Of a stretch of DNA of 64,000 nt, positions 1-64,000 are shown one piece after another. How positions within the stretch are numbered: position 1 is the first letter of the stretch; the number at the start of each line of letters is the position of its first letter. The position numbers were made by a program, and so were the translations under genes. Source of the stretch: an uncultured Flavobacteriaceae bacterium (lineage in GTDB: Bacteria; Bacteroidota; Bacteroidia; Flavobacteriales; Flavobacteriaceae); the NCBI GenBank assembly GCA_937944485.1, contig CALDYU010000016.1, positions 1 through 64,000 on the forward strand, given 5' to 3'. The notes under the pieces were generated by a model that saw nothing but the letters and a program-made list of their open reading frames with translations, was not told the DNA's origin and ran no database searches.

Positions 1-2779
1 TATCAAAATCTATCGGTGGATTGTAGGTTAAGTTATTCCCATTATCAAAATCAGTAATGTTGTTATTCCCACTCGTTGATGATATTGATATTAAATAGGA
101 AGTAGCATCAGTAGCTGCATTCCAAGAGATATCAGTACCTACTGCCACATCGGTAGCATTAGCAAGCGGTGCTGTTAATGTGGTACAAGAAGGTGGCGTT
201 GGCGCAGCGGCAGCAATAGTAAAACTTTCCGATGCGCATGGTCCAACAGCTTCACCTATGGTATTTACAGGAACAATAGTAACCGTAACTACATCTCCTG
301 ATTGAAAATCATTACCAAATGAATACGATAGCACATTACCCACATTTGTTTCAGGTAAATTATTGGTGCCACTGGTTGATGTAATTGTTAATTTGTATTC
401 ATCTGCCCCATTCGCCGGATTCCATGCTATATAATCGATAGATTCAGAAATATCTGTAGCACCGTTAATAGGTGAAACTAAATTGGTGCATTCAGGTAAG
501 GTGCTAGTGTTGCCCGTGGTAAAAGATTCTTCTAAACATCCTCCAAAATCACCATCGTTATAATACGGCGTAATTGTGACAAAAATATCTTGATTACTAG
601 GAAGGTCATTATTAAAATTATACCCTGTAACTTCACCAACATCTAAATTATTAACCAAATCACTTCCACCAGAGCTTGTACCAACGCTTATTTTATAGCC
701 ACAAGCACCTGGATTATCATTCCATGTTAGACCTGTATTTACAGGTACATTTGTAGCCCCATTTAGAGGATCGGATAAAGAAACACAACTCTTCGATGCG
801 TTTACTGTTACGTTAATATCATTACGAATTAAAAGAAGGTTTTTGCCATTTGTGCCCGGCACATTTACGTTCTCGAAGGGCATTAAATCACTGATTATTT
901 CAGAATGATAAACACCAGCATTACAAGTATTTATATTGGTAATGATATATTCAGGAGCATCGGGTGCATCCGCTATTTCTATACCATTTTTAAACCATTT
1001 GTAATGATTTTGAGTTCCACGAACTGTTGTTGATAAGGTGATGGTTTCGCCCGCATTAGGGTTTAGATTTTCTATAGTATTTACCTTGTTTTGTGGTGCA
1101 TACAAATAGGTTATAAAATACTTCAAGCTACCATACTGTGGAGAGCCGTTGTCGCGATAAAAAATATATTGATCATGTACGGCTTCAAAATCTCCGAAAT
1201 GAAAGTTATTGTTTTGAAGTTCGAATCTAAAATTGTAGGTGTCGTCAGGTTGGTTCTCTTCTTTAACAATGTTTTTGAAATTCGGAATTGCTCCTGATAA
1301 TTTATTGTCATGTACAATCAGCCTGTTATTCCTGAAAATTTTGCGTCCTGAAGCGATATGAGCTTGATAAAAATCATTCAAAATACTATTCCCTACTAAA
1401 AGATTGTTATTAATAATGAGATCTTCAAGTTGTATATTTTGACTGATATCTAAGGATTCTATTTGATTAAAAGAAGCATCTATTTCTTCTAAGACGGTGT
1501 TTTGCGTTACATCTAGGCCAGTTGTAGTGAATAAATTATTATTAATTCTCAGAGCGGTCAACATAACATTAGTTGTTACATCTAGATCAGTAAGTTTATT
1601 GAATCCCAAAAACAATCGTACCAGAGCTACATTATTGGTCAATACAAGCTGGGGAAGCATATTATCATCTAAATCAATTTGATTGAGTAGCACGTTTGTT
1701 GAGAAGTCGAGAGTGGTGATTTTATTTTCACTTCCATTGATGTTATTAAGCAAAGTATTTTGACTCGTATCAATAGTTGTTAAATCATTTTTGCTAACGT
1801 TCAAACTGGTTAAAGCTGTATTTTGAGTAATATTCAGTGAAACCATTTTATTCGAATTCAACTTCAAAATTTTCAGAGCCGAATTATTACTAAGGTCAAG
1901 TTGTAAGGGTACATTAGTGTCATTATTAGTAATGGTGAGTTCGTCAAGATTTGGAGCTCCTGTGAAGGACAACGGACTACTTATTTTATGATAAACAATG
2001 TTAACCTTGCTCAATGCGGCACTTGATGGTGGGGTAAAGTTTACAACATAGGTACGAGAAAGACAGATGAATTCAAGGGCACTAAAGCCTGAAAGATTTA
2101 TAGTATTAATATTTCCGTTATTAAGCGTTATAGACTTTAAACTTGTTTTTACATTAGGTAGATTAAAAGCTATCAGTTTTAAAGGTGCAACTTCTAAGTG
2201 TAATGTTTCAAGATTATCATAAACAGCAAGATCAACATTCAAGTCGTGCTTAGAAAGAATATACAAGTTCTTTAATGTTGTGGTATTTGGTAATATGATA
2301 TTCTGGAGGTTGGCTAAATCATCAATAAGAATATCTTCTAAATTGATATTTGCAGATAGGTCAATGGTAGTAATAGGGGCAGAATTTGTAAAAAAGTTCG
2401 CCCTAACGTCAAAGGTTTTGAGATTCGTATTGCTTGATAGGTCAAGATTAACAAGAGCGCTATTATTACTGAAAATTAGTTCTTCTAAGTTTATTAAGGT
2501 ATTAAGAGGTAAATCGGTAAATAAATTTGTGCCAAGATTAAGGCTTGTAACATTTACAAAAGCTTCTAGACCCGTAAAATCTGTAATGTCGTTTCTACCC
2601 GCTATATAGCTTGTTACTGCTTGCGCATCACTATTTAAAATAGTACCGTTCGCACCGTTAGTGTCAATTCCTTTATTTATAAGATCTTGCTCAAAATTGG
2701 CATCGGGAATAGGTGTGGTTTGAGCGGTGGCTTTTGCAAAGAATAACAGAAATAATAGTTGGAGATGATACTTGGGCAT
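1..2779 (-). CDS. Secreted leucine-rich-repeat / Ig-like surface protein (3' end outside window)
   Basis: The reading frame is open from an ATG at 2779 down to the window edge, giving 926 codons; the C-terminus is not visible. The first 20 residues form a signal peptide ending FAKATAQ. They are followed by IPDANFEQDLINKGID, an opening common in flavobacterial secreted LRR proteins. Residues about 60 to 480 are irregular leucine-rich repeats (pattern LxxLxLSxNxxL). About residues 560 to 650 resemble a PKD or Ig-like module containing YKWFKNGIEI. Three tandem modules of about 100 residues then begin at Cys665, Cys764 and Cys865, each with the pattern C..L..P..NATDV....W. Surface adhesion or ligand binding is inferred. 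A type IX secretion sorting signal would be expected at the missing C-terminus. The gene lies just beyond the duplicated argH tail. Confidence 0.85.
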   Translation of the reverse strand, partial: MPKYHLQLLFLLFFAKATAQTTPIPDANFEQDLINKGIDTNGANGTILNSDAQAVTSYIAGRNDITDFTGLEAFVNVTSLNLGTNLFTDLPLNTLINLEELIFSNNSALVNLDLSSNTNLKTFDVRANFFTNSAPITTIDLSANINLEDILIDDLANLQNIILPNTTTLKNLYILSKHDLNVDLAVYDNLETLHLEVAPLKLIAFNLPNVKTSLKSITLNNGNINTINLSGFSALEFICLSRTYVVNFTPPSSAALSKVNIVYHKISSPLSFTGAPNLDELTITNNDTNVPLQLDLSNNSALKILKLNSNKMVSLNITQNTALTSLNVSKNDLTTIDTSQNTLLNNINGSENKITTLDFSTNVLLNQIDLDDNMLPQLVLTNNVALVRLFLGFNKLTDLDVTTNVMLTALRINNNLFTTTGLDVTQNTVLEEIDASFNQIESLDISQNIQLEDLIINNNLLVGNSILNDFYQAHIASGRKIFRNNRLIVHDNKLSGAIPNFKNIVKEENQPDDTYNFRFELQNNNFHFGDFEAVHDQYIFYRDNGSPQYGSLKYFITYLYAPQNKVNTIENLNPNAGETITLSTTVRGTQNHYKWFKNGIEIADAPDAPEYIITNINTCNAGVYHSEIISDLMPFENVNVPGTNGKNLLLIRNDINVTVNASKSCVSLSDPLNGATNVPVNTGLTWNDNPGACGYKISVGTSSGGSDLVNNLDVGEVTGYNFNNDLPSNQDIFVTITPYYNDGDFGGCLEESFTTGNTSTLPECTNLVSPINGATDISESIDYIAWNPANGADEYKLTITSTSGTNNLPETNVGNVLSYSFGNDFQSGDVVTVTIVPVNTIGEAVGPCASESFTIAAAAPTPPSCTTLTAPLANATDVAVGTDISWNAATDATSYLISISSTSGNNNITDFDNGNNLTYNPPIDFD

Positions 2780-2986
2780 GGGACCTGCAGTTTACCCCCA
2801 GTTTTAGTGGAGATAGATTGATAACGAGAAGTTTATCAATATATTTTTCTATAGTACTATTTTGTTGGGAAACAATTAAGCATTTAGGTAATACTATAAC
2901 ATTATACTGTAAAAATTTGAACAAAAGGGCATCCTGTAATTGTTGTAGAATTGAAATTTTAGTCTGTCTAATTTAGGCTATTCATC

Positions 2987-3022
2987 TTTTTTCTTATCTC
3001 GTCTAAACATAAATTGCCTAAA
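2987..3022 (-). repeat. Duplicated argH 3' end, distal copy (36 bp)
   Basis: This stretch matches 4056-4091, inside the end of argH, at 33 of 36 positions. Read on the minus strand it encodes LGNLCLDEIRKK, the same residues as the real ArgH tail, and all three differences are synonymous. The frame runs on to a stop at 2968-2970. It therefore looks like the 3' end of a slightly diverged argH allele left on the far side of the HEPN gene. Confidence 0.85.
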
Positions 3023-3043
3023 TGACTTACTAATAACAAGTAT

Positions 3044-4027
3044 TTAGCAATTTTTTAAATCTCTTACCAAATTGGAATCTCGCATTGCCTCGATAATAAT
3101 TTTTTTTGTGATTTCTTCGATAGATTTTATTACGTTATATCTTAGGTTGGAAAAAATTTTATATTTCGTAGACTGGAAATCACATTTGCCGGAGTGAATC
3201 AAGGAACTCCTATATGAATACAATACAGATATGATTTTATCAAGACTAGTATTTTCATCTGCCAGATATTCAGCTAGGTTAATTTTGTAAATTCCAGTCA
3301 TTCGATTACTTAGGAGTTGTATTTTTGATTTTAGTTGTTTGGTAATTGAATCTCCATTACCTGTTGGATGGTGTGCAAGTAGTTGTTCCCATAGAACAAA
3401 ATAGATTAAAGGTTTAAAAACAGAAGTAAATCTGTGAAGACTTAACTCTCTGATATTCCATAATATACTTCGTAGATAACTATTTTTGTCTAACCTGTTA
3501 ATTAAATTCAGGATTTCCTCAAATTGAGTGACGAACGATTTATCAACAAAATTATTAGTGTAATATTCTTTGTTTAAATATTCACGAGAGAACTCCTGTT
3601 TATCATAGAAATCAGATACTTCTGAAAAAAATCCTTTTAACCTGCTGCCCTTTTTTTTATCGATTTGAAAAGATAAATTAGCAGTTAAACTATTTGTAGT
3701 TAGGTAGGCGGCTTGTGTAATTTCACTAAAAGATATAGTTTTTTTGACCGTTTCGATGACATACATTTTCCAATCAGATTTTTTCTGGATGGAATGAAAA
3801 TTTAATCTGTTTTTTTCATCAAATAGGATGTTATATTTGTAAATTTCAGTGAATCGATCTGGGCTAATTGGAGAATCAAAATTCTCTAAATTTACGACGT
3901 TCAGGTATTTGTAGATAAGATCAATTTCTTCTAAGGAAGCTTTACGTAAGATATAGTTGTTATCTATTTTGTAAGGTAATTCAATCCCTATCTCAAGGTA
4001 GTTTAATATGAAAGTGAAATGCTTCAT
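3044..4027 (-). CDS. HEPN-domain protein (Apea-like), possible RNase
   Basis: This is a 327-residue soluble protein with no signal peptide. Residues 230-285 resemble an Apea-like HEPN domain: a helix with KIQLLSNRM, then LYSYRSSLIHSG, which contains the R-x4-H motif (Arg273, His278) typical of HEPN RNases. The N-terminal 200 residues are not recognised. HEPN proteins commonly act in toxin-antitoxin, abortive-infection or RNA-processing roles. No antitoxin partner (such as an MNT nucleotidyltransferase) is adjacent. It starts 18 bp after argH, in the same direction, so it is probably read from the arg operon. It sits between two copies of the argH 3' end, which marks it as an inserted gene. 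The HEPN call rests on the motif alone; the actual function is unknown. Confidence 0.7.
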   Translation of the reverse strand: MKHFTFILNYLEIGIELPYKIDNNYILRKASLEEIDLIYKYLNVVNLENFDSPISPDRFTEIYKYNILFDEKNRLNFHSIQKKSDWKMYVIETVKKTISFSEITQAAYLTTNSLTANLSFQIDKKKGSRLKGFFSEVSDFYDKQEFSREYLNKEYYTNNFVDKSFVTQFEEILNLINRLDKNSYLRSILWNIRELSLHRFTSVFKPLIYFVLWEQLLAHHPTGNGDSITKQLKSKIQLLSNRMTGIYKINLAEYLADENTSLDKIISVLYSYRSSLIHSGKCDFQSTKYKIFSNLRYNVIKSIEEITKKIIIEAMRDSNLVRDLKNC

Positions 4028-4045
4028 ATTGCGATATTACTAAAT

Positions 4046-5317
4046 TCATTCTAATTTTTTTCTTATCTCGTCTAAACACAAATTACCCAAACTACCTTTA
4101 TGTGTGTGTTTAATATCTCTTTTAGGTGTAAAAGTACCGGCTTTAATTTCTTCTCCCATTTTTTTGTAGGCATCACGAAAAGGCATTCCATTTTGAACCA
4201 ATTCATTTAAGGTGTCAACACTAAAGAGGTAATCGTATTTTGGGTCTTCAATAATATTTTCGTTGATACGGATTTCTTTCAAACTAAAAGTCAGAATTTC
4301 CAAACAGGCTTTCATATCTTGAATTGCTGGCACTATGATTTCCTTAACCAATTGCAAATCGCGATGGTATCCGCTCGGGAGATTATTAATTACCAAAGTC
4401 AATTGATTGGGTATACTTTGTAGTTTGTTACACTTTCCTCGTACCAATTCAAAAACATCAGGATTTTTCTTATGCGGCATAATACTAGAACCAGTGGTCA
4501 ATTCATCAGGAAAAGAAATAAAATCAAAGTTTTGACTCATATACAAACAAATGTCCATAGCCATTTTTGATAGGGTAGCAGCAATATTTGCTATACCGAA
4601 AGCAGTAGCTTTTTCTACTTTTCCTCTTCCCATTTGGGCAGCAACCACATTAAACTTCATGGTTTCAAAGCCCATTTCTTGAGTTGTAAAACTTCGGTCT
4701 ATAGCGAAAGAACTCCCGTAGCCCGCGGCACTTCCTAAAGGGTTTTGATCAGCCACTTTATATGCCGCATCAATAAAATATAAATCATCAATTAAACTCT
4801 CAGCATAGGCGGAAAACCATAATCCGAACGATGACGGCATGGCGATTTGCAAATGGGTATACCCAGGTAGTAAAATGGTTTTATGTTTTTCAGCTAAATC
4901 CATAAGTAAATCAAAGAGTGTCTTCGTCTGTGATTTGATTTCTGAAAGTTCAGCCTTCAGGTATAAATGCATTGCCACTAAAACCTGATCGTTTCGAGAT
5001 CGTGCAGTATGGATTTTCTTGCCTGTATCCCCTAATTTTTCGGTGAGAAGAAACTCGATTTTTGAATGCATATCTTCAAACGAATCTTCAATTGTAAAAG
5101 TTCCTTCTGCAATCGATTTTCCTATTCCATCAAGCTCGTTTACCAAAGCATCTGTTTCATCTGAGGTAATCAAACCAATTTTCCCTAACATTTTGGCGTG
5201 TGCTTTTGAAGCAATCACATCATATTTTGCCAGATGTAAATCAAGTTCTCTATCATTACCTACAGTGAAATGGTCTATTTTCTTATCGGTACTAAATCCT
5301 TTGTCCCAGAGTTTCAT
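4046..5317 (-). CDS. argH: Argininosuccinate lyase
   Basis: ArgH cleaves argininosuccinate to arginine and fumarate, the last step of arginine synthesis, in the cytoplasm. The 423-residue protein carries the fumarase/aspartase superfamily signature GSSIMPHKKNPD at about 276-287, HTARSRNDQ at 103-111 and the TH of PGYTHLQ at 151-157, as expected for active argininosuccinate lyase. Length is slightly shorter than the roughly 460 residues of many family members, which is usual in Bacteroidota. It is the last arg gene of the minus-strand operon and is separated from the argE-like gene by 63 bp. Its final 12 codons are duplicated at 2987-3022, beyond the HEPN gene. Confidence 0.96.
   Translation of the reverse strand: MKLWDKGFSTDKKIDHFTVGNDRELDLHLAKYDVIASKAHAKMLGKIGLITSDETDALVNELDGIGKSIAEGTFTIEDSFEDMHSKIEFLLTEKLGDTGKKIHTARSRNDQVLVAMHLYLKAELSEIKSQTKTLFDLLMDLAEKHKTILLPGYTHLQIAMPSSFGLWFSAYAESLIDDLYFIDAAYKVADQNPLGSAAGYGSSFAIDRSFTTQEMGFETMKFNVVAAQMGRGKVEKATAFGIANIAATLSKMAMDICLYMSQNFDFISFPDELTTGSSIMPHKKNPDVFELVRGKCNKLQSIPNQLTLVINNLPSGYHRDLQLVKEIIVPAIQDMKACLEILTFSLKEIRINENIIEDPKYDYLFSVDTLNELVQNGMPFRDAYKKMGEEIKAGTFTPKRDIKHTHKGSLGNLCLDEIRKKLE
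4056..4091 (-). repeat. argH 3' end, proximal copy of flanking 36-bp repeat
   Basis: This segment lies inside the argH coding end and pairs with 2987-3022. The two direct copies bracket the HEPN gene with nothing else between them except short spacers. An element that integrates into a gene 3' end and restores the reading frame leaves this kind of arrangement. Confidence 0.8.
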
Positions 5318-5325
5318 AATTTTTC

Positions 5326-5371
5326 AATTAGCAGTTAACAATGAACAACTATCAATTGTACATTGCTAATT
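5326..5371. repeat. Intergenic imperfect inverted repeat between argE-like gene and argH
   Basis: The 8-base arms AATTAGCA (5326-5333) and TGCTAATT (5364-5371) are perfectly complementary, and the interior is partly so. The sequence resembles the short palindromic spacers built from AACAATGAAC-like words that recur between flavobacterial genes. Role unknown; it could shape mRNA stability within the operon. Confidence 0.5.
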
Positions 5372-5380
5372 AATTATTGT

Positions 5381-6445
5381 TTATTGTAAGAATCCCTCCA
5401 ATATATTAATATACAAATCAATGCCTTCTTCAATTTCATGCACATAAATAAATTCATCCGCCGAATGCGAACGTGTACTATCTCCTGGCCCCAGTTTCAA
5501 CGACTGACAGCTTAATGCCGCTTGATCGGAAAGAGTTGGCGAACCATAAGTTTGTCGCCCCAAGGCGATACCCGATTGCACCAAAGCGTGGTCTTTATCA
5601 ATTTTAGAGGAATTTAATTTTAATCCGCGTTCTTGTAATTCACAGGGTGCTACAGACTTTAATAAATTGGCAATTTCTTGATTAGAATACGCATCGTTTA
5701 CTCGAACATCAATCACCAATTCTACCTGTGCTGGCACCACATTATGCTGGCTACCTGCATTGATTTGAGTTACTGTCATTTTTACATCGCCCAATGCCTC
5801 GGAAGTTTTTTCAAATCTGTAATTTTTGAACCATTCCAACACTTCGATTGTATTGTAAATAGAATTATTATCGTTCGGATGGGCCGCATGTGAGGGAGAA
5901 CCTTTTACAACTGCATCAAAGACAATCAAACCTTTTTCAGCAATGGCCAAATCCATCAAAGTGGGTTCGCCAACGATGGCTACATCAATTTCCGGAAGAC
6001 TCGGAAGTAGACCTCGTAAACTGTTTTCGCCTGCACTTTCTTCTTCCATAGAAGCCACCATCAAAATATTATGGTTGAGCTTTTCTTGCTCATAAAAATG
6101 AGTGAATGTGGCTAGTAAAGAAACCAAACATCCCCCTGCGTCATTACTTCCTAATCCGTATAATTTACCATCTTCGATATGGGGATGAAATGGGTCTTTG
6201 GTGTAAGCCTTGTTAGGTTTTACAGTGTCGTGATGTGAATTAAGCAGGAGTGTTGGTTTGCTATCATCCCAGAATTTGTTTTTTGCGAATACATTGTTAT
6301 GAATACGCTCAAAAGGAATGTCAAAAGCCTTGAACCAATCTTGAAGGGCATTAGCGGTTTTATCTTCTTCTGAAGAAAAGGATTGTATTGAAATCAACTG
6401 CTTCAATAAATCTATGGCTTTATTTGTCAATTTTTCCTGCGTCAT
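5381..6445 (-). CDS. argE: M20-family N-acyl-ornithine / N-acyl-citrulline deacylase (ArgE-like)
   Basis: This 354-residue zinc peptidase-fold protein has the M20 metal ligands in order: His72 (in SHHDTVKP), Asp102 (SNDAGG), the catalytic Glu134-Glu135 (MEEESAGE) and Glu160 in VGEPT. Because the operon encodes an acylornithine-type carbamoyltransferase (ArgF'), the expected substrate is N-acylcitrulline rather than N-acetylornithine. Whether the acyl group is acetyl or succinyl cannot be read from the sequence. No argJ is present, so this enzyme is needed for a linear pathway. It begins one base from the argB stop codon, which supports translational linkage. Confidence 0.88.
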   Translation of the reverse strand: MTQEKLTNKAIDLLKQLISIQSFSSEEDKTANALQDWFKAFDIPFERIHNNVFAKNKFWDDSKPTLLLNSHHDTVKPNKAYTKDPFHPHIEDGKLYGLGSNDAGGCLVSLLATFTHFYEQEKLNHNILMVASMEEESAGENSLRGLLPSLPEIDVAIVGEPTLMDLAIAEKGLIVFDAVVKGSPSHAAHPNDNNSIYNTIEVLEWFKNYRFEKTSEALGDVKMTVTQINAGSQHNVVPAQVELVIDVRVNDAYSNQEIANLLKSVAPCELQERGLKLNSSKIDKDHALVQSGIALGRQTYGSPTLSDQAALSCQSLKLGPGDSTRSHSADEFIYVHEIEEGIDLYINILEGFLQ

Positions 6446-6446
6446 T

Positions 6447-7226
6447 TTATAAGGTAATAGTGGTAAAAAGTTCGTTTTTTGAATCCAGCATAGAATGGTG
6501 TCCGATACATACTTTGCTTACATTTTTATGCAAGGCGTGAAAGCAATTTTCCAACTTGGGGAGCATGCCGTCTGCAATAATTCCGTCGTTTAAAAGCTGT
6601 TGGTATTTTGCAGCATCGATATTTTTCACAACAGAATCATCATCTGCTACATCTATCAAAACACCTTTCTTTTCAAAGCAATAGTAAAGTGTAGTATCAT
6701 AAAGCTCACTCATTCCAATTGCAAGTTCGGAAGCAATAGTGTCCGCATTTGTATTCAAAAGTTGACCATGTCCGTCATGGGTCATAGCGCAAAAAACGGG
6801 AGTTAAGTCTGCTTCCAAAAGTTTCGAAATCATTTTATGGTTCACGCCGTCTACGTCTCCAGCAAAACCATAATCGATTTCTTTTACCGGGCGTTTGCGT
6901 GCTTGAATAGCATCGCCATCAGCACCGCTCAAACCAATGGCGCTGCAATTATTTGCCTGTAATTCTGCTACGATATTTTTGTTGGTTAATCCTGCGTAAA
7001 CCATGGTAATAACCTCAAGGGTTTCGGCATCGGTAATTCTTCTTCCCCCGATCATTTTTGATTCAATACCGAGTTTGGTTGCCAACTGGGTCGCTAATTT
7101 TCCACCACCATGGACTAGTATTTTGTAGCCCCCAAGGTTGGCGAAAAGTTTTAGAAACTTTGTGAGTTCGTCGCTATTTTCGATGACGTTACCGCCGATT
7201 TTTACTATGGATAGTTTTTGTGTCAT
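6447..7226 (-). CDS. argB: N-acylglutamate kinase
   Basis: This kinase phosphorylates N-acetyl- or N-succinyl-glutamate in the second step of the pathway. The 259-residue protein shows the amino-acid-kinase fold: the lysine loop VKIGGNVIE at 8-16, the glycine-rich HGGGK at about 39-43, and GGRRITD at 60-66. Length is normal for bacterial ArgB. The start codon overlaps the argF' stop by 4 bp (ATGA), so the two are translationally coupled. The long N-terminal helix seen in arginine-inhibited hexameric enzymes is absent, so strong feedback inhibition is not expected. That would leave control to the operon leader (inference). Confidence 0.93.
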   Translation of the reverse strand: MTQKLSIVKIGGNVIENSDELTKFLKLFANLGGYKILVHGGGKLATQLATKLGIESKMIGGRRITDAETLEVITMVYAGLTNKNIVAELQANNCSAIGLSGADGDAIQARKRPVKEIDYGFAGDVDGVNHKMISKLLEADLTPVFCAMTHDGHGQLLNTNADTIASELAIGMSELYDTTLYYCFEKKGVLIDVADDDSVVKNIDAAKYQQLLNDGIIADGMLPKLENCFHALHKNVSKVCIGHHSMLDSKNELFTTITL

Positions 7227-8158
7227 GATTCCAAAATCTTTTTTAGAACGACTTGCGCAGCAAAAGTTCTGTTATTCGCTTGTTCAATCACTAAAGATTG
7301 TTTTCCATCTAAAACGGCATCTTCAACTACCACATTTCTCCGAACGGGAAGGCAGTGCATAAACTTCGCTTTTCCCAACTTTTCTTTAGTCATCATCCAA
7401 TCGGAATCCTGACTCAAAACTTTTCCATAATTCGAATAACTACTCCAGTTTTTTACGTAGACGAAGTCCGCATTTTCCAAGGCTTTTTCTTCGTCATATT
7501 CAATCGCAGCATCCTTAGTAATTTCAGGATTCAATTCATATCCTTCGGGATGCGTAATTACAAAATCAGCATCCTGCAATTGCATCATTTCAACAAAAGA
7601 ATTGGCAACGGCATGTGGCAGAGCTTTAGGATGCGGTGCCCAAGAAAGAACCACTTTAGGCCTTGCCTGACTATTTTGTTCGTCCATAGTAATGGCATCA
7701 GCAAGAGCTTGCAAAGGGTGCGCTGTAGAGCTTTCCATATTCACGACGGGAATAGAGGCATACTTTACAAATCCATTTAAAACAATCTCGGCTTCGTCTT
7801 TTTCTTTATCTGTCAATGAGGCAAAAGCTCGAATGGCAACAATATCACAAAATTGAGAAACTACCTTTGCAGCCTCTTTAATGTGTTCAGATTTTCCTCG
7901 GTTCATTACAGCTCCATCTTCAAATTCCAATTGCCACCCTTCGGCACCAAAATTCATAACCATTACCTCCATACCTAAGTTCATCGCTGCTTTTTGAGTG
8001 CTTAAACGTGTTCGTAGACTGTTGTTGAAAAACAATAAACAAATCGTTTTTCCTTCTCCCAAAGATTTATGAGCTGCGGGATCTTCTTTTAGTTTTCTGG
8101 CTTCCGATACCCAATTGGGAAGGGAGTCGATATCTTTTACTGATAAATAGTGTTTCAT
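7223..8158 (-). CDS. argF': N-acyl-L-ornithine carbamoyltransferase (ArgF')
   Basis: This 311-residue transcarbamylase transfers carbamoyl phosphate to an N-acylated ornithine. It has the carbamoyl-phosphate loop NNSLRTRLST at 45-54 instead of the STRTR of ordinary OTCase, HPLQ at 147-150 and HCLPVRRN at 268-275. The VRRN ending marks the acetyl/succinyl-ornithine subfamily. From recalled sequences, residue 90 is Pro in the Bacteroides fragilis succinylornithine enzyme and the matching residue is Glu92 in Xanthomonas acetylornithine enzyme. Here it is Ser90 in GKSEH. A small uncharged residue favours succinylornithine, but this is inference. It is followed directly by argB. Confidence 0.93.
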   Translation of the reverse strand: MKHYLSVKDIDSLPNWVSEARKLKEDPAAHKSLGEGKTICLLFFNNSLRTRLSTQKAAMNLGMEVMVMNFGAEGWQLEFEDGAVMNRGKSEHIKEAAKVVSQFCDIVAIRAFASLTDKEKDEAEIVLNGFVKYASIPVVNMESSTAHPLQALADAITMDEQNSQARPKVVLSWAPHPKALPHAVANSFVEMMQLQDADFVITHPEGYELNPEITKDAAIEYDEEKALENADFVYVKNWSSYSNYGKVLSQDSDWMMTKEKLGKAKFMHCLPVRRNVVVEDAVLDGKQSLVIEQANNRTFAAQVVLKKILES

Positions 8159-8170
8159 AATTCTATTTGT

Positions 8171-8192
8171 CTCCTCGAGCGCAGTCGAGAGG
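8171..8192. repeat. Short REP-like palindrome in argF'-argD spacer
   Basis: CTCGA (8174-8178) and TCGAG (8185-8189) flank the six bases GCGCAG. It is GC-rich against an AT-rich background and resembles the CTCGACTGCGCTCGA repeats found scattered in flavobacterial intergenic regions. It lies in the 101-bp gap inside the operon. Confidence 0.5.
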
Positions 8193-8259
8193 TAATTTAG
8201 GTTTATAGGTCTTGCATCTTGGCTCCGCTCAATCTGACAGCTCGACCAAACAAATGCAT

Positions 8260-9387
8260 TTAATTCAGAACTTTATTTAATTTTTCAAAGAATACATCTA
8301 AATCTTCTTTGGTAATATTCAAAGCAGGCAATATTCGCAACACGAATTTATCTTTAGCTCCACCGGTAAATAAATGTTGGTCATAAATCAGTTTTCTACG
8401 GAGTTCAGCTACTTCGAAATCGAATTCTAAGCCCAACATCAACCCGCGACCTTTTACCCTTTTTACTTCAGGAATTTCGCTTGCTTTTTTATCAAAATAT
8501 TCTCCTAGTTTCTTAGCGTTTTCAATTAGGTTTTCTTTTTCCATGATTTCTAGAACAGCCATTGTAGCGGCACAAGCGAGATGGTTTCCTCCAAACGTTG
8601 TTCCTAATAATCCGTGAGATGCTTTGATACTTTTATGAATCAAAACTCCGCCTACAGGAAATCCGTTACCCATTCCTTTTGCTATCGAAATGATATCTGG
8701 TTTAATATGGTGATGTTGAAATCCGAAAAATTTACCACTACGCCCAAAACCTGATTGCACTTCGTCAGCTATCAAAACCACTTCGTTTTCTTTGCATGTT
8801 TTAGTGATTTCTTGATAAAATTCTGTGGTGGGTTCATCTAATCCACCAACACCTTGAATCGCTTCAATGATGACTCCACAAACATCGCCTTTTTCGATTT
8901 CAGTTTTGAAAGCGGAAATATCATTTAAAGGAAGAATGGTAACCTTCTGTTGCTTGTTTAGCGGAGCATTGATTTTCTCATTATCAGTAGCTGCAACCGC
9001 GGCAGAAGTTCTGCCGTGGAAACCATTTTTAAAAGCAATGATTCTGGTTTTACCGGTATGAAAAGATGCCATTTTTAACGCGTTTTCATTGGCTTCTGCT
9101 CCTGAATTACATAGAAATAAATTGTAATCTTCGCAGCCTGAAAGCTTTCCAAGTTTGGCAGCTAATTCCTTTTGCAGGGGATTCTGAACCGCATTGCTAT
9201 AGAAACCAATTTTATCTAATTGGTCTTTCAATCGTTTCACATAATGCGGGTGCGAGTGCCCAATAGAAATCACCGCATGGCCTCCATAGAAATCTAAATA
9301 TTCTTGCCCATTATCATCAGTTACAACGATTCCTTTTGCGGAAACCGGAGTTACTTTATAAAGTGGATATACATCGAATAAGTTCAT
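8260..9387 (-). CDS. argD: N-acylornithine aminotransferase
   Basis: This class III PLP aminotransferase converts N-acylglutamate semialdehyde to N-acylornithine. The 375-residue protein has the family landmarks: CNSGAEANE at about 93-101, the PLP-binding Asp208 in ADEVQSGFGR, and the Schiff-base Lys237 in IAKGMGNGFP. Length matches bacterial ArgD. It lies between proC and argF' with spacers of 82 and 101 bp that hold short repeats rather than obvious promoters. The expected substrate follows the acyl group used by the rest of the pathway. Confidence 0.94.
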   Translation of the reverse strand: MNLFDVYPLYKVTPVSAKGIVVTDDNGQEYLDFYGGHAVISIGHSHPHYVKRLKDQLDKIGFYSNAVQNPLQKELAAKLGKLSGCEDYNLFLCNSGAEANENALKMASFHTGKTRIIAFKNGFHGRTSAAVAATDNEKINAPLNKQQKVTILPLNDISAFKTEIEKGDVCGVIIEAIQGVGGLDEPTTEFYQEITKTCKENEVVLIADEVQSGFGRSGKFFGFQHHHIKPDIISIAKGMGNGFPVGGVLIHKSIKASHGLLGTTFGGNHLACAATMAVLEIMEKENLIENAKKLGEYFDKKASEIPEVKRVKGRGLMLGLEFDFEVAELRRKLIYDQHLFTGGAKDKFVLRILPALNITKEDLDVFFEKLNKVLN

Positions 9388-9440
9388 AATTTAAAATTCA
9401 AGTTCAAGTTTCAAACTCAATACTGCTTTTAAAGGAGAAG

Positions 9441-9471
9441 CTTTTGTATTTGATTTTGACATTTGTATTTT
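9441..9471. repeat. 31-bp intergenic direct repeat, copy 1
   Basis: A perfect 31-base match to 11395-11425. This copy is in the proC-argD spacer and overlaps the last two bases of proC; the other is in the argG-argC spacer. The 40-50 bases next to each copy are also similar (ATTCAA words), so the whole spacer seems to have been duplicated. Confidence 0.75.
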
Positions 9472-10264
9472 ACTTCGTTTTAAACTCCGTTATCTTATCA
9501 AAGGATGCTACGATTCCTTGGATTAAGGAAGAGCTCAATCCTTGATGTTCCATTTCATTTAGACCTTGTATGGTACAACCCATTGGTGTTGTCACTCTGT
9601 CAATTTCTTCTTCAGGATGATTGCCTGATTCAATTAACAAACTGGCTGCACCATTACAGGTATTCATGGCCAATTCTTGCGCTTCTTTAGCATCAAAACC
9701 TAGTTGTATTGCTCCTTGTGTTGTAGCTCGAATCAAGCGCATCCAGAAGGCGATTCCACTAGCGCATATTACCGTTGCTGCCTGCATTTGTTCTTCAGGA
9801 ATTTCTATAGTATGCCCCATGCGATTAAAAATAGCCTGTGCCAAATTGATACGTTTTTTACCCATGGCATTGGCACAAATACAAGTCATAGACTTGCCTA
9901 CTGAAATTGCGGTATTGGGCATGCTTCTAATGATATAATTGGTAGCACCTATGATACTTTCTATTTTCGCCAAACTAAATCCCGTAATGGTTGAAATCAC
10001 TACATGTTTTTCAGTTAGTAGGTCTTTAATTTCATTTAAAATTTGCGCAAAATGACTAGGCTGTACTGCAAAAATTAGAATATCAGAATTTTGAACTGCT
10101 TCTCTATTATTAGAAGTGACCGTCACGTTGCCGTAGCTTTCAAATTCTTTGATACTTTCTACATTTCTTTTGGTCATGTACATGCTAGTTGCACCGTTGC
10201 TATGCAACACACCTTTTGCGATGGACAATCCTAAGTTTCCTGTTCCGATTATTGCTATTTTCAT
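9470..10264 (-). CDS. proC: Pyrroline-5-carboxylate reductase
   Basis: ProC reduces pyrroline-5-carboxylate to proline with NAD(P)H. The 264-residue protein has the Rossmann motif IIGTGNLG at 4-11 and, near the C-terminus, the family's conserved region (VTTPMGCTIQGL). It sits inside the arginine operon between argC and argD. That fits linked ornithine/proline/glutamate metabolism, and the same placement is common in Flavobacteriaceae as recalled. No proA or proB is present in the window. Confidence 0.92.
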   Translation of the reverse strand: MKIAIIGTGNLGLSIAKGVLHSNGATSMYMTKRNVESIKEFESYGNVTVTSNNREAVQNSDILIFAVQPSHFAQILNEIKDLLTEKHVVISTITGFSLAKIESIIGATNYIIRSMPNTAISVGKSMTCICANAMGKKRINLAQAIFNRMGHTIEIPEEQMQAATVICASGIAFWMRLIRATTQGAIQLGFDAKEAQELAMNTCNGAASLLIESGNHPEEEIDRVTTPMGCTIQGLNEMEHQGLSSSLIQGIVASFDKITEFKTK

Positions 10265-10284
10265 GCGTAATCTCTTTTATTGTC

Positions 10285-10304
10285 ATTCCGACGTAGGTCG
10301 GAAT
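10285..10304. repeat. REP-like palindrome in argC-proC spacer
   Basis: ATTCCGAC (10285-10292), a GTAG loop and GTCGGAAT (10297-10304) form a perfect 8-bp stem. It is preceded by TGTC, giving the TGTCATTCCGA motif of a widespread Bacteroidota intergenic repeat. It is the only strongly structured part of the 102-bp gap. Confidence 0.6.
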
Positions 10305-10366
10305 CTGTTTAATTTATGCTTAACTTTTAATACTAGGTCACGACTGCTCTCGACCAGACAGCACTT

Positions 10367-11341
10367 TTAATAAACCCCCGCCTTTAACTGTAATCCTTGA
10401 CGTTCATCAAAACCGAACATTAAATTCATATTTTGAACGGCCTGTCCTGATGCTCCTTTTAAGAGATTGTCGATGGCTGATGTGATAAGCAAGGTATCTT
10501 CATGTTGGTGTAAATGAATATGACATTGATTCGTATTCACTACCTGTTTTAGATGAATTGGCTCCTTAGCTATTTGTGTGAATTCTGCGTCCTTATAGAA
10601 ATCTTCGAAAAGCTGAATGGCCTCTTCTTCCGTTCCTTTGAATTTGGTGTAGGCAGTGGCTAGAATACCTCTGGTAAAATTCCCTCTATTGGGAAGAAAG
10701 AACAAGTCGCCAACATCAGTTTGTAATGCAGTTAGACTCTCACTAATTTCTCCTAAATGCTGATGCGTAAAGGGTTTATACCAACTTACATTGTTATTTC
10801 GCCAACTGAAATGTGTCGTGTCAGACGGGCTAACACCTGCTCCTGTACTGCCTGTTATGGCATTCACATGAACGTCCTTACCAAGTAATCCCGCTTTTGC
10901 TAGTGGGAGTAAACCCAATTGAATAGCCGTTGCAAAACAACCTGGATTGGCAATGTAATTGGCTTTTTGAATGTCACTTTTGTTGAGTTCTGGTAATCCG
11001 TAAATGAAACTTTTTCCATTCAAAGTAGCATCTTTCTGAAGCCGAAAGTCATTGCTTAAATCGATGATTTTGGTTTGCGCAGAGAACTGATGCTCTCCTA
11101 AGAATTTGGTAGAATTCCCATGTCCTAAACATAAAAAAACGACGTCTACATCTGAGTTGATGGCTCTTGTGAAATGTAACTCCGTCGTACCCAACAAATC
11201 TGGATGTGCCGATGAAATGGTTTTTCCAGCTCTTGTTGTGCTGAATACAAAATCAATTTCTACTTCGGAATGATTCAATAGAATTCGAATTAATTCGCCT
11301 CCTGTATATCCTGAACCCCCTATTATTCCTGCTTTTATCAT
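10367..11341 (-). CDS. argC: N-acyl-gamma-glutamyl-phosphate reductase
   Basis: ArgC reduces acylglutamyl phosphate to the semialdehyde. The start is placed at the ATG at 11341, so the protein begins MIKAGIIGGSGYTGGE; an in-frame ATG seven codons upstream would put an odd extension before the NADP-binding GIIGGSGYTGG. The protein is then 324 residues, the usual size. The catalytic cysteine is Cys135 in ANPGCFATA. GNFTRG near residue 217 is also conserved. It is downstream of argG and upstream of proC in the operon. Confidence 0.94.
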   Translation of the reverse strand: MIKAGIIGGSGYTGGELIRILLNHSEVEIDFVFSTTRAGKTISSAHPDLLGTTELHFTRAINSDVDVVFLCLGHGNSTKFLGEHQFSAQTKIIDLSNDFRLQKDATLNGKSFIYGLPELNKSDIQKANYIANPGCFATAIQLGLLPLAKAGLLGKDVHVNAITGSTGAGVSPSDTTHFSWRNNNVSWYKPFTHQHLGEISESLTALQTDVGDLFFLPNRGNFTRGILATAYTKFKGTEEEAIQLFEDFYKDAEFTQIAKEPIHLKQVVNTNQCHIHLHQHEDTLLITSAIDNLLKGASGQAVQNMNLMFGFDERQGLQLKAGVY

Positions 11342-11394
11342 AACTTTAAAATTCAAACACAAGATTCAAATTCAATACATTTTGTAAGGAAGCC

Positions 11395-11425
11395 CTTTTG
11401 TATTTGATTTTGACATTTGTATTTT
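11395..11425. repeat. 31-bp intergenic direct repeat, copy 2
   Basis: Identical to 9441-9471 and located in the 126-bp spacer between argG and argC. Only two copies are seen, 1.9 kb apart, so it is neither a CRISPR nor a tandem array. Confidence 0.75.
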
Positions 11426-11450
11426 TTATTTCGCGTTTCCCTTATTTTTA

Positions 11451-11473
11451 CTCCTAACTCCTAACTCCTAACT
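11451..11473. repeat. Tandem 7-bp repeat at argG 3' end
   Basis: Three and a third copies of CTCCTAA run through the argG stop codon (11468-11470) into the spacer. Such repeats are prone to slippage. Because it mainly lies after the stop codon, little effect on ArgG is expected. Confidence 0.6.
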
Positions 11474-12649
11474 ATTAACATGATTATAAATCTTTCCTGG
11501 ATTCGACAGTATTTTAATAAACCCTTTGGCTTCATCTGCCGACCATCCTTTGTTCATTTCTCCATAACTTCCGAAAGAGGCGTTCATCAAATCGTGTTTT
11601 GACGATATTCCATTCAATCGAAATTGAAAAGGATACAATCCCACGAAAACATCTCCTGAAACAGTTTTTTGTGTATCCGTTAAAAATGCTTCAATATTCC
11701 GCATGACAGGGTCTAAATAGTTGCCTTCATGCAGCAGCATTCCGTAAAAATTACCTTGTTGCTCTTTCTGATATTGTTGCCATTTCGATAGTGTGTGCTT
11801 TTCTAATAAATGATGCGCTTTAATGATAATAAGGGCTGCAGCTGCTTCAAAACCAACCCTGCCTTTGATTCCGATTATCGTATCACCGACGTGAATATCT
11901 CTGCCAATAGCATACTTAGAAGCCATGACTTCTAACTTTTCAATATTCGCAACCGGATTATCTTTTTGACCATTAATGGCAATCAATTCTCCTTGCTGAA
12001 AAGTGAGTATTACCTCTGATGGTTCTTTTTGCTGCAACTGACTTGGGTACGCTGAATCAGGTAAGGGTTTATCTGAAGTTAAAGTTTCATCACCACCTAC
12101 TGATGTTCCCCAAAGCCCCCTGTTGATAGAGTATTTTGCCTTTTCCCATGGGTAATCCACTCCGTTTTCTTTGAGGTATTCTATTTCTTCTTCTCGAGCC
12201 AATTTGTTATCTCGAATCGGCGTTATAATTTCAATTTCAGGAGCGATAATTTGAAAAATCATATCAAATCGAACCTGGTCGTTACCAGCTCCTGTACTTC
12301 CATGCGCAATGTATTTAGCCCCTACTTTCTTAGCATAATTTACAATCTCAATAGCCTGTACAATTCGTTCCGCACTTACTGATAGCGGATACGTATTATT
12401 TTTTAGAATATTACCGAAGATGAGATACTTTACCACTTTTTTGTAGAACGTTTGCACGGCATCTATTGAGGTATAAGAAGTGGCTCCCAACTGTAATGCC
12501 TTTTCTTCAATAGTCTTAATTTCTTCGGATGAGAATCCGCCCGTATTCACACTCACGGCATGAACTTCGAATTCTTTTTCTTTACTTAAATATTTGGCGC
12601 AGTAACTAGTATCTAATCCGCCACTATATGCTAAAATGAGCTTTTTCAT
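11468..12649 (-). CDS. argG: Argininosuccinate synthase
   Basis: ArgG joins citrulline and aspartate using ATP. The 393-residue protein has the N-type ATP pyrophosphatase P-loop AYSGGLDTS at 8-16 and the HGSTGAGNDQVRF segment at about 115-127. Length is typical. It is the second gene of the operon, 75 bp after the GNAT gene. Since citrulline must be free for ArgG, the acyl group must be removed by the argE-like enzyme before this step. Confidence 0.95.
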   Translation of the reverse strand: MKKLILAYSGGLDTSYCAKYLSKEKEFEVHAVSVNTGGFSSEEIKTIEEKALQLGATSYTSIDAVQTFYKKVVKYLIFGNILKNNTYPLSVSAERIVQAIEIVNYAKKVGAKYIAHGSTGAGNDQVRFDMIFQIIAPEIEIITPIRDNKLAREEEIEYLKENGVDYPWEKAKYSINRGLWGTSVGGDETLTSDKPLPDSAYPSQLQQKEPSEVILTFQQGELIAINGQKDNPVANIEKLEVMASKYAIGRDIHVGDTIIGIKGRVGFEAAAALIIIKAHHLLEKHTLSKWQQYQKEQQGNFYGMLLHEGNYLDPVMRNIEAFLTDTQKTVSGDVFVGLYPFQFRLNGISSKHDLMNASFGSYGEMNKGWSADEAKGFIKILSNPGKIYNHVNS

Positions 12650-12724
12650 AATCTCAATATTTTCAATTCATTTATTCGCTTAGAGTTATGAATTTTGAAA
12701 CCCTTAACTTCTAACTTTACATTC

Positions 12725-13348
12725 TTAATTTTTTGCTACTTTCTTCTTTTTGAGGAACAATTGTTCCTTGATACTTTTTAATCTTTTAAATGCTTTCCCA
12801 TTTAATTTCTTCTTTTTCTTTGCTATTGTTGAGGGGTCATAAAGCATGCCCGTACAAAGACACATTTTTTGTTCTGTTCGGGTAAGCACATCAAAGTTCT
12901 TACAGGTCTGACAACCTTTCCAGAATTCAGGGTCATCTGTAAGTTCTGAGAAGGTTACGGGCTTATAACCTAATTCATAGTTGATTTTCATGACAGGAAG
13001 CCCTGTGGTAATTCCGAATATTTTAGCTTCAGGAAATTTTTCTTGCGAGAATTTAAAAATCTTTTGCTTAATGCTTTTTGCCAAACCCTTTCCTCTATAA
13101 TCAGGGTGTACGATTAGTCCGGAATTGGCCACGTACTTGGCATGCCCCCATACTTCGATATAGCAGAAACCCGCAAATTTTTCACCATCTAAAGCGATAA
13201 CGGCATTACCATTTTCAAGTTTTTTTCGAATGTATTCAGGGGTACGCTTCGCTATACCAGTCCCTCGCACTTTAGCAGAGTCGGCTATGGTGTCGCAAAT
13301 GATTTGCGCGTACTTAAAATGTAATTTGGTAGCAACAACAATGTTCAT
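12725..13348 (-). CDS. GNAT acyltransferase, candidate N-acylglutamate synthase
   Basis: This 207-residue GNAT-fold protein has an acyl-CoA-binding loop at residues 80-92, HPDYRGKGLAKS, after a beta strand. It is the first structural gene of the arginine operon, which otherwise lacks argA and argJ, so it is the best candidate to make N-acetyl- or N-succinyl-glutamate for ArgB. That role is inferred from context. Unusually, the C-terminal part holds four cysteines, Cys146-x2-Cys149 and Cys163-x-Cys165, which could bind zinc, and the tail is very lysine-rich. It begins about 90 bp after the stop codon of the arginine leader peptide, so it would be the gene most directly controlled by it. Confidence 0.8.
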   Translation of the reverse strand: MNIVVATKLHFKYAQIICDTIADSAKVRGTGIAKRTPEYIRKKLENGNAVIALDGEKFAGFCYIEVWGHAKYVANSGLIVHPDYRGKGLAKSIKQKIFKFSQEKFPEAKIFGITTGLPVMKINYELGYKPVTFSELTDDPEFWKGCQTCKNFDVLTRTEQKMCLCTGMLYDPSTIAKKKKKLNGKAFKRLKSIKEQLFLKKKKVAKN

Positions 13349-13398
13349 TGCTATGATGTTTTAAAAGATAAAAAAGAAAATGTGATTTGTGTTTTTGC

Positions 13399-13420
13399 GG
13401 AACTGGACTCACCTAGTTCC
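13399..13420 (-). promoter_or_regulatory. RNA hairpin between arg leader peptide and first arg gene
   Basis: On the minus-strand transcript GGAACT and AGTTCC pair over 6 bp, extended by GG/CC past a bulged A, leaving a 5-base loop. The base GGTGAGT inside the hairpin (13407-13413) is also complementary to GCTCACC inside the leader peptide (13456-13462), so the two structures exclude each other. There is no U-run directly after the stem; a T-rich stretch begins about 17 bases later. Whether this is a terminator or a pause or translation switch is open. Confidence 0.5.
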
Positions 13421-13438
13421 ATGAAATGTATAGTACCC

Positions 13439-13522
13439 TTACGGGCGACGACGACGGTGAGCGAACGGACGTACGGTAGCAGCGATGCTTGTAGTAGATA
13501 GTATGTAGTTCTGTGCGTTCAT
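13439..13522 (-). CDS. Arginine-rich leader peptide of the arg operon (27 residues)
   Basis: The frame ATG at 13522 to TAA at 13439-13441 encodes MNAQNYILSTTSIAA, then TVRPFAHRRRRP. It ends with four consecutive arginine codons (CGT CGT CGT CGC) and has a fifth CGT five codons earlier; all are CGY codons read by one tRNA-Arg. It lies between a good promoter (13552-13582) and the first gene of the arginine operon. This is the architecture of a classical amino-acid attenuator leader, such as trp or his. The interval is much more GC-rich than its surroundings, as expected for a structured leader RNA. Regulation by arginine is inferred. Confidence 0.75.
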   Translation of the reverse strand: MNAQNYILSTTSIAATVRPFAHRRRRP

Positions 13523-13551
13523 TACAGCGTAAATGTACAAATTATCTTGAA

Positions 13552-13582
13552 CCAACCTAAGTCATGTGTGATTTTTTACAAA
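13552..13582 (-). promoter_or_regulatory. Promoter of the arginine operon
   Basis: On the minus strand TTTG (13582-13579) is followed after exactly 19 bases by TAGGTTGG (13559-13552), which matches the Bacteroidota -7 consensus TAnnTTTG at all but one defined base. Transcription would start near 13545, about 23 bases before the leader-peptide ATG and about 200 bases before the first arg gene. Confidence 0.6.
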
Positions 13583-13586
13583 AACT

Positions 13587-14936
13587 TCAAGTTTTGTTAC
13601 GATATGCTATCAATTCATATATAAGGAAGCTAAAAACTGTCGAATACTCAATAGCAAGCAACCACATATTTTCATTAAAGTCAGCCAATGAGTAGGCATA
13701 GTAACTTAATACTATAGCAGATGACCAAATAAATGCATAGCGATATTTCGTGAATGCGGTTAATACCACAAGGAAGATAACATACCAAGGATGTACGGTT
13801 GCGGACATAAAATAATAGAGCGTCAGCACCCAAAGCATGGAAGTAAGCAGCTGCTGTAATTTTTGATTTTTTCTTAAGAATGTGAAAAGAAAAACTACGA
13901 TAATGGTAATTATTGGTGTTATTTTACCGTATGTTTTAATGAGCTCCCAAGGTTTAGCTTCGAATTGGATTCCAATTTTTTTCACCACGTTCCAAAGTCC
14001 GGCATTGAATTCAAAATTCGAAAACCAGAGTCCGATAGTCTTTGAATAGTTGTTGACGAATTCAGCATCATAAAAAGGAACGAAGAGTAACACCGAAGTC
14101 ATACCAATAATGCCGTAAAACAAAACAGCTTTCTTAAACTTGAAATGTTTTAAGAAGAGCGGAAGAAATAAAAGGGGCACTAATTTTACGGAAATAGAAC
14201 AGGCATAAATAACAGCTGCCCATTTCCATTTATGTACGGAAAGAAGGTATAATGACCAAACGAAAAAGAACAACATAACCCCTTCAAAGTGAAGGTTTCC
14301 CGTTAGTTCTATAATGACCAAAGGATTTAAAAAATACCAGAAAATCAAATGTGGCGATTGGTTGATGTTTTTAAGCAACTTGCGTCCGAAATAGAATATT
14401 CCTATATCAGAGAGAATGATGATGCAACGCATAACAATGATTGAACCGAGAATACTCTTTCCACCAAATAGTGACGCTATGGCAAAAATAAATTGGTTTA
14501 AAGGGGGGTAGTTGCTAAAATGTTTAGCACTTAAACTGCCCATGCCATTATATAATTCATGAGCATTAGCAATGACTAAATCAGATTGTTCAATTAAAGT
14601 ATTGGGTACTTGTAAATATGGATTTATAAAATGACGTACTAATTCGCCATCCCATATAAATCGAAAGAAATCTTGCGAAAGATTTGGTTCAGCTATAAGG
14701 AAAACCAAGCGAAAAATAATGCCCGTTGCCAATATGAATTTGAAATTCCACTTTTCAAATTGCACTAGTTTGAAACATAAAAAGAAGAGTGCAACGAAAA
14801 TACTAAGTAGCTTTATAAAATCGGTTCGCTCTAAATGATATGCAAATACGGAATAGAAACCGAGACTCAACAATGCCAATAAAACAGGCACTTTGTGAAG
14901 ATTCCAATATGTAATAACCCTGTTTGGCATTTTCAA
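13587..14936 (-). CDS. Polytopic GT-C type glycosyltransferase (mannosyltransferase-like)
   Basis: This 449-residue integral membrane protein has about ten to twelve hydrophobic helices. The first large periplasmic loop contains SQDFFRFIWDGELV, similar to the acidic catalytic loop of GT-C enzymes that use polyprenol-phosphate sugars. Another conserved-looking element is HFSNYPPLNQ. Related proteins are annotated as mannosyltransferases or DUF2029 proteins. It lies near two GT2 enzymes, one of them similar to polyprenol-phosphate mannose synthases, which could make its donor substrate. The glycan target is unknown. It stops just upstream of the arg promoter. Confidence 0.7.
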   Translation of the reverse strand: MKMPNRVITYWNLHKVPVLLALLSLGFYSVFAYHLERTDFIKLLSIFVALFFLCFKLVQFEKWNFKFILATGIIFRLVFLIAEPNLSQDFFRFIWDGELVRHFINPYLQVPNTLIEQSDLVIANAHELYNGMGSLSAKHFSNYPPLNQFIFAIASLFGGKSILGSIIVMRCIIILSDIGIFYFGRKLLKNINQSPHLIFWYFLNPLVIIELTGNLHFEGVMLFFFVWSLYLLSVHKWKWAAVIYACSISVKLVPLLFLPLFLKHFKFKKAVLFYGIIGMTSVLLFVPFYDAEFVNNYSKTIGLWFSNFEFNAGLWNVVKKIGIQFEAKPWELIKTYGKITPIITIIVVFLFTFLRKNQKLQQLLTSMLWVLTLYYFMSATVHPWYVIFLVVLTAFTKYRYAFIWSSAIVLSYYAYSLADFNENMWLLAIEYSTVFSFLIYELIAYRNKT

Positions 14937-15036
14937 TCAAATAGTGGTACTGCTAAGAAACGAAATTTATTTAACCCTTAATTGATTGCTTTGAAAATTT
15001 GAAAAGTTTAATTTCAGGAAATACGAACTTACAGAT

Positions 15037-16086
15037 ATGAAAGATTTGAAGAGAATTTTAATTTTTTTGCTATTAGCAGTACTGGCTTATGCTATTTATG
15101 TAGTGATTTCTACAGGTTATTTTAGAACTATAGAAAATACTTTTGATGGTAAATTAGTAAAGAAAATTACCGCCGCTGGAGCAGGAGCAGAAGATATGAT
15201 GTTGCTACCTGAAAAAGGTATGGCGCTAGTATCATCATCTCCGCGTAAAAAAGATTTAGAAGTACAGCAAAAGACTGGAGGCCTGTACTTGGTTGATTTA
15301 AATTCTAAAGCATATGCCGTAAGAAAACTAACGACTGATTTTAATAAGCCTTTTGCACCACATGGTATATCAATGTATAAGAAAGACAGTGTTTATACCG
15401 TGATGGCTGTTAATCATACTTTAGGGGGTCATTCATTTGAAGTGTTCAGTTTACAGGATACCGTATTAACTTATGAAAGAACAATAACCAACCCAGCCAT
15501 AGAGAGCCCCAATGATGTGGTCATGCTCGATGAGCATCGATTCTATTTTACAAATGACCATAAATACGAGGCTGGTTTTGGAAGGTTTTTAGAAGATTAT
15601 GCGGGCTGGTCAATATCAAACGTGGTGTATTTTGATGGCGAAAGTTATACTGAGGTCGCCAATGGCATTGGTTATGCCAACGGAATTAATTATGACGCAA
15701 AACGAAACTTGCTTTTTGTGGCATCGCCTAGAAATTTTGAAGTCAAAGTGTATCGTACAAACCAAGATGGCTCACTTAATTTTATTGAGGATATTGATTG
15801 TGGTACTGGTGTTGATAATATTGAATTTGACAAGGCAGGAAATTTATGGATAGGTGCCCACCCAAATCTACTGGCATTTTCTTCTTATGCAGCAGGAAAT
15901 AAAGAATTCGCACCTTCTGAAATTATTAAAATCGAGTATCGTGCCAAAGGTGATTATACTATTGAACAAGTGTATTTGAATGACGGTTCAGAGATGTCAG
16001 CTTCAACGGTTGCTATACCTTATGAAGATATCATCTTAACAGGAAATGTGATGGATGAGCATTTTTTGATTTTAGAGCCGGAATAG
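15037..16086 (+). CDS. Paraoxonase-like lactonase / arylesterase (SMP-30 clan)
   Basis: This 349-residue protein has an N-terminal membrane anchor or signal (residues 5-25) followed by a six-bladed propeller like serum paraoxonase. Aligned by eye with PON1, the calcium ligands are all present: Glu52 (GAED), Asn159 (SPND), Asn215 (YANGIN) and Asp260-Asn261 (VDNI). The catalytic His dyad matches His109 (PHGIS) and His127 (VNH). Hydrolysis of lactones, possibly including acyl-homoserine lactones, is plausible but not shown. It is a single gene, read opposite to its neighbours, with a 100-bp divergent promoter region and only a weak promoter match upstream. Confidence 0.82.
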   Translation: MKDLKRILIFLLLAVLAYAIYVVISTGYFRTIENTFDGKLVKKITAAGAGAEDMMLLPEKGMALVSSSPRKKDLEVQQKTGGLYLVDLNSKAYAVRKLTTDFNKPFAPHGISMYKKDSVYTVMAVNHTLGGHSFEVFSLQDTVLTYERTITNPAIESPNDVVMLDEHRFYFTNDHKYEAGFGRFLEDYAGWSISNVVYFDGESYTEVANGIGYANGINYDAKRNLLFVASPRNFEVKVYRTNQDGSLNFIEDIDCGTGVDNIEFDKAGNLWIGAHPNLLAFSSYAAGNKEFAPSEIIKIEYRAKGDYTIEQVYLNDGSEMSASTVAIPYEDIILTGNVMDEHFLILEPE

Positions 16087-16122
16087 ATAATGTATTAGAT
16101 TTTCGGCAAGTTCTAATGACTC

Positions 16123-16266
16123 CTAGTTCGACTTCTGTTCCTTTTTAAATTTTTCCCACTGCTGCAATGACTTTTTATGTTTTTTTGAATCAGCCTTGAT
16201 TTTATAAATCGCTTTTATTACTGCTGGAAGAAATAGCAGTATAAATAGTAGAAATAAAAATAACAT
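16123..16266 (-). CDS. Small single-pass membrane protein (47 residues)
   Basis: An ATG at 16266, 3 bp after the end of the processive glycosyltransferase gene, opens a 47-codon frame. Residues 1-20 are a hydrophobic helix (MLFLFLLFIL and on); the rest is a lysine-rich, probably helical cytoplasmic tail ending KKEQKSN. Tight spacing suggests co-transcription with the upstream glycosyltransferase, for which it could be an accessory subunit. No family is recognised. Small size limits confidence. Confidence 0.55.
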   Translation of the reverse strand: MLFLFLLFILLFLPAVIKAIYKIKADSKKHKKSLQQWEKFKKEQKSN

Positions 16267-16269
16267 AAA

Positions 16270-17754
16270 TTAGGCTCTTGCCGTAAGCGACTTTACAAAG
16301 ACATAGCCAAAGCCAATAAAAAGCATAAAGTGAAAGGGGAAAAGTCCGAAATCATTTAAAGGAATCGCGCTGTACATTCCGAAAAGGAAATAGCCCATTA
16401 GCACAAATTCTAGAATCATATTCGGCGATAATTTTTTAGCCAAATACTTATTGCCTTTCCAACTTTCTTTTAGACTATTAATATTGAACTTAGGTGTTCT
16501 TACAAATTCACTGCGCTTGCCCATATGGCCTTCCAAAACAGCAATTGAATTATGCAATGAAAACCCTAGCGCCACCGAAAAGAACGTAAAAAAGAGTTTA
16601 ATATAATCTACAAAATTATCAAAACCACTGCCTTGTATGCTTTTATAGGTAAACCAATAACAAACGAATAAAATAATAGTACTTAAGACGAAAAAGCTCA
16701 GTGTTGTGAATACCCAATCTAAGTGCGGATAAATCGATTTAATGTACATCGCAGGAATACTTAGCAATGAAACTACAAACACACACAAAAACATTGAGCT
16801 GTTTAACAAGTGCATGACGCCATGAAACTTCGTTTTAAAGTTTATATTTTTTGCGGTTAAAACACTAATTACTGATTTTCTAAAATTTTCTGCTCCTCCT
16901 TTATTCCAACGAAATTGTTGCGAGCGTGCGGCGCTAATTACAACAGGCAATTCTGCTGGAGTTTCCACATCTTCCAAATATTTAAATTTCCAATCTTTTA
17001 ATTGGGCGCGGTAACTTAAATCAAGGTCTTCGGTAAGGGTGTCGCCTTCCCAGTTTCCAGCATCGATAATACATTGTTTTCGCCAGATACCTGCGGTACC
17101 ATTGAAATTGATAAAATGACCTTTAGAGTTTCTGCCTACTTGTTCTAAGGTAAAATGTGCGTCTAGGGCAAAGGCCTGAATTCTTGTTAAAGTGGAATAA
17201 TCTCTATTAATGTGCCCCCATCGCGTTTGTACGACACCAATTTCAGGATCTTTAAAATAAATGACAGTTTTTTTCAACCAATCACTATCCGGTAGAAAAT
17301 CTGCATCAAAAATAGCTACGAATTCTCCTTTAGCGACTTCTAAACCTTCTTTCAACGCACCTGCTTTAAAACCTTGACGGTTGCTGCGACGTATATGCTG
17401 AATATCTAAACCAGTTTTTTGAAGTTCGTTAATCCATTTTGCTGTGTCAATTACAGAGTTATCCGTTGAATCATCAAGGACCTGAATTTCTAATTTGCTT
17501 TTCGGATATTCAATTTTAGCAATATTTTCTAGCAATCGCTCCATCACATACTCCTCATTGTATACCGGCAATTGAATAGTTACAAAAGGAATCTCCTTTG
17601 CATCTAAAAGATTGAATTTAGGTGCGGTTTGATTTTGACGTTTATTACTGAGGTAGTTAACTAGAAGGTTCAATTGAGCCAGACTGTAGAAAAATATTAA
17701 CAATAGCGCTATACTATAAACTGCAAGAATGATATAAGCAATTGTTAGACTCAT
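16270..17754 (-). CDS. Processive GT2 glycosyltransferase (cellulose-synthase-like)
   Basis: This 494-residue membrane protein has an N-terminal helix, a GT-A catalytic domain and four or more C-terminal helices. Catalytic motifs run in order: VLDDSTD (first Asp), FDADF (DxD), TEDLDLS (the TED base) and QQFRW (QxxRW), which together define processive beta-glycosyltransferases. Polymer identity (glucan, mannan or glycolipid) cannot be told; no PilZ domain or cellulose-export genes are nearby. It is the third gene of a cluster after a MORN protein and a DPM1-like enzyme; only 1 bp separates it from the latter. Confidence 0.88.
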   Translation of the reverse strand: MSLTIAYIILAVYSIALLLIFFYSLAQLNLLVNYLSNKRQNQTAPKFNLLDAKEIPFVTIQLPVYNEEYVMERLLENIAKIEYPKSKLEIQVLDDSTDNSVIDTAKWINELQKTGLDIQHIRRSNRQGFKAGALKEGLEVAKGEFVAIFDADFLPDSDWLKKTVIYFKDPEIGVVQTRWGHINRDYSTLTRIQAFALDAHFTLEQVGRNSKGHFINFNGTAGIWRKQCIIDAGNWEGDTLTEDLDLSYRAQLKDWKFKYLEDVETPAELPVVISAARSQQFRWNKGGAENFRKSVISVLTAKNINFKTKFHGVMHLLNSSMFLCVFVVSLLSIPAMYIKSIYPHLDWVFTTLSFFVLSTIILFVCYWFTYKSIQGSGFDNFVDYIKLFFTFFSVALGFSLHNSIAVLEGHMGKRSEFVRTPKFNINSLKESWKGNKYLAKKLSPNMILEFVLMGYFLFGMYSAIPLNDFGLFPFHFMLFIGFGYVFVKSLTARA

Positions 17755-17755
17755 C

Positions 17756-18439
17756 TTATTTAAAACTATATTTAAAAATCCAGCTGAGAATTTTTATGCC
17801 AGCAAATATACTACCTTTTACTGTACCAGACACCTTTGAAACGCCTATTCTTCGTTTGTAACGAACTGGTACTTCGACATATGTCAATTTCTTTTTTAGC
17901 GCTTTTAGCTGCATTTCAACAGTCCAGCCGTAGGTTTTATCCTCCATTTCAAGAGCTAATAACTTATCATATTTTATGGCCCTAAACGGACCCAAATCGG
18001 TAAATGTTGCACCGAATAAAAGCTTCATTAAAAATGTTGCCAACCAATTTCCGAAAACCTGTTGAGGCGTCATGCTTCCTTCTTCTCTTAAGGCTTTAAC
18101 CCTAGCACCAACAACAAAATCAGTATCGTTCGCTTGTATAGGTGCTACTATTTTCGTCAGTTCCTCAGGATAATCTGAATAATCACCATCAAGGAATACA
18201 ACAATATGGGGCAAAATTGGCTGTTGAGCGATATAATCCATCCCTTTTAAACAGGCATATCCATATCCTTTTTTAGGCTCAGTTAGTACCGTTGCACCAG
18301 CTATCTTGGCATTTTTCGATGTTTCATCGGTTGAGTTGTTGTTAACGACAATAATTTCATGAACCTCATCAGGAATCTCTTTAATTACTGCGGCGATAGA
18401 ATCTGCTTCATTAAAAGCAGGAATGATAACTTTAATCAT
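17756..18439 (-). CDS. GT2 glycosyltransferase, polyprenol-phosphate mannose/glucose synthase-like
   Basis: This 227-residue soluble GT-A protein starts MIKVIIPAFNEADS and contains NNNSTDETS and FLDGDYSDYPEE, the latter being the DxD donor-binding motif of the dolichol-phosphate mannose synthase group. It lacks the C-terminal membrane helices of the longer members. It likely makes a lipid-linked sugar for a membrane enzyme such as the 13587-14936 protein (inference). Its ATG overlaps the stop codon of the preceding MORN gene (TAATG), showing translational coupling. Confidence 0.85.
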   Translation of the reverse strand: MIKVIIPAFNEADSIAAVIKEIPDEVHEIIVVNNNSTDETSKNAKIAGATVLTEPKKGYGYACLKGMDYIAQQPILPHIVVFLDGDYSDYPEELTKIVAPIQANDTDFVVGARVKALREEGSMTPQQVFGNWLATFLMKLLFGATFTDLGPFRAIKYDKLLALEMEDKTYGWTVEMQLKALKKKLTYVEVPVRYKRRIGVSKVSGTVKGSIFAGIKILSWIFKYSFK

Positions 18440-18945
18440 TACTTCAAATCAGAAAGGTTATTTTCACGCCTAAAACTACTGAAACTAAACCATTCTTTGA
18501 TTTTCTTTCCATTTTTATATTTTTCTGCTGAGGTCAGTTTAGTATTCATATATTTCAAACAATAGCCATTTTTCATTCCATTACTTAATTGACACTTATG
18601 ATTTATTTTACCCTTGGCATCATAGAATAACCACCAGTTATATCTTTTGCCATTTTGGTAATGCCCTTCTGCGGTTTTTATTTTTTTTGCATTGTAAAAA
18701 TACCAATACTTGCTCCTTCTATTATTTTCAAAATTACCTTTTTCAGAAACTACACCATTATCATGATAGAATTTCCAGTAGCCTGTTTTAATACCATTAT
18801 TGATCCAACCTTCGGCTTTTACAATTCCTGTATCATAATATTCTTTATGATACATACTTTTATCAAGCAGATTTTCATACAATACGTAGTCTGTATTTTC
18901 AATAGAAACGAAGCAAATCAACAGCATAAGTACTTTGGTAATCAC
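18439..18945 (-). CDS. MORN-repeat secreted protein
   Basis: This 168-residue protein has a hydrophobic N-terminus (MITKVLMLLICFVSI), likely a signal peptide. At least four MORN_2-type repeats follow, each built around G.K.G.W.FY...G (for example GIKTGYWKFYHDNG and GKRYNWWLFYDAKG). Similar proteins are often labelled YwqK-like in Bacteroidota. Function is unknown; repeats of this kind usually form extended beta structures. It heads the three-gene glycosyltransferase cluster and is coupled to the next gene by a TAATG overlap. Confidence 0.75.
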   Translation of the reverse strand: MITKVLMLLICFVSIENTDYVLYENLLDKSMYHKEYYDTGIVKAEGWINNGIKTGYWKFYHDNGVVSEKGNFENNRRSKYWYFYNAKKIKTAEGHYQNGKRYNWWLFYDAKGKINHKCQLSNGMKNGYCLKYMNTKLTSAEKYKNGKKIKEWFSFSSFRRENNLSDLK

Positions 18946-19023
18946 TAGAAAATGTTTTTATAAGTATGTCGAATATACGGTGTAGACCTAACAATTGGAT
19001 GACTATGTTTTGTCTAGTAATTA

Positions 19024-20616
19024 CTATTTATTGTTCACCAATTCCATAAGGTCAACGTCATTACCAAGTAATACCTGCGTTGGGTTGATTCGACCTGCTT
19101 CTGGTCCGTTTTCTAACTTTAGAACGCCACGCGGACACACGGCTGAACATACGCCACAACCCACACAACTTGAACGTACGATATTTTCTCCTTTCTGCGC
19201 ATAGGCCCGAACATCAATGCCTTGTTCACAATAGGTAGAGCAATTTCCACATGAAATGCATTGTCCGCCATTTGTAGTAATTCTAAAACGAGATTTAAAA
19301 CGTTGTACGAAACCTAAATAAGCTGCTAATGGACAACCGAAACGACACCAAACGCGATTTCCGAAAATAGGGTAGAAACCAGTACCAATGACACCAGCAA
19401 AAATGGCCCCAATAAGAAAACTATAGGTGTTCATAATACTTTGTACTTTAATACCTAGAACGGTACTGGTCTCTGCGAAAAAGCCATAAAGCGTAAATCC
19501 AGTCATTACAACTGCGAATAACAATACACCATGAATAAGCCAGCGCTCTACTTTCCATGAAAAAAGTGATTTGTTAGAATGTTGACGATAAGGGTCACCT
19601 AATGTTTCGGCTAAGCCTCCACATCCACAAACCCAAGAACAATACCATCTTTTTCCAAAGAAATATACCATTACAGGTACAATCACTACGGTCAATACAA
19701 TTCCCCAAACCAAAATGAACAAACCTAATCCTCCTCCTGCAATTAGTTCTTTTAAATTCCAATTAAAAAAGAAATCATAGTCTAAGGGAAAGGCGTTTTT
19801 GAAATCATACCCTTTTGAATATGACAGCTGTAGTCGTACCATTATTTCTGGAATCAAAAATGCGAATACGATCTGAAAAAATAAGACTGATGTGGTGCGT
19901 ACCATTTGGTACATATTATGGCGGTATTTGATGTACATTCGTACTGCCATTACTGTCATTACAACACAGTACATGAAACCGTAAACGAACCAATGACCGG
20001 CAAGATTTCCACTTAAACTCTCACTGATTGGATCTACCAAATAAGTCCAGTTAACGGCGTATTCTGATTTGAAGTATAGTACCAAATAAAAGCTGACCAA
20101 AAAGATAAAAACCAACCAGGCAATCCAACCTTGATTGGTTGAACTCTGATGATAAATTCCATCATTTTTTATGCCTTTTTTTCCTAAGGTTACGACTTGT
20201 GGAATTATGAACATTAATGCTCCGATAATTCCAAGCCCAAACGTGAGTAACCACATTAAACCTTTATTTTCAGGAATAAATCCGTATCCCGATTTTTTAC
20301 GAATTGAAGTCGCTAAATCATCGCTACCAACGTAGACTTTTTTCCCCCATTCTTTATTTTTCGTATGGAAATTATTTGCCTTTTCAATTGACTCGGCTAC
20401 CATAGGCGCCAAAGATTGAAAACCAGAAAACTCCTTATCTACCAGTTTGTTTTTAAGATCTTCGATAAAAATCTCACTTTTTATGCCTTGATTAGTAATC
20501 ATCTCGTCAAATGCATTTTGATCAAGTTTGAAGTTTCCTAAGAAGGGAAGTGCTCCGAAAATGCTTAAACCAATTAAGAAAATTACTATTCCTATATTTT
20601 GTATTGCTTTCATCAA
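19024..20616 (-). CDS. Membrane polyferredoxin (NapH/CcoG-like 4Fe-4S protein)
   Basis: This 530-residue protein has about eight transmembrane helices. Between them are cysteine motifs WYCSWVCGCGG and CRFGCPLAAY, typical of the 4Fe-4S_5/NapH family. The C-terminus has two classical clusters: CISCGNCSTYCEQG, then CVGCGVCSAVCPRG. It should move electrons between the quinone pool or membrane and periplasmic or cytoplasmic partners. It is 74 bp downstream of the FAD oxidoreductase gene on the same strand, which suggests one electron-transfer unit. The donor and acceptor are not known. Confidence 0.85.
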   Translation of the reverse strand: MMKAIQNIGIVIFLIGLSIFGALPFLGNFKLDQNAFDEMITNQGIKSEIFIEDLKNKLVDKEFSGFQSLAPMVAESIEKANNFHTKNKEWGKKVYVGSDDLATSIRKKSGYGFIPENKGLMWLLTFGLGIIGALMFIIPQVVTLGKKGIKNDGIYHQSSTNQGWIAWLVFIFLVSFYLVLYFKSEYAVNWTYLVDPISESLSGNLAGHWFVYGFMYCVVMTVMAVRMYIKYRHNMYQMVRTTSVLFFQIVFAFLIPEIMVRLQLSYSKGYDFKNAFPLDYDFFFNWNLKELIAGGGLGLFILVWGIVLTVVIVPVMVYFFGKRWYCSWVCGCGGLAETLGDPYRQHSNKSLFSWKVERWLIHGVLLFAVVMTGFTLYGFFAETSTVLGIKVQSIMNTYSFLIGAIFAGVIGTGFYPIFGNRVWCRFGCPLAAYLGFVQRFKSRFRITTNGGQCISCGNCSTYCEQGIDVRAYAQKGENIVRSSCVGCGVCSAVCPRGVLKLENGPEAGRINPTQVLLGNDVDLMELVNNK

Positions 20617-20628
20617 TAATATTTTTTT

Positions 20629-20671
20629 GTCATTCCCGTATTTTGTGCCGAATCCGTTTCAGAATAAACGG
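20629..20671. repeat. Degenerate REP-like repeat in oxidoreductase-polyferredoxin spacer
   Basis: TGTCATTCCCG begins the element, as in the palindrome at 10281-10304 but with the second arm decayed (CCGAATCC). It is followed by CCGTTT (20654-20659) and AAACGG (20666-20671), a perfect 6-bp stem. It occupies most of the 74-bp gap. Confidence 0.5.
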
Positions 20672-20690
20672 TAATCTTTAATCGTACTAG

Positions 20691-22037
20691 TTACGCGTTA
20701 CTAAAAATTCGTTTCCAACTTTTTTTCTTGGGTAAGATATTTGTTCCGAATTCAGCATTGAATTTAGAAACAATTTTAGATTCATATTTTGAGTAAAATT
20801 CTGGGTCAAAATTGGCATCCTTTAAATATTCCATCACATGATTGACATCGCGTTTTTCAGTCAGCCAGCGGTCAAATATCTGGTGACGCATTCTGATTCC
20901 GAACGTATTGATGCCCAAAAATTCTTTTGTTTTTTTGTCAAAAGCGACGGTTACGCAAATCTTTTCTTTGTCATCACGCCAATGAAAGTGTTGTTCATTT
21001 TCTTTCATACCACGTTCACTAAATACCCAACCGTAGGTTTGATATTCAAGGTCTAAGAATTTGGCAGAGTTGAACCAATGCCCAGGCTTGTATTCAATCT
21101 TGTTTCCACAAATCGTTTGGGCAACTGTTTCTCCCATCATTCTGCCAGTGTACCATACGGCTTCAATGGGCCTTCTTTGACCGATGCCTTCATGTTGTTC
21201 TGCGCAATCACCAATGGCATAAATGTCCGGAATGTTTGTTTCTAAAAAGCGATTTACTTTAACGCCACGACCCAGTTCAATACCTGAATCTTTTAGAAAA
21301 GCAACATTGGGTGATACGCCCGCAGTTAGACCAACTACAGAACAGGCTATGGTATCTCCTTTATCAGTGGTAACTGCTTTTGCTCTTCCATTTTCATCTG
21401 CTATAATTTCAACGAGGTTCGTTTCTAATCGCAAATCAATATGATGCTCAAGAATATGTTCGTTGATCATTGCTGATTCTCCTTTGGGTAAAACACCATT
21501 CCAAAAACTAGTCTCGCGAACTAAAAAGGTAACGGGGATTTTTCTACTACGAAGCATTTCTGCCATTTCGATGCCAATCAGGCCGCCCCCAACGATTACT
21601 GCATGCTTACAGGTCTTATTATCTGGGGCATTTGCTTCTAGTTGATCAAGATCTTGTTTAGAATATAGACCTTGAACCCCAGGTAAATCTTGGCCTGGCC
21701 AGCCAAATTTATTTGGTTTTGATCCAGTAGCTATGATTAATTTGTCATACTTAATATGTCCACCATCAGCCAAGGTCAGCTTTTTGTTTTCGTGATCAAC
21801 AGTATTCACAAAGCCTTTTACCAGATCAATACGATTTTTTTTCCAAAACCAATTTTCATAGGGTTGGGTATGTTCGAATTTCATATGCCCCATATAAACG
21901 TACATTAGTGCCGTTCTAGAGAAAAAATAATCGGTTTCTGAAGAGACTATTGTAATTTTTTTATCGGAGTTTTTTCGTATGTGCCTTGCTGCTGTAACGC
22001 CCGCAATACCATTACCGATAATGACAATATTTTCCAT
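20691..22037 (-). CDS. NAD(P)/FAD-dependent pyridine nucleotide-disulfide oxidoreductase
   Basis: This 448-residue protein has an N-terminal FAD-binding motif, IIGNGIAGVTAARHI at 5-19, an NAD(P)-binding motif VIVGGGLIGIEMAE at about 147-160, and a second FAD motif IYAIGDCAEQ near 272. The C-terminal 120 residues extend beyond the core fold. Sequence style is close to the reductase part of NirB and rubredoxin reductases. It is paired with the membrane polyferredoxin downstream. It could pass electrons from NAD(P)H to the iron-sulfur protein; this is inferred from adjacency. Confidence 0.85.
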   Translation of the reverse strand: MENIVIIGNGIAGVTAARHIRKNSDKKITIVSSETDYFFSRTALMYVYMGHMKFEHTQPYENWFWKKNRIDLVKGFVNTVDHENKKLTLADGGHIKYDKLIIATGSKPNKFGWPGQDLPGVQGLYSKQDLDQLEANAPDNKTCKHAVIVGGGLIGIEMAEMLRSRKIPVTFLVRETSFWNGVLPKGESAMINEHILEHHIDLRLETNLVEIIADENGRAKAVTTDKGDTIACSVVGLTAGVSPNVAFLKDSGIELGRGVKVNRFLETNIPDIYAIGDCAEQHEGIGQRRPIEAVWYTGRMMGETVAQTICGNKIEYKPGHWFNSAKFLDLEYQTYGWVFSERGMKENEQHFHWRDDKEKICVTVAFDKKTKEFLGINTFGIRMRHQIFDRWLTEKRDVNHVMEYLKDANFDPEFYSKYESKIVSKFNAEFGTNILPKKKSWKRIFSNA

Positions 22038-22121
22038 ATGTTTTTGGTATGATAGCCTTTAGGTCGGAGGAAAGACCAAGAACTTATTTCTTAGGTATAA
22101 TTTAGAAACAATTTAAATACC

Positions 22122-22145
22122 AACCTAGTGAAAAATGTGTAGGTT
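22122..22145. promoter_or_regulatory. Inverted repeat in divergent promoter region (candidate operator)
   Basis: AACCTA and TAGGTT are separated by 12 bases (GTGAAAAATGTG, itself partly symmetric) between the divergent oxidoreductase and DUF547 genes. A dimeric regulator could bind such a dyad. It is not followed by a T-run, so it is not an obvious terminator. Confidence 0.3.
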
Positions 22146-22272
22146 CTTTATTTATTTTATAACTCATTGATTTTTAAATTCTTAAAAAAAACATAAATGT
22201 TATTTTTTTTGTAGGGTTCTGAATAGGTATTCGACAGAGGATTCAGATTTTAATAACAACACCAATTTTATC

Positions 22273-22995
22273 ATGAAAAGATTTAACAATGTTAGTTTAA
22301 TAGTAGTATTACTTTTTACTGTATCTTTAGTTTCCGCTCAAAGTACCTCGGAATTTTTTTCTAAATCAGATGCTTTCTTTAAAGCTAATGTAAACAACGG
22401 AAGAGTTGATTATAAATCGATCAAGGAAAACCCAAAGCCGCTAAATGATTTATTAGAAATGGCAAGAGCTATTTCTGTATCGAAAGATCAGACTGCAGTT
22501 TATCAGTCTTTTTGGATTAACGGATACAACCTTTTGGTAATAGACGGGATTGTTAAAAACTATCCGATCAAATCTCCCCTTGATAAACCTGGTTTTTTTG
22601 ACAAGACGAAGAATGAAATAGGTGGAAAAAGCATAACATTAAATGATATTGAGAATAAACTACTAAGAAAAAATTTCCCTAAAGAGGCTCGTTTTCATTT
22701 TGTTTTGGTCTGCGCTGGTTTAGGCTGTCCGCCAATAATAAACGAGGCATATACGCCGTCTAAATTGGAAAAGCAACTTGAAAGACAAACGAAATTGGCT
22801 TTAAATGATCCTAGATTTATTCAGGTGAATAAAAATAAAGTAAAGATTTCTCAAATTTTTGAATGGTATAAGGTTGATTTTGAACATGATGGAAAAGTAA
22901 CCGATTTTATAAACAAGTATAAAACGGCTAAACTACCAGAAAAAGTAAAGGTGTCATATTACCCTTATGACTGGACGCTAAATGAACTAAAATAA
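22273..22995 (+). CDS. DUF547 secreted protein (first of two paralogues)
   Basis: This 240-residue protein has a 22-residue signal peptide ending SLVSAQ, then a DUF547 domain. Landmarks are the WINGYNLLVIDGIV segment, LNDIENKLLRK, FHFVLVCAGLGCPP with the conserved Cys-x4-Cys pair, and the C-terminal PYDWTLNE. DUF547 function is not established. The same motifs recur in the protein at 29088-30026 inside the arsenosugar-type cluster. It is divergent from the oxidoreductase/polyferredoxin pair and upstream of an outer-membrane protein gene. Confidence 0.85.
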   Translation: MKRFNNVSLIVVLLFTVSLVSAQSTSEFFSKSDAFFKANVNNGRVDYKSIKENPKPLNDLLEMARAISVSKDQTAVYQSFWINGYNLLVIDGIVKNYPIKSPLDKPGFFDKTKNEIGGKSITLNDIENKLLRKNFPKEARFHFVLVCAGLGCPPIINEAYTPSKLEKQLERQTKLALNDPRFIQVNKNKVKISQIFEWYKVDFEHDGKVTDFINKYKTAKLPEKVKVSYYPYDWTLNELK

Positions 22996-23059
22996 ATAAT
23001 GACGAGGTTACTACTCAAGTAACACGTACTAATTATCCAACTAATAAAAATTTAATACC

Positions 23060-23959
23060 ATGAAAATGATTCGTAATTATATCGCAGTAACAGGATTTCT
23101 TTTGGCAACTTCAATGGGTTTTGCCCAAGATGATGATGAAACGGTAGATGATCCGGTACAAAGTAATATTCAACAATATACACCTTCAAAGCTGATAGGT
23201 AAAGGACAAGTAGACCTTAAATGGTTTAATAATTTATACACGCAAACAAAAAGTACTTTTACTGACGGTGACGAACCCAGACAGTCCTTTTTTACTTCTA
23301 CTTTCGAGTTTTATACTGGGGTAGGAGAAAATAAGCGCGTAAATCTTGGTTTTATTGCAAGACTACGTTCTAATGTGATTAGTTCGCAAGATGATGAAAG
23401 AGGTGCTTTAGATGTATTTAGTTTTAGTGGTGATGATCAATCCCGTTCTGGCTTAACTGCCTTTGCTCCGTCTATTAAATTTGTTCCTTTTGCTTCGTTA
23501 AGTAATTTTTCAATTCAAAGTTCTTTCTTTATCCCATTAATAGATAATGAATCTGAGAATGGTGTTTTTCTGGAACAAAAAGGTTCGGTGTGGCAGAACC
23601 GCCTATTTTACGATTATACGTTTCCAGGAAATAAATGGCAGTTATTTACAGAATTTACTACAGAACTCAATTTTGGAGATAAAGAGGAAAGTTTTGCGAA
23701 TAATAGTTTAAACCTTAACCCTGGGGTATTTTTGAGTTATTTTCCAAGTTCTAATTTTACAGTACTTGCCTTGTTACAACATTCATCTCGAGTAGATTTG
23801 GGGAATGATTTTGGACAGAATTTTACGGCCGTAGGTGGAGGCGCTAAATATCAATTGAGTAAGGCTTTAAATCTTGAATTGTTATATACCAATTTTGTAA
23901 GAGGAAATAATACTGGTCTTGGTCAAACTTTTAATCTTGGCTTGCGCGGTATATTCTAA
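23060..23959 (+). CDS. Outer-membrane beta-barrel protein, function unknown
   Basis: This 299-residue protein has a signal peptide of 22 residues (ending MGFAQ), then an acidic stretch DDDETVDDP. Alternating hydrophobic strands rich in aromatic residues and tight turns follow, ending in the terminal aromatic GLRGIF typical of outer-membrane barrels. No family is recognised. It follows the DUF547 gene by 64 bp, so the two may be expressed together. Confidence 0.65.
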   Translation: MKMIRNYIAVTGFLLATSMGFAQDDDETVDDPVQSNIQQYTPSKLIGKGQVDLKWFNNLYTQTKSTFTDGDEPRQSFFTSTFEFYTGVGENKRVNLGFIARLRSNVISSQDDERGALDVFSFSGDDQSRSGLTAFAPSIKFVPFASLSNFSIQSSFFIPLIDNESENGVFLEQKGSVWQNRLFYDYTFPGNKWQLFTEFTTELNFGDKEESFANNSLNLNPGVFLSYFPSSNFTVLALLQHSSRVDLGNDFGQNFTAVGGGAKYQLSKALNLELLYTNFVRGNNTGLGQTFNLGLRGIF

Positions 23960-23980
23960 CGAAAGACTTTTAACGTTGTA

Positions 23981-24014
23981 TTTGAAATAAAACCACCTAA
24001 AACTCTTAATTTAG
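23981..24014 (+). promoter_or_regulatory. Candidate promoter for the GH113/lipoprotein genes
   Basis: TTTG (23981-23984) and TAATTTAG (24007-24014, seven of eight to TAnnTTTG counting the two free positions) are 22 bases apart, at the long end of the accepted range. The GH113 ATG is 18 bases further. Confidence 0.35.
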
Positions 24015-24032
24015 TTAGCTAAATGCAAATTA

Positions 24033-25034
24033 ATGAGGGTTATAATTTTGTTTGTTTTTGGTCTCTTACAGTGCTCTTGTACGAGTCAGGCAACTAAAAA
24101 GTTTAATGGTGTAAGTTTTGTTGCAAATCAAGATAAAGTGCTACAAGAGCATGTCGATGAAGTACTGTTGGTACATGCAAATCATGCAGCAGTAATGCCT
24201 TTCGGATTTATTGGGAGCGCTGATAAACCCCAAATTGTATTTAATACCGATCGACAATGGTACGGTGAAACCAAAGAAGGGGGTAGGCAGTATATCGAAA
24301 TGCTTCATAAAAATGGAATTGCCGTTATGTTGAAGCCTCAAATTTGGATTCGACATGGTGAATTTACAGGAACTCTTAAAATGAATTCCGAAGAAGATTG
24401 GCAAGGTTTAGAAACTTCGTATGAAGATTTTATTTTGATGTACGCGCAATTAGCGGAAGAGACGAATTCTGAAATCTTTTGTATTGGAACTGAGTTGGAG
24501 CAATTTGTCAAACATCGACCCCAATTTTGGAATTCTTTAATTACCAAAGTCAGAAAAATATACAAAGGAAAACTTACTTATGCGGCCAATTGGGATGAGT
24601 ATACCAGAACTCCCTTCTGGAGTCAATTAGATTTTATAGGTGTTGATGCTTATTTTCCTTTGTCTGAAGCAAAGACACCTACAATTTCAGAATTAAGGGA
24701 AGGTTGGCAAAAATGGAAACCTAGTTTGGCAGCCATTTCTAAGGAGAAAAAAAAGCCTATTTTATTTACGGAATTCGGATATCGAAGTATGGACTTTACC
24801 GCTAAAAAACCTTGGTTGGTTGATCGATATGAAGAAAAAGTGAATTTAAAGGCTCAGTTTAATGCAACTCAGGCTGTTTTTGAAGAATTCTGGGTAGAGA
24901 ATTGGTTTGCTGGGGGGTACGTATGGAAATGGTTTATAAAACATGATGAGGTTGGAGGGTCGGAAAACAATCGCTTTACACCGCAAAATAAACCAGCACA
25001 AAAAATAATTGCAGAGTACTATAAAAGATACTGA
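24033..25034 (+). CDS. GH113-like beta-mannanase lipoprotein
   Basis: This 333-residue protein begins with a lipoprotein signal (LLQCSC, Cys14 or Cys16). A TIM-barrel glycosidase of the GH113 type follows. Expected catalytic residues are Glu154 in IGTELEQ (acid/base) and Glu247 in FTEFGYRS (nucleophile); other landmarks are AANWDEY, FIGVDAYFPL and the C-terminal GYVWKWF. Family members hydrolyse beta-1,4-mannan or manno-oligosaccharides. Surface attachment would suit polysaccharide use, but no SusC/SusD pair is nearby, so this is not a full utilisation locus. The next gene starts one base after its stop. Confidence 0.8.
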   Translation: MRVIILFVFGLLQCSCTSQATKKFNGVSFVANQDKVLQEHVDEVLLVHANHAAVMPFGFIGSADKPQIVFNTDRQWYGETKEGGRQYIEMLHKNGIAVMLKPQIWIRHGEFTGTLKMNSEEDWQGLETSYEDFILMYAQLAEETNSEIFCIGTELEQFVKHRPQFWNSLITKVRKIYKGKLTYAANWDEYTRTPFWSQLDFIGVDAYFPLSEAKTPTISELREGWQKWKPSLAAISKEKKKPILFTEFGYRSMDFTAKKPWLVDRYEEKVNLKAQFNATQAVFEEFWVENWFAGGYVWKWFIKHDEVGGSENNRFTPQNKPAQKIIAEYYKRY

Positions 25035-25035
25035 A

Positions 25036-25761
25036 ATGTTACGATTTTGTTCCCTCATTATCGCTATCGCAGTTTCAAGTTGTTCAACTGATCGCTTGGG
25101 CATAATTGAAACCTTAGGTTCTAGTTTAGCGAATGATGAAGTTGTACGCGATAATGTTATAGCTTGTGCTGCTAGTGATGAAAATAGTGAATTAATTAGT
25201 GTTTTCTTTTATCCTAGAGCAGCTGCAAGTAATTTTAAATATTTTGAGACAGTCGATGCCTCAGTTGATAAAAACGATTTTGATAATTATATTCCTGTTG
25301 AAGTACCTATTCGTAACGTTTTTAATGGTTTTTTGAAAAAGTTTCAATTGTCATCTGCGAATGAAAAATGGGTAATTGTAACTTTTGAAGAAGACGGAAT
25401 GACCCACCTGTCTAACCCAATTCGATTGAAGCAAAATACAAAACCAACGGAGTATATAAGAAGTAATATTACAATTGATAGCACTTCAACAATGCCAAGT
25501 TTTTCATGGCAAGATGGTCTTTTTGACGATACGAAAATATATTTTCATGTAGTATCTAATGCGTCTAACGACTTATTATCTGGCACCTATACATTTGAGC
25601 GCAATTTTCAGTATTACAAGTTAGACAATGTAGTTTTAAATATTACTCCTAAAACACCTCCCAACATTGAGCCTAATACGCCTTATAATTTTACGTTATT
25701 AGGAGTTAGTGAAGACAATTGGGTTAATTTATTTTCCGAATTGCCTTTTCAGTTTCAGTAA
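25036..25761 (+). CDS. Small secreted lipoprotein, function unknown
   Basis: The chosen ATG at 25036 gives 241 residues with a clear lipoprotein signal, LIIAIAVSSCSTD. An upstream in-frame start would overlap the GH113 gene and hide this signal. The remainder looks all-beta with few charged clusters. No motif is recognised. It starts one base after the mannanase stop codon, so the two are probably produced together at the same membrane surface. Confidence 0.7.
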   Translation: MLRFCSLIIAIAVSSCSTDRLGIIETLGSSLANDEVVRDNVIACAASDENSELISVFFYPRAAASNFKYFETVDASVDKNDFDNYIPVEVPIRNVFNGFLKKFQLSSANEKWVIVTFEEDGMTHLSNPIRLKQNTKPTEYIRSNITIDSTSTMPSFSWQDGLFDDTKIYFHVVSNASNDLLSGTYTFERNFQYYKLDNVVLNITPKTPPNIEPNTPYNFTLLGVSEDNWVNLFSELPFQFQ

Positions 25762-25797
25762 TAGTTTGAAATGTGCTAAATAACATAGACTGTGATT

Positions 25798-25825
25798 TTT
25801 GTGTTAGCACTATGGATTATCTTTG
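25798..25825 (+). promoter_or_regulatory. Promoter of Omp85-like gene
   Basis: TATCTTTG (25818-25825) matches TAnnTTTG exactly and lies 22 bases before the ATG at 25848. TTTG at 25798-25801 is 16 bases upstream, slightly shorter than usual spacing. Confidence 0.5.
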
Positions 25826-25847
25826 ATTGGTATTAAATTTAGAATGC

Positions 25848-27110
25848 ATGGTGAGGTTTTTTCTTTTAGTTCTTTTTTGTCTGGCAATGAAAATTGGTGT
25901 AGGCCAAAATGGTGTCGTGGACGAAGTAAAGATTAAAGGGGCAAAAAGAACAAAAACAGATTTCATAAAAAAAATTATCCGCTTAGAGAAAGGGATGATT
26001 TTAGACTCCATACTCATTGATAAAGATATGGAGCGTTTGAAGCGACTTCCTGCTATTTCACATGCTTATTATGAAATACAGCCTCTTGAAAATGAAAAAA
26101 TAGTTGTTCTTTATTATATTGAAGAGAACTTTACCTTAATTCCCTTTGCGAATTTATTTACTTCTTCTAACGATGATTTTGCCTTTAGAATTGGACTTCA
26201 AGAATTTAATCTATTAGGAAGAAATATTACCTTGGGCGGCTTTTATCAATATGATATTTTTAGTTCATATGGTTTGAGTATTCGGGCTCCAAATTTATTT
26301 AATAGTCGTTTAGGCTTGGCAATTAATTATCATGACTTTACCACTCAAGAACCTGTTTTCTTTGATAGTACTACGGCAGACTATCGCTATAATAATAAAG
26401 GTTTTGAAATTTTAGGGTTGTATGAGTTTGATTTTAAAAATCGAATCGAATTAGGTTTTAGCCTTTTTACCGAAGATTATGCCTATCTATCTGGTGCTAC
26501 TAACCCTATGGTGCCGCAAGCCTTAAATGTTGATAAACATCTTGTAAAGCTGATTTATGATTTTAATAATTTAGAATATTTTTATCAGTATCTGGAAGGT
26601 TTTCGAAGTTCATTAAATTTTCAATATGTAGGTAGTTCGAATCTCAGTTTGCCGGAGTTTTTAATCGGATTTAATGATTTTGCTTATTTTCATCGTATCG
26701 GAGAAAAAGGAAATTGGGCGAGTCGATTACGTTTAGGTCTAGCCAGTAACGTTGACACCCCTTTTGCTCCGTTTACAGTAGATAACAACTTAAATATTAG
26801 AGGAGTAGGTAATACTATTGATAGAGGAACAGGTGCTATTGTATTGAATACGGAATATAGACATACTTTAGTAGATGAAGATTGGTTTGTACTTCAAGGC
26901 AATGTTTTCGTTGACGGTGGTTCTTGGCGTAATCCAGGAGGTGATTTTGGTGATTTTGCCGAAAGTCAAAATATACGAGTTTACCCAGGCGTAGGATTGC
27001 GCTTTATTCACAAAAGAATCTTCAACGCTATTTTTCGAATTGACTATGGGTATGGTATTACCGAAGATGCTTCTCGCGGGGTGGTCTTTGGTATAGGGCA
27101 ATATTTTTAG
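25848..27110 (+). CDS. Short Omp85/BamA-TamA family outer-membrane protein
   Basis: With the start at 25848 (after a perfect -7 element) the protein is 420 residues with a 20-residue signal peptide ending IGVGQ. Residues about 21-95 form a single POTRA-like domain (VDEVKIKGAKRTKTDFI...). The rest is a beta-barrel with a strong C-terminal strand ending GIGQYF. Full BamA has five POTRA domains, so this is a reduced family member whose role (lipid or protein insertion, or anchoring) is unknown. RGVGNTIDRG resembles the conserved loop 6 VRGF/Y region but with an altered core. A cell-wall amidase gene follows. Confidence 0.75.
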   Translation: MVRFFLLVLFCLAMKIGVGQNGVVDEVKIKGAKRTKTDFIKKIIRLEKGMILDSILIDKDMERLKRLPAISHAYYEIQPLENEKIVVLYYIEENFTLIPFANLFTSSNDDFAFRIGLQEFNLLGRNITLGGFYQYDIFSSYGLSIRAPNLFNSRLGLAINYHDFTTQEPVFFDSTTADYRYNNKGFEILGLYEFDFKNRIELGFSLFTEDYAYLSGATNPMVPQALNVDKHLVKLIYDFNNLEYFYQYLEGFRSSLNFQYVGSSNLSLPEFLIGFNDFAYFHRIGEKGNWASRLRLGLASNVDTPFAPFTVDNNLNIRGVGNTIDRGTGAIVLNTEYRHTLVDEDWFVLQGNVFVDGGSWRNPGGDFGDFAESQNIRVYPGVGLRFIHKRIFNAIFRIDYGYGITEDASRGVVFGIGQYF

Positions 27111-27159
27111 CGATTCGCTGCCGTTGTTAAATAAATAGTTAACTAATTCTTTCAATTAC

Positions 27160-27191
27160 TTGCATCAATACCCTTCTCTTCTCTAATTTTG
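27160..27191 (+). promoter_or_regulatory. Promoter of the amidase gene
   Basis: TTG (27160-27162) is followed after 21 bases by TAATTTTG (27184-27191), a perfect match to TAnnTTTG. Transcription would begin near 27198, which rules out starts before that point and supports the ATG at 27252. Confidence 0.55.
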
Positions 27192-27251
27192 TTAAAAGCT
27201 AAGTTGATTTGGGCATTATTATTGAATAGTGTTCTGCATATCGTTTTACAA

Positions 27252-28313
27252 ATGATTTCAAAATTTATACAGAAGTTTTCGGTTCTAGTTTTTCTTTTAA
27301 CGCTAGGGGCTCAAGTTAATGCTCAAGATTCTCTTATTGTAGCTACTGCTGAAAAGGGAGATGGGATTCTCTCTTTATTACGCAAACAGGGTGTAAACCC
27401 CTATGAAGCGTACGATGAATTTATTACGATGAATCTCGATAATCTTCGCGATAGTGTTCATTTATTTGAAGGACGAAGCTATCGAATACCGGTTATGAAA
27501 GCTGATTCATTAAAAATAGCTTCTAATAATGAAGACAAAAATACTGATCGAAAAAGGCTTGAAGGGAAATACCCCATATTTGGAAAGAAACATGAGATTG
27601 TAATTTCGAAAAGCAATAAGCTTAAGAATACGGTTTATTATTTGGTTTCGGGTCATGGTGGTCCTGACCCAGGAGCAATGGCGGTATATAAGGGTAAAGA
27701 TATTGCCGAGGACGAATATGCCTATGATATTACTTTACGCTTGGCACGAGAATTAATTTCGCATGGTGCGCTAGTTTATGTAATAATTAGAGACCCTAAT
27801 GATGGTATACGAGATGATCGAATATTAAAAATAGATCGTGATGAGGTTGCTTATTTAAACAAAAAAATTCCGTTAAACCAAACAGCAAGACTAAGACAAA
27901 GAGTTGATATCATTAATGAGTTGCATCGCAAGAACCGCGGTAAATTTCAAAGGCTCATAGTTACTCATGTTGATAGTCGTAGTAAAGGTCAAAACATTGA
28001 TGTTTTCTTTTATCACCATGAAAAAAGTAAAAACGGTAAAAAATTAGCCGAGAGTATACACAAAACCTTTCAAAAAAAATATAAGAAGTATCAACCCAAT
28101 CGTACCTACCGAGGAACCTTCGAAGATAGAACAGGCTTATACTTAGTGAAGAAGACCCACCCAGCAATGACCTTTATTGAAATCGGAAATATTCGAAATA
28201 AAAAAGATCAAAAGCGTATTTTGGTAGCTGATAATCGCCAGGCTTTGGCAAAATGGATTTCTGAAGGTGTCATTGTTGATTATGAAGGGGGAGAGATAGG
28301 ACGAATACGCTAA
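27252..28313 (+). CDS. N-acetylmuramoyl-L-alanine amidase (Amidase_3)
   Basis: With the start at 27252 the protein has 353 residues and a signal peptide ending AQVNAQ. After a linker (a possible degenerate LysM-like segment with LLRKQGVNPYEAY) comes an Amidase_3 domain. The zinc and catalytic residues appear in order: His in SGHGGPDPGA, Glu in AEDEYAYD, His in VTHVDSR and Glu in FIEIGNIRN. It should cut the peptide from the glycan in peptidoglycan in the periplasm, in cell separation or recycling. A longer start at 27189 would overlap the promoter, so it was rejected. Confidence 0.86.
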   Translation: MISKFIQKFSVLVFLLTLGAQVNAQDSLIVATAEKGDGILSLLRKQGVNPYEAYDEFITMNLDNLRDSVHLFEGRSYRIPVMKADSLKIASNNEDKNTDRKRLEGKYPIFGKKHEIVISKSNKLKNTVYYLVSGHGGPDPGAMAVYKGKDIAEDEYAYDITLRLARELISHGALVYVIIRDPNDGIRDDRILKIDRDEVAYLNKKIPLNQTARLRQRVDIINELHRKNRGKFQRLIVTHVDSRSKGQNIDVFFYHHEKSKNGKKLAESIHKTFQKKYKKYQPNRTYRGTFEDRTGLYLVKKTHPAMTFIEIGNIRNKKDQKRILVADNRQALAKWISEGVIVDYEGGEIGRIR

Positions 28314-28396
28314 GTCTAAAGTTCACCTTATTTTAGACAAACCATGCGGACGCCATGCTAGAACCTCTTTGGTTAGAAGGCCACTAAATTAGAAGT

Positions 28397-29101
28397 TTAA
28401 ATTGTAATTTTACGTTTGTAATAAGCGTACAGATGATCTGGTCCCGCTCCAAAGAACCTTTTTAAATGTATTATTCCAAAGTGATATTGTAGAGCTAGAA
28501 CTCCGTGCTGTTCATATTTGCGAGCAGAAGTTTTAACGTACTGCGGAATAATGACGAAATCGGTTAAATTATAGAGCCGTGCCGTGAATTCATTATCTTC
28601 ATAAATCATATATTTTTCGTTAAAACCACCCGATTGATTAAATAGGTTTTTTGAAATAAAAAGCGATTGATCCCCACCGCGACATAATTTATGATTGATT
28701 TTACTGAACCAAGCGAAGAAATTTAAAAACCAATGATTACTATCAAATTTCATTTGAAAGCATCCAGCCAATGAACCTGATTGAAAGGCTTTAATAATTG
28801 AAGTATCGAAACCATCAGGAGGAAAGGTGTCAACATGAAGAAAATATAATAGTTCGCTTGAAGCATGTTGCGCTCCCAAATTCATTTGTTTTGCTCGCCC
28901 TTTTTCAGAGTTTAGTATGGTCACTTGATATTGAGAAGCTACTGAAATTGTGGAATCTGAACTGCCGCCATCAACAACGATTATTTCCGCAATCTGAGAT
29001 GGGCTACTTTGCGCTTTCAAATACAATAACAGATCTGCGATTGTATTTTCTTCGTTTAAAACAGGGATTATTATGCTAATTCGGGGACTATTTAGCTTCA
29101 T
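28397..29101 (-). CDS. TIGR04283-type GT2 glycosyltransferase (arsenosugar cluster)
   Basis: This 234-residue GT-A protein begins with IIIPVLNEENTIADLL and has VVDGGSSDST and the FLHVDTFPPDG region. These match the rSAM/selenodomain-associated transferase 2 group, now annotated as arsenosugar-biosynthesis glycosyltransferases. The likely role is addition of a sugar or glycerol-type group to an arsenosugar precursor; this comes from family association. It is the last gene of the cluster and overlaps the end of the DUF547 gene by 14 bp. Confidence 0.82.
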   Translation of the reverse strand: MKLNSPRISIIIPVLNEENTIADLLLYLKAQSSPSQIAEIIVVDGGSSDSTISVASQYQVTILNSEKGRAKQMNLGAQHASSELLYFLHVDTFPPDGFDTSIIKAFQSGSLAGCFQMKFDSNHWFLNFFAWFSKINHKLCRGGDQSLFISKNLFNQSGGFNEKYMIYEDNEFTARLYNLTDFVIIPQYVKTSARKYEQHGVLALQYHFGIIHLKRFFGAGPDHLYAYYKRKITI

Positions 29102-30026
29102 TAAGACTCCAATCGTATTTTAGGTAGTTAATAGTAGTATTGCGGCTAATTGCTATTTGAGTATAAGGTTTTATATAATCAATTAACGAACCATTTTCTG
29201 TAAAATCTTTTTTGTACCATTTAAAAATATTGGAAAGCATTACTTTCTCCACAGCAATCTGATTGCGAGAAGGGTCATTTATAAATTCATTGGTTACTTG
29301 TTCTAATCGCTTTTCCATATTTGCCGCCGTAAAGGCTTGATTCAATAATTTCGGACAAGAATAAGAAGCGCAATTAATGGCAAAATGAATACGCGGCTCA
29401 TTCATTTTACGTAAAATTTTATGCTCAATATCGCCTAGCGAAAGTTTGCCATCTCCTGTTTTAACCCAGCTTTTACCCCAAGGATTTTTTAAGTCCTTAA
29501 TACTCTTTGTTGGGTAGTTATTAAGAATAAGTTTGACGGTGGCCGCATTATATAAATTAATATAGTAAGCCAACTTTTCATTTTTAGACCAATCTTTAGT
29601 TGGACTGTTTTCAGCCAAATAATTTAAGTACTCGTCTAGCTCGACAACATCTTTCTGAAATGCGTTATAATCAACATCACCTTTATCATTGACATATTTT
29701 TTTAAAAGCGTATGCCAAGTGTCATGAGAAGGCAGCGTCGAAATTTCTTCTAGTACCTCAAGTTTCTCTTCAATAGTATCTTCTGCTTGAAAGACATCTT
29801 CTTTTGCCTTAGGCTCTTCGACTATTTGTACTTCTTCAGATGATAAATCTTTTTCTTTATGTTCGGATAAAATTACGACATCATTTGACATATCTACCGT
29901 GATTACTTCCTCTAGGGTATCCGTTTTTATTTCAGCAGTTTGATGTACTTGTTGATTAGGGGTATTTCCGCAAGACAACCATAATGAACTTGTCAAAATA
30001 AAAATAAGTTTGATCATAACTTTCAA
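29088..30026 (-). CDS. DUF547 lipoprotein (second paralogue, arsenosugar cluster)
   Basis: This 312-residue protein has a lipoprotein signal (SSLWLSCGN). About 70 acidic, glutamate-rich linker residues follow, then a DUF547 domain: AYYINLYNAATVKLIL, LGDIEHKILRK, IHFAINCASYSCPK with Cys-x4-Cys, and the ending KYDWSLNE. The linker is absent from the paralogue at 22273-22995. An ATG three codons downstream is an alternative start. Its place between the ArsM-type gene and a TIGR04283 glycosyltransferase suggests a role near arsenosugar handling outside the cytoplasm, but DUF547 function is unknown. Confidence 0.83.
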   Translation of the reverse strand: MKVMIKLIFILTSSLWLSCGNTPNQQVHQTAEIKTDTLEEVITVDMSNDVVILSEHKEKDLSSEEVQIVEEPKAKEDVFQAEDTIEEKLEVLEEISTLPSHDTWHTLLKKYVNDKGDVDYNAFQKDVVELDEYLNYLAENSPTKDWSKNEKLAYYINLYNAATVKLILNNYPTKSIKDLKNPWGKSWVKTGDGKLSLGDIEHKILRKMNEPRIHFAINCASYSCPKLLNQAFTAANMEKRLEQVTNEFINDPSRNQIAVEKVMLSNIFKWYKKDFTENGSLIDYIKPYTQIAISRNTTINYLKYDWSLNEAK

Positions 30027-30069
30027 TAATGTCTTATTCTAAAATATATATAGTGCTGTAATTGATTCT

Positions 30070-31035
30070 TCAACAGCAGCCTCCTCCATTGTAATGCCAT
30101 GTACTTTCGCTGATATGAATTTGATCATTTGCCTCGGCCAAAGCAGCAGCCGTTTTATCACATACGGCTAAGGGTTGATTTTGCATTAATACATGGCCAG
30201 CTTTGTCATCAAAATATTCTTCATCACCATAATATATTGCGGTTTTTCCTGTAAACATGCAGGGACCGTCTTCTGGCATAGGATCTTTAATTGCTGCGAT
30301 TTCAATTGATTCGATAAATATCAATTCATCCGTTGGATAGTGATTCGGAGAGAGTACCCGATATGATTTTCTAGCGCGAATTTCTATGGTTCCAAACCCT
30401 GCATCCGTTAAGACTTTGACATAATCTTTAATGGGAATACTGCCACTTAAACACAAAGCTCTTAATCGATCATCATTTCGTAATTCATCATTCATAGGTT
30501 GTTCACAGGTTGGGTCGCTCATGACCAGTTTTCCATGAGGTTTGAGTACCCGATACATTTCAGCAACAGCTTTTTTCAAATCTTCCATCTTGAAGATATT
30601 GAAAAGGCAATTTTGTGCAGCCACATCAATTGACTCGTCTGCTACGGGAAGATTTAAAGCATTACCTTTAATAAGGTTCACATACTCACTTTTAAACCAA
30701 TCATTCTCTTCTTCTGCGATTTTAAAGTTTTTAGCTGATGCTTCTAACATTTCGTCTACGACGTCAATGCCTGTAACGCCACCAGTTTGTCTCGAGAAAT
30801 AAGCGAATTGTAATAACTCCATTCCCCCACCAACACCAACGTAGAGTACCTTGGGGTTATTGATTAAATCTTGAGCCGACACGGTACTGCCGCAACCATA
30901 ATTCATTTCTTGCATTATGGTCGGAATCGAAAGCCCAGGAAATTGCCAAATTGGATTTGTGGTGCAGCATAAACCGACATCAGGGGTTAAAGCGGCTTCT
31001 TTATACAAATCGTTCGTTGCTTCTAAATAACTCAT
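30070..31035 (-). CDS. arsM: ArsM-type arsenite S-adenosylmethionine methyltransferase
   Basis: This 321-residue SAM-dependent methyltransferase has an unusual N-terminus DVGLCCTTNPIW with Cys23-Cys24 and Cys48 (YGCGSTV), the SAM motif VLYVGVGGGME at 63-73, and a Cys-Cys at its very C-terminus. These features match the arsenosugar-biosynthesis ArsM group rather than ubiquitous methyltransferases. It would methylate arsenite stepwise to dimethylarsenite. Next in that pathway ArsS, a radical-SAM enzyme, adds deoxyadenosine, but no ArsS gene is seen here. The start codon lies 4 bases after the phosphorylase stop. Confidence 0.82.
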   Translation of the reverse strand: MSYLEATNDLYKEAALTPDVGLCCTTNPIWQFPGLSIPTIMQEMNYGCGSTVSAQDLINNPKVLYVGVGGGMELLQFAYFSRQTGGVTGIDVVDEMLEASAKNFKIAEEENDWFKSEYVNLIKGNALNLPVADESIDVAAQNCLFNIFKMEDLKKAVAEMYRVLKPHGKLVMSDPTCEQPMNDELRNDDRLRALCLSGSIPIKDYVKVLTDAGFGTIEIRARKSYRVLSPNHYPTDELIFIESIEIAAIKDPMPEDGPCMFTGKTAIYYGDEEYFDDKAGHVLMQNQPLAVCDKTAAALAEANDQIHISESTWHYNGGGCC

Positions 31036-31038
31036 GTA

Positions 31039-31854
31039 TTAAATTTCTTTAATTAATTCTTTAAATAGGGTGACCATTTTGGGTTCAGTGGCACCTGCTA
31101 TTGTTATAATTTCTTGAATATCAACTGGTTGTAAATTATCAGGATCACATTCATCAGTCAAAACTGATACAGCTACAATAGGTAGTCGTAAATGATTGGC
31201 AACAATTACTTCTGGCACGGTACTCATTCCTACGGCATCGGCACCTAGTAATTTTATCATGCGATATTCTGCCCGTGTTTCTAACTGCGGACCCACTACG
31301 GAAGCGTATACGCCTTCCTTCAAAGAAATTTTTTCTCGCTCAGCAATGGCTATTATTTTTTTTCGCATTTCTACATCATAGGGGGCAGACATATCAACAA
31401 ATCGATCACCGAATTCAGCAACGTTTTTAAAGGCCAATGGCGAACCACCTTGCAAATTGATATGATCTTCTATGAGCATCATATCTCCCTTTTTGTAATC
31501 TAGATTAATGGCACCAGCGGCATTCGAAATAAATAGTTTTTGAATCCCTAATTGATGCATCACACGAATAGGGTAGGTAACATCCATTAAATCATAACCT
31601 TCATATAAATGAAAACGACCTTCCATCACAACAACCTTTTTGCCTTCTAAAGTTCCATAGATTAGTTTACCTGAATGAAATTCTACGGTTGCTAAAGGAA
31701 AAAAAGGGATATGATTATAATGAGCCTCAATGGTATCAGAAAGTTCATGAACCAGCTTTCCTAAACCGGTGCCTAAAACGATACCTATTTCAGGAGCTTC
31801 AAATCCTTTACTTTTGAGATATGTTGTTGATTCATCTAATTGTTTTTGCGTCAT
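31039..31854 (-). CDS. Purine nucleoside phosphorylase
   Basis: This 271-residue protein belongs to the PNP/MTAP family: GIVLGTGLGKL near 23-33, EFHSGKLIYG, the phosphate/base region NAAGAIN, and GVYASVVGPQLETRAEY, followed by ADAVGMSTVPE. Such enzymes cleave purine nucleosides with phosphate. Inside the arsenosugar-type cluster a likely special substrate is 5'-deoxy-5'-dimethylarsinoyl-adenosine, releasing adenine (inference); a normal salvage role is also possible. It overlaps the upstream TIGR04282 gene by 23 bp. Confidence 0.87.
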   Translation of the reverse strand: MTQKQLDESTTYLKSKGFEAPEIGIVLGTGLGKLVHELSDTIEAHYNHIPFFPLATVEFHSGKLIYGTLEGKKVVVMEGRFHLYEGYDLMDVTYPIRVMHQLGIQKLFISNAAGAINLDYKKGDMMLIEDHINLQGGSPLAFKNVAEFGDRFVDMSAPYDVEMRKKIIAIAEREKISLKEGVYASVVGPQLETRAEYRMIKLLGADAVGMSTVPEVIVANHLRLPIVAVSVLTDECDPDNLQPVDIQEIITIAGATEPKMVTLFKELIKEI

Positions 31855-32464
31855 GCTTTATGTGTTTTATAAAAGGTTGAAAGGTATCTATTTCAGAAAT
31901 ATCTTCATAAATATCAACATCGTTTCTTGTTTCTGTTAAAAATACTTTTTCATCCTTTAAATCGGTCAGTGTATCTGTTAAAACTGTAGCGGTACCCCAC
32001 TTTTTATTTTCAAATATTTTTGCATGTAGTCGTTTCATGCCAAGTAAATAATAACCACCATCTTCTGCACCACCCACAACAAAATCTGAATTTTGTAAAC
32101 AATCAAATGCCTTATCAATGTCTGCAGTATTTAAGTCGTACATATCGCTACCAATAATTATTATACGTTTAAAGCCAGCTGAAAAACCATCTTTAAAAGC
32201 TTTCGCCATTCGCTCACCAAGGTCATTACCTTTTTGAAGTTTTTTATCGAATACCGAATCATTCCATACATCATTTGTCCAGATCTCTTCTGAATACCAA
32301 ACCTGCTTTTTGGCAGTAACATCTTTAGCAAGAGTAGCAGTATGTGTAAGTAAGAATTTATACACTTCAAGTGCTTTTTCATCACCAATGGTAGCTGCCA
32401 ATCTGGTTTTACACTTTCCCAACTGCGGGTTACGAGTGAAAATGAGCAGCAGATTTTTTGTCAT
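31832..32464 (-). CDS. TIGR04282-type glycosyltransferase (arsenosugar cluster)
   Basis: This 210-residue protein starts with LLLIFTRNPQLGKCKTRLA, the N-terminal nucleotide-binding motif of the CofC/TIGR04282 group. It then has IIIGSDMYDLN (metal-binding Asp) and GGAEDGGYYLLGMKR. The group was first named rSAM/selenodomain-associated transferase 1 and is now associated with arsenosugar synthesis. It may activate or transfer the sugar moiety. Heavy overlap (23 bp) with the phosphorylase gene indicates tight co-translation. Confidence 0.82.
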   Translation of the reverse strand: MTKNLLLIFTRNPQLGKCKTRLAATIGDEKALEVYKFLLTHTATLAKDVTAKKQVWYSEEIWTNDVWNDSVFDKKLQKGNDLGERMAKAFKDGFSAGFKRIIIIGSDMYDLNTADIDKAFDCLQNSDFVVGGAEDGGYYLLGMKRLHAKIFENKKWGTATVLTDTLTDLKDEKVFLTETRNDVDIYEDISEIDTFQPFIKHIKHDAKTIR

Positions 32465-32517
32465 AAAATTTTCTTTTTATTTGCAGTGATAGCTTTCGCG
32501 AATTGGTCGAGAACTTA

Positions 32518-33024
32518 TTAATCTCTTATCGCATTATATACTTTAATTCCTTTGGTAAGTAATTTACCCCACTGCTTGTCATATGCATGAATACTATCGG
32601 TTTCAAAAGTGGGTGTTGAGTAGATGCTATTTCCTTTATTTTTCCAAAGAAAAATACCTCCGTATAAATTTTTGACATTGGAGTACCCTGCTTTTAGAAG
32701 TTTTTCTCCAATATCTTCAGAGCGAACACCAATAGAACAGTAAACAACGATATTTACATTGTTATGTGCTAATTTTTTCTTCAGGCTTTCTTCTTGAAAA
32801 GAGTCATAGCCCACCCAAATCGCATTTTTAAGATGACTCACCTTATATTCTTCCTTTTTGCGAGTATCTAGAAGAACAACGTCATTCATTTTTTTTAGCT
32901 CATCAGGATATATATAAGGAACGCTCTGCTTATTAAGCTCTTTTAAGGTTTTTTCAATTTTTTTTTGACCAAAAGCTATGCTGCTTAATAGTACAAATAC
33001 AATAAAAAATAGTAGTTGTTTCAT
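32518..33024 (-). CDS. Periplasmic rhodanese-like protein
   Basis: This 168-residue protein has a signal peptide ending SIAFGQ, then one rhodanese domain. The active-site loop is VYCSIGVRSE with the catalytic cysteine, followed by GYSNVKNLYGGIFLW. It could carry a persulfide or act as an arsenate- or thiol-handling enzyme, since rhodanese and arsenate-reductase folds overlap. It is the first gene of the minus-strand arsenosugar-type cluster, 53 bp before the TIGR04282 gene; a possible -7 element TATCTTTA lies at 33051-33044, with no clear -33 element. Confidence 0.83.
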   Translation of the reverse strand: MKQLLFFIVFVLLSSIAFGQKKIEKTLKELNKQSVPYIYPDELKKMNDVVLLDTRKKEEYKVSHLKNAIWVGYDSFQEESLKKKLAHNNVNIVVYCSIGVRSEDIGEKLLKAGYSNVKNLYGGIFLWKNKGNSIYSTPTFETDSIHAYDKQWGKLLTKGIKVYNAIRD

Positions 33025-33200
33025 ATGAAAATTAAAATAGATGTAAAGATACTATTTTAGGAATGTATGGGTATGCTACAACGATGATCCTACAACTTAA
33101 ACAAGATTTATTTTATTCCGTTAAATGAGATGGTAATACAGGAAGAAAGTTTTAAAAGAAGATTAATAATTAAATAGAATTATTCCTCTTTTGAAGTACC

Positions 33201-33230
33201 AAAAAAAGCCGAAGCTATAAAGGCTTCGAC
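33201..33230 (-). terminator. Rho-independent terminator of the small membrane protein gene
   Basis: On the minus strand GTCGAAGC and GCTTCGGC form an 8-bp stem (one G-T pair) around a 7-base loop, followed by seven T. It lies 35 bases after the stop codon of the 55-residue protein. Confidence 0.8.
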
Positions 33231-33264
33231 TTTGCTATAGTTGGTTTGGTATATACTGAAAGAA

Positions 33265-33432
33265 TTAAAAGTAAAAGCCTGTCCATAATCTAAAAAAGAA
33301 CGCATAAATCGCAACTGCTAACATGGTAAAACTGAACCAGGCAAATATTTTAAAATAGTTTTTGACGAGGTAATGACTAATATGTCTAAAACCATCTAAA
33401 TAAAGTTCTTTTACAAGTAAAAGTGTTTTCAT
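33265..33432 (-). CDS. Small membrane protein (55 residues, DUF6747-like)
   Basis: The 56-codon frame from ATG at 33432 to TAA at 33265-33267 encodes an amphipathic start MKTLLLVKELYLDGFRH. One transmembrane helix (FAWFSFTMLAVAIYAFFF) follows, and the ending is RLWTGFYF. This resembles short Flavobacteriaceae proteins I recall as DUF6747; not searched. A strong terminator directly follows, which supports it as a real gene. Function unknown. Confidence 0.7.
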   Translation of the reverse strand: MKTLLLVKELYLDGFRHISHYLVKNYFKIFAWFSFTMLAVAIYAFFFRLWTGFYF

Positions 33433-33646
33433 AGTTCTTCGATTTAAGGAATTAAAGTGTAAAGCTCGCCTATAACTTGTAATTATTATAAATTACTTGA
33501 TCAAGGGGTAATACTAAGGTTAAACAGGAAATTATGGCGTCAAAGGGTAGTTTTTTACGATGTAGGTTTTTTTAGTTTTCAGGAAGTCATCAGATCAAAG
33601 GGCATGTTTTTCTGTTGAAGCCAATTGATGATATCATTTTATCAGT

Positions 33647-33719
33647 AAAAACAAAAAACCCTGCAATTGCAGGGTTTTACTGTGGTGCCTCCAGCCCCGA
33701 TACTTCGGGGGAACCAGGG
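33647..33719 (-). pseudogene. Duplicated tRNA-Phe 3' end with terminator, interrupted by a palindrome
   Basis: Positions 33647-33694 match 34018-34065 at 47 of 48 bases, covering the tRNA-Phe acceptor end and its terminator hairpin CCCTGCAATTGCAGGG. Then GAATC of the tRNA T-loop is replaced by the palindrome at 33695-33710, after which GAACCAGGG (33711-33719) again matches the tRNA. The remnant abuts the stop codon of the GIY-YIG gene. Confidence 0.85.
33695..33710. repeat. 16-bp palindrome inserted in tRNA fragment
   Basis: CCCCGA, a TACT loop and TCGGGG form a perfect 6-bp GC-rich stem. It replaces five bases of the T-loop in the duplicated tRNA end and resembles short flavobacterial REP-like palindromes. 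Confidence 0.65.
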
Positions 33720-33720
33720 T

Positions 33721-34005
33721 TTATTTCTTTTTCATTAGAATTTCATCAATTATTTTTGGTTCTACAATTACCTTTTGAATAAATTTTCTGCTTTTCATTC
33801 GCTTAATAAAACGTTCTAAATACATCGCATTTTGTTTATTGCTACAATTTTTAGTTAAAACTATCTTCCAATCTTCAGCTGATTTAGTGAATCCTCTAGA
33901 AAAATAGTGGGTATTGTGCTGGTCTAATCTGTTTACAAGGTTTGGCGTGTGCCCGGTATAATATTTGTCAATTGACGCACTGTGTATAATATATGAGTAT
34001 TGCAT
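33721..34005 (-). CDS. GIY-YIG nuclease family protein (UPF0213-like)
   Basis: This 94-residue single-domain protein has the GIY-YIG landmarks in variant form: YSYIIHS (GIY strand), KYYTGHT (YIG strand), LVNRLDQHN with the catalytic-type Arg region, and the metal-binding Glu in YLERFIKR. Stand-alone members are abundant in Bacteroidota, often beside tRNA genes (recalled). Here the gene sits between an intact tRNA-Phe and a duplicated tRNA-Phe 3' end, with only about 12 bp and 1 bp of other sequence on the two sides. This fits insertion at the tRNA, perhaps driven by the nuclease itself. Confidence 0.85.
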   Translation of the reverse strand: MQYSYIIHSASIDKYYTGHTPNLVNRLDQHNTHYFSRGFTKSAEDWKIVLTKNCSNKQNAMYLERFIKRMKSRKFIQKVIVEPKIIDEILMKKK

Positions 34006-34021
34006 ATAGTAAAATATAAAA

Positions 34022-34050
34022 ACAAAAAACCCTGCAATTGCAGGGTTTTA
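34022..34050 (-). terminator. Terminator of tRNA-Phe
   Basis: The minus-strand transcript has CCCTGCAATTGCAGGG (34045-34030), a fully self-complementary hairpin, followed by TTTTTTG. It begins a few bases after the tRNA 3' end. A copy is present at 33651-33676. Confidence 0.85.
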
Positions 34051-34053
34051 TTG

Positions 34054-34126
34054 TGGTGCCTCCAGGAATCGAACCAGGGACACATGGATTTTCAGTCCAT
34101 TGCTCTACCAACTGAGCTAAGGCACC
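34054..34126 (-). tRNA. tRNA-Phe (GAA)
   Basis: The 73-base minus-strand sequence folds as a cloverleaf: the acceptor GGTGCCT pairs with AGGCACC, the D-arm contains AGCTCAGTTGGTAGAGC, and the anticodon loop in GGACTGAAAATCC carries GAA. The T-loop is TTCGATT, with one T-T mismatch in the middle of the T-stem. CCA is not encoded. Its 3' end is duplicated at 33647-33719. Confidence 0.95.
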
Positions 34127-34228
34127 ATAGCCTTAAAAGGGCTGCAAATATAATTTCAAATTTATGATATACAAACAAAAACGTGAAAAAAGCAAAAGGT
34201 TTGTGTAACATTTTACAATCTTTGCACT

Positions 34229-34957
34229 ATGAACTTAATTATTGATGTCGGAAACACTTTAGTAAAGTTGGCTGTATTTGATAAAAATACGATGCTGCAT
34301 AGTGAAAGTTTCGAAAGAGAATTGTTTTTTGAAAAATCACAAAGTATATTCAAACAACTTACTAAAATAGACTGGTCGATTATAGCTGCTGTCGGATTTT
34401 TAAAAGAAAAAGATATCGCGGCAATTTCTGAAAAAAGTAAGTTGCATATCGTTGATTATACTACTAAAACTCCTTTTAAAAACAAGTATGGTACTCCTAA
34501 AACCTTAGGTGTTGATCGCGTGGCTTTGGTGGCCGCAGCATTTTATCTCAAGCCTAATGAAAATGTTTTAATAATTGACGCGGGGTCATGTATAACTTAT
34601 GATATATTAACTGCCAAGGGAGATTATTTAGGAGGGGCTATTTCACCGGGTATTCATATGCGCTATCGCGCTTTACATGAGCAAACTGCCAAATTACCCT
34701 TGTTGGCCTTAGATGGTTCTACAAACCTTATCGGCGATTCAACACCGAACAGTATTCATAGCGGTGTAGTTCATGGAGTACTGGCCGAAATTGATGGAAT
34801 AATCAATCAATATAGAATACCTTTTGAAGATTTAACAGTTATTTTAACAGGCGGTGACGCTCAATTTTTGTCAAAACGATTAAAAAATACCATATTTGCG
34901 GATTCCAATTTTCTCCTAAAAGGCTTAAACTTTTTATTGGAATACAATAAGCAATAA
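34229..34957 (+). CDS. coaX: Type III pantothenate kinase
   Basis: CoaX phosphorylates pantothenate in the first step of coenzyme A synthesis. The 242-residue protein has the ASKHA-fold motifs IIDVGNTLVKLAVFD at 4-18, GVDRVALVAAA near 95-105, IDAGSCITYDIL near 117-128, and GGDA near the end, typical of the CoaX family. AATCTTTG (34217-34224) resembles a -7 element but no -33 element is correctly spaced. Its stop is immediately followed by the next ATG, so it heads the envelope operon to 39752 or beyond. Confidence 0.93.
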   Translation: MNLIIDVGNTLVKLAVFDKNTMLHSESFERELFFEKSQSIFKQLTKIDWSIIAAVGFLKEKDIAAISEKSKLHIVDYTTKTPFKNKYGTPKTLGVDRVALVAAAFYLKPNENVLIIDAGSCITYDILTAKGDYLGGAISPGIHMRYRALHEQTAKLPLLALDGSTNLIGDSTPNSIHSGVVHGVLAEIDGIINQYRIPFEDLTVILTGGDAQFLSKRLKNTIFADSNFLLKGLNFLLEYNKQ

Positions 34958-36232
34958 ATGTTAAGAAAAATTGTAATAATAGTAGCATGTTGTATTGCTA
35001 CTGAGATGAATGCTCAAGACGGAACAGTTTCTCCTTATTCGTTTTTTGGAATTGGTGAATTAAGATCGATTAGTTCTGTCGATAATCAAATGATGGGTGG
35101 TATTAGCACCTATACCGATAGTATACATATTAATCTTAACAACCCTACTGCTTATGGAAAACTTCGTCTAACAGCTTATTCCGCAGGTCTTTCGCATAGT
35201 AGAATTACTTTAAATAGTGCCTCAGATAAAGAGAACACCCAATCGACGGATCTTGATTATTTGGCCATAGGTTTTCCAGTTGCAAAAAAGCTTGGTGTTG
35301 GTTTTGGTTTGGTGCCCTATTCTTCTGTGAATTATAATATTGTATCTGAATCAACAAATAGCAGTGATGCAGCCGTTACCAACCAATTTTCTGGAGTTGG
35401 GGGTTTGAATCGGGTTTATTTTTCAATGGGCTATGAAATTACCAAGAATTTAAGTCTTGGGTTCACGGCTAATTATAATTATGGCGTACTTGATAATCAG
35501 CGTACGCAAGTCGTTGAAGATGTACAATTTGGCACGCTTGATAATAGAACTTCGAGAGTAACAGGTTTTGATTTCAATTATGCTTTGAATTATACGCCAA
35601 CATTTAATAATAAATATACTTTGTATTCTTCTGTACGCGTAAATACCCAGGGTAATCTATCTTCGCGTAATACCAAACAAATAGGCTCGTTCTCAGTTGT
35701 TGACGGTAGAAATATTGAAGTGGTTGATGTTGATCTTAGTGCGCAAGGGACTAGGAACACTTCATTGAGAGTGCCTACCAGAACTACCGTAGGCTTAGGT
35801 TTTGGAGAAAATAAAAAGTGGTTTTTAGGTGCAGAGTATGGTTTTCAGCAGTTGAGTACTTTTCGAAATGACTTTTTAGAAGTGGACAACTTTGGCTACG
35901 AAGACGCTAGCAGTGTGGCAATAGGAGGCTATTTTATACCTGATTATACATCATTTACCAGTTATTTCAAAAGAATTACGTATCGAGCTGGGGTACGGAT
36001 TGACAATACCGGCTTGATCGTTAATAACCAGTCTATAGATGACTTTGGCATAACTTTTGGAGTTGGCTTACCACTATCTTCCGTTACAAGTGGGTTTTCA
36101 AATATTAATGTTGGTTTTGAGATAGGAAAACGCGGGACTACGGAAGCGAATTTAATTGAAGAAAATTATTTTAAATTTAATATTGGACTCTCTTTAAATG
36201 ATAGATGGTTCAGAAAAACAAGAATTAACTAG
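34958..36232 (+). CDS. Outer-membrane beta-barrel protein (FadL-like), conserved next to coaX
   Basis: This 424-residue protein has a signal peptide ending ATEMNAQ. The sequence then runs SPYSFFGIGELRS...LNNPTAYG, a plug-like N-terminal region seen in FadL-type barrels. Alternating beta strands follow, to a terminal FNIGLSLNDRWF. Substrate is unknown; hydrophobic compound uptake is possible by analogy. Its ATG follows the coaX stop directly, and a TPR protein and LptC follow, so it probably belongs to outer-membrane upkeep. Confidence 0.7.
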   Translation: MLRKIVIIVACCIATEMNAQDGTVSPYSFFGIGELRSISSVDNQMMGGISTYTDSIHINLNNPTAYGKLRLTAYSAGLSHSRITLNSASDKENTQSTDLDYLAIGFPVAKKLGVGFGLVPYSSVNYNIVSESTNSSDAAVTNQFSGVGGLNRVYFSMGYEITKNLSLGFTANYNYGVLDNQRTQVVEDVQFGTLDNRTSRVTGFDFNYALNYTPTFNNKYTLYSSVRVNTQGNLSSRNTKQIGSFSVVDGRNIEVVDVDLSAQGTRNTSLRVPTRTTVGLGFGENKKWFLGAEYGFQQLSTFRNDFLEVDNFGYEDASSVAIGGYFIPDYTSFTSYFKRITYRAGVRIDNTGLIVNNQSIDDFGITFGVGLPLSSVTSGFSNINVGFEIGKRGTTEANLIEENYFKFNIGLSLNDRWFRKTRIN

Positions 36233-36271
36233 CTAAAATTTAGTACATTAACCACTTTAAACAATAGTAAT

Positions 36272-37645
36272 ATGAAAACGAAACTCTACTTTACGGCCTT
36301 GATGCTTCTAGGGGGTATGTTAATAAGTAATGCCCAAGCTCAAAATACAGAGTGTATGACGAATCTCTCCATCTATGTAGAGTACGCCAAGGTTAAAAAC
36401 TACGAGGCAGCATACGAGCCTTGGAAAATGGTATATGAAACTTGCCCAGCCATCAATTTGGCAAACTTTTCGGTAGGAGAGAAGATACTAAAAGATAAAA
36501 TCAAAAAAACCTCAGGTGCCGATAAAGATGGTTTTATTAAAGATCTTATGACACTGTATAAAGACAGAATGGTGCATTTTCCAAAGAAAACGACCATGGC
36601 TGGTATGAAGGTTAAAGAGGTGATGATGCAGTATGATAATAAGATGATCTCTGATGATGATATTTATTCACAGCTGGGTAGTGCATTTACAGAAGATCGT
36701 AAGAACTTTAAAAACCCCAGGGCTCTTTATCTTTATTTTTCAAGTTTGGTAAACTTGCATAAAGCAGGTAAAAAAGATTTGCAAGAAGTTTTTGACGTCT
36801 ATGATGAGGTAACCACAAAAATTGAAGAGGAGAATACAAAGCTAACTTCGATAATTGCTAAATTATTGCCTAAAAAAGAAGCTGGTACCTTAACTTCGAA
36901 AGAGAAAAACAGATTGAAAGCTGCGACTACAAACTCAAAATCATTTGGTAAGATTGCAGGCAGCGTTGATGCTAAATTAGGGCCTTTAGCAGATTGCCAA
37001 AATTTAATACCATTGTATCAAAAAACCTTTGAGCAGAATAAAGGTAATGTTGTTTGGGTGAAAAGAGCGGTTGGCCTAATGTTTAATAAAGAGTGTACGG
37101 ATGATCCTATGTTTCAGAAACTATTTGAAGCGCAGTTAGCGCTAGATCCTTCTGCAACAGCCTATGTATATGGGGGCACTTTAAAAATGAAAAATGGAGA
37201 TACACAAGGGGCATTAGCTGATTTCGATAAAGCACTTGGTTTAGAAACAGATGCAATTAAGAGATCTAAGATTGCGTATAAAGTAGCAGTAATTAATAAG
37301 AGAAAAGGAAGCAAGTCTACTGCACGTAAATATGCGCAAAAAGCGATTAATTTCAATTCTTCTAATGGTAGAGCCTATTTGCTCATTGCTAGTTTGTATG
37401 CTTCAAGTGCGAATGCTTGTGGAACATCAACTTTTGAGAAAAGAGCAATTTATTGGAAAGCTGCTGACATGGCGCGAAAAGCAGGAAGGGTTGATCCATC
37501 ATTGAGCGGTACCGCTAATAAAGCTGTAAAAAGTTATATGGCAAAGGCTCCAACGAAAGAGATGATATTTAATGAAGGAATGGCTGGTAAAACCGTAAGC
37601 TTTAAATGTTGGGTAGGCGGTAGCGTCACAGTACCGAATCTTTAA
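36272..37645 (+). CDS. Periplasmic tetratricopeptide-repeat protein
   Basis: This 457-residue protein has a signal peptide ending NAQAQ. Mostly helical sequence follows, with TPR-like repeats in the C-terminal half (for example DTQGALADFDKALGLETD and KSTARKYAQKAINFNSSNGRAYLLIASLY). The N-terminal half has a helical region NYEAAYEPWKMVYETCP that is TPR-like too. It is likely a scaffold for envelope assembly. It lies 1 bp before lptC, so they are co-expressed. Confidence 0.75.
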   Translation: MKTKLYFTALMLLGGMLISNAQAQNTECMTNLSIYVEYAKVKNYEAAYEPWKMVYETCPAINLANFSVGEKILKDKIKKTSGADKDGFIKDLMTLYKDRMVHFPKKTTMAGMKVKEVMMQYDNKMISDDDIYSQLGSAFTEDRKNFKNPRALYLYFSSLVNLHKAGKKDLQEVFDVYDEVTTKIEEENTKLTSIIAKLLPKKEAGTLTSKEKNRLKAATTNSKSFGKIAGSVDAKLGPLADCQNLIPLYQKTFEQNKGNVVWVKRAVGLMFNKECTDDPMFQKLFEAQLALDPSATAYVYGGTLKMKNGDTQGALADFDKALGLETDAIKRSKIAYKVAVINKRKGSKSTARKYAQKAINFNSSNGRAYLLIASLYASSANACGTSTFEKRAIYWKAADMARKAGRVDPSLSGTANKAVKSYMAKAPTKEMIFNEGMAGKTVSFKCWVGGSVTVPNL

Positions 37646-37646
37646 T

Positions 37647-38264
37647 ATGATCAAAACATATCGTAATACGATACAAGGCATTGCCGCTAGTTTAGTGGCA
37701 ATGCTTTTTTTTTCATGTACCGATAATTACCAAAGAGTGGGTGATGAGGCTCAGAAACTTGTTTATCCGGTAGGTATTGCCGAAAATTTTGTAATGACCT
37801 ATACCGAAGCAAAGGAGGTCATGATGACTGATACAGTAGAAGCTACTCGCGTAATTTCGGTGTTAAAAAGTCCCAGATCTGAAAATTTTACGAATCTTGA
37901 ATTTCCGTATCGTACTTTTTCTAATGGGTTAGTATTAGATTTTTATGATGAGCAAAATAATAAGAGTATTATAAAAGCAGATTACGGAATTATTTATTCT
38001 GCCACTAATTTGATAGATTTACGTGGTAATGTCGTTCTTGAAAGCCATGATGGCAAAAAACTTGAAACACCGCAGCTATTTTTAGATCAAGATAATGAAT
38101 GGGTTTATACCCATGAGAAATTCACATTTACCAATCCTGAAGATGGTAGTATAATGGATGGAGAGGGCATGGATTTTAGTAAAGATCGCAACTTTTTGTA
38201 TGCGCGAAAAACCAATGGAATTATGCATATTCCCAAAGAAAAAGAAACAATACCAAATGATTAA
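37647..38264 (+). CDS. lptC: LPS export protein LptC (lipoprotein form)
   Basis: This 205-residue protein begins with a lipoprotein-like signal AMLFFSCTD. It has the LptC pattern in its core: VMTYTEAKEVM..., YRTFSNGLVLDFYD, KADYGIIYSATNLIDLRGNVVLES, then the KLETPQLFLDQDNEWVYT segment and the FTFTNPEDGSIMDGEGMD segment. These repeat the LptA/LptC beta-jelly-roll strands. LptC passes lipopolysaccharide across the periplasm. Other lpt genes are not in the window. The next gene starts inside its last codons (8-bp overlap). Confidence 0.88.
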   Translation: MIKTYRNTIQGIAASLVAMLFFSCTDNYQRVGDEAQKLVYPVGIAENFVMTYTEAKEVMMTDTVEATRVISVLKSPRSENFTNLEFPYRTFSNGLVLDFYDEQNNKSIIKADYGIIYSATNLIDLRGNVVLESHDGKKLETPQLFLDQDNEWVYTHEKFTFTNPEDGSIMDGEGMDFSKDRNFLYARKTNGIMHIPKEKETIPND

Positions 38265-38460
38265 AATATTACGTTATACAGAATACCTCTATCTTTTTGT
38301 AATGCTCGCATCTATTTATAAGATGTACGAGCAATGGAATATTGATCGTAATTATGCCTATTTATTTATTTTTTTCGCCGTAGCCGCATTAGGTATGTTT
38401 TTATTCCGAAGAAAATATCGTAAAAGATTTGAAGAACGTCAACGGAACAACCAACAGTAG
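38257..38460 (+). CDS. Small two-helix membrane protein (67 residues)
   Basis: The start is taken at 38257, overlapping lptC by 8 bp, giving MIKILRYTEYLYLFVMLASIY. A longer start within lptC is unlikely. Two hydrophobic helices (residues about 8-22 and 33-50) are followed by a basic tail RRKYRKRFEERQRN. No family name is recognised with certainty. Its position between lptC and a CNNM gene appears fixed by tight spacing (2 bp to the next start). Confidence 0.75.
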   Translation: MIKILRYTEYLYLFVMLASIYKMYEQWNIDRNYAYLFIFFAVAALGMFLFRRKYRKRFEERQRNNQQ

Positions 38461-38462
38461 TT

Positions 38463-39752
38463 TTGGATACTTCTATTCTTGTAATATTAATGTCTTTGTT
38501 ATTTTCTGCTTTTTTTTCGGGCATGGAAATCGCCTTTATATCCGCCAATAAAATTCATATTGAAATTGAAAAAAAACAAGCTGGTTTTTTATCAAAAATT
38601 CTAAGTCTACTTACCAAGAAACCGTCTAAGTTTATTGCAACCATGCTTATTGGTAATAATATAGCACTGGTAATCTATGGCATATTTATGGGCGACTACT
38701 TGACCAATTGGTTGCTTGGCATTACAAGTGATTATGATCATTCACTTTTGAATTATCTTAATGAATTTAGCCTCGTAACGCACACCATAATTTCTACCTT
38801 AATCATTCTTGTGACTGCAGAATTTCTACCGAAGGTCCTTTTTCAGGTATATGCTAACACACTATTGAAAGTATTGGCTTTTCCTGCGTATATTTTTTAC
38901 GTATTATTTTCTTTGCTTTCAGATTTCGTAATAAATATATCTGACTTTATTTTGAAGGCTTTCTTTAAAACAGAAGGTGATGAAGTGCAATTGGCATTTA
39001 GTAAAATAGAATTGGGAGATTACATTACGGAACAAATGGAAACGGTGGAAGAAGAAGATGAAGTCGATTCTGAAATACAAATATTTCAAAATGCTCTAGA
39101 ATTTACGGCTGTAAAAGCAAGAGAGGTGATGGTGCCTAGAACAGAAATCACAGCTTTAGAATTACATGAAACTCCTAAAACCCTTACAAAATTATTTATT
39201 GAAACAGGGTACTCAAAAATATTAATCTATAAGGATACAGTTGATAATATCATAGGTTATGTTCATTCGTACGAGCTGTTTAAGAAACCAAAAACAATTA
39301 AAAGTATTTTGCGACCCGTTGAACTTGTACCAGAAACTATGAGTATTCATGATATTCTGAAGGTGCTTATAAAAAAGAGAAAAAGCTTGGCGGTCGTTCT
39401 TGATGAATATGGAGGTACTTCAGGAATCATGACTATGGAAGATATTGTTGAAGAACTTTTTGGAGAAATAGAAGATGAGCATGATTCTACTGATTTAATA
39501 GAAGAAAGAATTTCTGAAAACACCTATAAACTGTCTGCCCGCTTTGAAGTTGACTACCTTAATGAGACCTATAAACTTGAATTGCCTAAAAGTGATGAAT
39601 ATGAAACTTTAGGAGGGTTAATCGTTAATGAAACAGGTGAAATTCCTGAGTTAGATGCGGAAATTACTATTACCAATTACAAATGCACTATCCTTGATGT
39701 TTCAAATACGAAGATCGATTTAGTGTTATTAGAACAAATTGATTTAGAATAA
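38463..39752 (+). CDS. CNNM/CorC family membrane protein (hemolysin-like)
   Basis: This 429-residue protein starts with TTG at 38463 (no ATG is placed sensibly upstream). A DUF21 transmembrane domain with GMEIAFISANK is followed by a pair of CBS domains (AREVMVPRTEITAL through YGGTSGIMTMEDIVEELFGEIEDEHD) and a CorC_HlyC C-terminal domain. Family members are linked to magnesium efflux or, for the related GldE, gliding. This one is probably the general paralogue and not GldE, because no gldD or ssb is next to it. Confidence 0.87.
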   Translation: MDTSILVILMSLLFSAFFSGMEIAFISANKIHIEIEKKQAGFLSKILSLLTKKPSKFIATMLIGNNIALVIYGIFMGDYLTNWLLGITSDYDHSLLNYLNEFSLVTHTIISTLIILVTAEFLPKVLFQVYANTLLKVLAFPAYIFYVLFSLLSDFVINISDFILKAFFKTEGDEVQLAFSKIELGDYITEQMETVEEEDEVDSEIQIFQNALEFTAVKAREVMVPRTEITALELHETPKTLTKLFIETGYSKILIYKDTVDNIIGYVHSYELFKKPKTIKSILRPVELVPETMSIHDILKVLIKKRKSLAVVLDEYGGTSGIMTMEDIVEELFGEIEDEHDSTDLIEERISENTYKLSARFEVDYLNETYKLELPKSDEYETLGGLIVNETGEIPELDAEITITNYKCTILDVSNTKIDLVLLEQIDLE

Positions 39753-39848
39753 ATGCGGCTTCTTTTTCATTGCTAGTTTCAATTATTTATTTTTTTCGCT
39801 TTTTAGCCTGAATGGTATAATGTATTAAGCATTCATACCTACAATAAA

Positions 39849-39880
39849 TTTGAACGGATGAAAAGAAAATGGTAATTTCG
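39849..39880 (+). promoter_or_regulatory. Promoter of the PpiD-like foldase gene
   Basis: TTTG (39849-39852) is followed after 20 bases by TAATTTCG (39873-39880), one mismatch to TAnnTTTG. The ATG is 38 bases downstream. This suggests the foldase has its own promoter in the 166-bp gap. Confidence 0.5.
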
Positions 39881-39918
39881 CCTCCCATAAAGAATAAGAA
39901 AAATAAAAACTTCCTAAC

Positions 39919-42063
39919 ATGGCAATTTTAGAAAATATACGTAAGCGAACTACCATTCTTATTTTAGTTATTGCTTTAGCACTTTTTGCATTTATTGTTT
40001 CGGGTATTTTTACCAGTGATAATTTCGGATCAGGAGGGAAGATAGGTTCAGCTATCGCTGAGGTTAATGGAGATGAAATATCGATTGACGCCTTTCGACG
40101 TAAGATTGATATCGCTACGCAAAATGGTGCAGGTAATAGTTCTTCGTTACAAATAATTAACAGCATTTACGATCAAGAAGTACGTAATACTATTTTAGGT
40201 CAACAGTTTGATGATTTGGGAATCAATATTGAAGAAGATCAGATCATGAATTATATTAAAAACATTCCGAGTTTTGCCCAGAGCCCGCAGTTTCAAGGAG
40301 AAGATGGTATTTTCGATGAAAGCAAATTTCGAGATTATATTATAGATATGAAAAATCGTGATGATGGCTCCTACGAGCGTTGGTTACAAGACGAAAAAAG
40401 TATAATTCAAAGTAGTAAAGAACAAACCTACTATAACTTAATTAAGGCTGGTGTTGGAGCCACTTTAAAAGAAGGGGAGTTAGACTATAAATTAGGCAAT
40501 GATAAAATGGATTTACGCTATGTACGGGTGCCGTTTACAAGTATTGCAGACACAACGATTGCCGTTAGTAAAAGTGAGATAGCGAGTTATATCAAGGCGC
40601 ATAAAGAAGATTTTGAACAAGAAGAGTCTCGAGATATTCAATTTGTATATTTTGAAGAAAAGCCTTCTGCAGAAGATGAAACTAGCATCAAAGCAGAAGT
40701 TTTAAAATGGTCTGAAGACCAGTATATATTTAATGAAAACAAGACAAATTCTGAGAATAACAATGTGATTAATGACACGATCATTGGTTTTCGCAATACT
40801 ACAGATGTTGCTAATTTTTTAGAGCTAAATTCAGATATTCAATTTGATACTATTTATAAAGCTAAAAATGAACTCCCTACCTTATTTGCAGATACTTTGA
40901 TGAAGCTTAGTGTGGGTGCAACCTATGGCCCTTATCGTGATGCTAATCATTTTAAAATTTCTAAAATGACAGGTAGAAAGGCCAACGGATCTGTAAAGTC
41001 AAGTCATATTTTAATAGCCTATGAAGGGGCCACTAGGGCGAACCCTTCTATAACCCGAACAAAAGAAGAAGCTCAAGTAAAAGCCGAAGAACTTTTTAAG
41101 GAGGTAAAAGCTAATGTTGATGATTTTGCCACTTATGCTAAAGAAAATTCTGATGGAGGTTCTGCTCCGCAAGGAGGTGAATTAGGGTTTTACAAAAGAG
41201 GAAATTTGGCAGAGGCTTTCGAGAATTTCATTTTTGACAATCCCGTAGGTTCGTTAGATCTTGTAGAAACTGATTTTGGTTTTCATATTATAAAAGTAGA
41301 TGAAAAGCAAGACCTTGTTCAAATTGCCCATTTGGCAAGAGAAATTGTACCTTCTGAAGCAACGGTGAATACGCTATTTACTGACGCTACAAAGTTTGAA
41401 ATGTCTTCGACTAACGGCGAAATTTCTTTTCCTGACCTCGCTAAAGAAGGTGGTTATGTGGTAAGGCCAGTTAATAAGCTAAAGGCTTTAGACGAAAATT
41501 TACCAGGGTTATCTACACAGCGAAATATCGTGCAATGGGCATTTAATGAAGATACTGACCTTGGTGATATCAAGAGATTTAATGTGAATAATGGATATGC
41601 TATTGTGCAATTAACGGCAAGCTATGATGAGGGTACTATGTCAGTAGAAGATGCTTCATCTCGGGTATTGCCATTGATTAGAAAAGAAAGAAAGGCCGCC
41701 GAAATATTGAGTAAATATCAAGGAAAATCCATGGAGGAAATTTCACAAGAAGCAAGTGTTGCTATTTCAAATGCTACGGCACTCACCGTAAAGTCGCCGA
41801 CGATTCCTGGTGCAGGAGCTGAGCCTGCAGTTGTTGGTGCTGCTTACGCAATGAACCAAGGAGATACTTCTGGCCTTATAGAAGGGGAGACAGGTATCTT
41901 TATGATTAATGTTACTAAGAAAGAGGCAGGGCCAGTTTTAGACAATTATAGTACTTACGCAAATACACTAAAATCGGCCAATGCGGCAAGAGTTACTACA
42001 GCGGTTTATAATGCCTTAAAAGAAGCTTCTGAAATTGAAGACAATAGGGCTACTTTTTATTAG
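39919..42063 (+). CDS. Periplasmic peptidyl-prolyl isomerase (PpiD/SurA-type foldase)
   Basis: This 714-residue protein has an inner-membrane anchor (residues 11-30, ILILVIALALFAFIVSGIF), then a SurA_N_3-type chaperone domain. A parvulin domain covers about residues 355-460, with SSHILIAYEG, FATYAKENSDGGSAPQGGELGFYKRG and DFGFHIIKVDE. A long C-terminal helical/beta region follows. It assists folding of outer-membrane proteins in the periplasm. Length fits Bacteroidota PpiD homologues. A terminator follows directly. Confidence 0.88.
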   Translation: MAILENIRKRTTILILVIALALFAFIVSGIFTSDNFGSGGKIGSAIAEVNGDEISIDAFRRKIDIATQNGAGNSSSLQIINSIYDQEVRNTILGQQFDDLGINIEEDQIMNYIKNIPSFAQSPQFQGEDGIFDESKFRDYIIDMKNRDDGSYERWLQDEKSIIQSSKEQTYYNLIKAGVGATLKEGELDYKLGNDKMDLRYVRVPFTSIADTTIAVSKSEIASYIKAHKEDFEQEESRDIQFVYFEEKPSAEDETSIKAEVLKWSEDQYIFNENKTNSENNNVINDTIIGFRNTTDVANFLELNSDIQFDTIYKAKNELPTLFADTLMKLSVGATYGPYRDANHFKISKMTGRKANGSVKSSHILIAYEGATRANPSITRTKEEAQVKAEELFKEVKANVDDFATYAKENSDGGSAPQGGELGFYKRGNLAEAFENFIFDNPVGSLDLVETDFGFHIIKVDEKQDLVQIAHLAREIVPSEATVNTLFTDATKFEMSSTNGEISFPDLAKEGGYVVRPVNKLKALDENLPGLSTQRNIVQWAFNEDTDLGDIKRFNVNNGYAIVQLTASYDEGTMSVEDASSRVLPLIRKERKAAEILSKYQGKSMEEISQEASVAISNATALTVKSPTIPGAGAEPAVVGAAYAMNQGDTSGLIEGETGIFMINVTKKEAGPVLDNYSTYANTLKSANAARVTTAVYNALKEASEIEDNRATFY

Positions 42064-42087
42064 AAACAGAGCTTAAATGATATAAGA

Positions 42088-42116
42088 AGCCTTGATGTTT
42101 TCATCAGGGCTTTTTT
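42088..42116 (+). terminator. Terminator of foldase gene
   Basis: AGCCTTGATG and CATCAGGGCT form a 10-bp stem (one G-T) around TTTT and are followed by a T-run. It overlaps the last codons of the convergent mevalonate-kinase gene; in the reverse direction the T-run is weak. Confidence 0.85.
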
Positions 42117-43021
42117 AGTACCATTTCTTCAAAAGGAATTAGCACATCGAAACCTTTAGCTTCAAAATAGGCTGTAGGATCAGCAGCACTCGTTACTAAA
42201 ATAAAATCGCCACCCCACGCCCCGAGACTTTTAATACTCCCTAAAAAATCAGGAAATTTTTGCGACTTTACGGTAGGTAGTTTCAAATTTTCTGAAATAA
42301 GATTCTCATGCAAGGTCAGTAGGTTTTCAAATTCTGATAGCTCCTTACAAGCTAGTAATCGCCTTGTGATTTCTGATATACGATTTACTAAATTAAGTTT
42401 GTCGAAATTTTGATTGTGATATTGTGCAATGCCTTCACGACTGTTTTGTTTGTGATTCAGGTAAACAAAATACAACTTGTCTTGAAAAGAAGGACTGAAA
42501 TGAACTTCTTCAAAGTATGGTTTTTGATCAGCTATTTGATATAGAATAGGGGAATGACTTCTAGCACAGGCGATATCATAACCACTGCCAGAAAAGGTGC
42601 GTCTCAGCAATTCATAGGGGTCAACTTCGGCCCATTGAGCAATATTATTAATTAAAGTTGATGAAGAACCCAAGCCCCAATTAGGGTTAAAATCTAAATC
42701 AGTTGTTATGGAATAGCCTCGTTTTTCATTCAAAAATTTAGCATTTAGGTTTTTCGCTTGCTGTACTATTTTTTGAAGTGTTCTTGCGGTATCTGTATTA
42801 GAAGAATCTTTTATTTCAAGACTATAAGCATCAAAACTAGCTTCGAACCAAATTGAATTATTTTCAGCGATACTTTGCCAGGTGATAATCGATTTTTCAT
42901 TTTTGTTAATAGCTAAAGATTGACCATATCGCGTGGGAATAGCTAAACCTAAAGCCCCATCGAGAATAGCATACTCACCACTTAATAAAAGTTTTCCATT
43001 ACTATAGAATTCTTGAGTCAT
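42104..43021 (-). CDS. GHMP kinase, probable mevalonate kinase
   Basis: This 305-residue GHMP-family kinase starts with SNGKLLLSGEYAILDGALGL. It has the phosphate-binding loop NWGLGSSSTL at about 113-122 and GYDIACARS near 147-155. It directly follows HMG-CoA reductase with a 4-bp overlap (ATGA), so its substrate is most likely mevalonate. The C-terminal GHMP motif is WGGDFILVT. The other mevalonate-pathway genes are not in the window. Confidence 0.82.
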   Translation of the reverse strand: MTQEFYSNGKLLLSGEYAILDGALGLAIPTRYGQSLAINKNEKSIITWQSIAENNSIWFEASFDAYSLEIKDSSNTDTARTLQKIVQQAKNLNAKFLNEKRGYSITTDLDFNPNWGLGSSSTLINNIAQWAEVDPYELLRRTFSGSGYDIACARSHSPILYQIADQKPYFEEVHFSPSFQDKLYFVYLNHKQNSREGIAQYHNQNFDKLNLVNRISEITRRLLACKELSEFENLLTLHENLISENLKLPTVKSQKFPDFLGSIKSLGAWGGDFILVTSAADPTAYFEAKGFDVLIPFEEMVLKKP

Positions 43022-44337
43022 GCTCCTTTTCTGAGGTTTTCGAATGCCTCTACAACGGCATTATGTGTAGCAGTGTTTTTCTTAAAATGATTGGTCAATG
43101 CAACTTTTTCTTGTTCGGTTGCGCCCAACTGATTTAAGATGTTTAAGAGATGCATTTTCATATGTCCTTCTTGAATACCAGTAGTCACTAAAGAACGAAC
43201 CGCGGCGAAATTTTGAGCCAATCCCGCTACGGCAACAATTTGCATTAGTTCTTGAGCACTAGGTTTTTGTAGAATGTCTAGAGCTAGTTCAACTAAAGGG
43301 TGGAGGCTAGTTAACCCACCAACAGTGCCTAAGGCCAAGGGTATTTCGATCCAAAATTTGAAAATTCCGTTTTCAATACTGGCTTCGGTAAGACTTGTAT
43401 ATTTCCCATCTTTTGACGCATAAGCATGTACTCCAGCTTCCACGGCTCTAAAATCATTACCAGTGGCTAGAATAACCGAATCAATACCGTTCATAATTCC
43501 CTTGTTATGGGTAACAGCGCGGTAAGGTTCTGCTTTAGCAATAGCAATAGCCTGAACCATTTTTTTTGCAAATTCAGTGGCATTAGATTTATCATCGGTT
43601 AATGTATCAACAGCACAACTTACTTCAGCCCGTACCAAACAGTTGGGCACATAATTGCTGAGAATACTCATTACTACCTCAATATCCTTTTCAGTTTTAT
43701 CAAAAGAATCAAATTGTTGGGCTTCATTTTTGAGGGTTTTCGCAAACTGTTCTAAACACGAATTGATGAAATTAGCCCCCATTGCATCTAAAGTTTCAAA
43801 TGTGCAATGCAATTGATAGTAATTATCTAAGGCTTCCGTTTTATCACGCAATTCAATATTACGAATACCACCGCCCCGTTTCTCCATATTTTTGGTAATC
43901 GCTGCGGCATCCGAATGCAGTTTATGTTCTACGGTATTGAAAAAGCTTTTTAGCTTTTTTGCGTCTCCATAAAACATAAAATGGACTTGCCCTATTTTTT
44001 CACTACCAAGAATGGTCGTTTTAAAACCGCCTCTAGAAAGCCAAAATTTAGCAGCTTTACTCGCTGCAGCGACTACAGAACTTTCTTCAATCGCCATCGG
44101 TATAGCATAAAGTTTACCATTAATTAAAAAATTAGGTGCTACACCAAGGGGTAAGTAATAATTACTAATAGTATTTTCTATAAATTCATCATGTAATTTT
44201 TGAAGCTTTTGATCTGTATTCCAGTACTTAATGAGTGTGTTTTTTGCTGCCTCAGGGTTATGGGTATAGTTGGCCAAAAGCCAATCTATTTTTTCTTCTT
44301 TAGAGAGTTTTGAAAATCCTTCAATAGGCGTTGGCAT
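43018..44337 (-). CDS. mvaA: Class II (degradative-type) HMG-CoA reductase
   Basis: This 439-residue protein has the class II HMG-CoA reductase pattern: the catalytic Glu in AIEESSVVAAASKAAKFWLS, DAMGANFINSC, an NAD(P)-binding core, and GTVGGLTSLHPLVELAL. Class II enzymes act in synthesis in many Bacteroidota despite the degradative label. It supplies mevalonate for isoprenoids. The gene has a clear promoter, at 44358-44389, and is divergent from the peptidase gene. Confidence 0.92.
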   Translation of the reverse strand: MPTPIEGFSKLSKEEKIDWLLANYTHNPEAAKNTLIKYWNTDQKLQKLHDEFIENTISNYYLPLGVAPNFLINGKLYAIPMAIEESSVVAAASKAAKFWLSRGGFKTTILGSEKIGQVHFMFYGDAKKLKSFFNTVEHKLHSDAAAITKNMEKRGGGIRNIELRDKTEALDNYYQLHCTFETLDAMGANFINSCLEQFAKTLKNEAQQFDSFDKTEKDIEVVMSILSNYVPNCLVRAEVSCAVDTLTDDKSNATEFAKKMVQAIAIAKAEPYRAVTHNKGIMNGIDSVILATGNDFRAVEAGVHAYASKDGKYTSLTEASIENGIFKFWIEIPLALGTVGGLTSLHPLVELALDILQKPSAQELMQIVAVAGLAQNFAAVRSLVTTGIQEGHMKMHLLNILNQLGATEQEKVALTNHFKKNTATHNAVVEAFENLRKGA

Positions 44338-44357
44338 GAAATAGGTGGTTTAAGTGG

Positions 44358-44389
44358 TAAAGATAGGAATAAACCCATTTGGACTCAAA
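44358..44389 (-). promoter_or_regulatory. Promoter of mvaA-mevalonate kinase operon
   Basis: On the minus strand TTTG (44389-44386) is followed after 20 bases by TATCTTTA (44365-44358), one mismatch to TAnnTTTG. It ends 20 bases before the mvaA ATG, giving a very short leader. Confidence 0.55.
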
Positions 44390-44500
44390 ATTCGCAAGGT
44401 TTTCACAACGTCGTAAAATTTCCCCTCTTTTTTGATTTAAATCTCGGTTTTTCCTATAATTATTAGTAAACTTGACAGATTTAACTCATTTCAATAATTT

Positions 44501-46666
44501 ATGAAGAAAATTAACATTTTGTTTTTTGTACTCCTTAGTTGTACCCTACTAACTAAGGCACAAGACAAGCAAATTACGGTTGAAGAAATATACAAAGGAG
44601 CCTTTCGCACACAGGGTCTAGATGCACTTCGATCCATGAAAAATGGAAAGCAGTATACAGTACTAAATAATAATCGTGCTGACAAAACAACTTCTATTGA
44701 TAAATACGATTATAAAACTCTTGAAAAAGTGGTGACTTTGGTTTCTTCCAATGATTTGGAAGGTGTTCAAAGTTTTTCTTCGTATGAATTTACGGCTGAT
44801 GAATCACAACTCCTCTTAGCAACAGAAATTGAACCTATTTTCAGACGTTCACGATTAGGGGTTTATTATGTTTATGATATCGCAACAAAGAAATTAACAA
44901 AGATAGCAGATCATAAAATTCAAGAACCTAGTATAGCACCGAATGGTAATGAGGTAGCATATGTTGCGAACAATAATATCTATGTCTTTGATATTCATAC
45001 TAAAAAAACAAAACAGATTACTACTGACGGCAAGAAGAATATGATCATTAATGGTATAACCGATTGGGTTTACGAAGAAGAATTTGCTTTTGTGCGTGCC
45101 TTTGAATGGAATGCTGATGGAACTAAAATAGCCTTTCTTCGTTTTGATGAAACTGATGTTCCTGAGTTTTCTATGGATGTTTATGGTACCGATTTATATC
45201 AAAAACCCTATGTTTTTAAATATCCTAAAGCGGGTGAGGCAAACGCCAAAGTTAGTTTGCATATGTATGATCTAAAAAAAGAGAATGCCGCTAATATTGA
45301 TTTAGGGAATGCCTACTATATTCCCCGTATAAAATGGACAAACGATGCTAATAAATTGAGCGTTCAAACAATTAATAGGCATCAAAATCATTTAAAATTA
45401 CATACTGTTAATGCAAATACACTTGAAGTACGCTTGTTGATGGAAGAACGTGATAAAGCCTATATTGATATCACAGACAACCTTACTTTCTTAGCAGATG
45501 ACAGTTTTATCTGGACCAGCGAGCAAGATGGTTACAATCATATTTATTTGTACAGTGCAGAAGGTCCTTTAATGAATCAAGTTACTAAGGGCGATTGGGA
45601 AGTTACCAATTACTATGGCTATGATCAAAACGAAGATCGCATTTATTATCAGTCTACAGAGAATGGCTCCATTAATAGAGGTGTTTATAGCATTTCTAGT
45701 GGTGGCAGAGATAAAAAAGCGTTGGCAGTAGAAGAAGGGACTAATAATGCAGCCTTTAGCGCTGACTTTACTTATTTTATAAACACTTATTCTAGTGCTA
45801 CAACGCCCAATACGTATACCCTACATAAAGCACTAACGGGTAAAAAAGTAAAAGATATTAAAGACAATAAAGGCTTGTTAACCAAATTAGAAGGTTATGA
45901 AATGAGTCCGAAGGAGTTCTCAACGATTGCTATTAATGGTAATGAGTTGAACATGTATATGATAAAACCCAAAGATTTCGATGCTACAAAAAAATATCCT
46001 TTACTGATGTATCAATATAGTGGGCCTGGCTCTCAAAATGTATCGAATAAATGGAATGGCGCTAATGATTATTGGCATCAAATGTTAGTTTCGGAAGGCT
46101 ATATAGTTGCCTGTGTTGATGGTAGAGGAACAGGTTTTAAAGGAAGAGATTTTAAAAAAGTGACCTATATGAATTTGGTGAAATATGAAACCGAAGATCA
46201 AATAGCCGCAGCGAAAAAATTAAGTGAATTAGCTTATATTGATGAAACCCGAACTGGTATTTGGGGTTGGAGTTTTGGGGGGCATATGTCAACCAATTGT
46301 CTTTTAAAAGGCAATGATGTTTTTGAAACAGCAATTGCTGTTGCGCCTGTTACATCATGGCGCTTTTATGATACTATTTATACAGAGCGCTATATGCGAA
46401 CACCTCAAGAAAATGCAAGTGGTTATGACGATAATTCGCCGTTCAACTATCCGGAATTACTAAAGGGTAAATACCTGCTCATTCATGGCTCAGGAGATGA
46501 TAACGTGCATGTGCAAAATAGTATGCGCATGATTGAAGCTTTGATTCAAGCCAACAAACAATTTGATTGGGCAATTTATCCTGATAAAAATCACGGTATC
46601 TATGGCGGGAATACGCGAATACAGTTGTTCAATAAAATGACCAATTTTTTTAAAACTAATTTATAA
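44501..46666 (+). CDS. Dipeptidyl peptidase IV (S9B)
   Basis: This 721-residue secreted peptidase has a signal peptide ending LLTKAQ, an eight-bladed propeller (residues about 30-470) with VYEEEFAF and FLRFDETDVPEFSM near the substrate-binding Glu-Glu, and an alpha/beta hydrolase domain. The triad is Ser591 (GWSFGGH), Asp667 (HGSGDDNVH) and His698 (KNHGIYGG). It removes Xaa-Pro or Xaa-Ala dipeptides from peptides in the periplasm. A POT-family peptide transporter gene follows by 15 bp, giving a dipeptide-scavenging pair. Confidence 0.92.
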   Translation: MKKINILFFVLLSCTLLTKAQDKQITVEEIYKGAFRTQGLDALRSMKNGKQYTVLNNNRADKTTSIDKYDYKTLEKVVTLVSSNDLEGVQSFSSYEFTADESQLLLATEIEPIFRRSRLGVYYVYDIATKKLTKIADHKIQEPSIAPNGNEVAYVANNNIYVFDIHTKKTKQITTDGKKNMIINGITDWVYEEEFAFVRAFEWNADGTKIAFLRFDETDVPEFSMDVYGTDLYQKPYVFKYPKAGEANAKVSLHMYDLKKENAANIDLGNAYYIPRIKWTNDANKLSVQTINRHQNHLKLHTVNANTLEVRLLMEERDKAYIDITDNLTFLADDSFIWTSEQDGYNHIYLYSAEGPLMNQVTKGDWEVTNYYGYDQNEDRIYYQSTENGSINRGVYSISSGGRDKKALAVEEGTNNAAFSADFTYFINTYSSATTPNTYTLHKALTGKKVKDIKDNKGLLTKLEGYEMSPKEFSTIAINGNELNMYMIKPKDFDATKKYPLLMYQYSGPGSQNVSNKWNGANDYWHQMLVSEGYIVACVDGRGTGFKGRDFKKVTYMNLVKYETEDQIAAAKKLSELAYIDETRTGIWGWSFGGHMSTNCLLKGNDVFETAIAVAPVTSWRFYDTIYTERYMRTPQENASGYDDNSPFNYPELLKGKYLLIHGSGDDNVHVQNSMRMIEALIQANKQFDWAIYPDKNHGIYGGNTRIQLFNKMTNFFKTNL

Positions 46667-46681
46667 ATTAACCTTACCAAT

Positions 46682-48217
46682 ATGACAGCAGATGATACAA
46701 ATTTTGGAAACCAAAAACAGATTTTAGGGCATCCTCAGGGCTTATTTTATTTATTTTTTGCAGAATTATGGGAGCGCTTTAGCTTCTATGGGATGCGTGC
46801 ATTGTTAACGCTGTATATGGTTGATGTAATTTTTTCTGCCTTGGCAGAAAGAGATTATGCAACTGCTGCGGTTTATGCATCATATGGGTCATTAGTTTAT
46901 GCTTCTACGGTTATTGGAGGGAAAGTTTCGGATAAAATTTTGGGGATGCGTAATTCAATATTTCTTGGAGGGATATTGATGGCCTTAGGTCATTTCGTTT
47001 TAGCCATTGAGAATGATATTGCCTTTTTTCTTGCCTTGTCTTTTATTATAGTTGGCAATGGCTTTTTCAAACCAAATATATCAACGTTTGTAGGTACTTT
47101 ATATGAAAAGGGAGACCCACGTAAAGATTCTGGATTTACAATTTTTTATATGGGAATTAATATCGGTGGCTGGGTTGCTCCACTTCTTTGCGGTTGGTTG
47201 GCAGCTAAGTATGGGTGGCACTATGGATTTGGCTTGGCTGGAATTGGAATGCTAACTGGCTTGATTTTCTTTTGGAGTGGCATAAAAAAGAATGTTTTTG
47301 GTAAAAGAGGACTACCGCCAAATGAACAAGTGATGAATAAAAAAGTTCTTGGCATTAAACAGGGCACTCTTGTTCTCATTTTGGCCGTACTTGCAGCACC
47401 ACTGATTGCTTGGTTATTATCTTCTTATAAGGCCATAGCAACAGACGGCATATTTGCCGATCAAAATATTGTCAATGTAATTTTTACAGGAATCGGAATA
47501 GTAGTATTGGCTTATCTAGCATATGAGATGTTTAGAGCAACGGTAACTGAAAGAAAAGAATTATTTGTTGCCGTGCTTCTTACCTTTTTCATGACTATAT
47601 TTTGGGGCTTTCATGAACTTTCAGGTAGTGTAATCACGCTATTTGCGGCAAGAAACATTGACCTTGATGGTATTATGTCAGCAGCACAAACTAATTCTTT
47701 GAATTCTATGTGGATAATTATTTTAGCCATTCCTATTTCAATGATGTGGACATGGTTAAGTAAAAAGAATTGGAATCCTAGAACGCCGTATAAATTTGGG
47801 CTAGGGTTACTTTTTGCTGGGATTAGTTTTTATGTACTTGCTATCAGTGGGGCAAGTGCTAACGAAAGCGGTTTAGTTCCTTTTGCTTACTTGTTATTGA
47901 TGTATTTCTTACTTTCTGTTGGAGAGCTATTTATGTCGCCAGTAGGCCTGTCAAAAATGACAGATTTAGCACCTTTGCGCTTGATTGCATTCATTATGGG
48001 GGTGTGGTTTCTATCTTCTGCCTTCGCATTTCAAATAGTCGGTTTTATTGGTAAACAATTAGCCATAGAAAGTACAGATAAAAACGTTGGAGGATTCGAT
48101 ACCTTAGAAGTTTATACTGGTGGTTTTGACTTAATTGCCAAGTATGCAATAGGTGCAGGACTTATTGTTCTAATTGCTTCGCCAATAATAAAGAGGCTTA
48201 TGGGTAAAGTGCATTAA
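46682..48217 (+). CDS. POT-family proton/oligopeptide symporter
   Basis: This 511-residue protein has about fourteen transmembrane helices. The family signature ERFSFYGMRALLTLYM (helix 1, the ExxER region) is at about residues 29-44, and GFTIFYMGINIGGWVAPLLCG is the second PTR2 signature. It imports di- and tripeptides with protons, coupling naturally with the upstream dipeptidyl peptidase, which makes dipeptides. Gene pairing and short spacing point to one transcript. Confidence 0.93.
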   Translation: MTADDTNFGNQKQILGHPQGLFYLFFAELWERFSFYGMRALLTLYMVDVIFSALAERDYATAAVYASYGSLVYASTVIGGKVSDKILGMRNSIFLGGILMALGHFVLAIENDIAFFLALSFIIVGNGFFKPNISTFVGTLYEKGDPRKDSGFTIFYMGINIGGWVAPLLCGWLAAKYGWHYGFGLAGIGMLTGLIFFWSGIKKNVFGKRGLPPNEQVMNKKVLGIKQGTLVLILAVLAAPLIAWLLSSYKAIATDGIFADQNIVNVIFTGIGIVVLAYLAYEMFRATVTERKELFVAVLLTFFMTIFWGFHELSGSVITLFAARNIDLDGIMSAAQTNSLNSMWIIILAIPISMMWTWLSKKNWNPRTPYKFGLGLLFAGISFYVLAISGASANESGLVPFAYLLLMYFLLSVGELFMSPVGLSKMTDLAPLRLIAFIMGVWFLSSAFAFQIVGFIGKQLAIESTDKNVGGFDTLEVYTGGFDLIAKYAIGAGLIVLIASPIIKRLMGKVH

Positions 48218-48225
48218 AATAAAAT

Positions 48226-50238
48226 TTACTCTAAATAATACGCTCCCTTTTCACCCGTATAGTGAAAAGGGAGTTTTCTTTTTGCACAGGTTGCTTTCCA
48301 TCGTTTAATATAGTTTTTATAATTACTACCATCGGCAATAATAACTATTGGTTGTAATGAGTCAATCAGTCGGTCTAAATTAATTTTGGGAGATTGACAT
48401 AGAAGTATATGCGATTGCCTGAGGTTTGGGTAAATGCCTGCGCTATCAATGACTAACAGTTGATTGTTCACATAGGTATATGCGTTTTTGAGCTGTTCCG
48501 TTTTGAAAGTCTTAATTCGCCTTGCTGTGCTATAATTCTTTGCGAGGCTTTCGATTTTAGTATTATCACTAGTGACAAAGGTTAGTTCTGTACCTTCTTG
48601 TAAAGCCAAAATTGTATTTCGAGATTGATGTAGTAAAGTGGCATTAGTCTGTTGTTTAGTATTGTAAAGAGCGTACGTAGACCATCCCTGAAAACAAATG
48701 ATTGTTATCAGTAAAAAAGCAACATTTCTAAAGGTGGCCTTATTTAGGGCAATGACAGCACTTATAATTATTCCGAAGGAGAGAATAAGTTGTACACTAT
48801 CGAAAGAAATGTTCTTGAATAAAAATACTTCTTGTTGGGCTATCCAAGCGATTATCGTATTCATTAGATGGATAAGAGTATTGTATCCATAAACTAAAAA
48901 ATCAGGCAATATATTTAATAGGGCAAGTAGTATTACTAAAATTCCCATGCCTAAAATAATACCTAAAAATGGCAATATAATTAAATTCGATAAGAAGAAT
49001 AAACCAGGAAATTGATGAAAGTAAAATAAGCTAATGGGTAAAACACCCATTTGTGCCGCAATACTAACAGCGAGTAATTGCCAAATTTTTCGAACAAAAT
49101 AGTTTTTCGGAAACCATAGTGTTTGCAATTTCGGATACAACCAAACAATGGCGAAAACAGCAGCATAACTCATTTGAAAACCTACTTGAAAAATTAGCAT
49201 AGGGTTAAAAAGCAATAAGATAAAGAACATGCTTAGTGCAAGAATATTAAATGTGTTACTAGGTCGATTTAGATACAGGGCATAGGCGACAAATGAAAAC
49301 ATCGTTACGGCGCGTAGTATAGATGGCGAAAGACCAGCAAGCAGAGCGAAACACCATAATAGTAGTACAATGGTCATCAGTTTTATTGATTTTCCTTTTG
49401 GTATTCGCTCTAGTGGTCGCAATAGAAATTGAAGTAATATCAGAAGTATGCCAATGTGCAAGCCCGAAACCGCTAAAATATGTACGGCACCTGCGTCTTT
49501 ATAATTTGTATAAGTATCTTCCGAAATGGTGTCTCGCTGCCCTAATAAGAGTGCTTTTATAATAGCTAATTCATCAGTTCCGAAATTTGCTTTTTGCAGT
49601 TTAGAAATAATTTTCAAGCGTTGTGAAGCTGCAATTCCAAATAAGGTACGGGTGGTATTTTCTAATACTAGATATTGCTGATTTGGTATTTTAAGTTGAT
49701 GATAAATACCAAGTTGCGCTAAATATTTTTTGTAATTGAATTGATGTGGATTTAATGGGGCAGCTATTTCAGCGAGCTTTTCATATACAACCAGCTCATC
49801 ATCGATCTGTAGATTTTGTTGCGTAGTGTCAATGGCCAATTGAAGTATCACTTTACCAGATACGGCGGTATCATTCATGCTGTGTAAAATGGCCGCATAT
49901 TGATTATTATATATTGACGAGTTAAGAACTTCTTGAATTTTTAGATGGTATTTTTTCTTTGTCTTTAAATCATAGTTGGTATAATGATCATGTTGGTTTT
50001 TAGGGTTCCAAAGTGCGAATGATAGCACGCCCAAACTAATGGTGCAGCAAAAAAAAGTGGCACCAAAGAACATGGAATGTTTCTTTAAGTTTTTTACGAA
50101 GAGCATGCTTAGTAAGCTTAAAAAGAGTATGCTAAACCCTAAAGAAATTGTAATATTCGCGTTTGTATAGTGACCAATTAAGATACCAACAATTAAGAAG
50201 AAAGTTAATTTTACGGGGATGAATTTGAGAAGGTGCAC
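48226..50238 (-). CDS. ComEC/Rec2 family DNA-uptake channel protein
   Basis: This 670-residue membrane protein has an N-terminal DUF4131 region with three helices and an extracellular beta segment. The Competence domain follows, with HILAVSGLHIGILLILL and GLSPSILRAVTMFSFVAYALYLNRPSN, motifs typical of ComEC. About 130 C-terminal residues keep some metallo-beta-lactamase-like strands but lack the HxHxDH metal motif. It probably forms the inner-membrane channel for single-stranded DNA entry. Whether it is active in transformation is not shown. Confidence 0.86.
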   Translation of the reverse strand: MHLLKFIPVKLTFFLIVGILIGHYTNANITISLGFSILFLSLLSMLFVKNLKKHSMFFGATFFCCTISLGVLSFALWNPKNQHDHYTNYDLKTKKKYHLKIQEVLNSSIYNNQYAAILHSMNDTAVSGKVILQLAIDTTQQNLQIDDELVVYEKLAEIAAPLNPHQFNYKKYLAQLGIYHQLKIPNQQYLVLENTTRTLFGIAASQRLKIISKLQKANFGTDELAIIKALLLGQRDTISEDTYTNYKDAGAVHILAVSGLHIGILLILLQFLLRPLERIPKGKSIKLMTIVLLLWCFALLAGLSPSILRAVTMFSFVAYALYLNRPSNTFNILALSMFFILLLFNPMLIFQVGFQMSYAAVFAIVWLYPKLQTLWFPKNYFVRKIWQLLAVSIAAQMGVLPISLFYFHQFPGLFFLSNLIILPFLGIILGMGILVILLALLNILPDFLVYGYNTLIHLMNTIIAWIAQQEVFLFKNISFDSVQLILSFGIIISAVIALNKATFRNVAFLLITIICFQGWSTYALYNTKQQTNATLLHQSRNTILALQEGTELTFVTSDNTKIESLAKNYSTARRIKTFKTEQLKNAYTYVNNQLLVIDSAGIYPNLRQSHILLCQSPKINLDRLIDSLQPIVIIADGSNYKNYIKRWKATCAKRKLPFHYTGEKGAYYLE

Positions 50239-50275
50239 AGCGTAAATTCTTACGCTAAATGTAGTAATAAAAATA

Positions 50276-50845
50276 TTACAATACTCGGGTCGCTTTTACG
50301 AAAGCCGCATTCCAATATCCTTCTCTGAGGGAAGAGACGATAACCCCGCGTGAAGAAGAAGCATGAATAAATTTAATTTCATCATCGTCAACCGCTACGA
50401 CCATTCCAACATGATTGATGCGCTTGGCTCTTTTTTTTGTTTTGAAAAAAAGCAAGTCACCTTTAGTGACATTTTTTATGCGGATTCTTTTTCCTTTTTC
50501 TGCCATGTTATATGATACGCGAGGTAGTTGCACATCATGCGCTCCGAAAGAAACGTACAACAATCCTGAGCAATCCATACCTTTTTTAGTGGTGCCACCA
50601 TATTTGTATTTAGTGCCCGAAAAAGTAAGAGCTGTATTAATTACATGATCGGCTTTGGTTAGGGTTGTTCTTCTCTTTTTTCGCGGTTTACGAACTCGCT
50701 CGGTCAACACATCATCCGTTTGATCAGTTGAAGGTTCAACAGAAACAGAACGTTCTTTTTTCGTAGTGCTGTAACTTGTCTTTTTTTTAACAATACCACA
50801 GCCGCTGATTAGAAGTACCAATAAAACGCACGGAAGTAAACGCAT
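50276..50845 (-). CDS. NlpC/P60 (C40) peptidoglycan endopeptidase lipoprotein
   Basis: This 189-residue lipoprotein has a lipobox LLISGC (Cys16), a basic linker (residues 20-65) and an NlpC/P60 domain. The catalytic residues are Cys92 (GMDCSGL), His145 (INHVGMVV) and His161 (FIHASSSRG). It cuts D-glutamyl-meso-diaminopimelate peptide bonds in the wall. It precedes ComEC by 37 bp, which would place wall opening and DNA entry in one transcript, but this may be chance. Confidence 0.9.
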   Translation of the reverse strand: MRLLPCVLLVLLISGCGIVKKKTSYSTTKKERSVSVEPSTDQTDDVLTERVRKPRKKRRTTLTKADHVINTALTFSGTKYKYGGTTKKGMDCSGLLYVSFGAHDVQLPRVSYNMAEKGKRIRIKNVTKGDLLFFKTKKRAKRINHVGMVVAVDDDEIKFIHASSSRGVIVSSLREGYWNAAFVKATRVL

Positions 50846-50922
50846 GGATTTAAGAAAAATGTTCTTTTCAGAGATTAAAATTACATAATTATTTTAGTAA
50901 ACGCGTGCATTGACAGAATTAC

Positions 50923-50958
50923 AAAAGCCGCATCCCTAATTATAAAAATGCGGCTTTT
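50923..50958 (-). terminator. Terminator after the DUF885 gene
   Basis: AAAAGCCGCAT (50923-50933) and ATGCGGCTTTT (50948-50958) form a perfect 11-bp stem over a 14-base loop. It stands 20 bases after the DUF885 stop codon. The A/T arms give a T-run in both directions. Confidence 0.85.
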
Positions 50959-50978
50959 AATAAATTCTTAAAAATTCA

Positions 50979-52835
50979 TTAGTCTGAAATTTCTGCTTTA
51001 CCATCTAATTTAACAGCAACCCATTCATCGACCATCTCTTCAAGAACGTTTAGAGGTACTGCACCATTATTTAGAACGACCCCATGAAATTCACGAATGT
51101 CAAATTTGTCCCCAAGTTTTGTTTTAGCGGCTGCCCTAACCTCCAATATTTTATTCATACCTACTTTGTATGCGGTAGCTTGCGATGGCATTACAATATG
51201 ACGCTCCACCATTTTGACGGCATCACTTTCTGCGTTTGGGGTATTATCGACATAATATTTAATGCCCTCTTCGCGGGTCCATTTTTTAGAATGAATACCA
51301 GTATCAACAACCAAACGGCATGCGCGCCATAATTCCATAGCGAGGCGACCGAAATCTGAATAAGGGTCACTGTACATACCAAGTTCTTTTGGCAGGTATT
51401 CTGTATAAAGCCCCCATCCTTCGGTATATGCCGTGTAACCACCCATCTTTCGAAACATCGGAATATCAGTTAACTCTTGCGACATAGCTCGTTCCATATG
51501 ATGTCCTGGGATACCTTCGTGATACGCTAAAGCTTCCATTTGATATTTAGGCATTGCCATAATATCGTACATGTTAGCGTAGTAGGTGCCAGGGCGCGAA
51601 CCATCAAGAGCCGGAGCTTGATAAAAGGCTTTTCCAGCTGATTTTTCACGAAAAGGTTCAACAGCCTTAACAATCATGTCTGCTTTTGGTTTTCTTAAAA
51701 AAAGTTCATCCAATCGTCCCTTCATACTGTCGATGAGCATAGTGGCTTTTTCCATGTATTCTTCTCTGCCTTCTTTGGTATCAGGATAGTAAAACTGCTT
51801 GTCCTCTTTCATAAACTTAAAGAACTCTTGCAATGTGCCTTTAAAGCCCACCTGATCTTTTATGGTGTTCATTTCGGAATGAATACGCTTCACTTCTCGT
51901 AGTCCTAGTTGATGGATATCTTCAGAGGTCATATCGGTTGTTGTAGTTCGAGCCAATGCATTGTTGAAATAGTCCTCCCCATTAGGAAATTTCCATGCTC
52001 CGTGATCTGATGTAGCCTTTGTCGACTGCGTTTCTAAAAAAGCTATTAATTTGCGGTAAGCAGGCTGAATAGCATTTATTAAAGCCTCATTAGCCGAAGC
52101 CAAAAGGCTTTCTTTTTCTTCTTCAGAAATATCAATCCTATCAATTTTCGAAGCGAAATCTGCCAAAAGGGTGCTCTTTTCTTTAGAATTTTCAAACGGA
52201 CTTCCTTTTAAGATATTCGATGCAGATTCAATAGTGCGAGGGAAAACAAATTTTGGAGGCATAATGCCAACTTTCTCTCTTTCTTCTAAATTTACGATCA
52301 ATTGATCGAACATAGCATCTACACCATTTAATCTGGCGATATACGCTAAGGCATCATTTTTATCTGTAATCTGATGCATATTTATTAAGAATGAAGGAAC
52401 TTGAGAATGCATTCCAAACATCTGATTTACAGGATAGTTATGTAAACGATACTGGTAATCAGAGATTTCATCCTCCATCTGTTGAACGGCAAGTTTATAG
52501 CTTAGCTTTGTGGCTTCATTAAGGGCATTTTGATTGATAGAATCTTTAAGATAAGCGAGTCGCACTTTAGTACGTTCAAGGCTTTCTTCTTCTGATTTTT
52601 TCGTTAAGTCATCCCATTTATCATAATCGGTTTTATCACCAAGATAGGTCTGAAACATTGGTGATAAGGCTATTTCAGTATCCCATTGCTCTTGAAACCA
52701 ATTGTTCAAGGCCTTTGAAGCACTCTCCATTTCCTCAGGAGAAAATACGCTCTTTTTATCTGCTTCTTTACAACCCAGAAATAATAGGGATAATAGTAAA
52801 AAACAGCATGTTGAATTGATAAGTCTTGTTTTCAT
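50979..52835 (-). CDS. DUF885 lipoprotein, putative metallo-carboxypeptidase
   Basis: This 618-residue protein begins with a lipoprotein signal, LLSLLFLGCKE. It has the DUF885 motifs HEGIPGHHMERAMS (an HExxH-like zinc site) and, about 30 residues on, AYTEGWGLYTEYLPKELG. Members resemble M32-type peptidases. It probably trims peptides at the cell envelope. It is 10 bp after lpxB on the same strand and is ended by a strong terminator. Confidence 0.87.
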   Translation of the reverse strand: MKTRLINSTCCFLLLSLLFLGCKEADKKSVFSPEEMESASKALNNWFQEQWDTEIALSPMFQTYLGDKTDYDKWDDLTKKSEEESLERTKVRLAYLKDSINQNALNEATKLSYKLAVQQMEDEISDYQYRLHNYPVNQMFGMHSQVPSFLINMHQITDKNDALAYIARLNGVDAMFDQLIVNLEEREKVGIMPPKFVFPRTIESASNILKGSPFENSKEKSTLLADFASKIDRIDISEEEKESLLASANEALINAIQPAYRKLIAFLETQSTKATSDHGAWKFPNGEDYFNNALARTTTTDMTSEDIHQLGLREVKRIHSEMNTIKDQVGFKGTLQEFFKFMKEDKQFYYPDTKEGREEYMEKATMLIDSMKGRLDELFLRKPKADMIVKAVEPFREKSAGKAFYQAPALDGSRPGTYYANMYDIMAMPKYQMEALAYHEGIPGHHMERAMSQELTDIPMFRKMGGYTAYTEGWGLYTEYLPKELGMYSDPYSDFGRLAMELWRACRLVVDTGIHSKKWTREEGIKYYVDNTPNAESDAVKMVERHIVMPSQATAYKVGMNKILEVRAAAKTKLGDKFDIREFHGVVLNNGAVPLNVLEEMVDEWVAVKLDGKAEISD

Positions 52836-52845
52836 AATAGAAGTA

Positions 52846-53967
52846 TTAATTGTTTTTAAGTTTTTGAAGAATCAGAGTTGCAGTCTTTTCACTTGCCCCA
52901 CTTCCCCCTAGTGTTTTTTCTAATGTATAGTACTCTTGAATTTGCGATTCACGAAAATCTCCATTGAGGATGTTTAATAATGCCGATTTCAAGTTTTCAG
53001 ATGTTAATGTGTTTTGTATGAGTTCTTTTACAATTTCCTTTTTCATAATCAAATTAACTAAAGAAATGTAATCGAGTGTAATAATACGTTTCGCAATTTG
53101 GTAAGAGAGCCAATTTGCTTTGTAACAAACCACTTGTGGTACTTTGAAAAGCGCTGTTTCTAGGGTTGCAGTGCCACTAGTTACCAATGCCCCATGTGCA
53201 ATTTGAAGTAGATGATATGTCTTATTAATAACTAAACTGACATTTTCATTTTTTAGAAATGGAGCATAAAAACTTTGATCAAGACTCGGAGCACCAGCAA
53301 TAACAAATTGATAATCGGAAAAATCAGATACAACTGAGAGCATAACTTTAAGCATCTTTTGTACCTCTTGGGCTCTACTGCCTGGAAGTAGTGCTACTAT
53401 AGGCTTTTCAGCGTGCAATTTATTTGCAGAACGAAAAGTTTCAACAGCTACTTTAGGATTATTATTAATAGCATCTAATAGCGGATGCCCAACAAAATGT
53501 ACCGGAAAATCATGTTTTTCTTCATAAAATTCTTTTTCAAAAGGAAGAATGACATACATGGCATCAATATCACGTTTTATTTTATGTATTCTATTTTCTC
53601 GAGAGGCCCAGATTTGAGGTGATATGTAATAATGCGTTTTGAAGTTATGTACTTTGGCCCACTGGGCAATGCGTAGATTGAATCCGGAATAGTCAATGAA
53701 AATAATGACATCAGGATTAAAAGAGGCAATATCACTTTTACAAAATCGTATGTTTTTGAAAATGGTAAAGAGATTTAAAATGACCTCTAAAAAGCCCATG
53801 AAGGCCATTTCTTTATAATGTTTTACCAAAGTCGCACCAGCTTCTTGCATTAAATCACCACCCCAACAGCGAATATCAGCAGAGGCATCTTTATTTTTTA
53901 ATGCCTTGATGAGGTTTGATCCATGTAGATCTCCAGATGCTTCTCCTGCAATAATGTAGTACTTCAT
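52846..53967 (-). CDS. lpxB: Lipid-A-disaccharide synthase
   Basis: LpxB condenses UDP-2,3-diacylglucosamine with lipid X in lipid A synthesis. The ATG at 53967 is chosen, giving MKYYIIAGEASGDLHGSNL, the standard start; a start four codons upstream is less likely. The protein is 373 residues. Motifs include GEASGDLHG at 8-16, WGGDLMQEAGA, HYYISPQIWAS, FVGHPLLD and LLPGSRAQEV. It is upstream of DUF885 and near surE and the 106-residue membrane protein. Confidence 0.94.
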   Translation of the reverse strand: MKYYIIAGEASGDLHGSNLIKALKNKDASADIRCWGGDLMQEAGATLVKHYKEMAFMGFLEVILNLFTIFKNIRFCKSDIASFNPDVIIFIDYSGFNLRIAQWAKVHNFKTHYYISPQIWASRENRIHKIKRDIDAMYVILPFEKEFYEEKHDFPVHFVGHPLLDAINNNPKVAVETFRSANKLHAEKPIVALLPGSRAQEVQKMLKVMLSVVSDFSDYQFVIAGAPSLDQSFYAPFLKNENVSLVINKTYHLLQIAHGALVTSGTATLETALFKVPQVVCYKANWLSYQIAKRIITLDYISLVNLIMKKEIVKELIQNTLTSENLKSALLNILNGDFRESQIQEYYTLEKTLGGSGASEKTATLILQKLKNN

Positions 53968-54045
53968 GAGTAAGTTCAAGTGTCGAGTACAAGTGTTAAG
54001 TTCACGATTTTTTTGGTATGAACTTGCTTCCCGAATTTAAGCGTA

Positions 54046-54366
54046 TTAAAAAACTTTATAATATAAAATTACTAAAGCGGTAACTATGGTGGCAATTAAT
54101 ACGCCCTTCGCTCTATTATCTCTTCGAATTCTCAAGAATAAAAAGAATGCGACTAAATTTAAAATAGCTCCTAAGGCTAATAAACTCCCTATGTGACCTT
54201 GTTCTACAGCGGCATGATAGGTCTCGACAATGCCAAATTCTGAAAAGATTAGAATATATAAAAGCGTACCAATAACGTTTGCAATAATGCCTACAAAGAA
54301 GCCGATTAGTAATTCTTTTCTTGTATGTATTCTCATTATGTCGCTTTTGGTTTTTTCAGAGTTCAA
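54046..54366 (-). CDS. Small membrane protein (up to 106 residues)
   Basis: The frame encodes three hydrophobic helices (about residues 18-40, 57-78, 90-106) with few charges, ending VTALVILYYKVF. A second ATG at 54336 would give a shorter protein beginning MRIHTRKELLIGFFVG, which may be the true start. No family is recognised. It lies between lpxB and surE on the same strand, so it may share their transcript. Confidence 0.6.
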   Translation of the reverse strand: MNSEKTKSDIMRIHTRKELLIGFFVGIIANVIGTLLYILIFSEFGIVETYHAAVEQGHIGSLLALGAILNLVAFFLFLRIRRDNRAKGVLIATIVTALVILYYKVF

Positions 54367-54428
54367 ATTAAATGCATCGCCTTAAATTAATAAGTAGCAA
54401 GGTAGATTTCATAATTCATAAATCAACG

Positions 54429-55208
54429 TTACACGTTTAATTCCCAGTTATTAATATGTTGTATCGCATGATGCGCGGTTAAATCGAATTGTGTTGGTAC
54501 AACAGAAATATAACCATTGGCAAGCGCCCATTCATCGGTATCTTCTCCTTTATCAAGAAGATCAAACGTTCCAGTTAACCAATAGTAATCCTTTCCCATG
54601 GGATTGGTGCGCTTATCAAATTTTTCTTTCCAATTGGCTCTAGCTTGTCTACATATTTTGATGCCTTTGATCGCTTTCTTTTCCAATTTAGGAATATTCA
54701 CATTCAGCACAACGCCAGCTGGTATTTTATGAAGGAGCGCTTCACTTACAATTTTTTTGATAAAAGATTCGGCAATACTAAAATCTGCATTCCATGAAAA
54801 ATCACACAAAGAAAATCCAATAGCCGGAATACCTTCAATACCAGCTTCAATGGCCGCACTCATAGTGCCCGAATAGATAACGTTTATCGATGAGTTTGAG
54901 CCATGATTAATGCCGCTAACACATATATCAGGTTTACGATCTAAAAGTTCTTGGAGTCCCATCTTTACACAGTCTGCAGGGGTACCACTACAACTATATT
55001 CTAAAACCTTACCATTGCTGCCAGTACCTTTCATTTTCTTTACGTACAATGCGGTATCAAGGGTTATCGCATGGCCTTTGCCTGATTGCGGACTATCGGG
55101 TGCCACTACTACTACCTCTCCTAAAGCACTCATAAATTGAATAAGCGAGCGTAAACCAGGAGCGGTAATTCCATCATCATTGGTTACAAGAATTAAAGGT
55201 TTTGACAC
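54429..55208 (-). CDS. surE: 5'/3'-nucleotidase SurE
   Basis: SurE removes phosphate from nucleoside monophosphates. The 259-residue protein begins with LILVTNDDGITAPGL, in which Asn-Asp-Asp holds the metal, followed by VVVVAPDSPQSGKGHAIT, SGTPADCVKMGL and SGINHGSNSSINVIYSGTMSAA. All SurE signature segments are present and length is normal. It is the first gene of the block running to lpxB, with a divergent 193-bp gap to the protease gene. Confidence 0.94.
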   Translation of the reverse strand: MSKPLILVTNDDGITAPGLRSLIQFMSALGEVVVVAPDSPQSGKGHAITLDTALYVKKMKGTGSNGKVLEYSCSGTPADCVKMGLQELLDRKPDICVSGINHGSNSSINVIYSGTMSAAIEAGIEGIPAIGFSLCDFSWNADFSIAESFIKKIVSEALLHKIPAGVVLNVNIPKLEKKAIKGIKICRQARANWKEKFDKRTNPMGKDYYWLTGTFDLLDKGEDTDEWALANGYISVVPTQFDLTAHHAIQHINNWELNV

Positions 55209-55401
55209 AGTTTATAATTTAAGCCATAAAAATACGTTTAAAATAGATATACCTCTCAGCGAGAATAGTAAAAAAGTAGGTCAATAGCTCATAGTGGCAT
55301 GGTTTTTTCAGTATCTTAGACAATCTACGAGATTGTAGTAAAAATCATAACAAAGTTTGATTTACCAATTTGAAGAAACAATTGAAATTAAATAGTATTA
55401 C

Positions 55402-57546
55402 ATGAAAAAGAATTTTGCCTACGGATTATTTGCATTACTTATAGGAGTTGCTTCATGCAGTTTCACAAACAAAACCTTTGAGAATGATGATAAAGATAAA
55501 TTGCTTATCGATATCATTTCTTATGTTTTGGCAAAACTTCATTATGAACCTAAAGATATAAATGATGATTTTTCGGCTGAAGTTTTTGAAGATTTCATTG
55601 ATGTAATTGACCCTACCAAGCGTTATTTTTTAGAGTCTGATGTAAAGGAATTTGAAACTCAGAAATTTCAAATTGACGATCAGATAAAAAACACGGATAT
55701 CACTTTTTTTAATTTAGTACATGATCGTTTGGTGCAAAGAATGAGTGAGGCCGAAATTCTCTATAAAGAAGTTTTAGAAGAACCTTTTGATTATTCGAAA
55801 GAAGAGTCAATCAATATAGAGTATGATAAAATGCCTTTTGCTCGTTCTAAAGAGGAATTGAAAGATCGTTGGAGAAAGCAATTAAAGTACGCGACCTTGA
55901 ACACTTATGATTCTAAAATTTCTCATTTGAATGAGGATGCGGAAACAGCTAAAGCGCACGGTCATGATGTAAATGAAAAGGCAATGACCCCTGAAGAAGC
56001 AGAAAAATATTCACGAGAATCAACTCGAAAAACCTTAGATGAGTATTTTGATTTTGTTGCAGATTTGCAGCGTAAAGATTGGTTTTCACAATATATTAAT
56101 TCTATTGTTGATGAATTTGATCCGCACACATTTTATTTAGCCCCTAGGGATAAGGAGCGTTTTGATACGGGAATGTCTGGTAAATTTGAAGGCATTGGTG
56201 CTCGATTATTAAAGAAGAGAGAAGGCGCTAAAATTACAGATATAATCTCTGGCGGACCAGTTTGGAGAGATGCGCAACTTGAAGTAGGAGACATTATTAT
56301 TAAAGTTGGTCAAGATGGTGAAGAGCCAACAGATATTGTTGGCATGCGTTTAGAAGATGCAATAGAAATGATAAAAGGCCCAAAGGGTACTATAGTTGAT
56401 TTAACAGTAAAGAGAATTGATGGTTCACAAGAGGTGATTTCTATTACCAGAGATATTGTTGAGTTGGAAGAGTCTTATGCGAAATCAGCTAAAATTATTA
56501 AAGAAGATGAACGTTTCGGACTAATTAATCTACCCAAGTTTTATGTTGATTTTGAAGACTATAGTGAGCGTAATGCGGCAACCGATGTAGCCAAAGAAGT
56601 AGAACGATTAAAGCAAGCAGGTGCAGAAGGGCTTATTTTAGATTTACGTGATAATGGTGGTGGGTCGTTAAAAACGGTTGTAGAAATGGCCGGACTTTTC
56701 ATTAAAGATGGCCCAATTGTTCAGGTGCAATCTTCAGGAAAAAAAGATGTTTATGATGACAAAGATGAGCGTATTCAATGGGATGGTCCTTTGGTTATTT
56801 TGGTAAACGAACTTTCAGCATCAGCTTCTGAAATTTTAGCAGCAGCAATGCAAGATTATAAAAGAGCCATTGTTATAGGAAGCAAGCAAACATTTGGAAA
56901 AGGCACCGTGCAAAATGTTATTGATTTGAATAATATTGTACGTAGTAATGAAAATGGTGATTTAGGAGCCCTTAAACTAACCACACAAAAATTCTACCGT
57001 ATAAATGGAGGATCTACCCAGTTAGAAGGAGTGAAAAGTGATGTGGTAGTACCGGACAGATATAGTTATATTGACATCGGAGAGCGTGATCAATCCAATC
57101 CACTGAAATGGGATAAAATTACGCCGGCCGATTATGAAATTTGGGATGGTTATATTGATTACGAACAAACCGTTGCAAATAGCTCGGCACGTATGGCTCA
57201 AAACCCTCAGATTAAACTTATTGAAGAAAACGCAAAATGGTTAAAAGACCAACAAGATGAGCGCTTAATTTCTTTAAATTATGAAAATTATAAGAGTGAA
57301 GCAGATGAAGATAAAAAGCGAGTAGCATTTTTTAAGAAAATGAATGATTATGATTCTCGACTGACTTTTGAGTCTTTAAAGTATGAGCAAGAACTTTTCA
57401 CAAAAGATTCTATTTTAAGAGAGAAAAGAAACCGCTGGCACGAGAGTTTGGCGAAAGATGTTTATGTAGAAGAAGCCGTAAATGTTTTACAAGATCTTAA
57501 AGTAAACAATATTCGTAAAACTAAACTTGCTAGTGTAAAAGGATAG
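55402..57546 (+). CDS. prc: Carboxy-terminal processing protease (Tsp/Prc family, S41)
   Basis: This 714-residue protein begins with a lipoprotein-like signal GVASCSF. It has an N-terminal helical domain (residues 30-230), a PDZ domain at about 245-335, and the S41 catalytic core. The expected catalytic pair is Ser474 (LSASASEI) and Lys500 (FGKGTVQ). The long C-terminal region matches the Prc-type architecture. It would degrade or trim envelope proteins, and in other bacteria acts on PBPs or hydrolases. The next gene is separated by a strong terminator. Confidence 0.92.
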   Translation: MKKNFAYGLFALLIGVASCSFTNKTFENDDKDKLLIDIISYVLAKLHYEPKDINDDFSAEVFEDFIDVIDPTKRYFLESDVKEFETQKFQIDDQIKNTDITFFNLVHDRLVQRMSEAEILYKEVLEEPFDYSKEESINIEYDKMPFARSKEELKDRWRKQLKYATLNTYDSKISHLNEDAETAKAHGHDVNEKAMTPEEAEKYSRESTRKTLDEYFDFVADLQRKDWFSQYINSIVDEFDPHTFYLAPRDKERFDTGMSGKFEGIGARLLKKREGAKITDIISGGPVWRDAQLEVGDIIIKVGQDGEEPTDIVGMRLEDAIEMIKGPKGTIVDLTVKRIDGSQEVISITRDIVELEESYAKSAKIIKEDERFGLINLPKFYVDFEDYSERNAATDVAKEVERLKQAGAEGLILDLRDNGGGSLKTVVEMAGLFIKDGPIVQVQSSGKKDVYDDKDERIQWDGPLVILVNELSASASEILAAAMQDYKRAIVIGSKQTFGKGTVQNVIDLNNIVRSNENGDLGALKLTTQKFYRINGGSTQLEGVKSDVVVPDRYSYIDIGERDQSNPLKWDKITPADYEIWDGYIDYEQTVANSSARMAQNPQIKLIEENAKWLKDQQDERLISLNYENYKSEADEDKKRVAFFKKMNDYDSRLTFESLKYEQELFTKDSILREKRNRWHESLAKDVYVEEAVNVLQDLKVNNIRKTKLASVKG

Positions 57547-57580
57547 GCTAACGAATTTTTGAAATTAATTATATGAAACA

Positions 57581-57611
57581 AACCTCGACCTTTATTGGCC
57601 GGGGTTTTTTT
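57581..57611 (+). terminator. Terminator of prc
   Basis: AACCTCGACC and GGCCGGGGTT pair at nine of ten positions across a six-base loop and are followed by TTTTT. It lies 35 bases after the prc stop. Confidence 0.85.
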
Positions 57612-57646
57612 AAATGTATTTTTGTGATTGCAGGATAAAGATAATC

Positions 57647-58453
57647 ATGAAAATTCGAAGACCTAAGACCTATACCATACTTGTACTTATTTGTGTGATA
57701 GGTTTTTGGTGCTTTGAAAATTTCTATACTCCTGCCACCTATTCGAAAGGTGTCGAAAATGAGGCAAAAACAGTAATACCCCGATTTTTTCTGCCAAGTT
57801 CAACCACGGAGACTGTTATTTCTCATGAGCATTTTATGCTGTCTTATAACGAATCTTATGAACAGGCAGAGTGGGTGGCCTATTTACTTAAAAAAGAGCA
57901 CTTGACCTATGACGACAGAAAAAGGCCTTATTTTATTGAAGACCCTAAAATAAAAAGTAAATCTGCAGACTGGCGAAATTATAAAGGTTCTGGTTATGAT
58001 CGCGGACATTTATGCCCGGCAGGAGATCGCAGGTTTTCAGAACAAGCGTATAATGAAACTTTTTATACTAGTAATATTAGTCCGCAGCTTAGTGATTTTA
58101 ACGCAGGAGTGTGGAACAGGCTCGAAGGTCTTATTCGGCAATGGGCAAAAAAGTACGACACTATTTTTGTTGTAACCGGAGGTGTTTTGAAAAACGGATT
58201 ACATACTATTGGAGAAGAAGATGTTGTGGTACCAGAGTATTATTACAAAATTGTAGCAAGAGGAGATGTAGATAATTTAAAATTGATAGGGTTTTTGCTT
58301 TCGAGCAAAGAGAGTAGTAAATCTTTAAAATCATTTGTGGTTTCGATTGATCAAATTGAAGAGGTTACCGGTATTGACTTTTTTCCATTACTTCCAGATG
58401 GAATCGAAGCTAATTTAGAAAAAGACGTTTTAGAGAAAAATTGGAAATTCTAA
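57647..58453 (+). CDS. DNA/RNA non-specific endonuclease (NUC family)
   Basis: The start is taken at 57647; the upstream ATG at 57614 is next to the prc terminator. The 268-residue protein has an N-terminal anchor or signal (residues 8-22) and the beta-beta-alpha-Me nuclease motif Asp118-Arg119-Gly120-His121 (GYDRGHLCPAGDR), then Asn143 (SNISPQ), Asn152 and Glu160. It should cut DNA and RNA outside the cytoplasm, for nutrient use or defence. No immunity gene is recognised next to it. Confidence 0.9.
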   Translation: MKIRRPKTYTILVLICVIGFWCFENFYTPATYSKGVENEAKTVIPRFFLPSSTTETVISHEHFMLSYNESYEQAEWVAYLLKKEHLTYDDRKRPYFIEDPKIKSKSADWRNYKGSGYDRGHLCPAGDRRFSEQAYNETFYTSNISPQLSDFNAGVWNRLEGLIRQWAKKYDTIFVVTGGVLKNGLHTIGEEDVVVPEYYYKIVARGDVDNLKLIGFLLSSKESSKSLKSFVVSIDQIEEVTGIDFFPLLPDGIEANLEKDVLEKNWKF

Positions 58454-58463
58454 GAAAACCTTG

Positions 58464-59747
58464 TTAAATACCTTCCTTCAATCGGTTTGAATCTAATTTT
58501 AAAAAAATAAATAATAATACAGAAAAGAACAATAGCCCTGAACCTCCATAACTAAAGAAAGGTAACGGAATTCCGATGGTGGGTAAGATTCCAATCACCA
58601 TTCCAATATTGATAAAATAATGAATGAATAGTATTGATATTACGCCATAACCATACATGCGACTAAAGGGTCTTTTTTGGCGTTCTGCTAAATATACAAG
58701 CCGTAAAAGTAGCAAGGTAAAAAGCAATACAACTGTTGATGTTCCTAGAAAGCCCCATTCTTCACCTACCGTACTAAAAATATAATCTGTTTCTTGTTCA
58801 GGTACAAAGTCTCCCTTTGTTCGTGTCCCTTCTAAGAAGCCCTTTCCATAGAGACCCCCTGACTCAATAGCTTTCTCTGATTGATACGTATTGTAGCCGA
58901 TAGTTTTTCTAATACGTTCTAATTTTTGCGGGTCTTTTTCTAATCGTAACCATAAGCTGAAACGATCTCGGTGACGTTGTTCAAAAACATTGTCAAAAAC
59001 GAAATTTACGGAGAACGAAAAGGCGATAGCAATAACAAGGATAGTAATGAGCGGAAAGATCGGTATTTTATAGCTTTCTCTTTTAAATAGAAAAAAGAGG
59101 ATAAGAAATAGGATAAGAAAAATAGATACCCAAATAGTGCCAAACATTAGTGTGGTAACAAACACAGTAATTGCTAACAAAGCTATGGCTAGATAATAGA
59201 GTGGGAGTCCTTCTCTAAAAATCACAAAAAACATTGCGAAAAATACCATAGCACTACCAGGATCCGGTTGTGGAATAATAAGTAATGCAGGTATGATTAC
59301 CACTAAACATGCTACGAGTTGATCTTTAGTGCGTTTAATATCTGTTTGTATGTCACAAAGATATTTGGCTAAGGCTAAGGCCGTTGCAACCTTTGCTAAT
59401 TCTGAAGGTTGTAAGTTAAAGAAACCAAGGTCATACCATGAAGTTGCACCGGCTATTGTCTTACCAAAGACAAACAAGCCCAACAGTAAAACTATAGCGC
59501 CTATATAAAATATACTTGAAAAACGTTCATAAAAGCCCGATTCAAGCGACAGTACTACTATAATTGCCACAAAAGCAACTCCAATAAAGAAAAGTTGCTT
59601 ACCATGTAATGTTCCAAAATCAAAAATAGACCTGTCAACTTCTGTAAATGTGCTTGAGTAGATATTTACCCATCCCATACTTACTAAGGTTATAAAAATA
59701 AATATGGTAAGCCAATCGATTCGTTTTAGAACACTTTTTCCAGCCAT
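58464..59747 (-). CDS. rodA: Rod-shape peptidoglycan polymerase RodA
   Basis: This 427-residue SEDS-family protein has about ten transmembrane helices. Typical motifs include LQPSELAKVATALALAKYL, PQPDPGSAMV, then AIESGGLYGKGFLEGTRTKGDFVPEQETDYIFSTVGEEWGF. The conserved Asp in FVPEQETDY is present. It polymerises glycan strands together with PBP2, whose gene lies 9 bp upstream. It ends the mre operon in the window. Confidence 0.93.
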   Translation of the reverse strand: MAGKSVLKRIDWLTIFIFITLVSMGWVNIYSSTFTEVDRSIFDFGTLHGKQLFFIGVAFVAIIVVLSLESGFYERFSSIFYIGAIVLLLGLFVFGKTIAGATSWYDLGFFNLQPSELAKVATALALAKYLCDIQTDIKRTKDQLVACLVVIIPALLIIPQPDPGSAMVFFAMFFVIFREGLPLYYLAIALLAITVFVTTLMFGTIWVSIFLILFLILFFLFKRESYKIPIFPLITILVIAIAFSFSVNFVFDNVFEQRHRDRFSLWLRLEKDPQKLERIRKTIGYNTYQSEKAIESGGLYGKGFLEGTRTKGDFVPEQETDYIFSTVGEEWGFLGTSTVVLLFTLLLLRLVYLAERQKRPFSRMYGYGVISILFIHYFINIGMVIGILPTIGIPLPFFSYGGSGLLFFSVLLFIFLKLDSNRLKEGI

Positions 59748-59756
59748 ACCTAATTT

Positions 59757-61676
59757 TTATTTAGAAGCGGGTACGCTGGGTTTTGGTTTAATGGCATGTT
59801 TGCTCCAATCGTATTCATTAATCTTGAATTCTTCACCGCTATACGGTTTAGCGTATTCAGATTCTAAGGTGCGCTCGAGCATACGCTTTTCAAGATCTTT
59901 ACGGGTAATCTCTCCTTTAAGATACTTTTCAATTAATAGAGAAGCAATGTGACCTGCATATCTAGCACCGTAATACCCGTTTTGAATATAAACGGCAATC
60001 GCAATTTTTGGGTTTTCAACAGGAGCAAATGCCACAAAAACAGAGTTGTCGGTTAATTGCGTTTTTACACTATCAATGACTGTAAAATTTTCTACCGTTC
60101 CTGTTTTTCCGGCTATTGTAATATCAGGAATTTGAATCCATTTGGCGGTACCTTTTGTATACACGTTGGCCATGCCTTGAATAACAGGTTCAAAATGCTT
60201 TTTGTCAATACTCGTATATTTTTTTTCTAAAAATGCAGGATTAGTAATATCTTTTCCTTCAACTTTTTTCAGAATGTGCGGGGTGTAAAAATACCCGCGA
60301 TTTGCAATTGCGGCGGTCATATTTGCTAGCTGAATAGGTGTCACATTTACTTCACCTTGCCCTATTGCATTGGAGTAAGTCGTTATAGCTGACCATCTTC
60401 TATTACCCTCTCCATACCACCTATTATATAATTTTGTACTGGGTACACTTCCAGGTCTTCCTGTATAAAGGTCAGATCCGAGATATGAACCAAGGCCAAA
60501 ACTTCTAACATGTTTTTCCCACGTATCCATTGCTTCAGTGTTAGAAGAAAATTTTTCAAATACTCTTTTGTAAGCACCTACGAAATAAGCATTACATGAT
60601 TCATAAATTCCGATATTTAAATTTCGAGTTCCACCACCACAGTGGCAGCCTTTTTTATTTCTTCCAATGTAGAAACCATTATAGCATTTAAATGAAGTGG
60701 AAGGAGTAATTACACCTTCTTGCAGTGCAATAAGGGCGTTTATGGCTTTGAAAGGAGAGCCAGGGCTTTTTTCAAACGAAATAGATCGGTCAAAAGTAGG
60801 TTTAGAAATAGAATCATAGTGTAATTTACTATAATTTGCAGAGCGCTTTCGACCTACCAATAGTGATGGATCGTAGGTGGGGCCAGAGATCAGGGTTAAA
60901 ATTTCGCCTGATGATGGTTCGATAGCAACCACTCCTCCCCATTTACCATGCATTAATTTTTCACCATATTCTTGCAAATCTTTGTCAATGGTAAGGCTTA
61001 TTTGTTTTCCTTGCTTTGGTTGTACGTCTAAGATACCATCTTTGTATTTACCTATATCTCGGTTGAACCTGTCTTTTTGAATGTATTGCACTCCTTTAGT
61101 TCCGCGTAAGGTGTCTTCATATACTTTTTCAACTCCCGTTCGGCCAGTCAGTTCACCTTGCACATAATAAGGGTTTTTCGCTAAATCTCGATCGTTAACC
61201 TCACTAATATATCCGAAAACATTGGCACCAGCTGAGGTGTCATAATAACGAAGAGATCTTTTTTGAATATAAAAACCTGTAAACCTTCTCATTTTTTCTT
61301 GAAGCCGCGCATAATCTTGTTTCGATAACTGATGCACAATAACTGAAGGCAATCTTGGAGAATATACGCGCGCTTTTTTTAGCCTTTTCGTAAAGCTATT
61401 TTTATCCATATTAAGCAATCGACAAAACTCTAAGGTATCTAAAGCTTTTACTTCTCGAGGAATAACCATGACATCATAAGCTGGGTCATTGCCAACAAGT
61501 AGTTTGCCATTTCGATCATAGATATATCCTCGTTCTGGATAGTCATATATAGCTTTTATAGCTGGGTCATCTAATACTTGATCTGGGGAAAAACGAAATA
61601 TTTGCAGGTACGATAGCCGGCCAATAAAAGTGATGCCAATGAGGATAATAATTGAAGAAAGCAGAAATTTTTTCAT
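59757..61676 (-). CDS. mrdA: Penicillin-binding protein 2
   Basis: This 639-residue class B PBP has an N-terminal anchor (5-25), a PBP dimer domain and a transpeptidase domain. The active-site motifs are Ser307-x-x-Lys310 (PGSPFK), Ser360-x-Asn362 (ESCNA) and Lys524-Thr-Gly (AGKTGT). A cysteine-rich insert CHCGG at 344-348 is typical of Bacteroidota PBP2, as recalled. It cross-links wall material during elongation. It is followed 9 bp later by rodA, as in most rod-shape operons. Confidence 0.93.
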   Translation of the reverse strand: MKKFLLSSIIILIGITFIGRLSYLQIFRFSPDQVLDDPAIKAIYDYPERGYIYDRNGKLLVGNDPAYDVMVIPREVKALDTLEFCRLLNMDKNSFTKRLKKARVYSPRLPSVIVHQLSKQDYARLQEKMRRFTGFYIQKRSLRYYDTSAGANVFGYISEVNDRDLAKNPYYVQGELTGRTGVEKVYEDTLRGTKGVQYIQKDRFNRDIGKYKDGILDVQPKQGKQISLTIDKDLQEYGEKLMHGKWGGVVAIEPSSGEILTLISGPTYDPSLLVGRKRSANYSKLHYDSISKPTFDRSISFEKSPGSPFKAINALIALQEGVITPSTSFKCYNGFYIGRNKKGCHCGGGTRNLNIGIYESCNAYFVGAYKRVFEKFSSNTEAMDTWEKHVRSFGLGSYLGSDLYTGRPGSVPSTKLYNRWYGEGNRRWSAITTYSNAIGQGEVNVTPIQLANMTAAIANRGYFYTPHILKKVEGKDITNPAFLEKKYTSIDKKHFEPVIQGMANVYTKGTAKWIQIPDITIAGKTGTVENFTVIDSVKTQLTDNSVFVAFAPVENPKIAIAVYIQNGYYGARYAGHIASLLIEKYLKGEITRKDLEKRMLERTLESEYAKPYSGEEFKINEYDWSKHAIKPKPSVPASK

Positions 61677-61736
61677 GTCTATAATTCTGTTGACTTACCT
61701 CGATTAACATAATAATATGATAATCACAATGGGTTT

Positions 61737-62246
61737 TTATTCTTTTTTCGAACTAAAAAGGGTTCTAAATAACAAGCAAAGTACGAAAGTTGCCAAACTT
61801 ATTGCGAGTACCTTTTTCAAAATTAGCAGCAAATTAGCTAAACTAAAAATTTCTAAACTAAAGAAGACTAAATGATGTACTAGTATTAATAACGCTAAAA
61901 AAGTGATTTGTTGTACTTGCGTTGCATTGGTTAATTTGAAACTTTGAAACTCATAATTCACACCAAAAACAAAGCGCATAATTACAGGGCGTAAATAAGC
62001 TATTGTGCATGTTGCAGCCGCATGAATTGCCATAGTATCACTAAAGAAATCAATAGAAAGCCCTAATAAAAAACTAAGCCCAATAAATAAGGCTCTTTGT
62101 TGATTAATAGGATACCAGTATAAGAATAAGATATAAATCATCGGATTAATAAATCCGAAAAAATTAAGTCTATTAAATACAAGTACTTGCACTAAAACTA
62201 AAAGTGTAAAGCGAATGATATTGATGAAATAAGAATTGCTAATCAT
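61737..62246 (-). CDS. mreD: Rod-shape determining protein MreD
   Basis: This 169-residue membrane protein has five or so helices, as in MreD. The N-terminal region ISNSYFINIIRFTLLVLVQVLVFN and the LFIGLSFLLGLSIDFFSDTMAIHAAATC segment match the family. Its ATG overlaps the mreC stop by one base. It is thought to link MreC with RodA/PBP2. Confidence 0.87.
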   Translation of the reverse strand: MISNSYFINIIRFTLLVLVQVLVFNRLNFFGFINPMIYILFLYWYPINQQRALFIGLSFLLGLSIDFFSDTMAIHAAATCTIAYLRPVIMRFVFGVNYEFQSFKLTNATQVQQITFLALLILVHHLVFFSLEIFSLANLLLILKKVLAISLATFVLCLLFRTLFSSKKE

Positions 62247-63055
62247 TATTCAACCTTTGCTTCTAGTTCGAGAATCTCTTGCTTATTTTTATTTTCTATG
62301 ACATATACATTTTTGATATTCGTCATGTCATTAAAAAGACCAACTTCAATACGCCAAAAACTTTTAGAATCATTCAGATCAAACTTTTTAATTGTGCCAA
62401 TAGGAATATTTTCAGGAAAAATACTGCTCATGCCCCCAGTTACTATAGTGTCTCCAATGACTAGCGATACTAATCTTGGAATATCAACTAGTTGCACCGT
62501 ATTGTAGTCTTCACCATTCCAAATTAAAGAACCAAAGTTATTGGTATGTAGTAATTTGGCATTTATACTTGATTGTTCATTCAAGATGCTTTGTACTGTA
62601 GCAAAACCATTTGAAGTGTTTTCTATTATGCCAAGTACGCCTTTTGAAGAAATGACGCCCATGTCTTGCGTGACTCCGTCTTTTTCACCTTTATTTATGG
62701 TGATATAATTTCTCGGACTTGCATAACTATTTTTAATAACCTTACTAGAAGTCACCGTATATATCAATTGTGCAGAATCAATTTGAGAGGATACATTTGG
62801 TTTTTTATTGAGTAAAAGAAAACGTAATCTCTCATTTTCTTCTACCAAACTTTCATTTTCTTTTCTTAAACTGAAGTAAGCTGTAATACCTTCTGAAGCA
62901 TTATAGATGTTACCTGAAATCCAACTTGAAGAGTTGAAAAAACGAGAATGGTGGTACGAATGCGTTTGAATTGTAAATGCGAGTGCGATGATCATGAAAA
63001 AGATATAAAGCAGAAAATTGCTATATCTTAAAATAAAATTGATGATCTTTTGCAT
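62246..63055 (-). CDS. mreC: Rod-shape determining protein MreC
   Basis: This 269-residue periplasmic protein has an N-terminal helix (about 13-29), a coiled-coil (residues 60-85, ENESLVEENERLRFLL) and an MreC beta domain with GEKDGVTQDMGVISSKGVLGII and VVTGGMSSIFPENIPIG-like motifs. It dimerises and activates PBP2. It begins 52 bp after mreB on the same strand, in normal operon order. Confidence 0.9.
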   Translation of the reverse strand: MQKIINFILRYSNFLLYIFFMIIALAFTIQTHSYHHSRFFNSSSWISGNIYNASEGITAYFSLRKENESLVEENERLRFLLLNKKPNVSSQIDSAQLIYTVTSSKVIKNSYASPRNYITINKGEKDGVTQDMGVISSKGVLGIIENTSNGFATVQSILNEQSSINAKLLHTNNFGSLIWNGEDYNTVQLVDIPRLVSLVIGDTIVTGGMSSIFPENIPIGTIKKFDLNDSKSFWRIEVGLFNDMTNIKNVYVIENKNKQEILELEAKVE

Positions 63056-63107
63056 GCACTATAGTTTAATATACGCTGTACAAATTGTAATGAAAATAAA
63101 AGTATTT

Positions 63108-64000
63108 CTATTTGATCAAAATACTTTTGTAGCGTTCTAAGTTTTTTAATGCAATTCCAGTACCACGAACTACAGCTCTTAATGGATCTTCAGCGATGTA
63201 GACTGGTAAATCTGTTTTTTGAGACAATCTTCGATCCAGTCCCCGTAACATTGACCCGCCACCAGCTAGATAAATACCTGTATTATAAATATCGGCAGCC
63301 AATTCAGGCGGAGTTTGAGACAACGTTTCCATAACCGCATCTTCTACACGAAGTATTGACTTATCTAGAGCCTTTGCAATTTCTCGATAAGAAATTTGCA
63401 CTTGTTTTGGCTTCCCTGTAAGTAAATCACGACCTTGAACCGACCTTTCATCTGGTGGAGTTTGTAAATCTTCCGTTGCCGAACCTATTTCAATTTTTAT
63501 ATTTTCTGCAGTGCTTTCACCCACGTATAAATTATGCTGTGTTCGCATGTAATAGATAATATCATTAGTAAAAACATCACCTGCAATCTTTACCGATTTA
63601 TCACAAACAATACCTCCCAGAGCAATCACAGCAATCTCAGTGGTACCACCGCCTATATCGACAATCATATTTCCTTTGGGCTGCATGATATCTAAACCGA
63701 TACCTATAGCGGCGGCCATAGGTTCATGAATTAAGTATACCTCCTTTCCGTTTACACGTTCAGCAGATTCTTTTACCGCTCTCATTTCTACCTCAGTAAT
63801 TCCAGAAGGAATACAAATAACCATTCTTAATGCTGGAGGAAACCATTTTTTCTTTAATGCTGGAATGTTCTTTATGAACATATTAATCATCTTTTCAGAA
63901 GCATCAAAATCGGCAATTACTCCATCTTTAAGGGGTCGAATGGTTTTTATATTCTCATGTGTTTTGCCCTGCATCATATTAGCTTCTCTACCTACAGCAA
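63108..64000 (-). CDS. mreB: Rod-shape actin homologue MreB (N-terminus beyond window)
   Basis: The frame stays open past an internal Met-Met at 63977 into the window edge, with AVGREANMMQGKTHENIKTIRPLKDGVIADF, the normal MreB sequence around residue 55. About 50 N-terminal residues are therefore missing from the window; the true start lies beyond 64000. Actin-fold motifs include VDIGGGTTEIAVIALGG and IYLAGGGSMLRGLD. It organises wall elongation as a cytoplasmic filament and leads the mre operon. Confidence 0.95.
   Translation of the reverse strand, partial: AVGREANMMQGKTHENIKTIRPLKDGVIADFDASEKMINMFIKNIPALKKKWFPPALRMVICIPSGITEVEMRAVKESAERVNGKEVYLIHEPMAAAIGIGLDIMQPKGNMIVDIGGGTTEIAVIALGGIVCDKSVKIAGDVFTNDIIYYMRTQHNLYVGESTAENIKIEIGSATEDLQTPPDERSVQGRDLLTGKPKQVQISYREIAKALDKSILRVEDAVMETLSQTPPELAADIYNTGIYLAGGGSMLRGLDRRLSQKTDLPVYIAEDPLRAVVRGTGIALKNLERYKSILIK

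What the first reader, a model, noticed from the sequence alone, without database searches (positions are those of the whole stretch)
13439..13522. Arginine attenuator leader peptide upstream of the arginine operon
A 27-codon frame sits between a well-spaced promoter and the first arg gene and ends HRRRRP, with codons CGT CGT CGT CGC just before the stop. Five of its last ten residues are Arg and all five codons are CGY, read by one tRNA-Arg. Classical leader peptides with runs of the end-product amino acid control trp, his and leu operons. Arginine operons are usually controlled by the ArgR repressor, and I know of no described arginine attenuator in Bacteroidota. The GC-rich leader and its position about 23 bases after the predicted transcription start fit a real regulatory peptide.
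Basis: partly seen in the sequence, partly recalled or inferred. Interest (0 to 1): 0.87.

Follow-up and report, generated by a model that had tools for sequence, protein, structure and literature searches.

The report
Arginine-sensing leader peptide before arginine genes
A tiny conserved gene ending in a run of arginine codons sits in front of the arginine-making genes of many flavobacteria, in which the usual arginine repressor was not found, so the ribosome itself probably measures arginine and sets how strongly these genes are expressed.

Summary
The reading frame is real: minus strand 13522-13439, MNAQNYILSTTSIAATVRPFAHRRRRP*, just before a GNAT gene and an argG-to-argH cluster. An RNA model of the leader's end matches 180 of 299 Flavobacteriaceae genomes; 3 of these fail on reading. 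In 109 loci examined, GNAT follows in 109 and 96 frames end Arg-Pro-stop. Those 96 average 4.25 Arg in the last 12 codons, against about 0.5 in the other frames. Arg codons persist, partly as AGA, CGA and AGG, in relatives that lost the RNA element. Arg-rich frames also precede GNAT-argG in other families of the order, with weaker statistics. ArgR gave no match in any of the 299 genomes. In 42 of 109 loci a second Arg-rich leader, apparently leaderless in many, lies upstream. The arginine leader peptide is therefore supported by comparison. Its output is not a classical terminator: a T-run follows the conserved hairpin in only 8 of 109 loci, whereas the his operon of this genome has a His leader with a perfect terminator. 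The leader carries a hairpin overlapping the last Arg codons, then a covarying hairpin with a nearly invariant loop. How stalling changes expression is inferred, not shown. New variant of a known kind, of high interest.

The parts
13530..13537 (-). Predicted -7 promoter box TACATTTA (TAnnTTTG type); transcript start predicted near 13525
   Evidence: Near relatives carry TACATTTA or TACATTTG at this place (output cut in the middle); box position -12 to -5 from PMC9723704. Prediction only.
13439..13522 (-). Arg-rich leader peptide ORF, 27 codons, MNAQNYILSTTSIAATVRPFAHRRRRP*
   Evidence: conservation and coding tests
13478..13489 (-). Hairpin H0 inside the ORF (AGCA-UCGC-UGCU), upstream of the Arg run
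   Evidence: All 5 aligned pairs change on both sides somewhere, but only 75.6% of its cells pair; 99 of 109 loci fold better than the mean of their shuffles in this stretch
13435..13446 (-). Hairpin H1 GCCC-GUAA-GGGU; 5' arm is the last Arg/Pro codons, stop codon in the loop
   Evidence: Invariant in near relatives; one pair C-G to A-U in 4 of 60 distant rows and unpaired in 2
13399..13420 (-). Hairpin H2 GGAACU-A-GG-UGAGU-CC-AGUUCC with a nearly invariant loop, no U-tract after it
   Evidence: 6 of 6 outer stem pairs change on both sides in 60 distant rows, in an alignment fitted to the model; 4 of 6 in the MAFFT alignment of 19
12725..13348 (-). First structural gene: GNAT acetyltransferase
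   Evidence: Pfam PF00583/PF13508; follows the element in 109 of 109 loci
11468..12649 (-). argG
   Evidence: TIGR00032 over cut-off
10367..11362 (-). argC
   Evidence: TIGR01850 over cut-off
9470..10264 (-). proC inside the arg cluster
   Evidence: TIGR00112 over cut-off
8260..9387 (-). argD-type transaminase
   Evidence: Best NCBIfam TIGR00707, below its cut-off
7223..8158 (-). N-acetyl- or N-succinylornithine carbamoyltransferase type (argF')
   Evidence: Best NCBIfam NF003384, 285.4 bits against cut-off 288
6447..7226 (-). argB
   Evidence: TIGR00761 over cut-off
5381..6445 (-). ArgE/DapE-type deacylase
   Evidence: TIGR01910 below cut-off; Pfam Peptidase_M20
4046..5317 (-). argH
   Evidence: TIGR00838 over cut-off

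Best explanation
The leader is a translated arginine sensor of the arginine operon. Transcription starts a few bases before the start codon and the ribosome follows the polymerase. When charged tRNA-Arg is short, the ribosome stalls on the CGY run. The last Arg codons form the 5' arm of hairpin H1 and the stop codon lies in its loop. A ribosome stalled on or before these codons therefore keeps H1 open, covers the C-rich end of the ORF, and lets the operon be expressed. When arginine is plentiful, the ribosome finishes and leaves, H1 forms next to hairpin H2, and expression falls. Shown by comparison: the frame is translated-like, Arg codons are what is kept, and H1 and H2 are RNA structures tied to this operon. 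Inferred: the stalling, and the direction of the response. Least certain: the output step. H2 is not an intrinsic terminator by its sequence. My first guess is Rho-dependent or other factor-dependent termination in the C-over-G leader, with translation of GNAT or mRNA decay as alternatives.
For: Operon context: GNAT follows in 109 of 109 loci, argG in 108 (L003 ends first). In G119 and G187, with no GNAT hit, the leader lies 0.7-0.9 kb before argG-argC. Breadth: 180 of 299 family genomes match R1; 3 of 3 marginal ones fail on reading, 10 of 10 other weak ones read do carry H2 and an Arg-rich frame. 175 of 197 GNAT-positive genomes match. Of the 22 others, 21 could be read and 15 have an Arg-rich short frame upstream (shuffles 158 of 1450). 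Coding, 27-codon group, 24 non-independent pairs: 82 synonymous to 99 non-synonymous single-change codons in frame, 61:121 and 20:158 in the other frames. In 42 loci the Arg frame is open 30 or more codons in 41, against 1 and 2 in the other frames, with an in-frame ATG/TTG/GTG 24-31 codons before the last Arg pair in 42. Arg identity: CGT, CGC, CGA, AGG, AGA all used; L175 ends VVCFRRRRCRE*, L176 EVCVPRRRIRE*, without H1/H2. Other families: frames with 4 or more Arg in 10 of 14 loci, shuffles 36 of 560. ArgR: no match in 299 family genomes, 72 of 198 in the phylum sample, 8 of 14 controls. C-over-G: 109 of 109 leaders, 12 of 108 GNAT starts.
Against: No expression data. No intrinsic terminator: a T-run of 5 starts within 3 nt after H2 in 8 of 109 loci. 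A proposed anti-H2 hairpin fails its test (own linkers -1.49, swapped -1.61 kcal/mol; own better in 44 of 109). The whole leader does not fold better than shuffles (z 0.24). 6 of 21 readable R1-negative GNAT genomes have no Arg-rich frame. In genus g146, 7 of 9 genomes read have none and I take the other 2 hits as chance. In family f5, 6 of 6 loci scanned lack it. With 3 Arg as threshold the other-family scan is weak: 11 of 14 against 120 of 560 shuffles. C-over-G and low G near a start codon may be usual in this phylum; I ran no control for that.
Confidence: 0.8

Rival explanations
1. Nascent-peptide arrest: the finished Arg-Arg-Pro peptide, with free arginine bound in the exit tunnel, blocks release at the stop codon, as TnaC does with tryptophan or the fungal arginine attenuator peptide with arginine.
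For: 96 of 109 frames end Arg-Pro-stop; TnaC also ends Arg-Pro-stop (recalled).
Against: 12 of the other 13 read on past the hairpin-1 loop or end otherwise by my reading of the sequences printed. CCG-TAA is also explained by H1. Frames in other families end RRLRA*, RRRPVRV*, RRQPNRQ* or RCRRYDA*. What is shared is Arg, not a peptide motif.
Confidence: 0.09
2. An RNA element alone (riboswitch or protein-binding hairpins H1/H2) regulates the operon, and the ORF is incidental.
For: H1 and the H2 loop are the most conserved bases; a hairpin with a UNNGU loop recurs in two other families.
Against: The ORF is open and codon-constrained. Arg codons persist without H1/H2 in L175 and L176. Rfam has no relevant match.
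Confidence: 0.06
3. The leader senses arginine as proposed but acts only by translational coupling or RNA decay at GNAT, not on transcription (this shares the sensing step of the best explanation, so the odds overlap).
For: The element ends 36-60 nt before the GNAT start in 102 of 109 loci and 64-94 nt in 7. Arginine-codon leaders act on RNA structure, Rho and decay in Salmonella speF (PMC6386406, abstract and passages) and on translation in S. aureus rbfL (PMC13009471, passages).
Against: I saw no helix closing the GNAT start that is shared by the 105 start contexts printed (by eye).
Confidence: 0.3
4. A chance Arg-rich frame with no function.
For: None beyond its short length.
Against: Conservation and coding tests.
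Confidence: 0.01

Closest known systems
Classical leader-peptide attenuators (his, trp, leu type), including the his leader of this same genome
   Same: Short ORF between promoter and first biosynthetic gene with a run of codons for the end product. The his operon here has MKNKNTHHHLLTGYQAR*.
   Different: The his leader is followed by a perfect 14-nt hairpin with a T-run; the arg leader has no such terminator and carries H2 with a nearly invariant loop. A second Arg leader precedes it in 42 of 109 loci.
Salmonella speF leader orf34 (PMC6386406, abstract and passages read)
   Same: Consecutive Arg codons in a leader ORF sense arginine by ribosome pausing; Rho, RNA structure and decay are involved.
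   Different: Controls ornithine decarboxylase; the two sensing Arg codons are numbers 12 and 13 of 34, and the UTR is long. Here an arginine biosynthetic operon, Arg run at the ORF end, short leader.
S. aureus rbfL (PMC13009471, passages read)
   Same: Leader peptide with Arg codons senses arginine.
   Different: Represses a biofilm regulator by ribosome-binding-site occlusion through rare AGA/AGG codons.
F. psychrophilum 5' regulatory RNAs (PMC9723704, one section and passages read)
   Same: Reports strong clues for leader-peptide attenuation upstream of amino-acid operons in a flavobacterium; names 5' elements before pheA and hisG.
   Different: argG does not occur in its main text and arginine occurs once, about cyanophycin; supplements could not be read.
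Bacteroid-trp RNA, RF01692 (PMC2864571, table row seen)
   Same: RNA motif listed for Bacteroidetes; that it is a Trp leader is recalled.
   Different: No Rfam family relevant to the arg leader matches.

Membership tests
Ribosome-mediated transcription attenuator with intrinsic terminator | Short ORF between promoter and first gene | tested here: met
   promoter predicted by its -7 box
Ribosome-mediated transcription attenuator with intrinsic terminator | Run of codons for the pathway's end product, kept in relatives | tested here: met
   other families
Ribosome-mediated transcription attenuator with intrinsic terminator | Frame under coding constraint | tested here: met
Ribosome-mediated transcription attenuator with intrinsic terminator | GC-rich hairpin followed by a U-tract before the first gene | tested here: not met
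   8 of 109 loci have a T-run of 5 within 3 nt after H2; the scan finds none between the window ORF and GNAT on this strand
Ribosome-mediated transcription attenuator with intrinsic terminator | Antiterminator helix excluding the terminator | tested here: inconclusive
   One candidate (anti-H2) tested and not supported; others not excluded
Ribosome-mediated transcription attenuator with intrinsic terminator | Expression rises on starvation for the amino acid | not testable with these tools
   No expression data
TnaC/AAP-type arrest peptide | Conserved peptide sequence needed for arrest | tested here: not met
   Peptides share mainly Arg; ends differ between families
ArgR regulon | ArgR encoded in the genome | tested here: not met
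   PF02863: no match in any of 299 genomes including the window's own; 8 of 14 controls ring
Known Rfam element (T-box, riboswitch, Bacteroid-trp, Flavo-1) | Match to the covariance model | tested here: not met
   Only a tRNA elsewhere in the window at gathering score; at E up to 5 only an sRNA model at E 4.2 outside the hairpins

The most novel reading that the evidence does not exclude
Flavobacteriaceae, in which no ArgR was found, run their arginine operon by ribosome sensing, in many genera through two Arg-rich leader peptides in series, the first translated from a leaderless start. The signal is read out by a non-terminator module (H1 plus a hairpin with a UNNGU loop that recurs in three families of the order), an output not described for amino-acid leader peptides as far as my searches show.
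Probability: 0.45. Interest if true: 0.87.

Novelty: new variant of a known kind. Interest (0 to 1): 0.76.

Why it matters
Arginine biosynthesis in bacteria is usually described as ArgR-controlled. In this large family no ArgR was found in 299 genomes, and the arginine operon instead appears to measure charged tRNA-Arg directly through a leader peptide, in many genera two in series. Arg codons persist in several relatives where RNA structure and peptide sequence have turned over, which gives a clean evolutionary experiment on what an attenuator needs. The missing terminator and the nearly invariant hairpin loop point to an output step that can be tested directly.

Tried and rejected
Anti-H2 hairpin as a classical antiterminator: rejected by swapping linkers between loci. 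Pairing of the H2 loop with tRNA-Arg: 6-7 pairs at best, wobble pairs counted, nothing specific. H2 as a module elsewhere in the genome: the loop decamer occurs 8 times (reversed-pattern control 2), and on reading only the arg site is this hairpin in a leader. Second R1 matches in G098, G134, G139 and G260: E 0.004-0.05 and unlike the element on reading. A hairpin closing the GNAT start: seen in the window's relatives, not in distant loci (by eye). Pro-stop arrest: not universal. Rfam: nothing relevant. Searches that gave no arginine biosynthetic leader peptide in bacteria: (open-licence PubMed Central only, listings read in part as capped); some searches were for context. PMC8632094 and PMC7366714 were seen as passages only: the first describes other uORF motifs, the second sORFs reminiscent of leader peptides in Bacteroides; neither names an arginine operon in the passages shown.

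Sets. The 109 loci are 49 + 60 loci searched, not all 180 matches. Left out: places fetched twice (L027-L030, L032, L033, L060, L062), one near-copy (L004), L021-L025, and at that time the loci (10 of these 20 were read, and G119 and G187). Of 39 argG-positive genomes of the order outside the family, 17 loci were scanned and 14 of these. Tables list misses only in part; one search lost its middle. The sentence on the 13 frames without Arg-Pro-stop rests on my reading.

Full report
WHAT IS THERE. The window's minus strand carries an arginine cluster: a GNAT acetyltransferase, argG, argC, proC, an argD-type gene, an N-acetyl- or N-succinylornithine carbamoyltransferase-type gene, argB, an ArgE/DapE-type deacylase and argH. 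Upstream of GNAT lies the frame 13522-13439, MNAQNYILSTTSIAATVRPFAHRRRRP*. The box TACATTTA at 13537-13530 predicts a transcript start about 3 nt before the ATG, by the flavobacterial rule TAnnTTTG at -12 to -5 (PMC9723704, passages). In several relatives the box reads TACATTTG at the same distance.

CONSERVATION. A DNA search finds the stretch in 22 of 59 genomes, the window's own included: 17 over 74 bases or more; 4 of the other 5 match at the Arg-codon end, and the fifth (G035) does not look like the leader. The alignment shows CGYCGYCCGTARGGGT and a hairpin with the loop AGGTGAGTCC, once AGGTGTGTCC. A covariance model of 60 positions matches 180 of 299 family genomes. Three marginal matches (G237, G289, G329) fail on reading, leaving 177; 10 other weak matches that I read carry an H2 hairpin and an Arg-rich frame; not all 177 were read. 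In a phylum sample 18 of 198 match, 10 of them in the family and 8 at E 0.008-0.044, which I treat as chance. In 109 loci examined, GNAT follows in 109 and argG in 108; L003 ends first. In G119 and G187, where no GNAT was found, the leader lies 0.7-0.9 kb before argG-argC.

IT IS CODING, AND IT IS ABOUT ARGININE. In 96 of 109 loci the frame ends Arg-Pro-stop; in 13 it does not. In the 96, Arg averages 4.25 of the last 12 codons (minimum 2), against 0.43 and 0.51 in the other frames. Arg codons vary among CGT, CGC, CGA, AGG and AGA. In the 27-codon group (24 pairs, not independent, codons near H1 left out) changes by codon position are 99, 78 and 159, and the synonymous share is highest in frame (82:99, against 61:121 and 20:158); the 26-codon group has 5 pairs, with 19, 11 and 24. 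In the 42 loci with a second leader, the frame is open for at least 30 codons in 41, against 1 and 2 of 42 in the other frames, with an in-frame ATG, TTG or GTG 24-31 codons before the last Arg pair in 42. Of 197 GNAT-positive family genomes, 22 do not match the model. Of these, 21 could be read and 15 still have a short Arg-rich frame upstream (shuffles 158 of 1450), for example VVCFRRRRCRE* and EVCVPRRRIRE*, where I see no hairpins 1 and 2. Outside the family, at 4 or more Arg, such frames precede GNAT-argG in 10 of 14 loci printed (f2 3 of 3, f7 2 of 2, f15 3 of 3, f9 2 of 3, f5 0 of 3) against 36 of 560 shuffles; at 3 or more Arg it is 11 of 14 against 120 of 560, which is weak. All 6 f5 loci scanned are negative.

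NO ArgR FOUND. The ArgR C-terminal family has no match in any of 299 family genomes, while 72 of 198 phylum genomes and 8 of 14 control genomes have it. The other families of the order were not searched for it as such.

A SECOND LEADER. In 42 of 109 loci an ATG frame of at most 32 codons with 3 or more Arg in its last 10 ends 112-160 nt before the element, for example MKNLKNKIRCTIPGLPVRSRRRF* in L055. The same scan on the reverse strand gives 2 of 84 and on shuffles 4 of 840. At least two of the 42 (L056, L084) do not look like this family and may be chance. A strict TAnnTTTG box is within 20 nt in 16 of 42, and starts exactly 12 nt before the ATG in 13 of these; many others have a near form such as TAGTTTTA at about the same place. 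By the -12 to -5 rule such transcripts begin at the A of the ATG: a leaderless leader peptide. The window has no such second leader that I could see.

STRUCTURE. H2: 6 of 6 outer stem pairs change on both sides somewhere in 60 distant sequences, 97.8% of the structure's cells pair, and no shuffle of 500 reaches the observed values; this alignment was fitted to the model and leans towards it. In the MAFFT alignment of 19 sequences, 4 of the 6 pairs do so and 99.5% of cells pair. Inside H2, an A, a GG/CC pair and the loop UGNGU are nearly invariant; L099 has GA/UC in place of GG/CC. H1 is invariant in near relatives; in distant ones one pair changes C-G to A-U in 4 of 60 and is unpaired in 2. 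H0 has two-sided changes at all 5 pairs in near relatives, though only 75.6% of its cells pair; its stretch has mean z -1.38 and 99 of 109 loci below zero, against mean z 0.45, -0.70 and -0.02 in three control stretches. In families f2 and f7 a hairpin of 5-8 pairs with the loop UACGU or UCCGU lies after the Arg frame in 5 of 5 loci and in 0 of 9 loci of the other three families; shuffles give 123 of 5600. The window leader as a whole is not unusually stable (z 0.24).

MECHANISM. The sensing half follows the classical logic: the last Arg codons are in the 5' arm of H1. The output half does not. After H2 a T-run is present in 8 of 109 loci, and a conserved anti-H2 helix fails a swap test. The same genome has a textbook case for comparison: MKNKNTHHHLLTGYQAR* followed by AAAAACCCGTTTGA/TCAAACGGGTTTTT before hisG. 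The arg leader is therefore not filed as a member of the intrinsic-terminator attenuators, but works like one at the sensing step. The leader has more C than G in 109 of 109 loci, against 12 of 108 for the start of GNAT, and the 44 nt after H2 hold 6% G. This would suit Rho but may be usual near flavobacterial start codons. The Salmonella speF leader (PMC6386406, abstract and passages), with Arg codons, Rho and RNA decay, is the nearest worked-out precedent I found; the S. aureus rbfL leader (PMC13009471, passages) is a translational one.

NOVELTY. Leader-peptide control is known, and clues for it in flavobacteria are in print (PMC9723704, section 19 read). I found no report of an arginine biosynthetic leader peptide in bacteria; supplements and subscription papers were not searched. 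I rate it a new variant of a known kind.

Noticed in passing
L338:1198-1316 (window's own genome, G000 contig 2, upstream of hisG): A classical histidine attenuator in the same genome: MKNKNTHHHLLTGYQAR* followed by a perfect intrinsic terminator before hisG.
   Followed up: partly
Upstream of the element in 42 of 109 loci, e.g. L080, L092, L104: A second Arg-rich, in many cases apparently leaderless leader peptide (such as MKNLKNKIRCTIPGLPVRSRRRF*) ending mostly 121-142 nt before the known element; not seen in the window.
   Followed up: partly
window 12725-13348 (-): The first gene is a GNAT acetyltransferase with no NCBIfam name that travels with argG; it may supply the N-acylglutamate synthase (ArgA) function of these bacteria.
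   Followed up: no
window 9470-10264 (-): A proC (pyrroline-5-carboxylate reductase) gene sits inside the arginine cluster, so the arginine leader may also govern a proline step.
   Followed up: no
L363, L379, L366, L371, L365: Hairpins with a UNNGU pentaloop follow the Arg frame in two other families of the order, resembling hairpin H2; a possible shared protein- or ribosome-binding module.
   Followed up: partly
L178, L181, L183-L187, L195, L196 (genus g146): One genus of the family (9 genomes read) has the GNAT gene but lacks the leader element; how it controls arginine genes is open.
   Followed up: no
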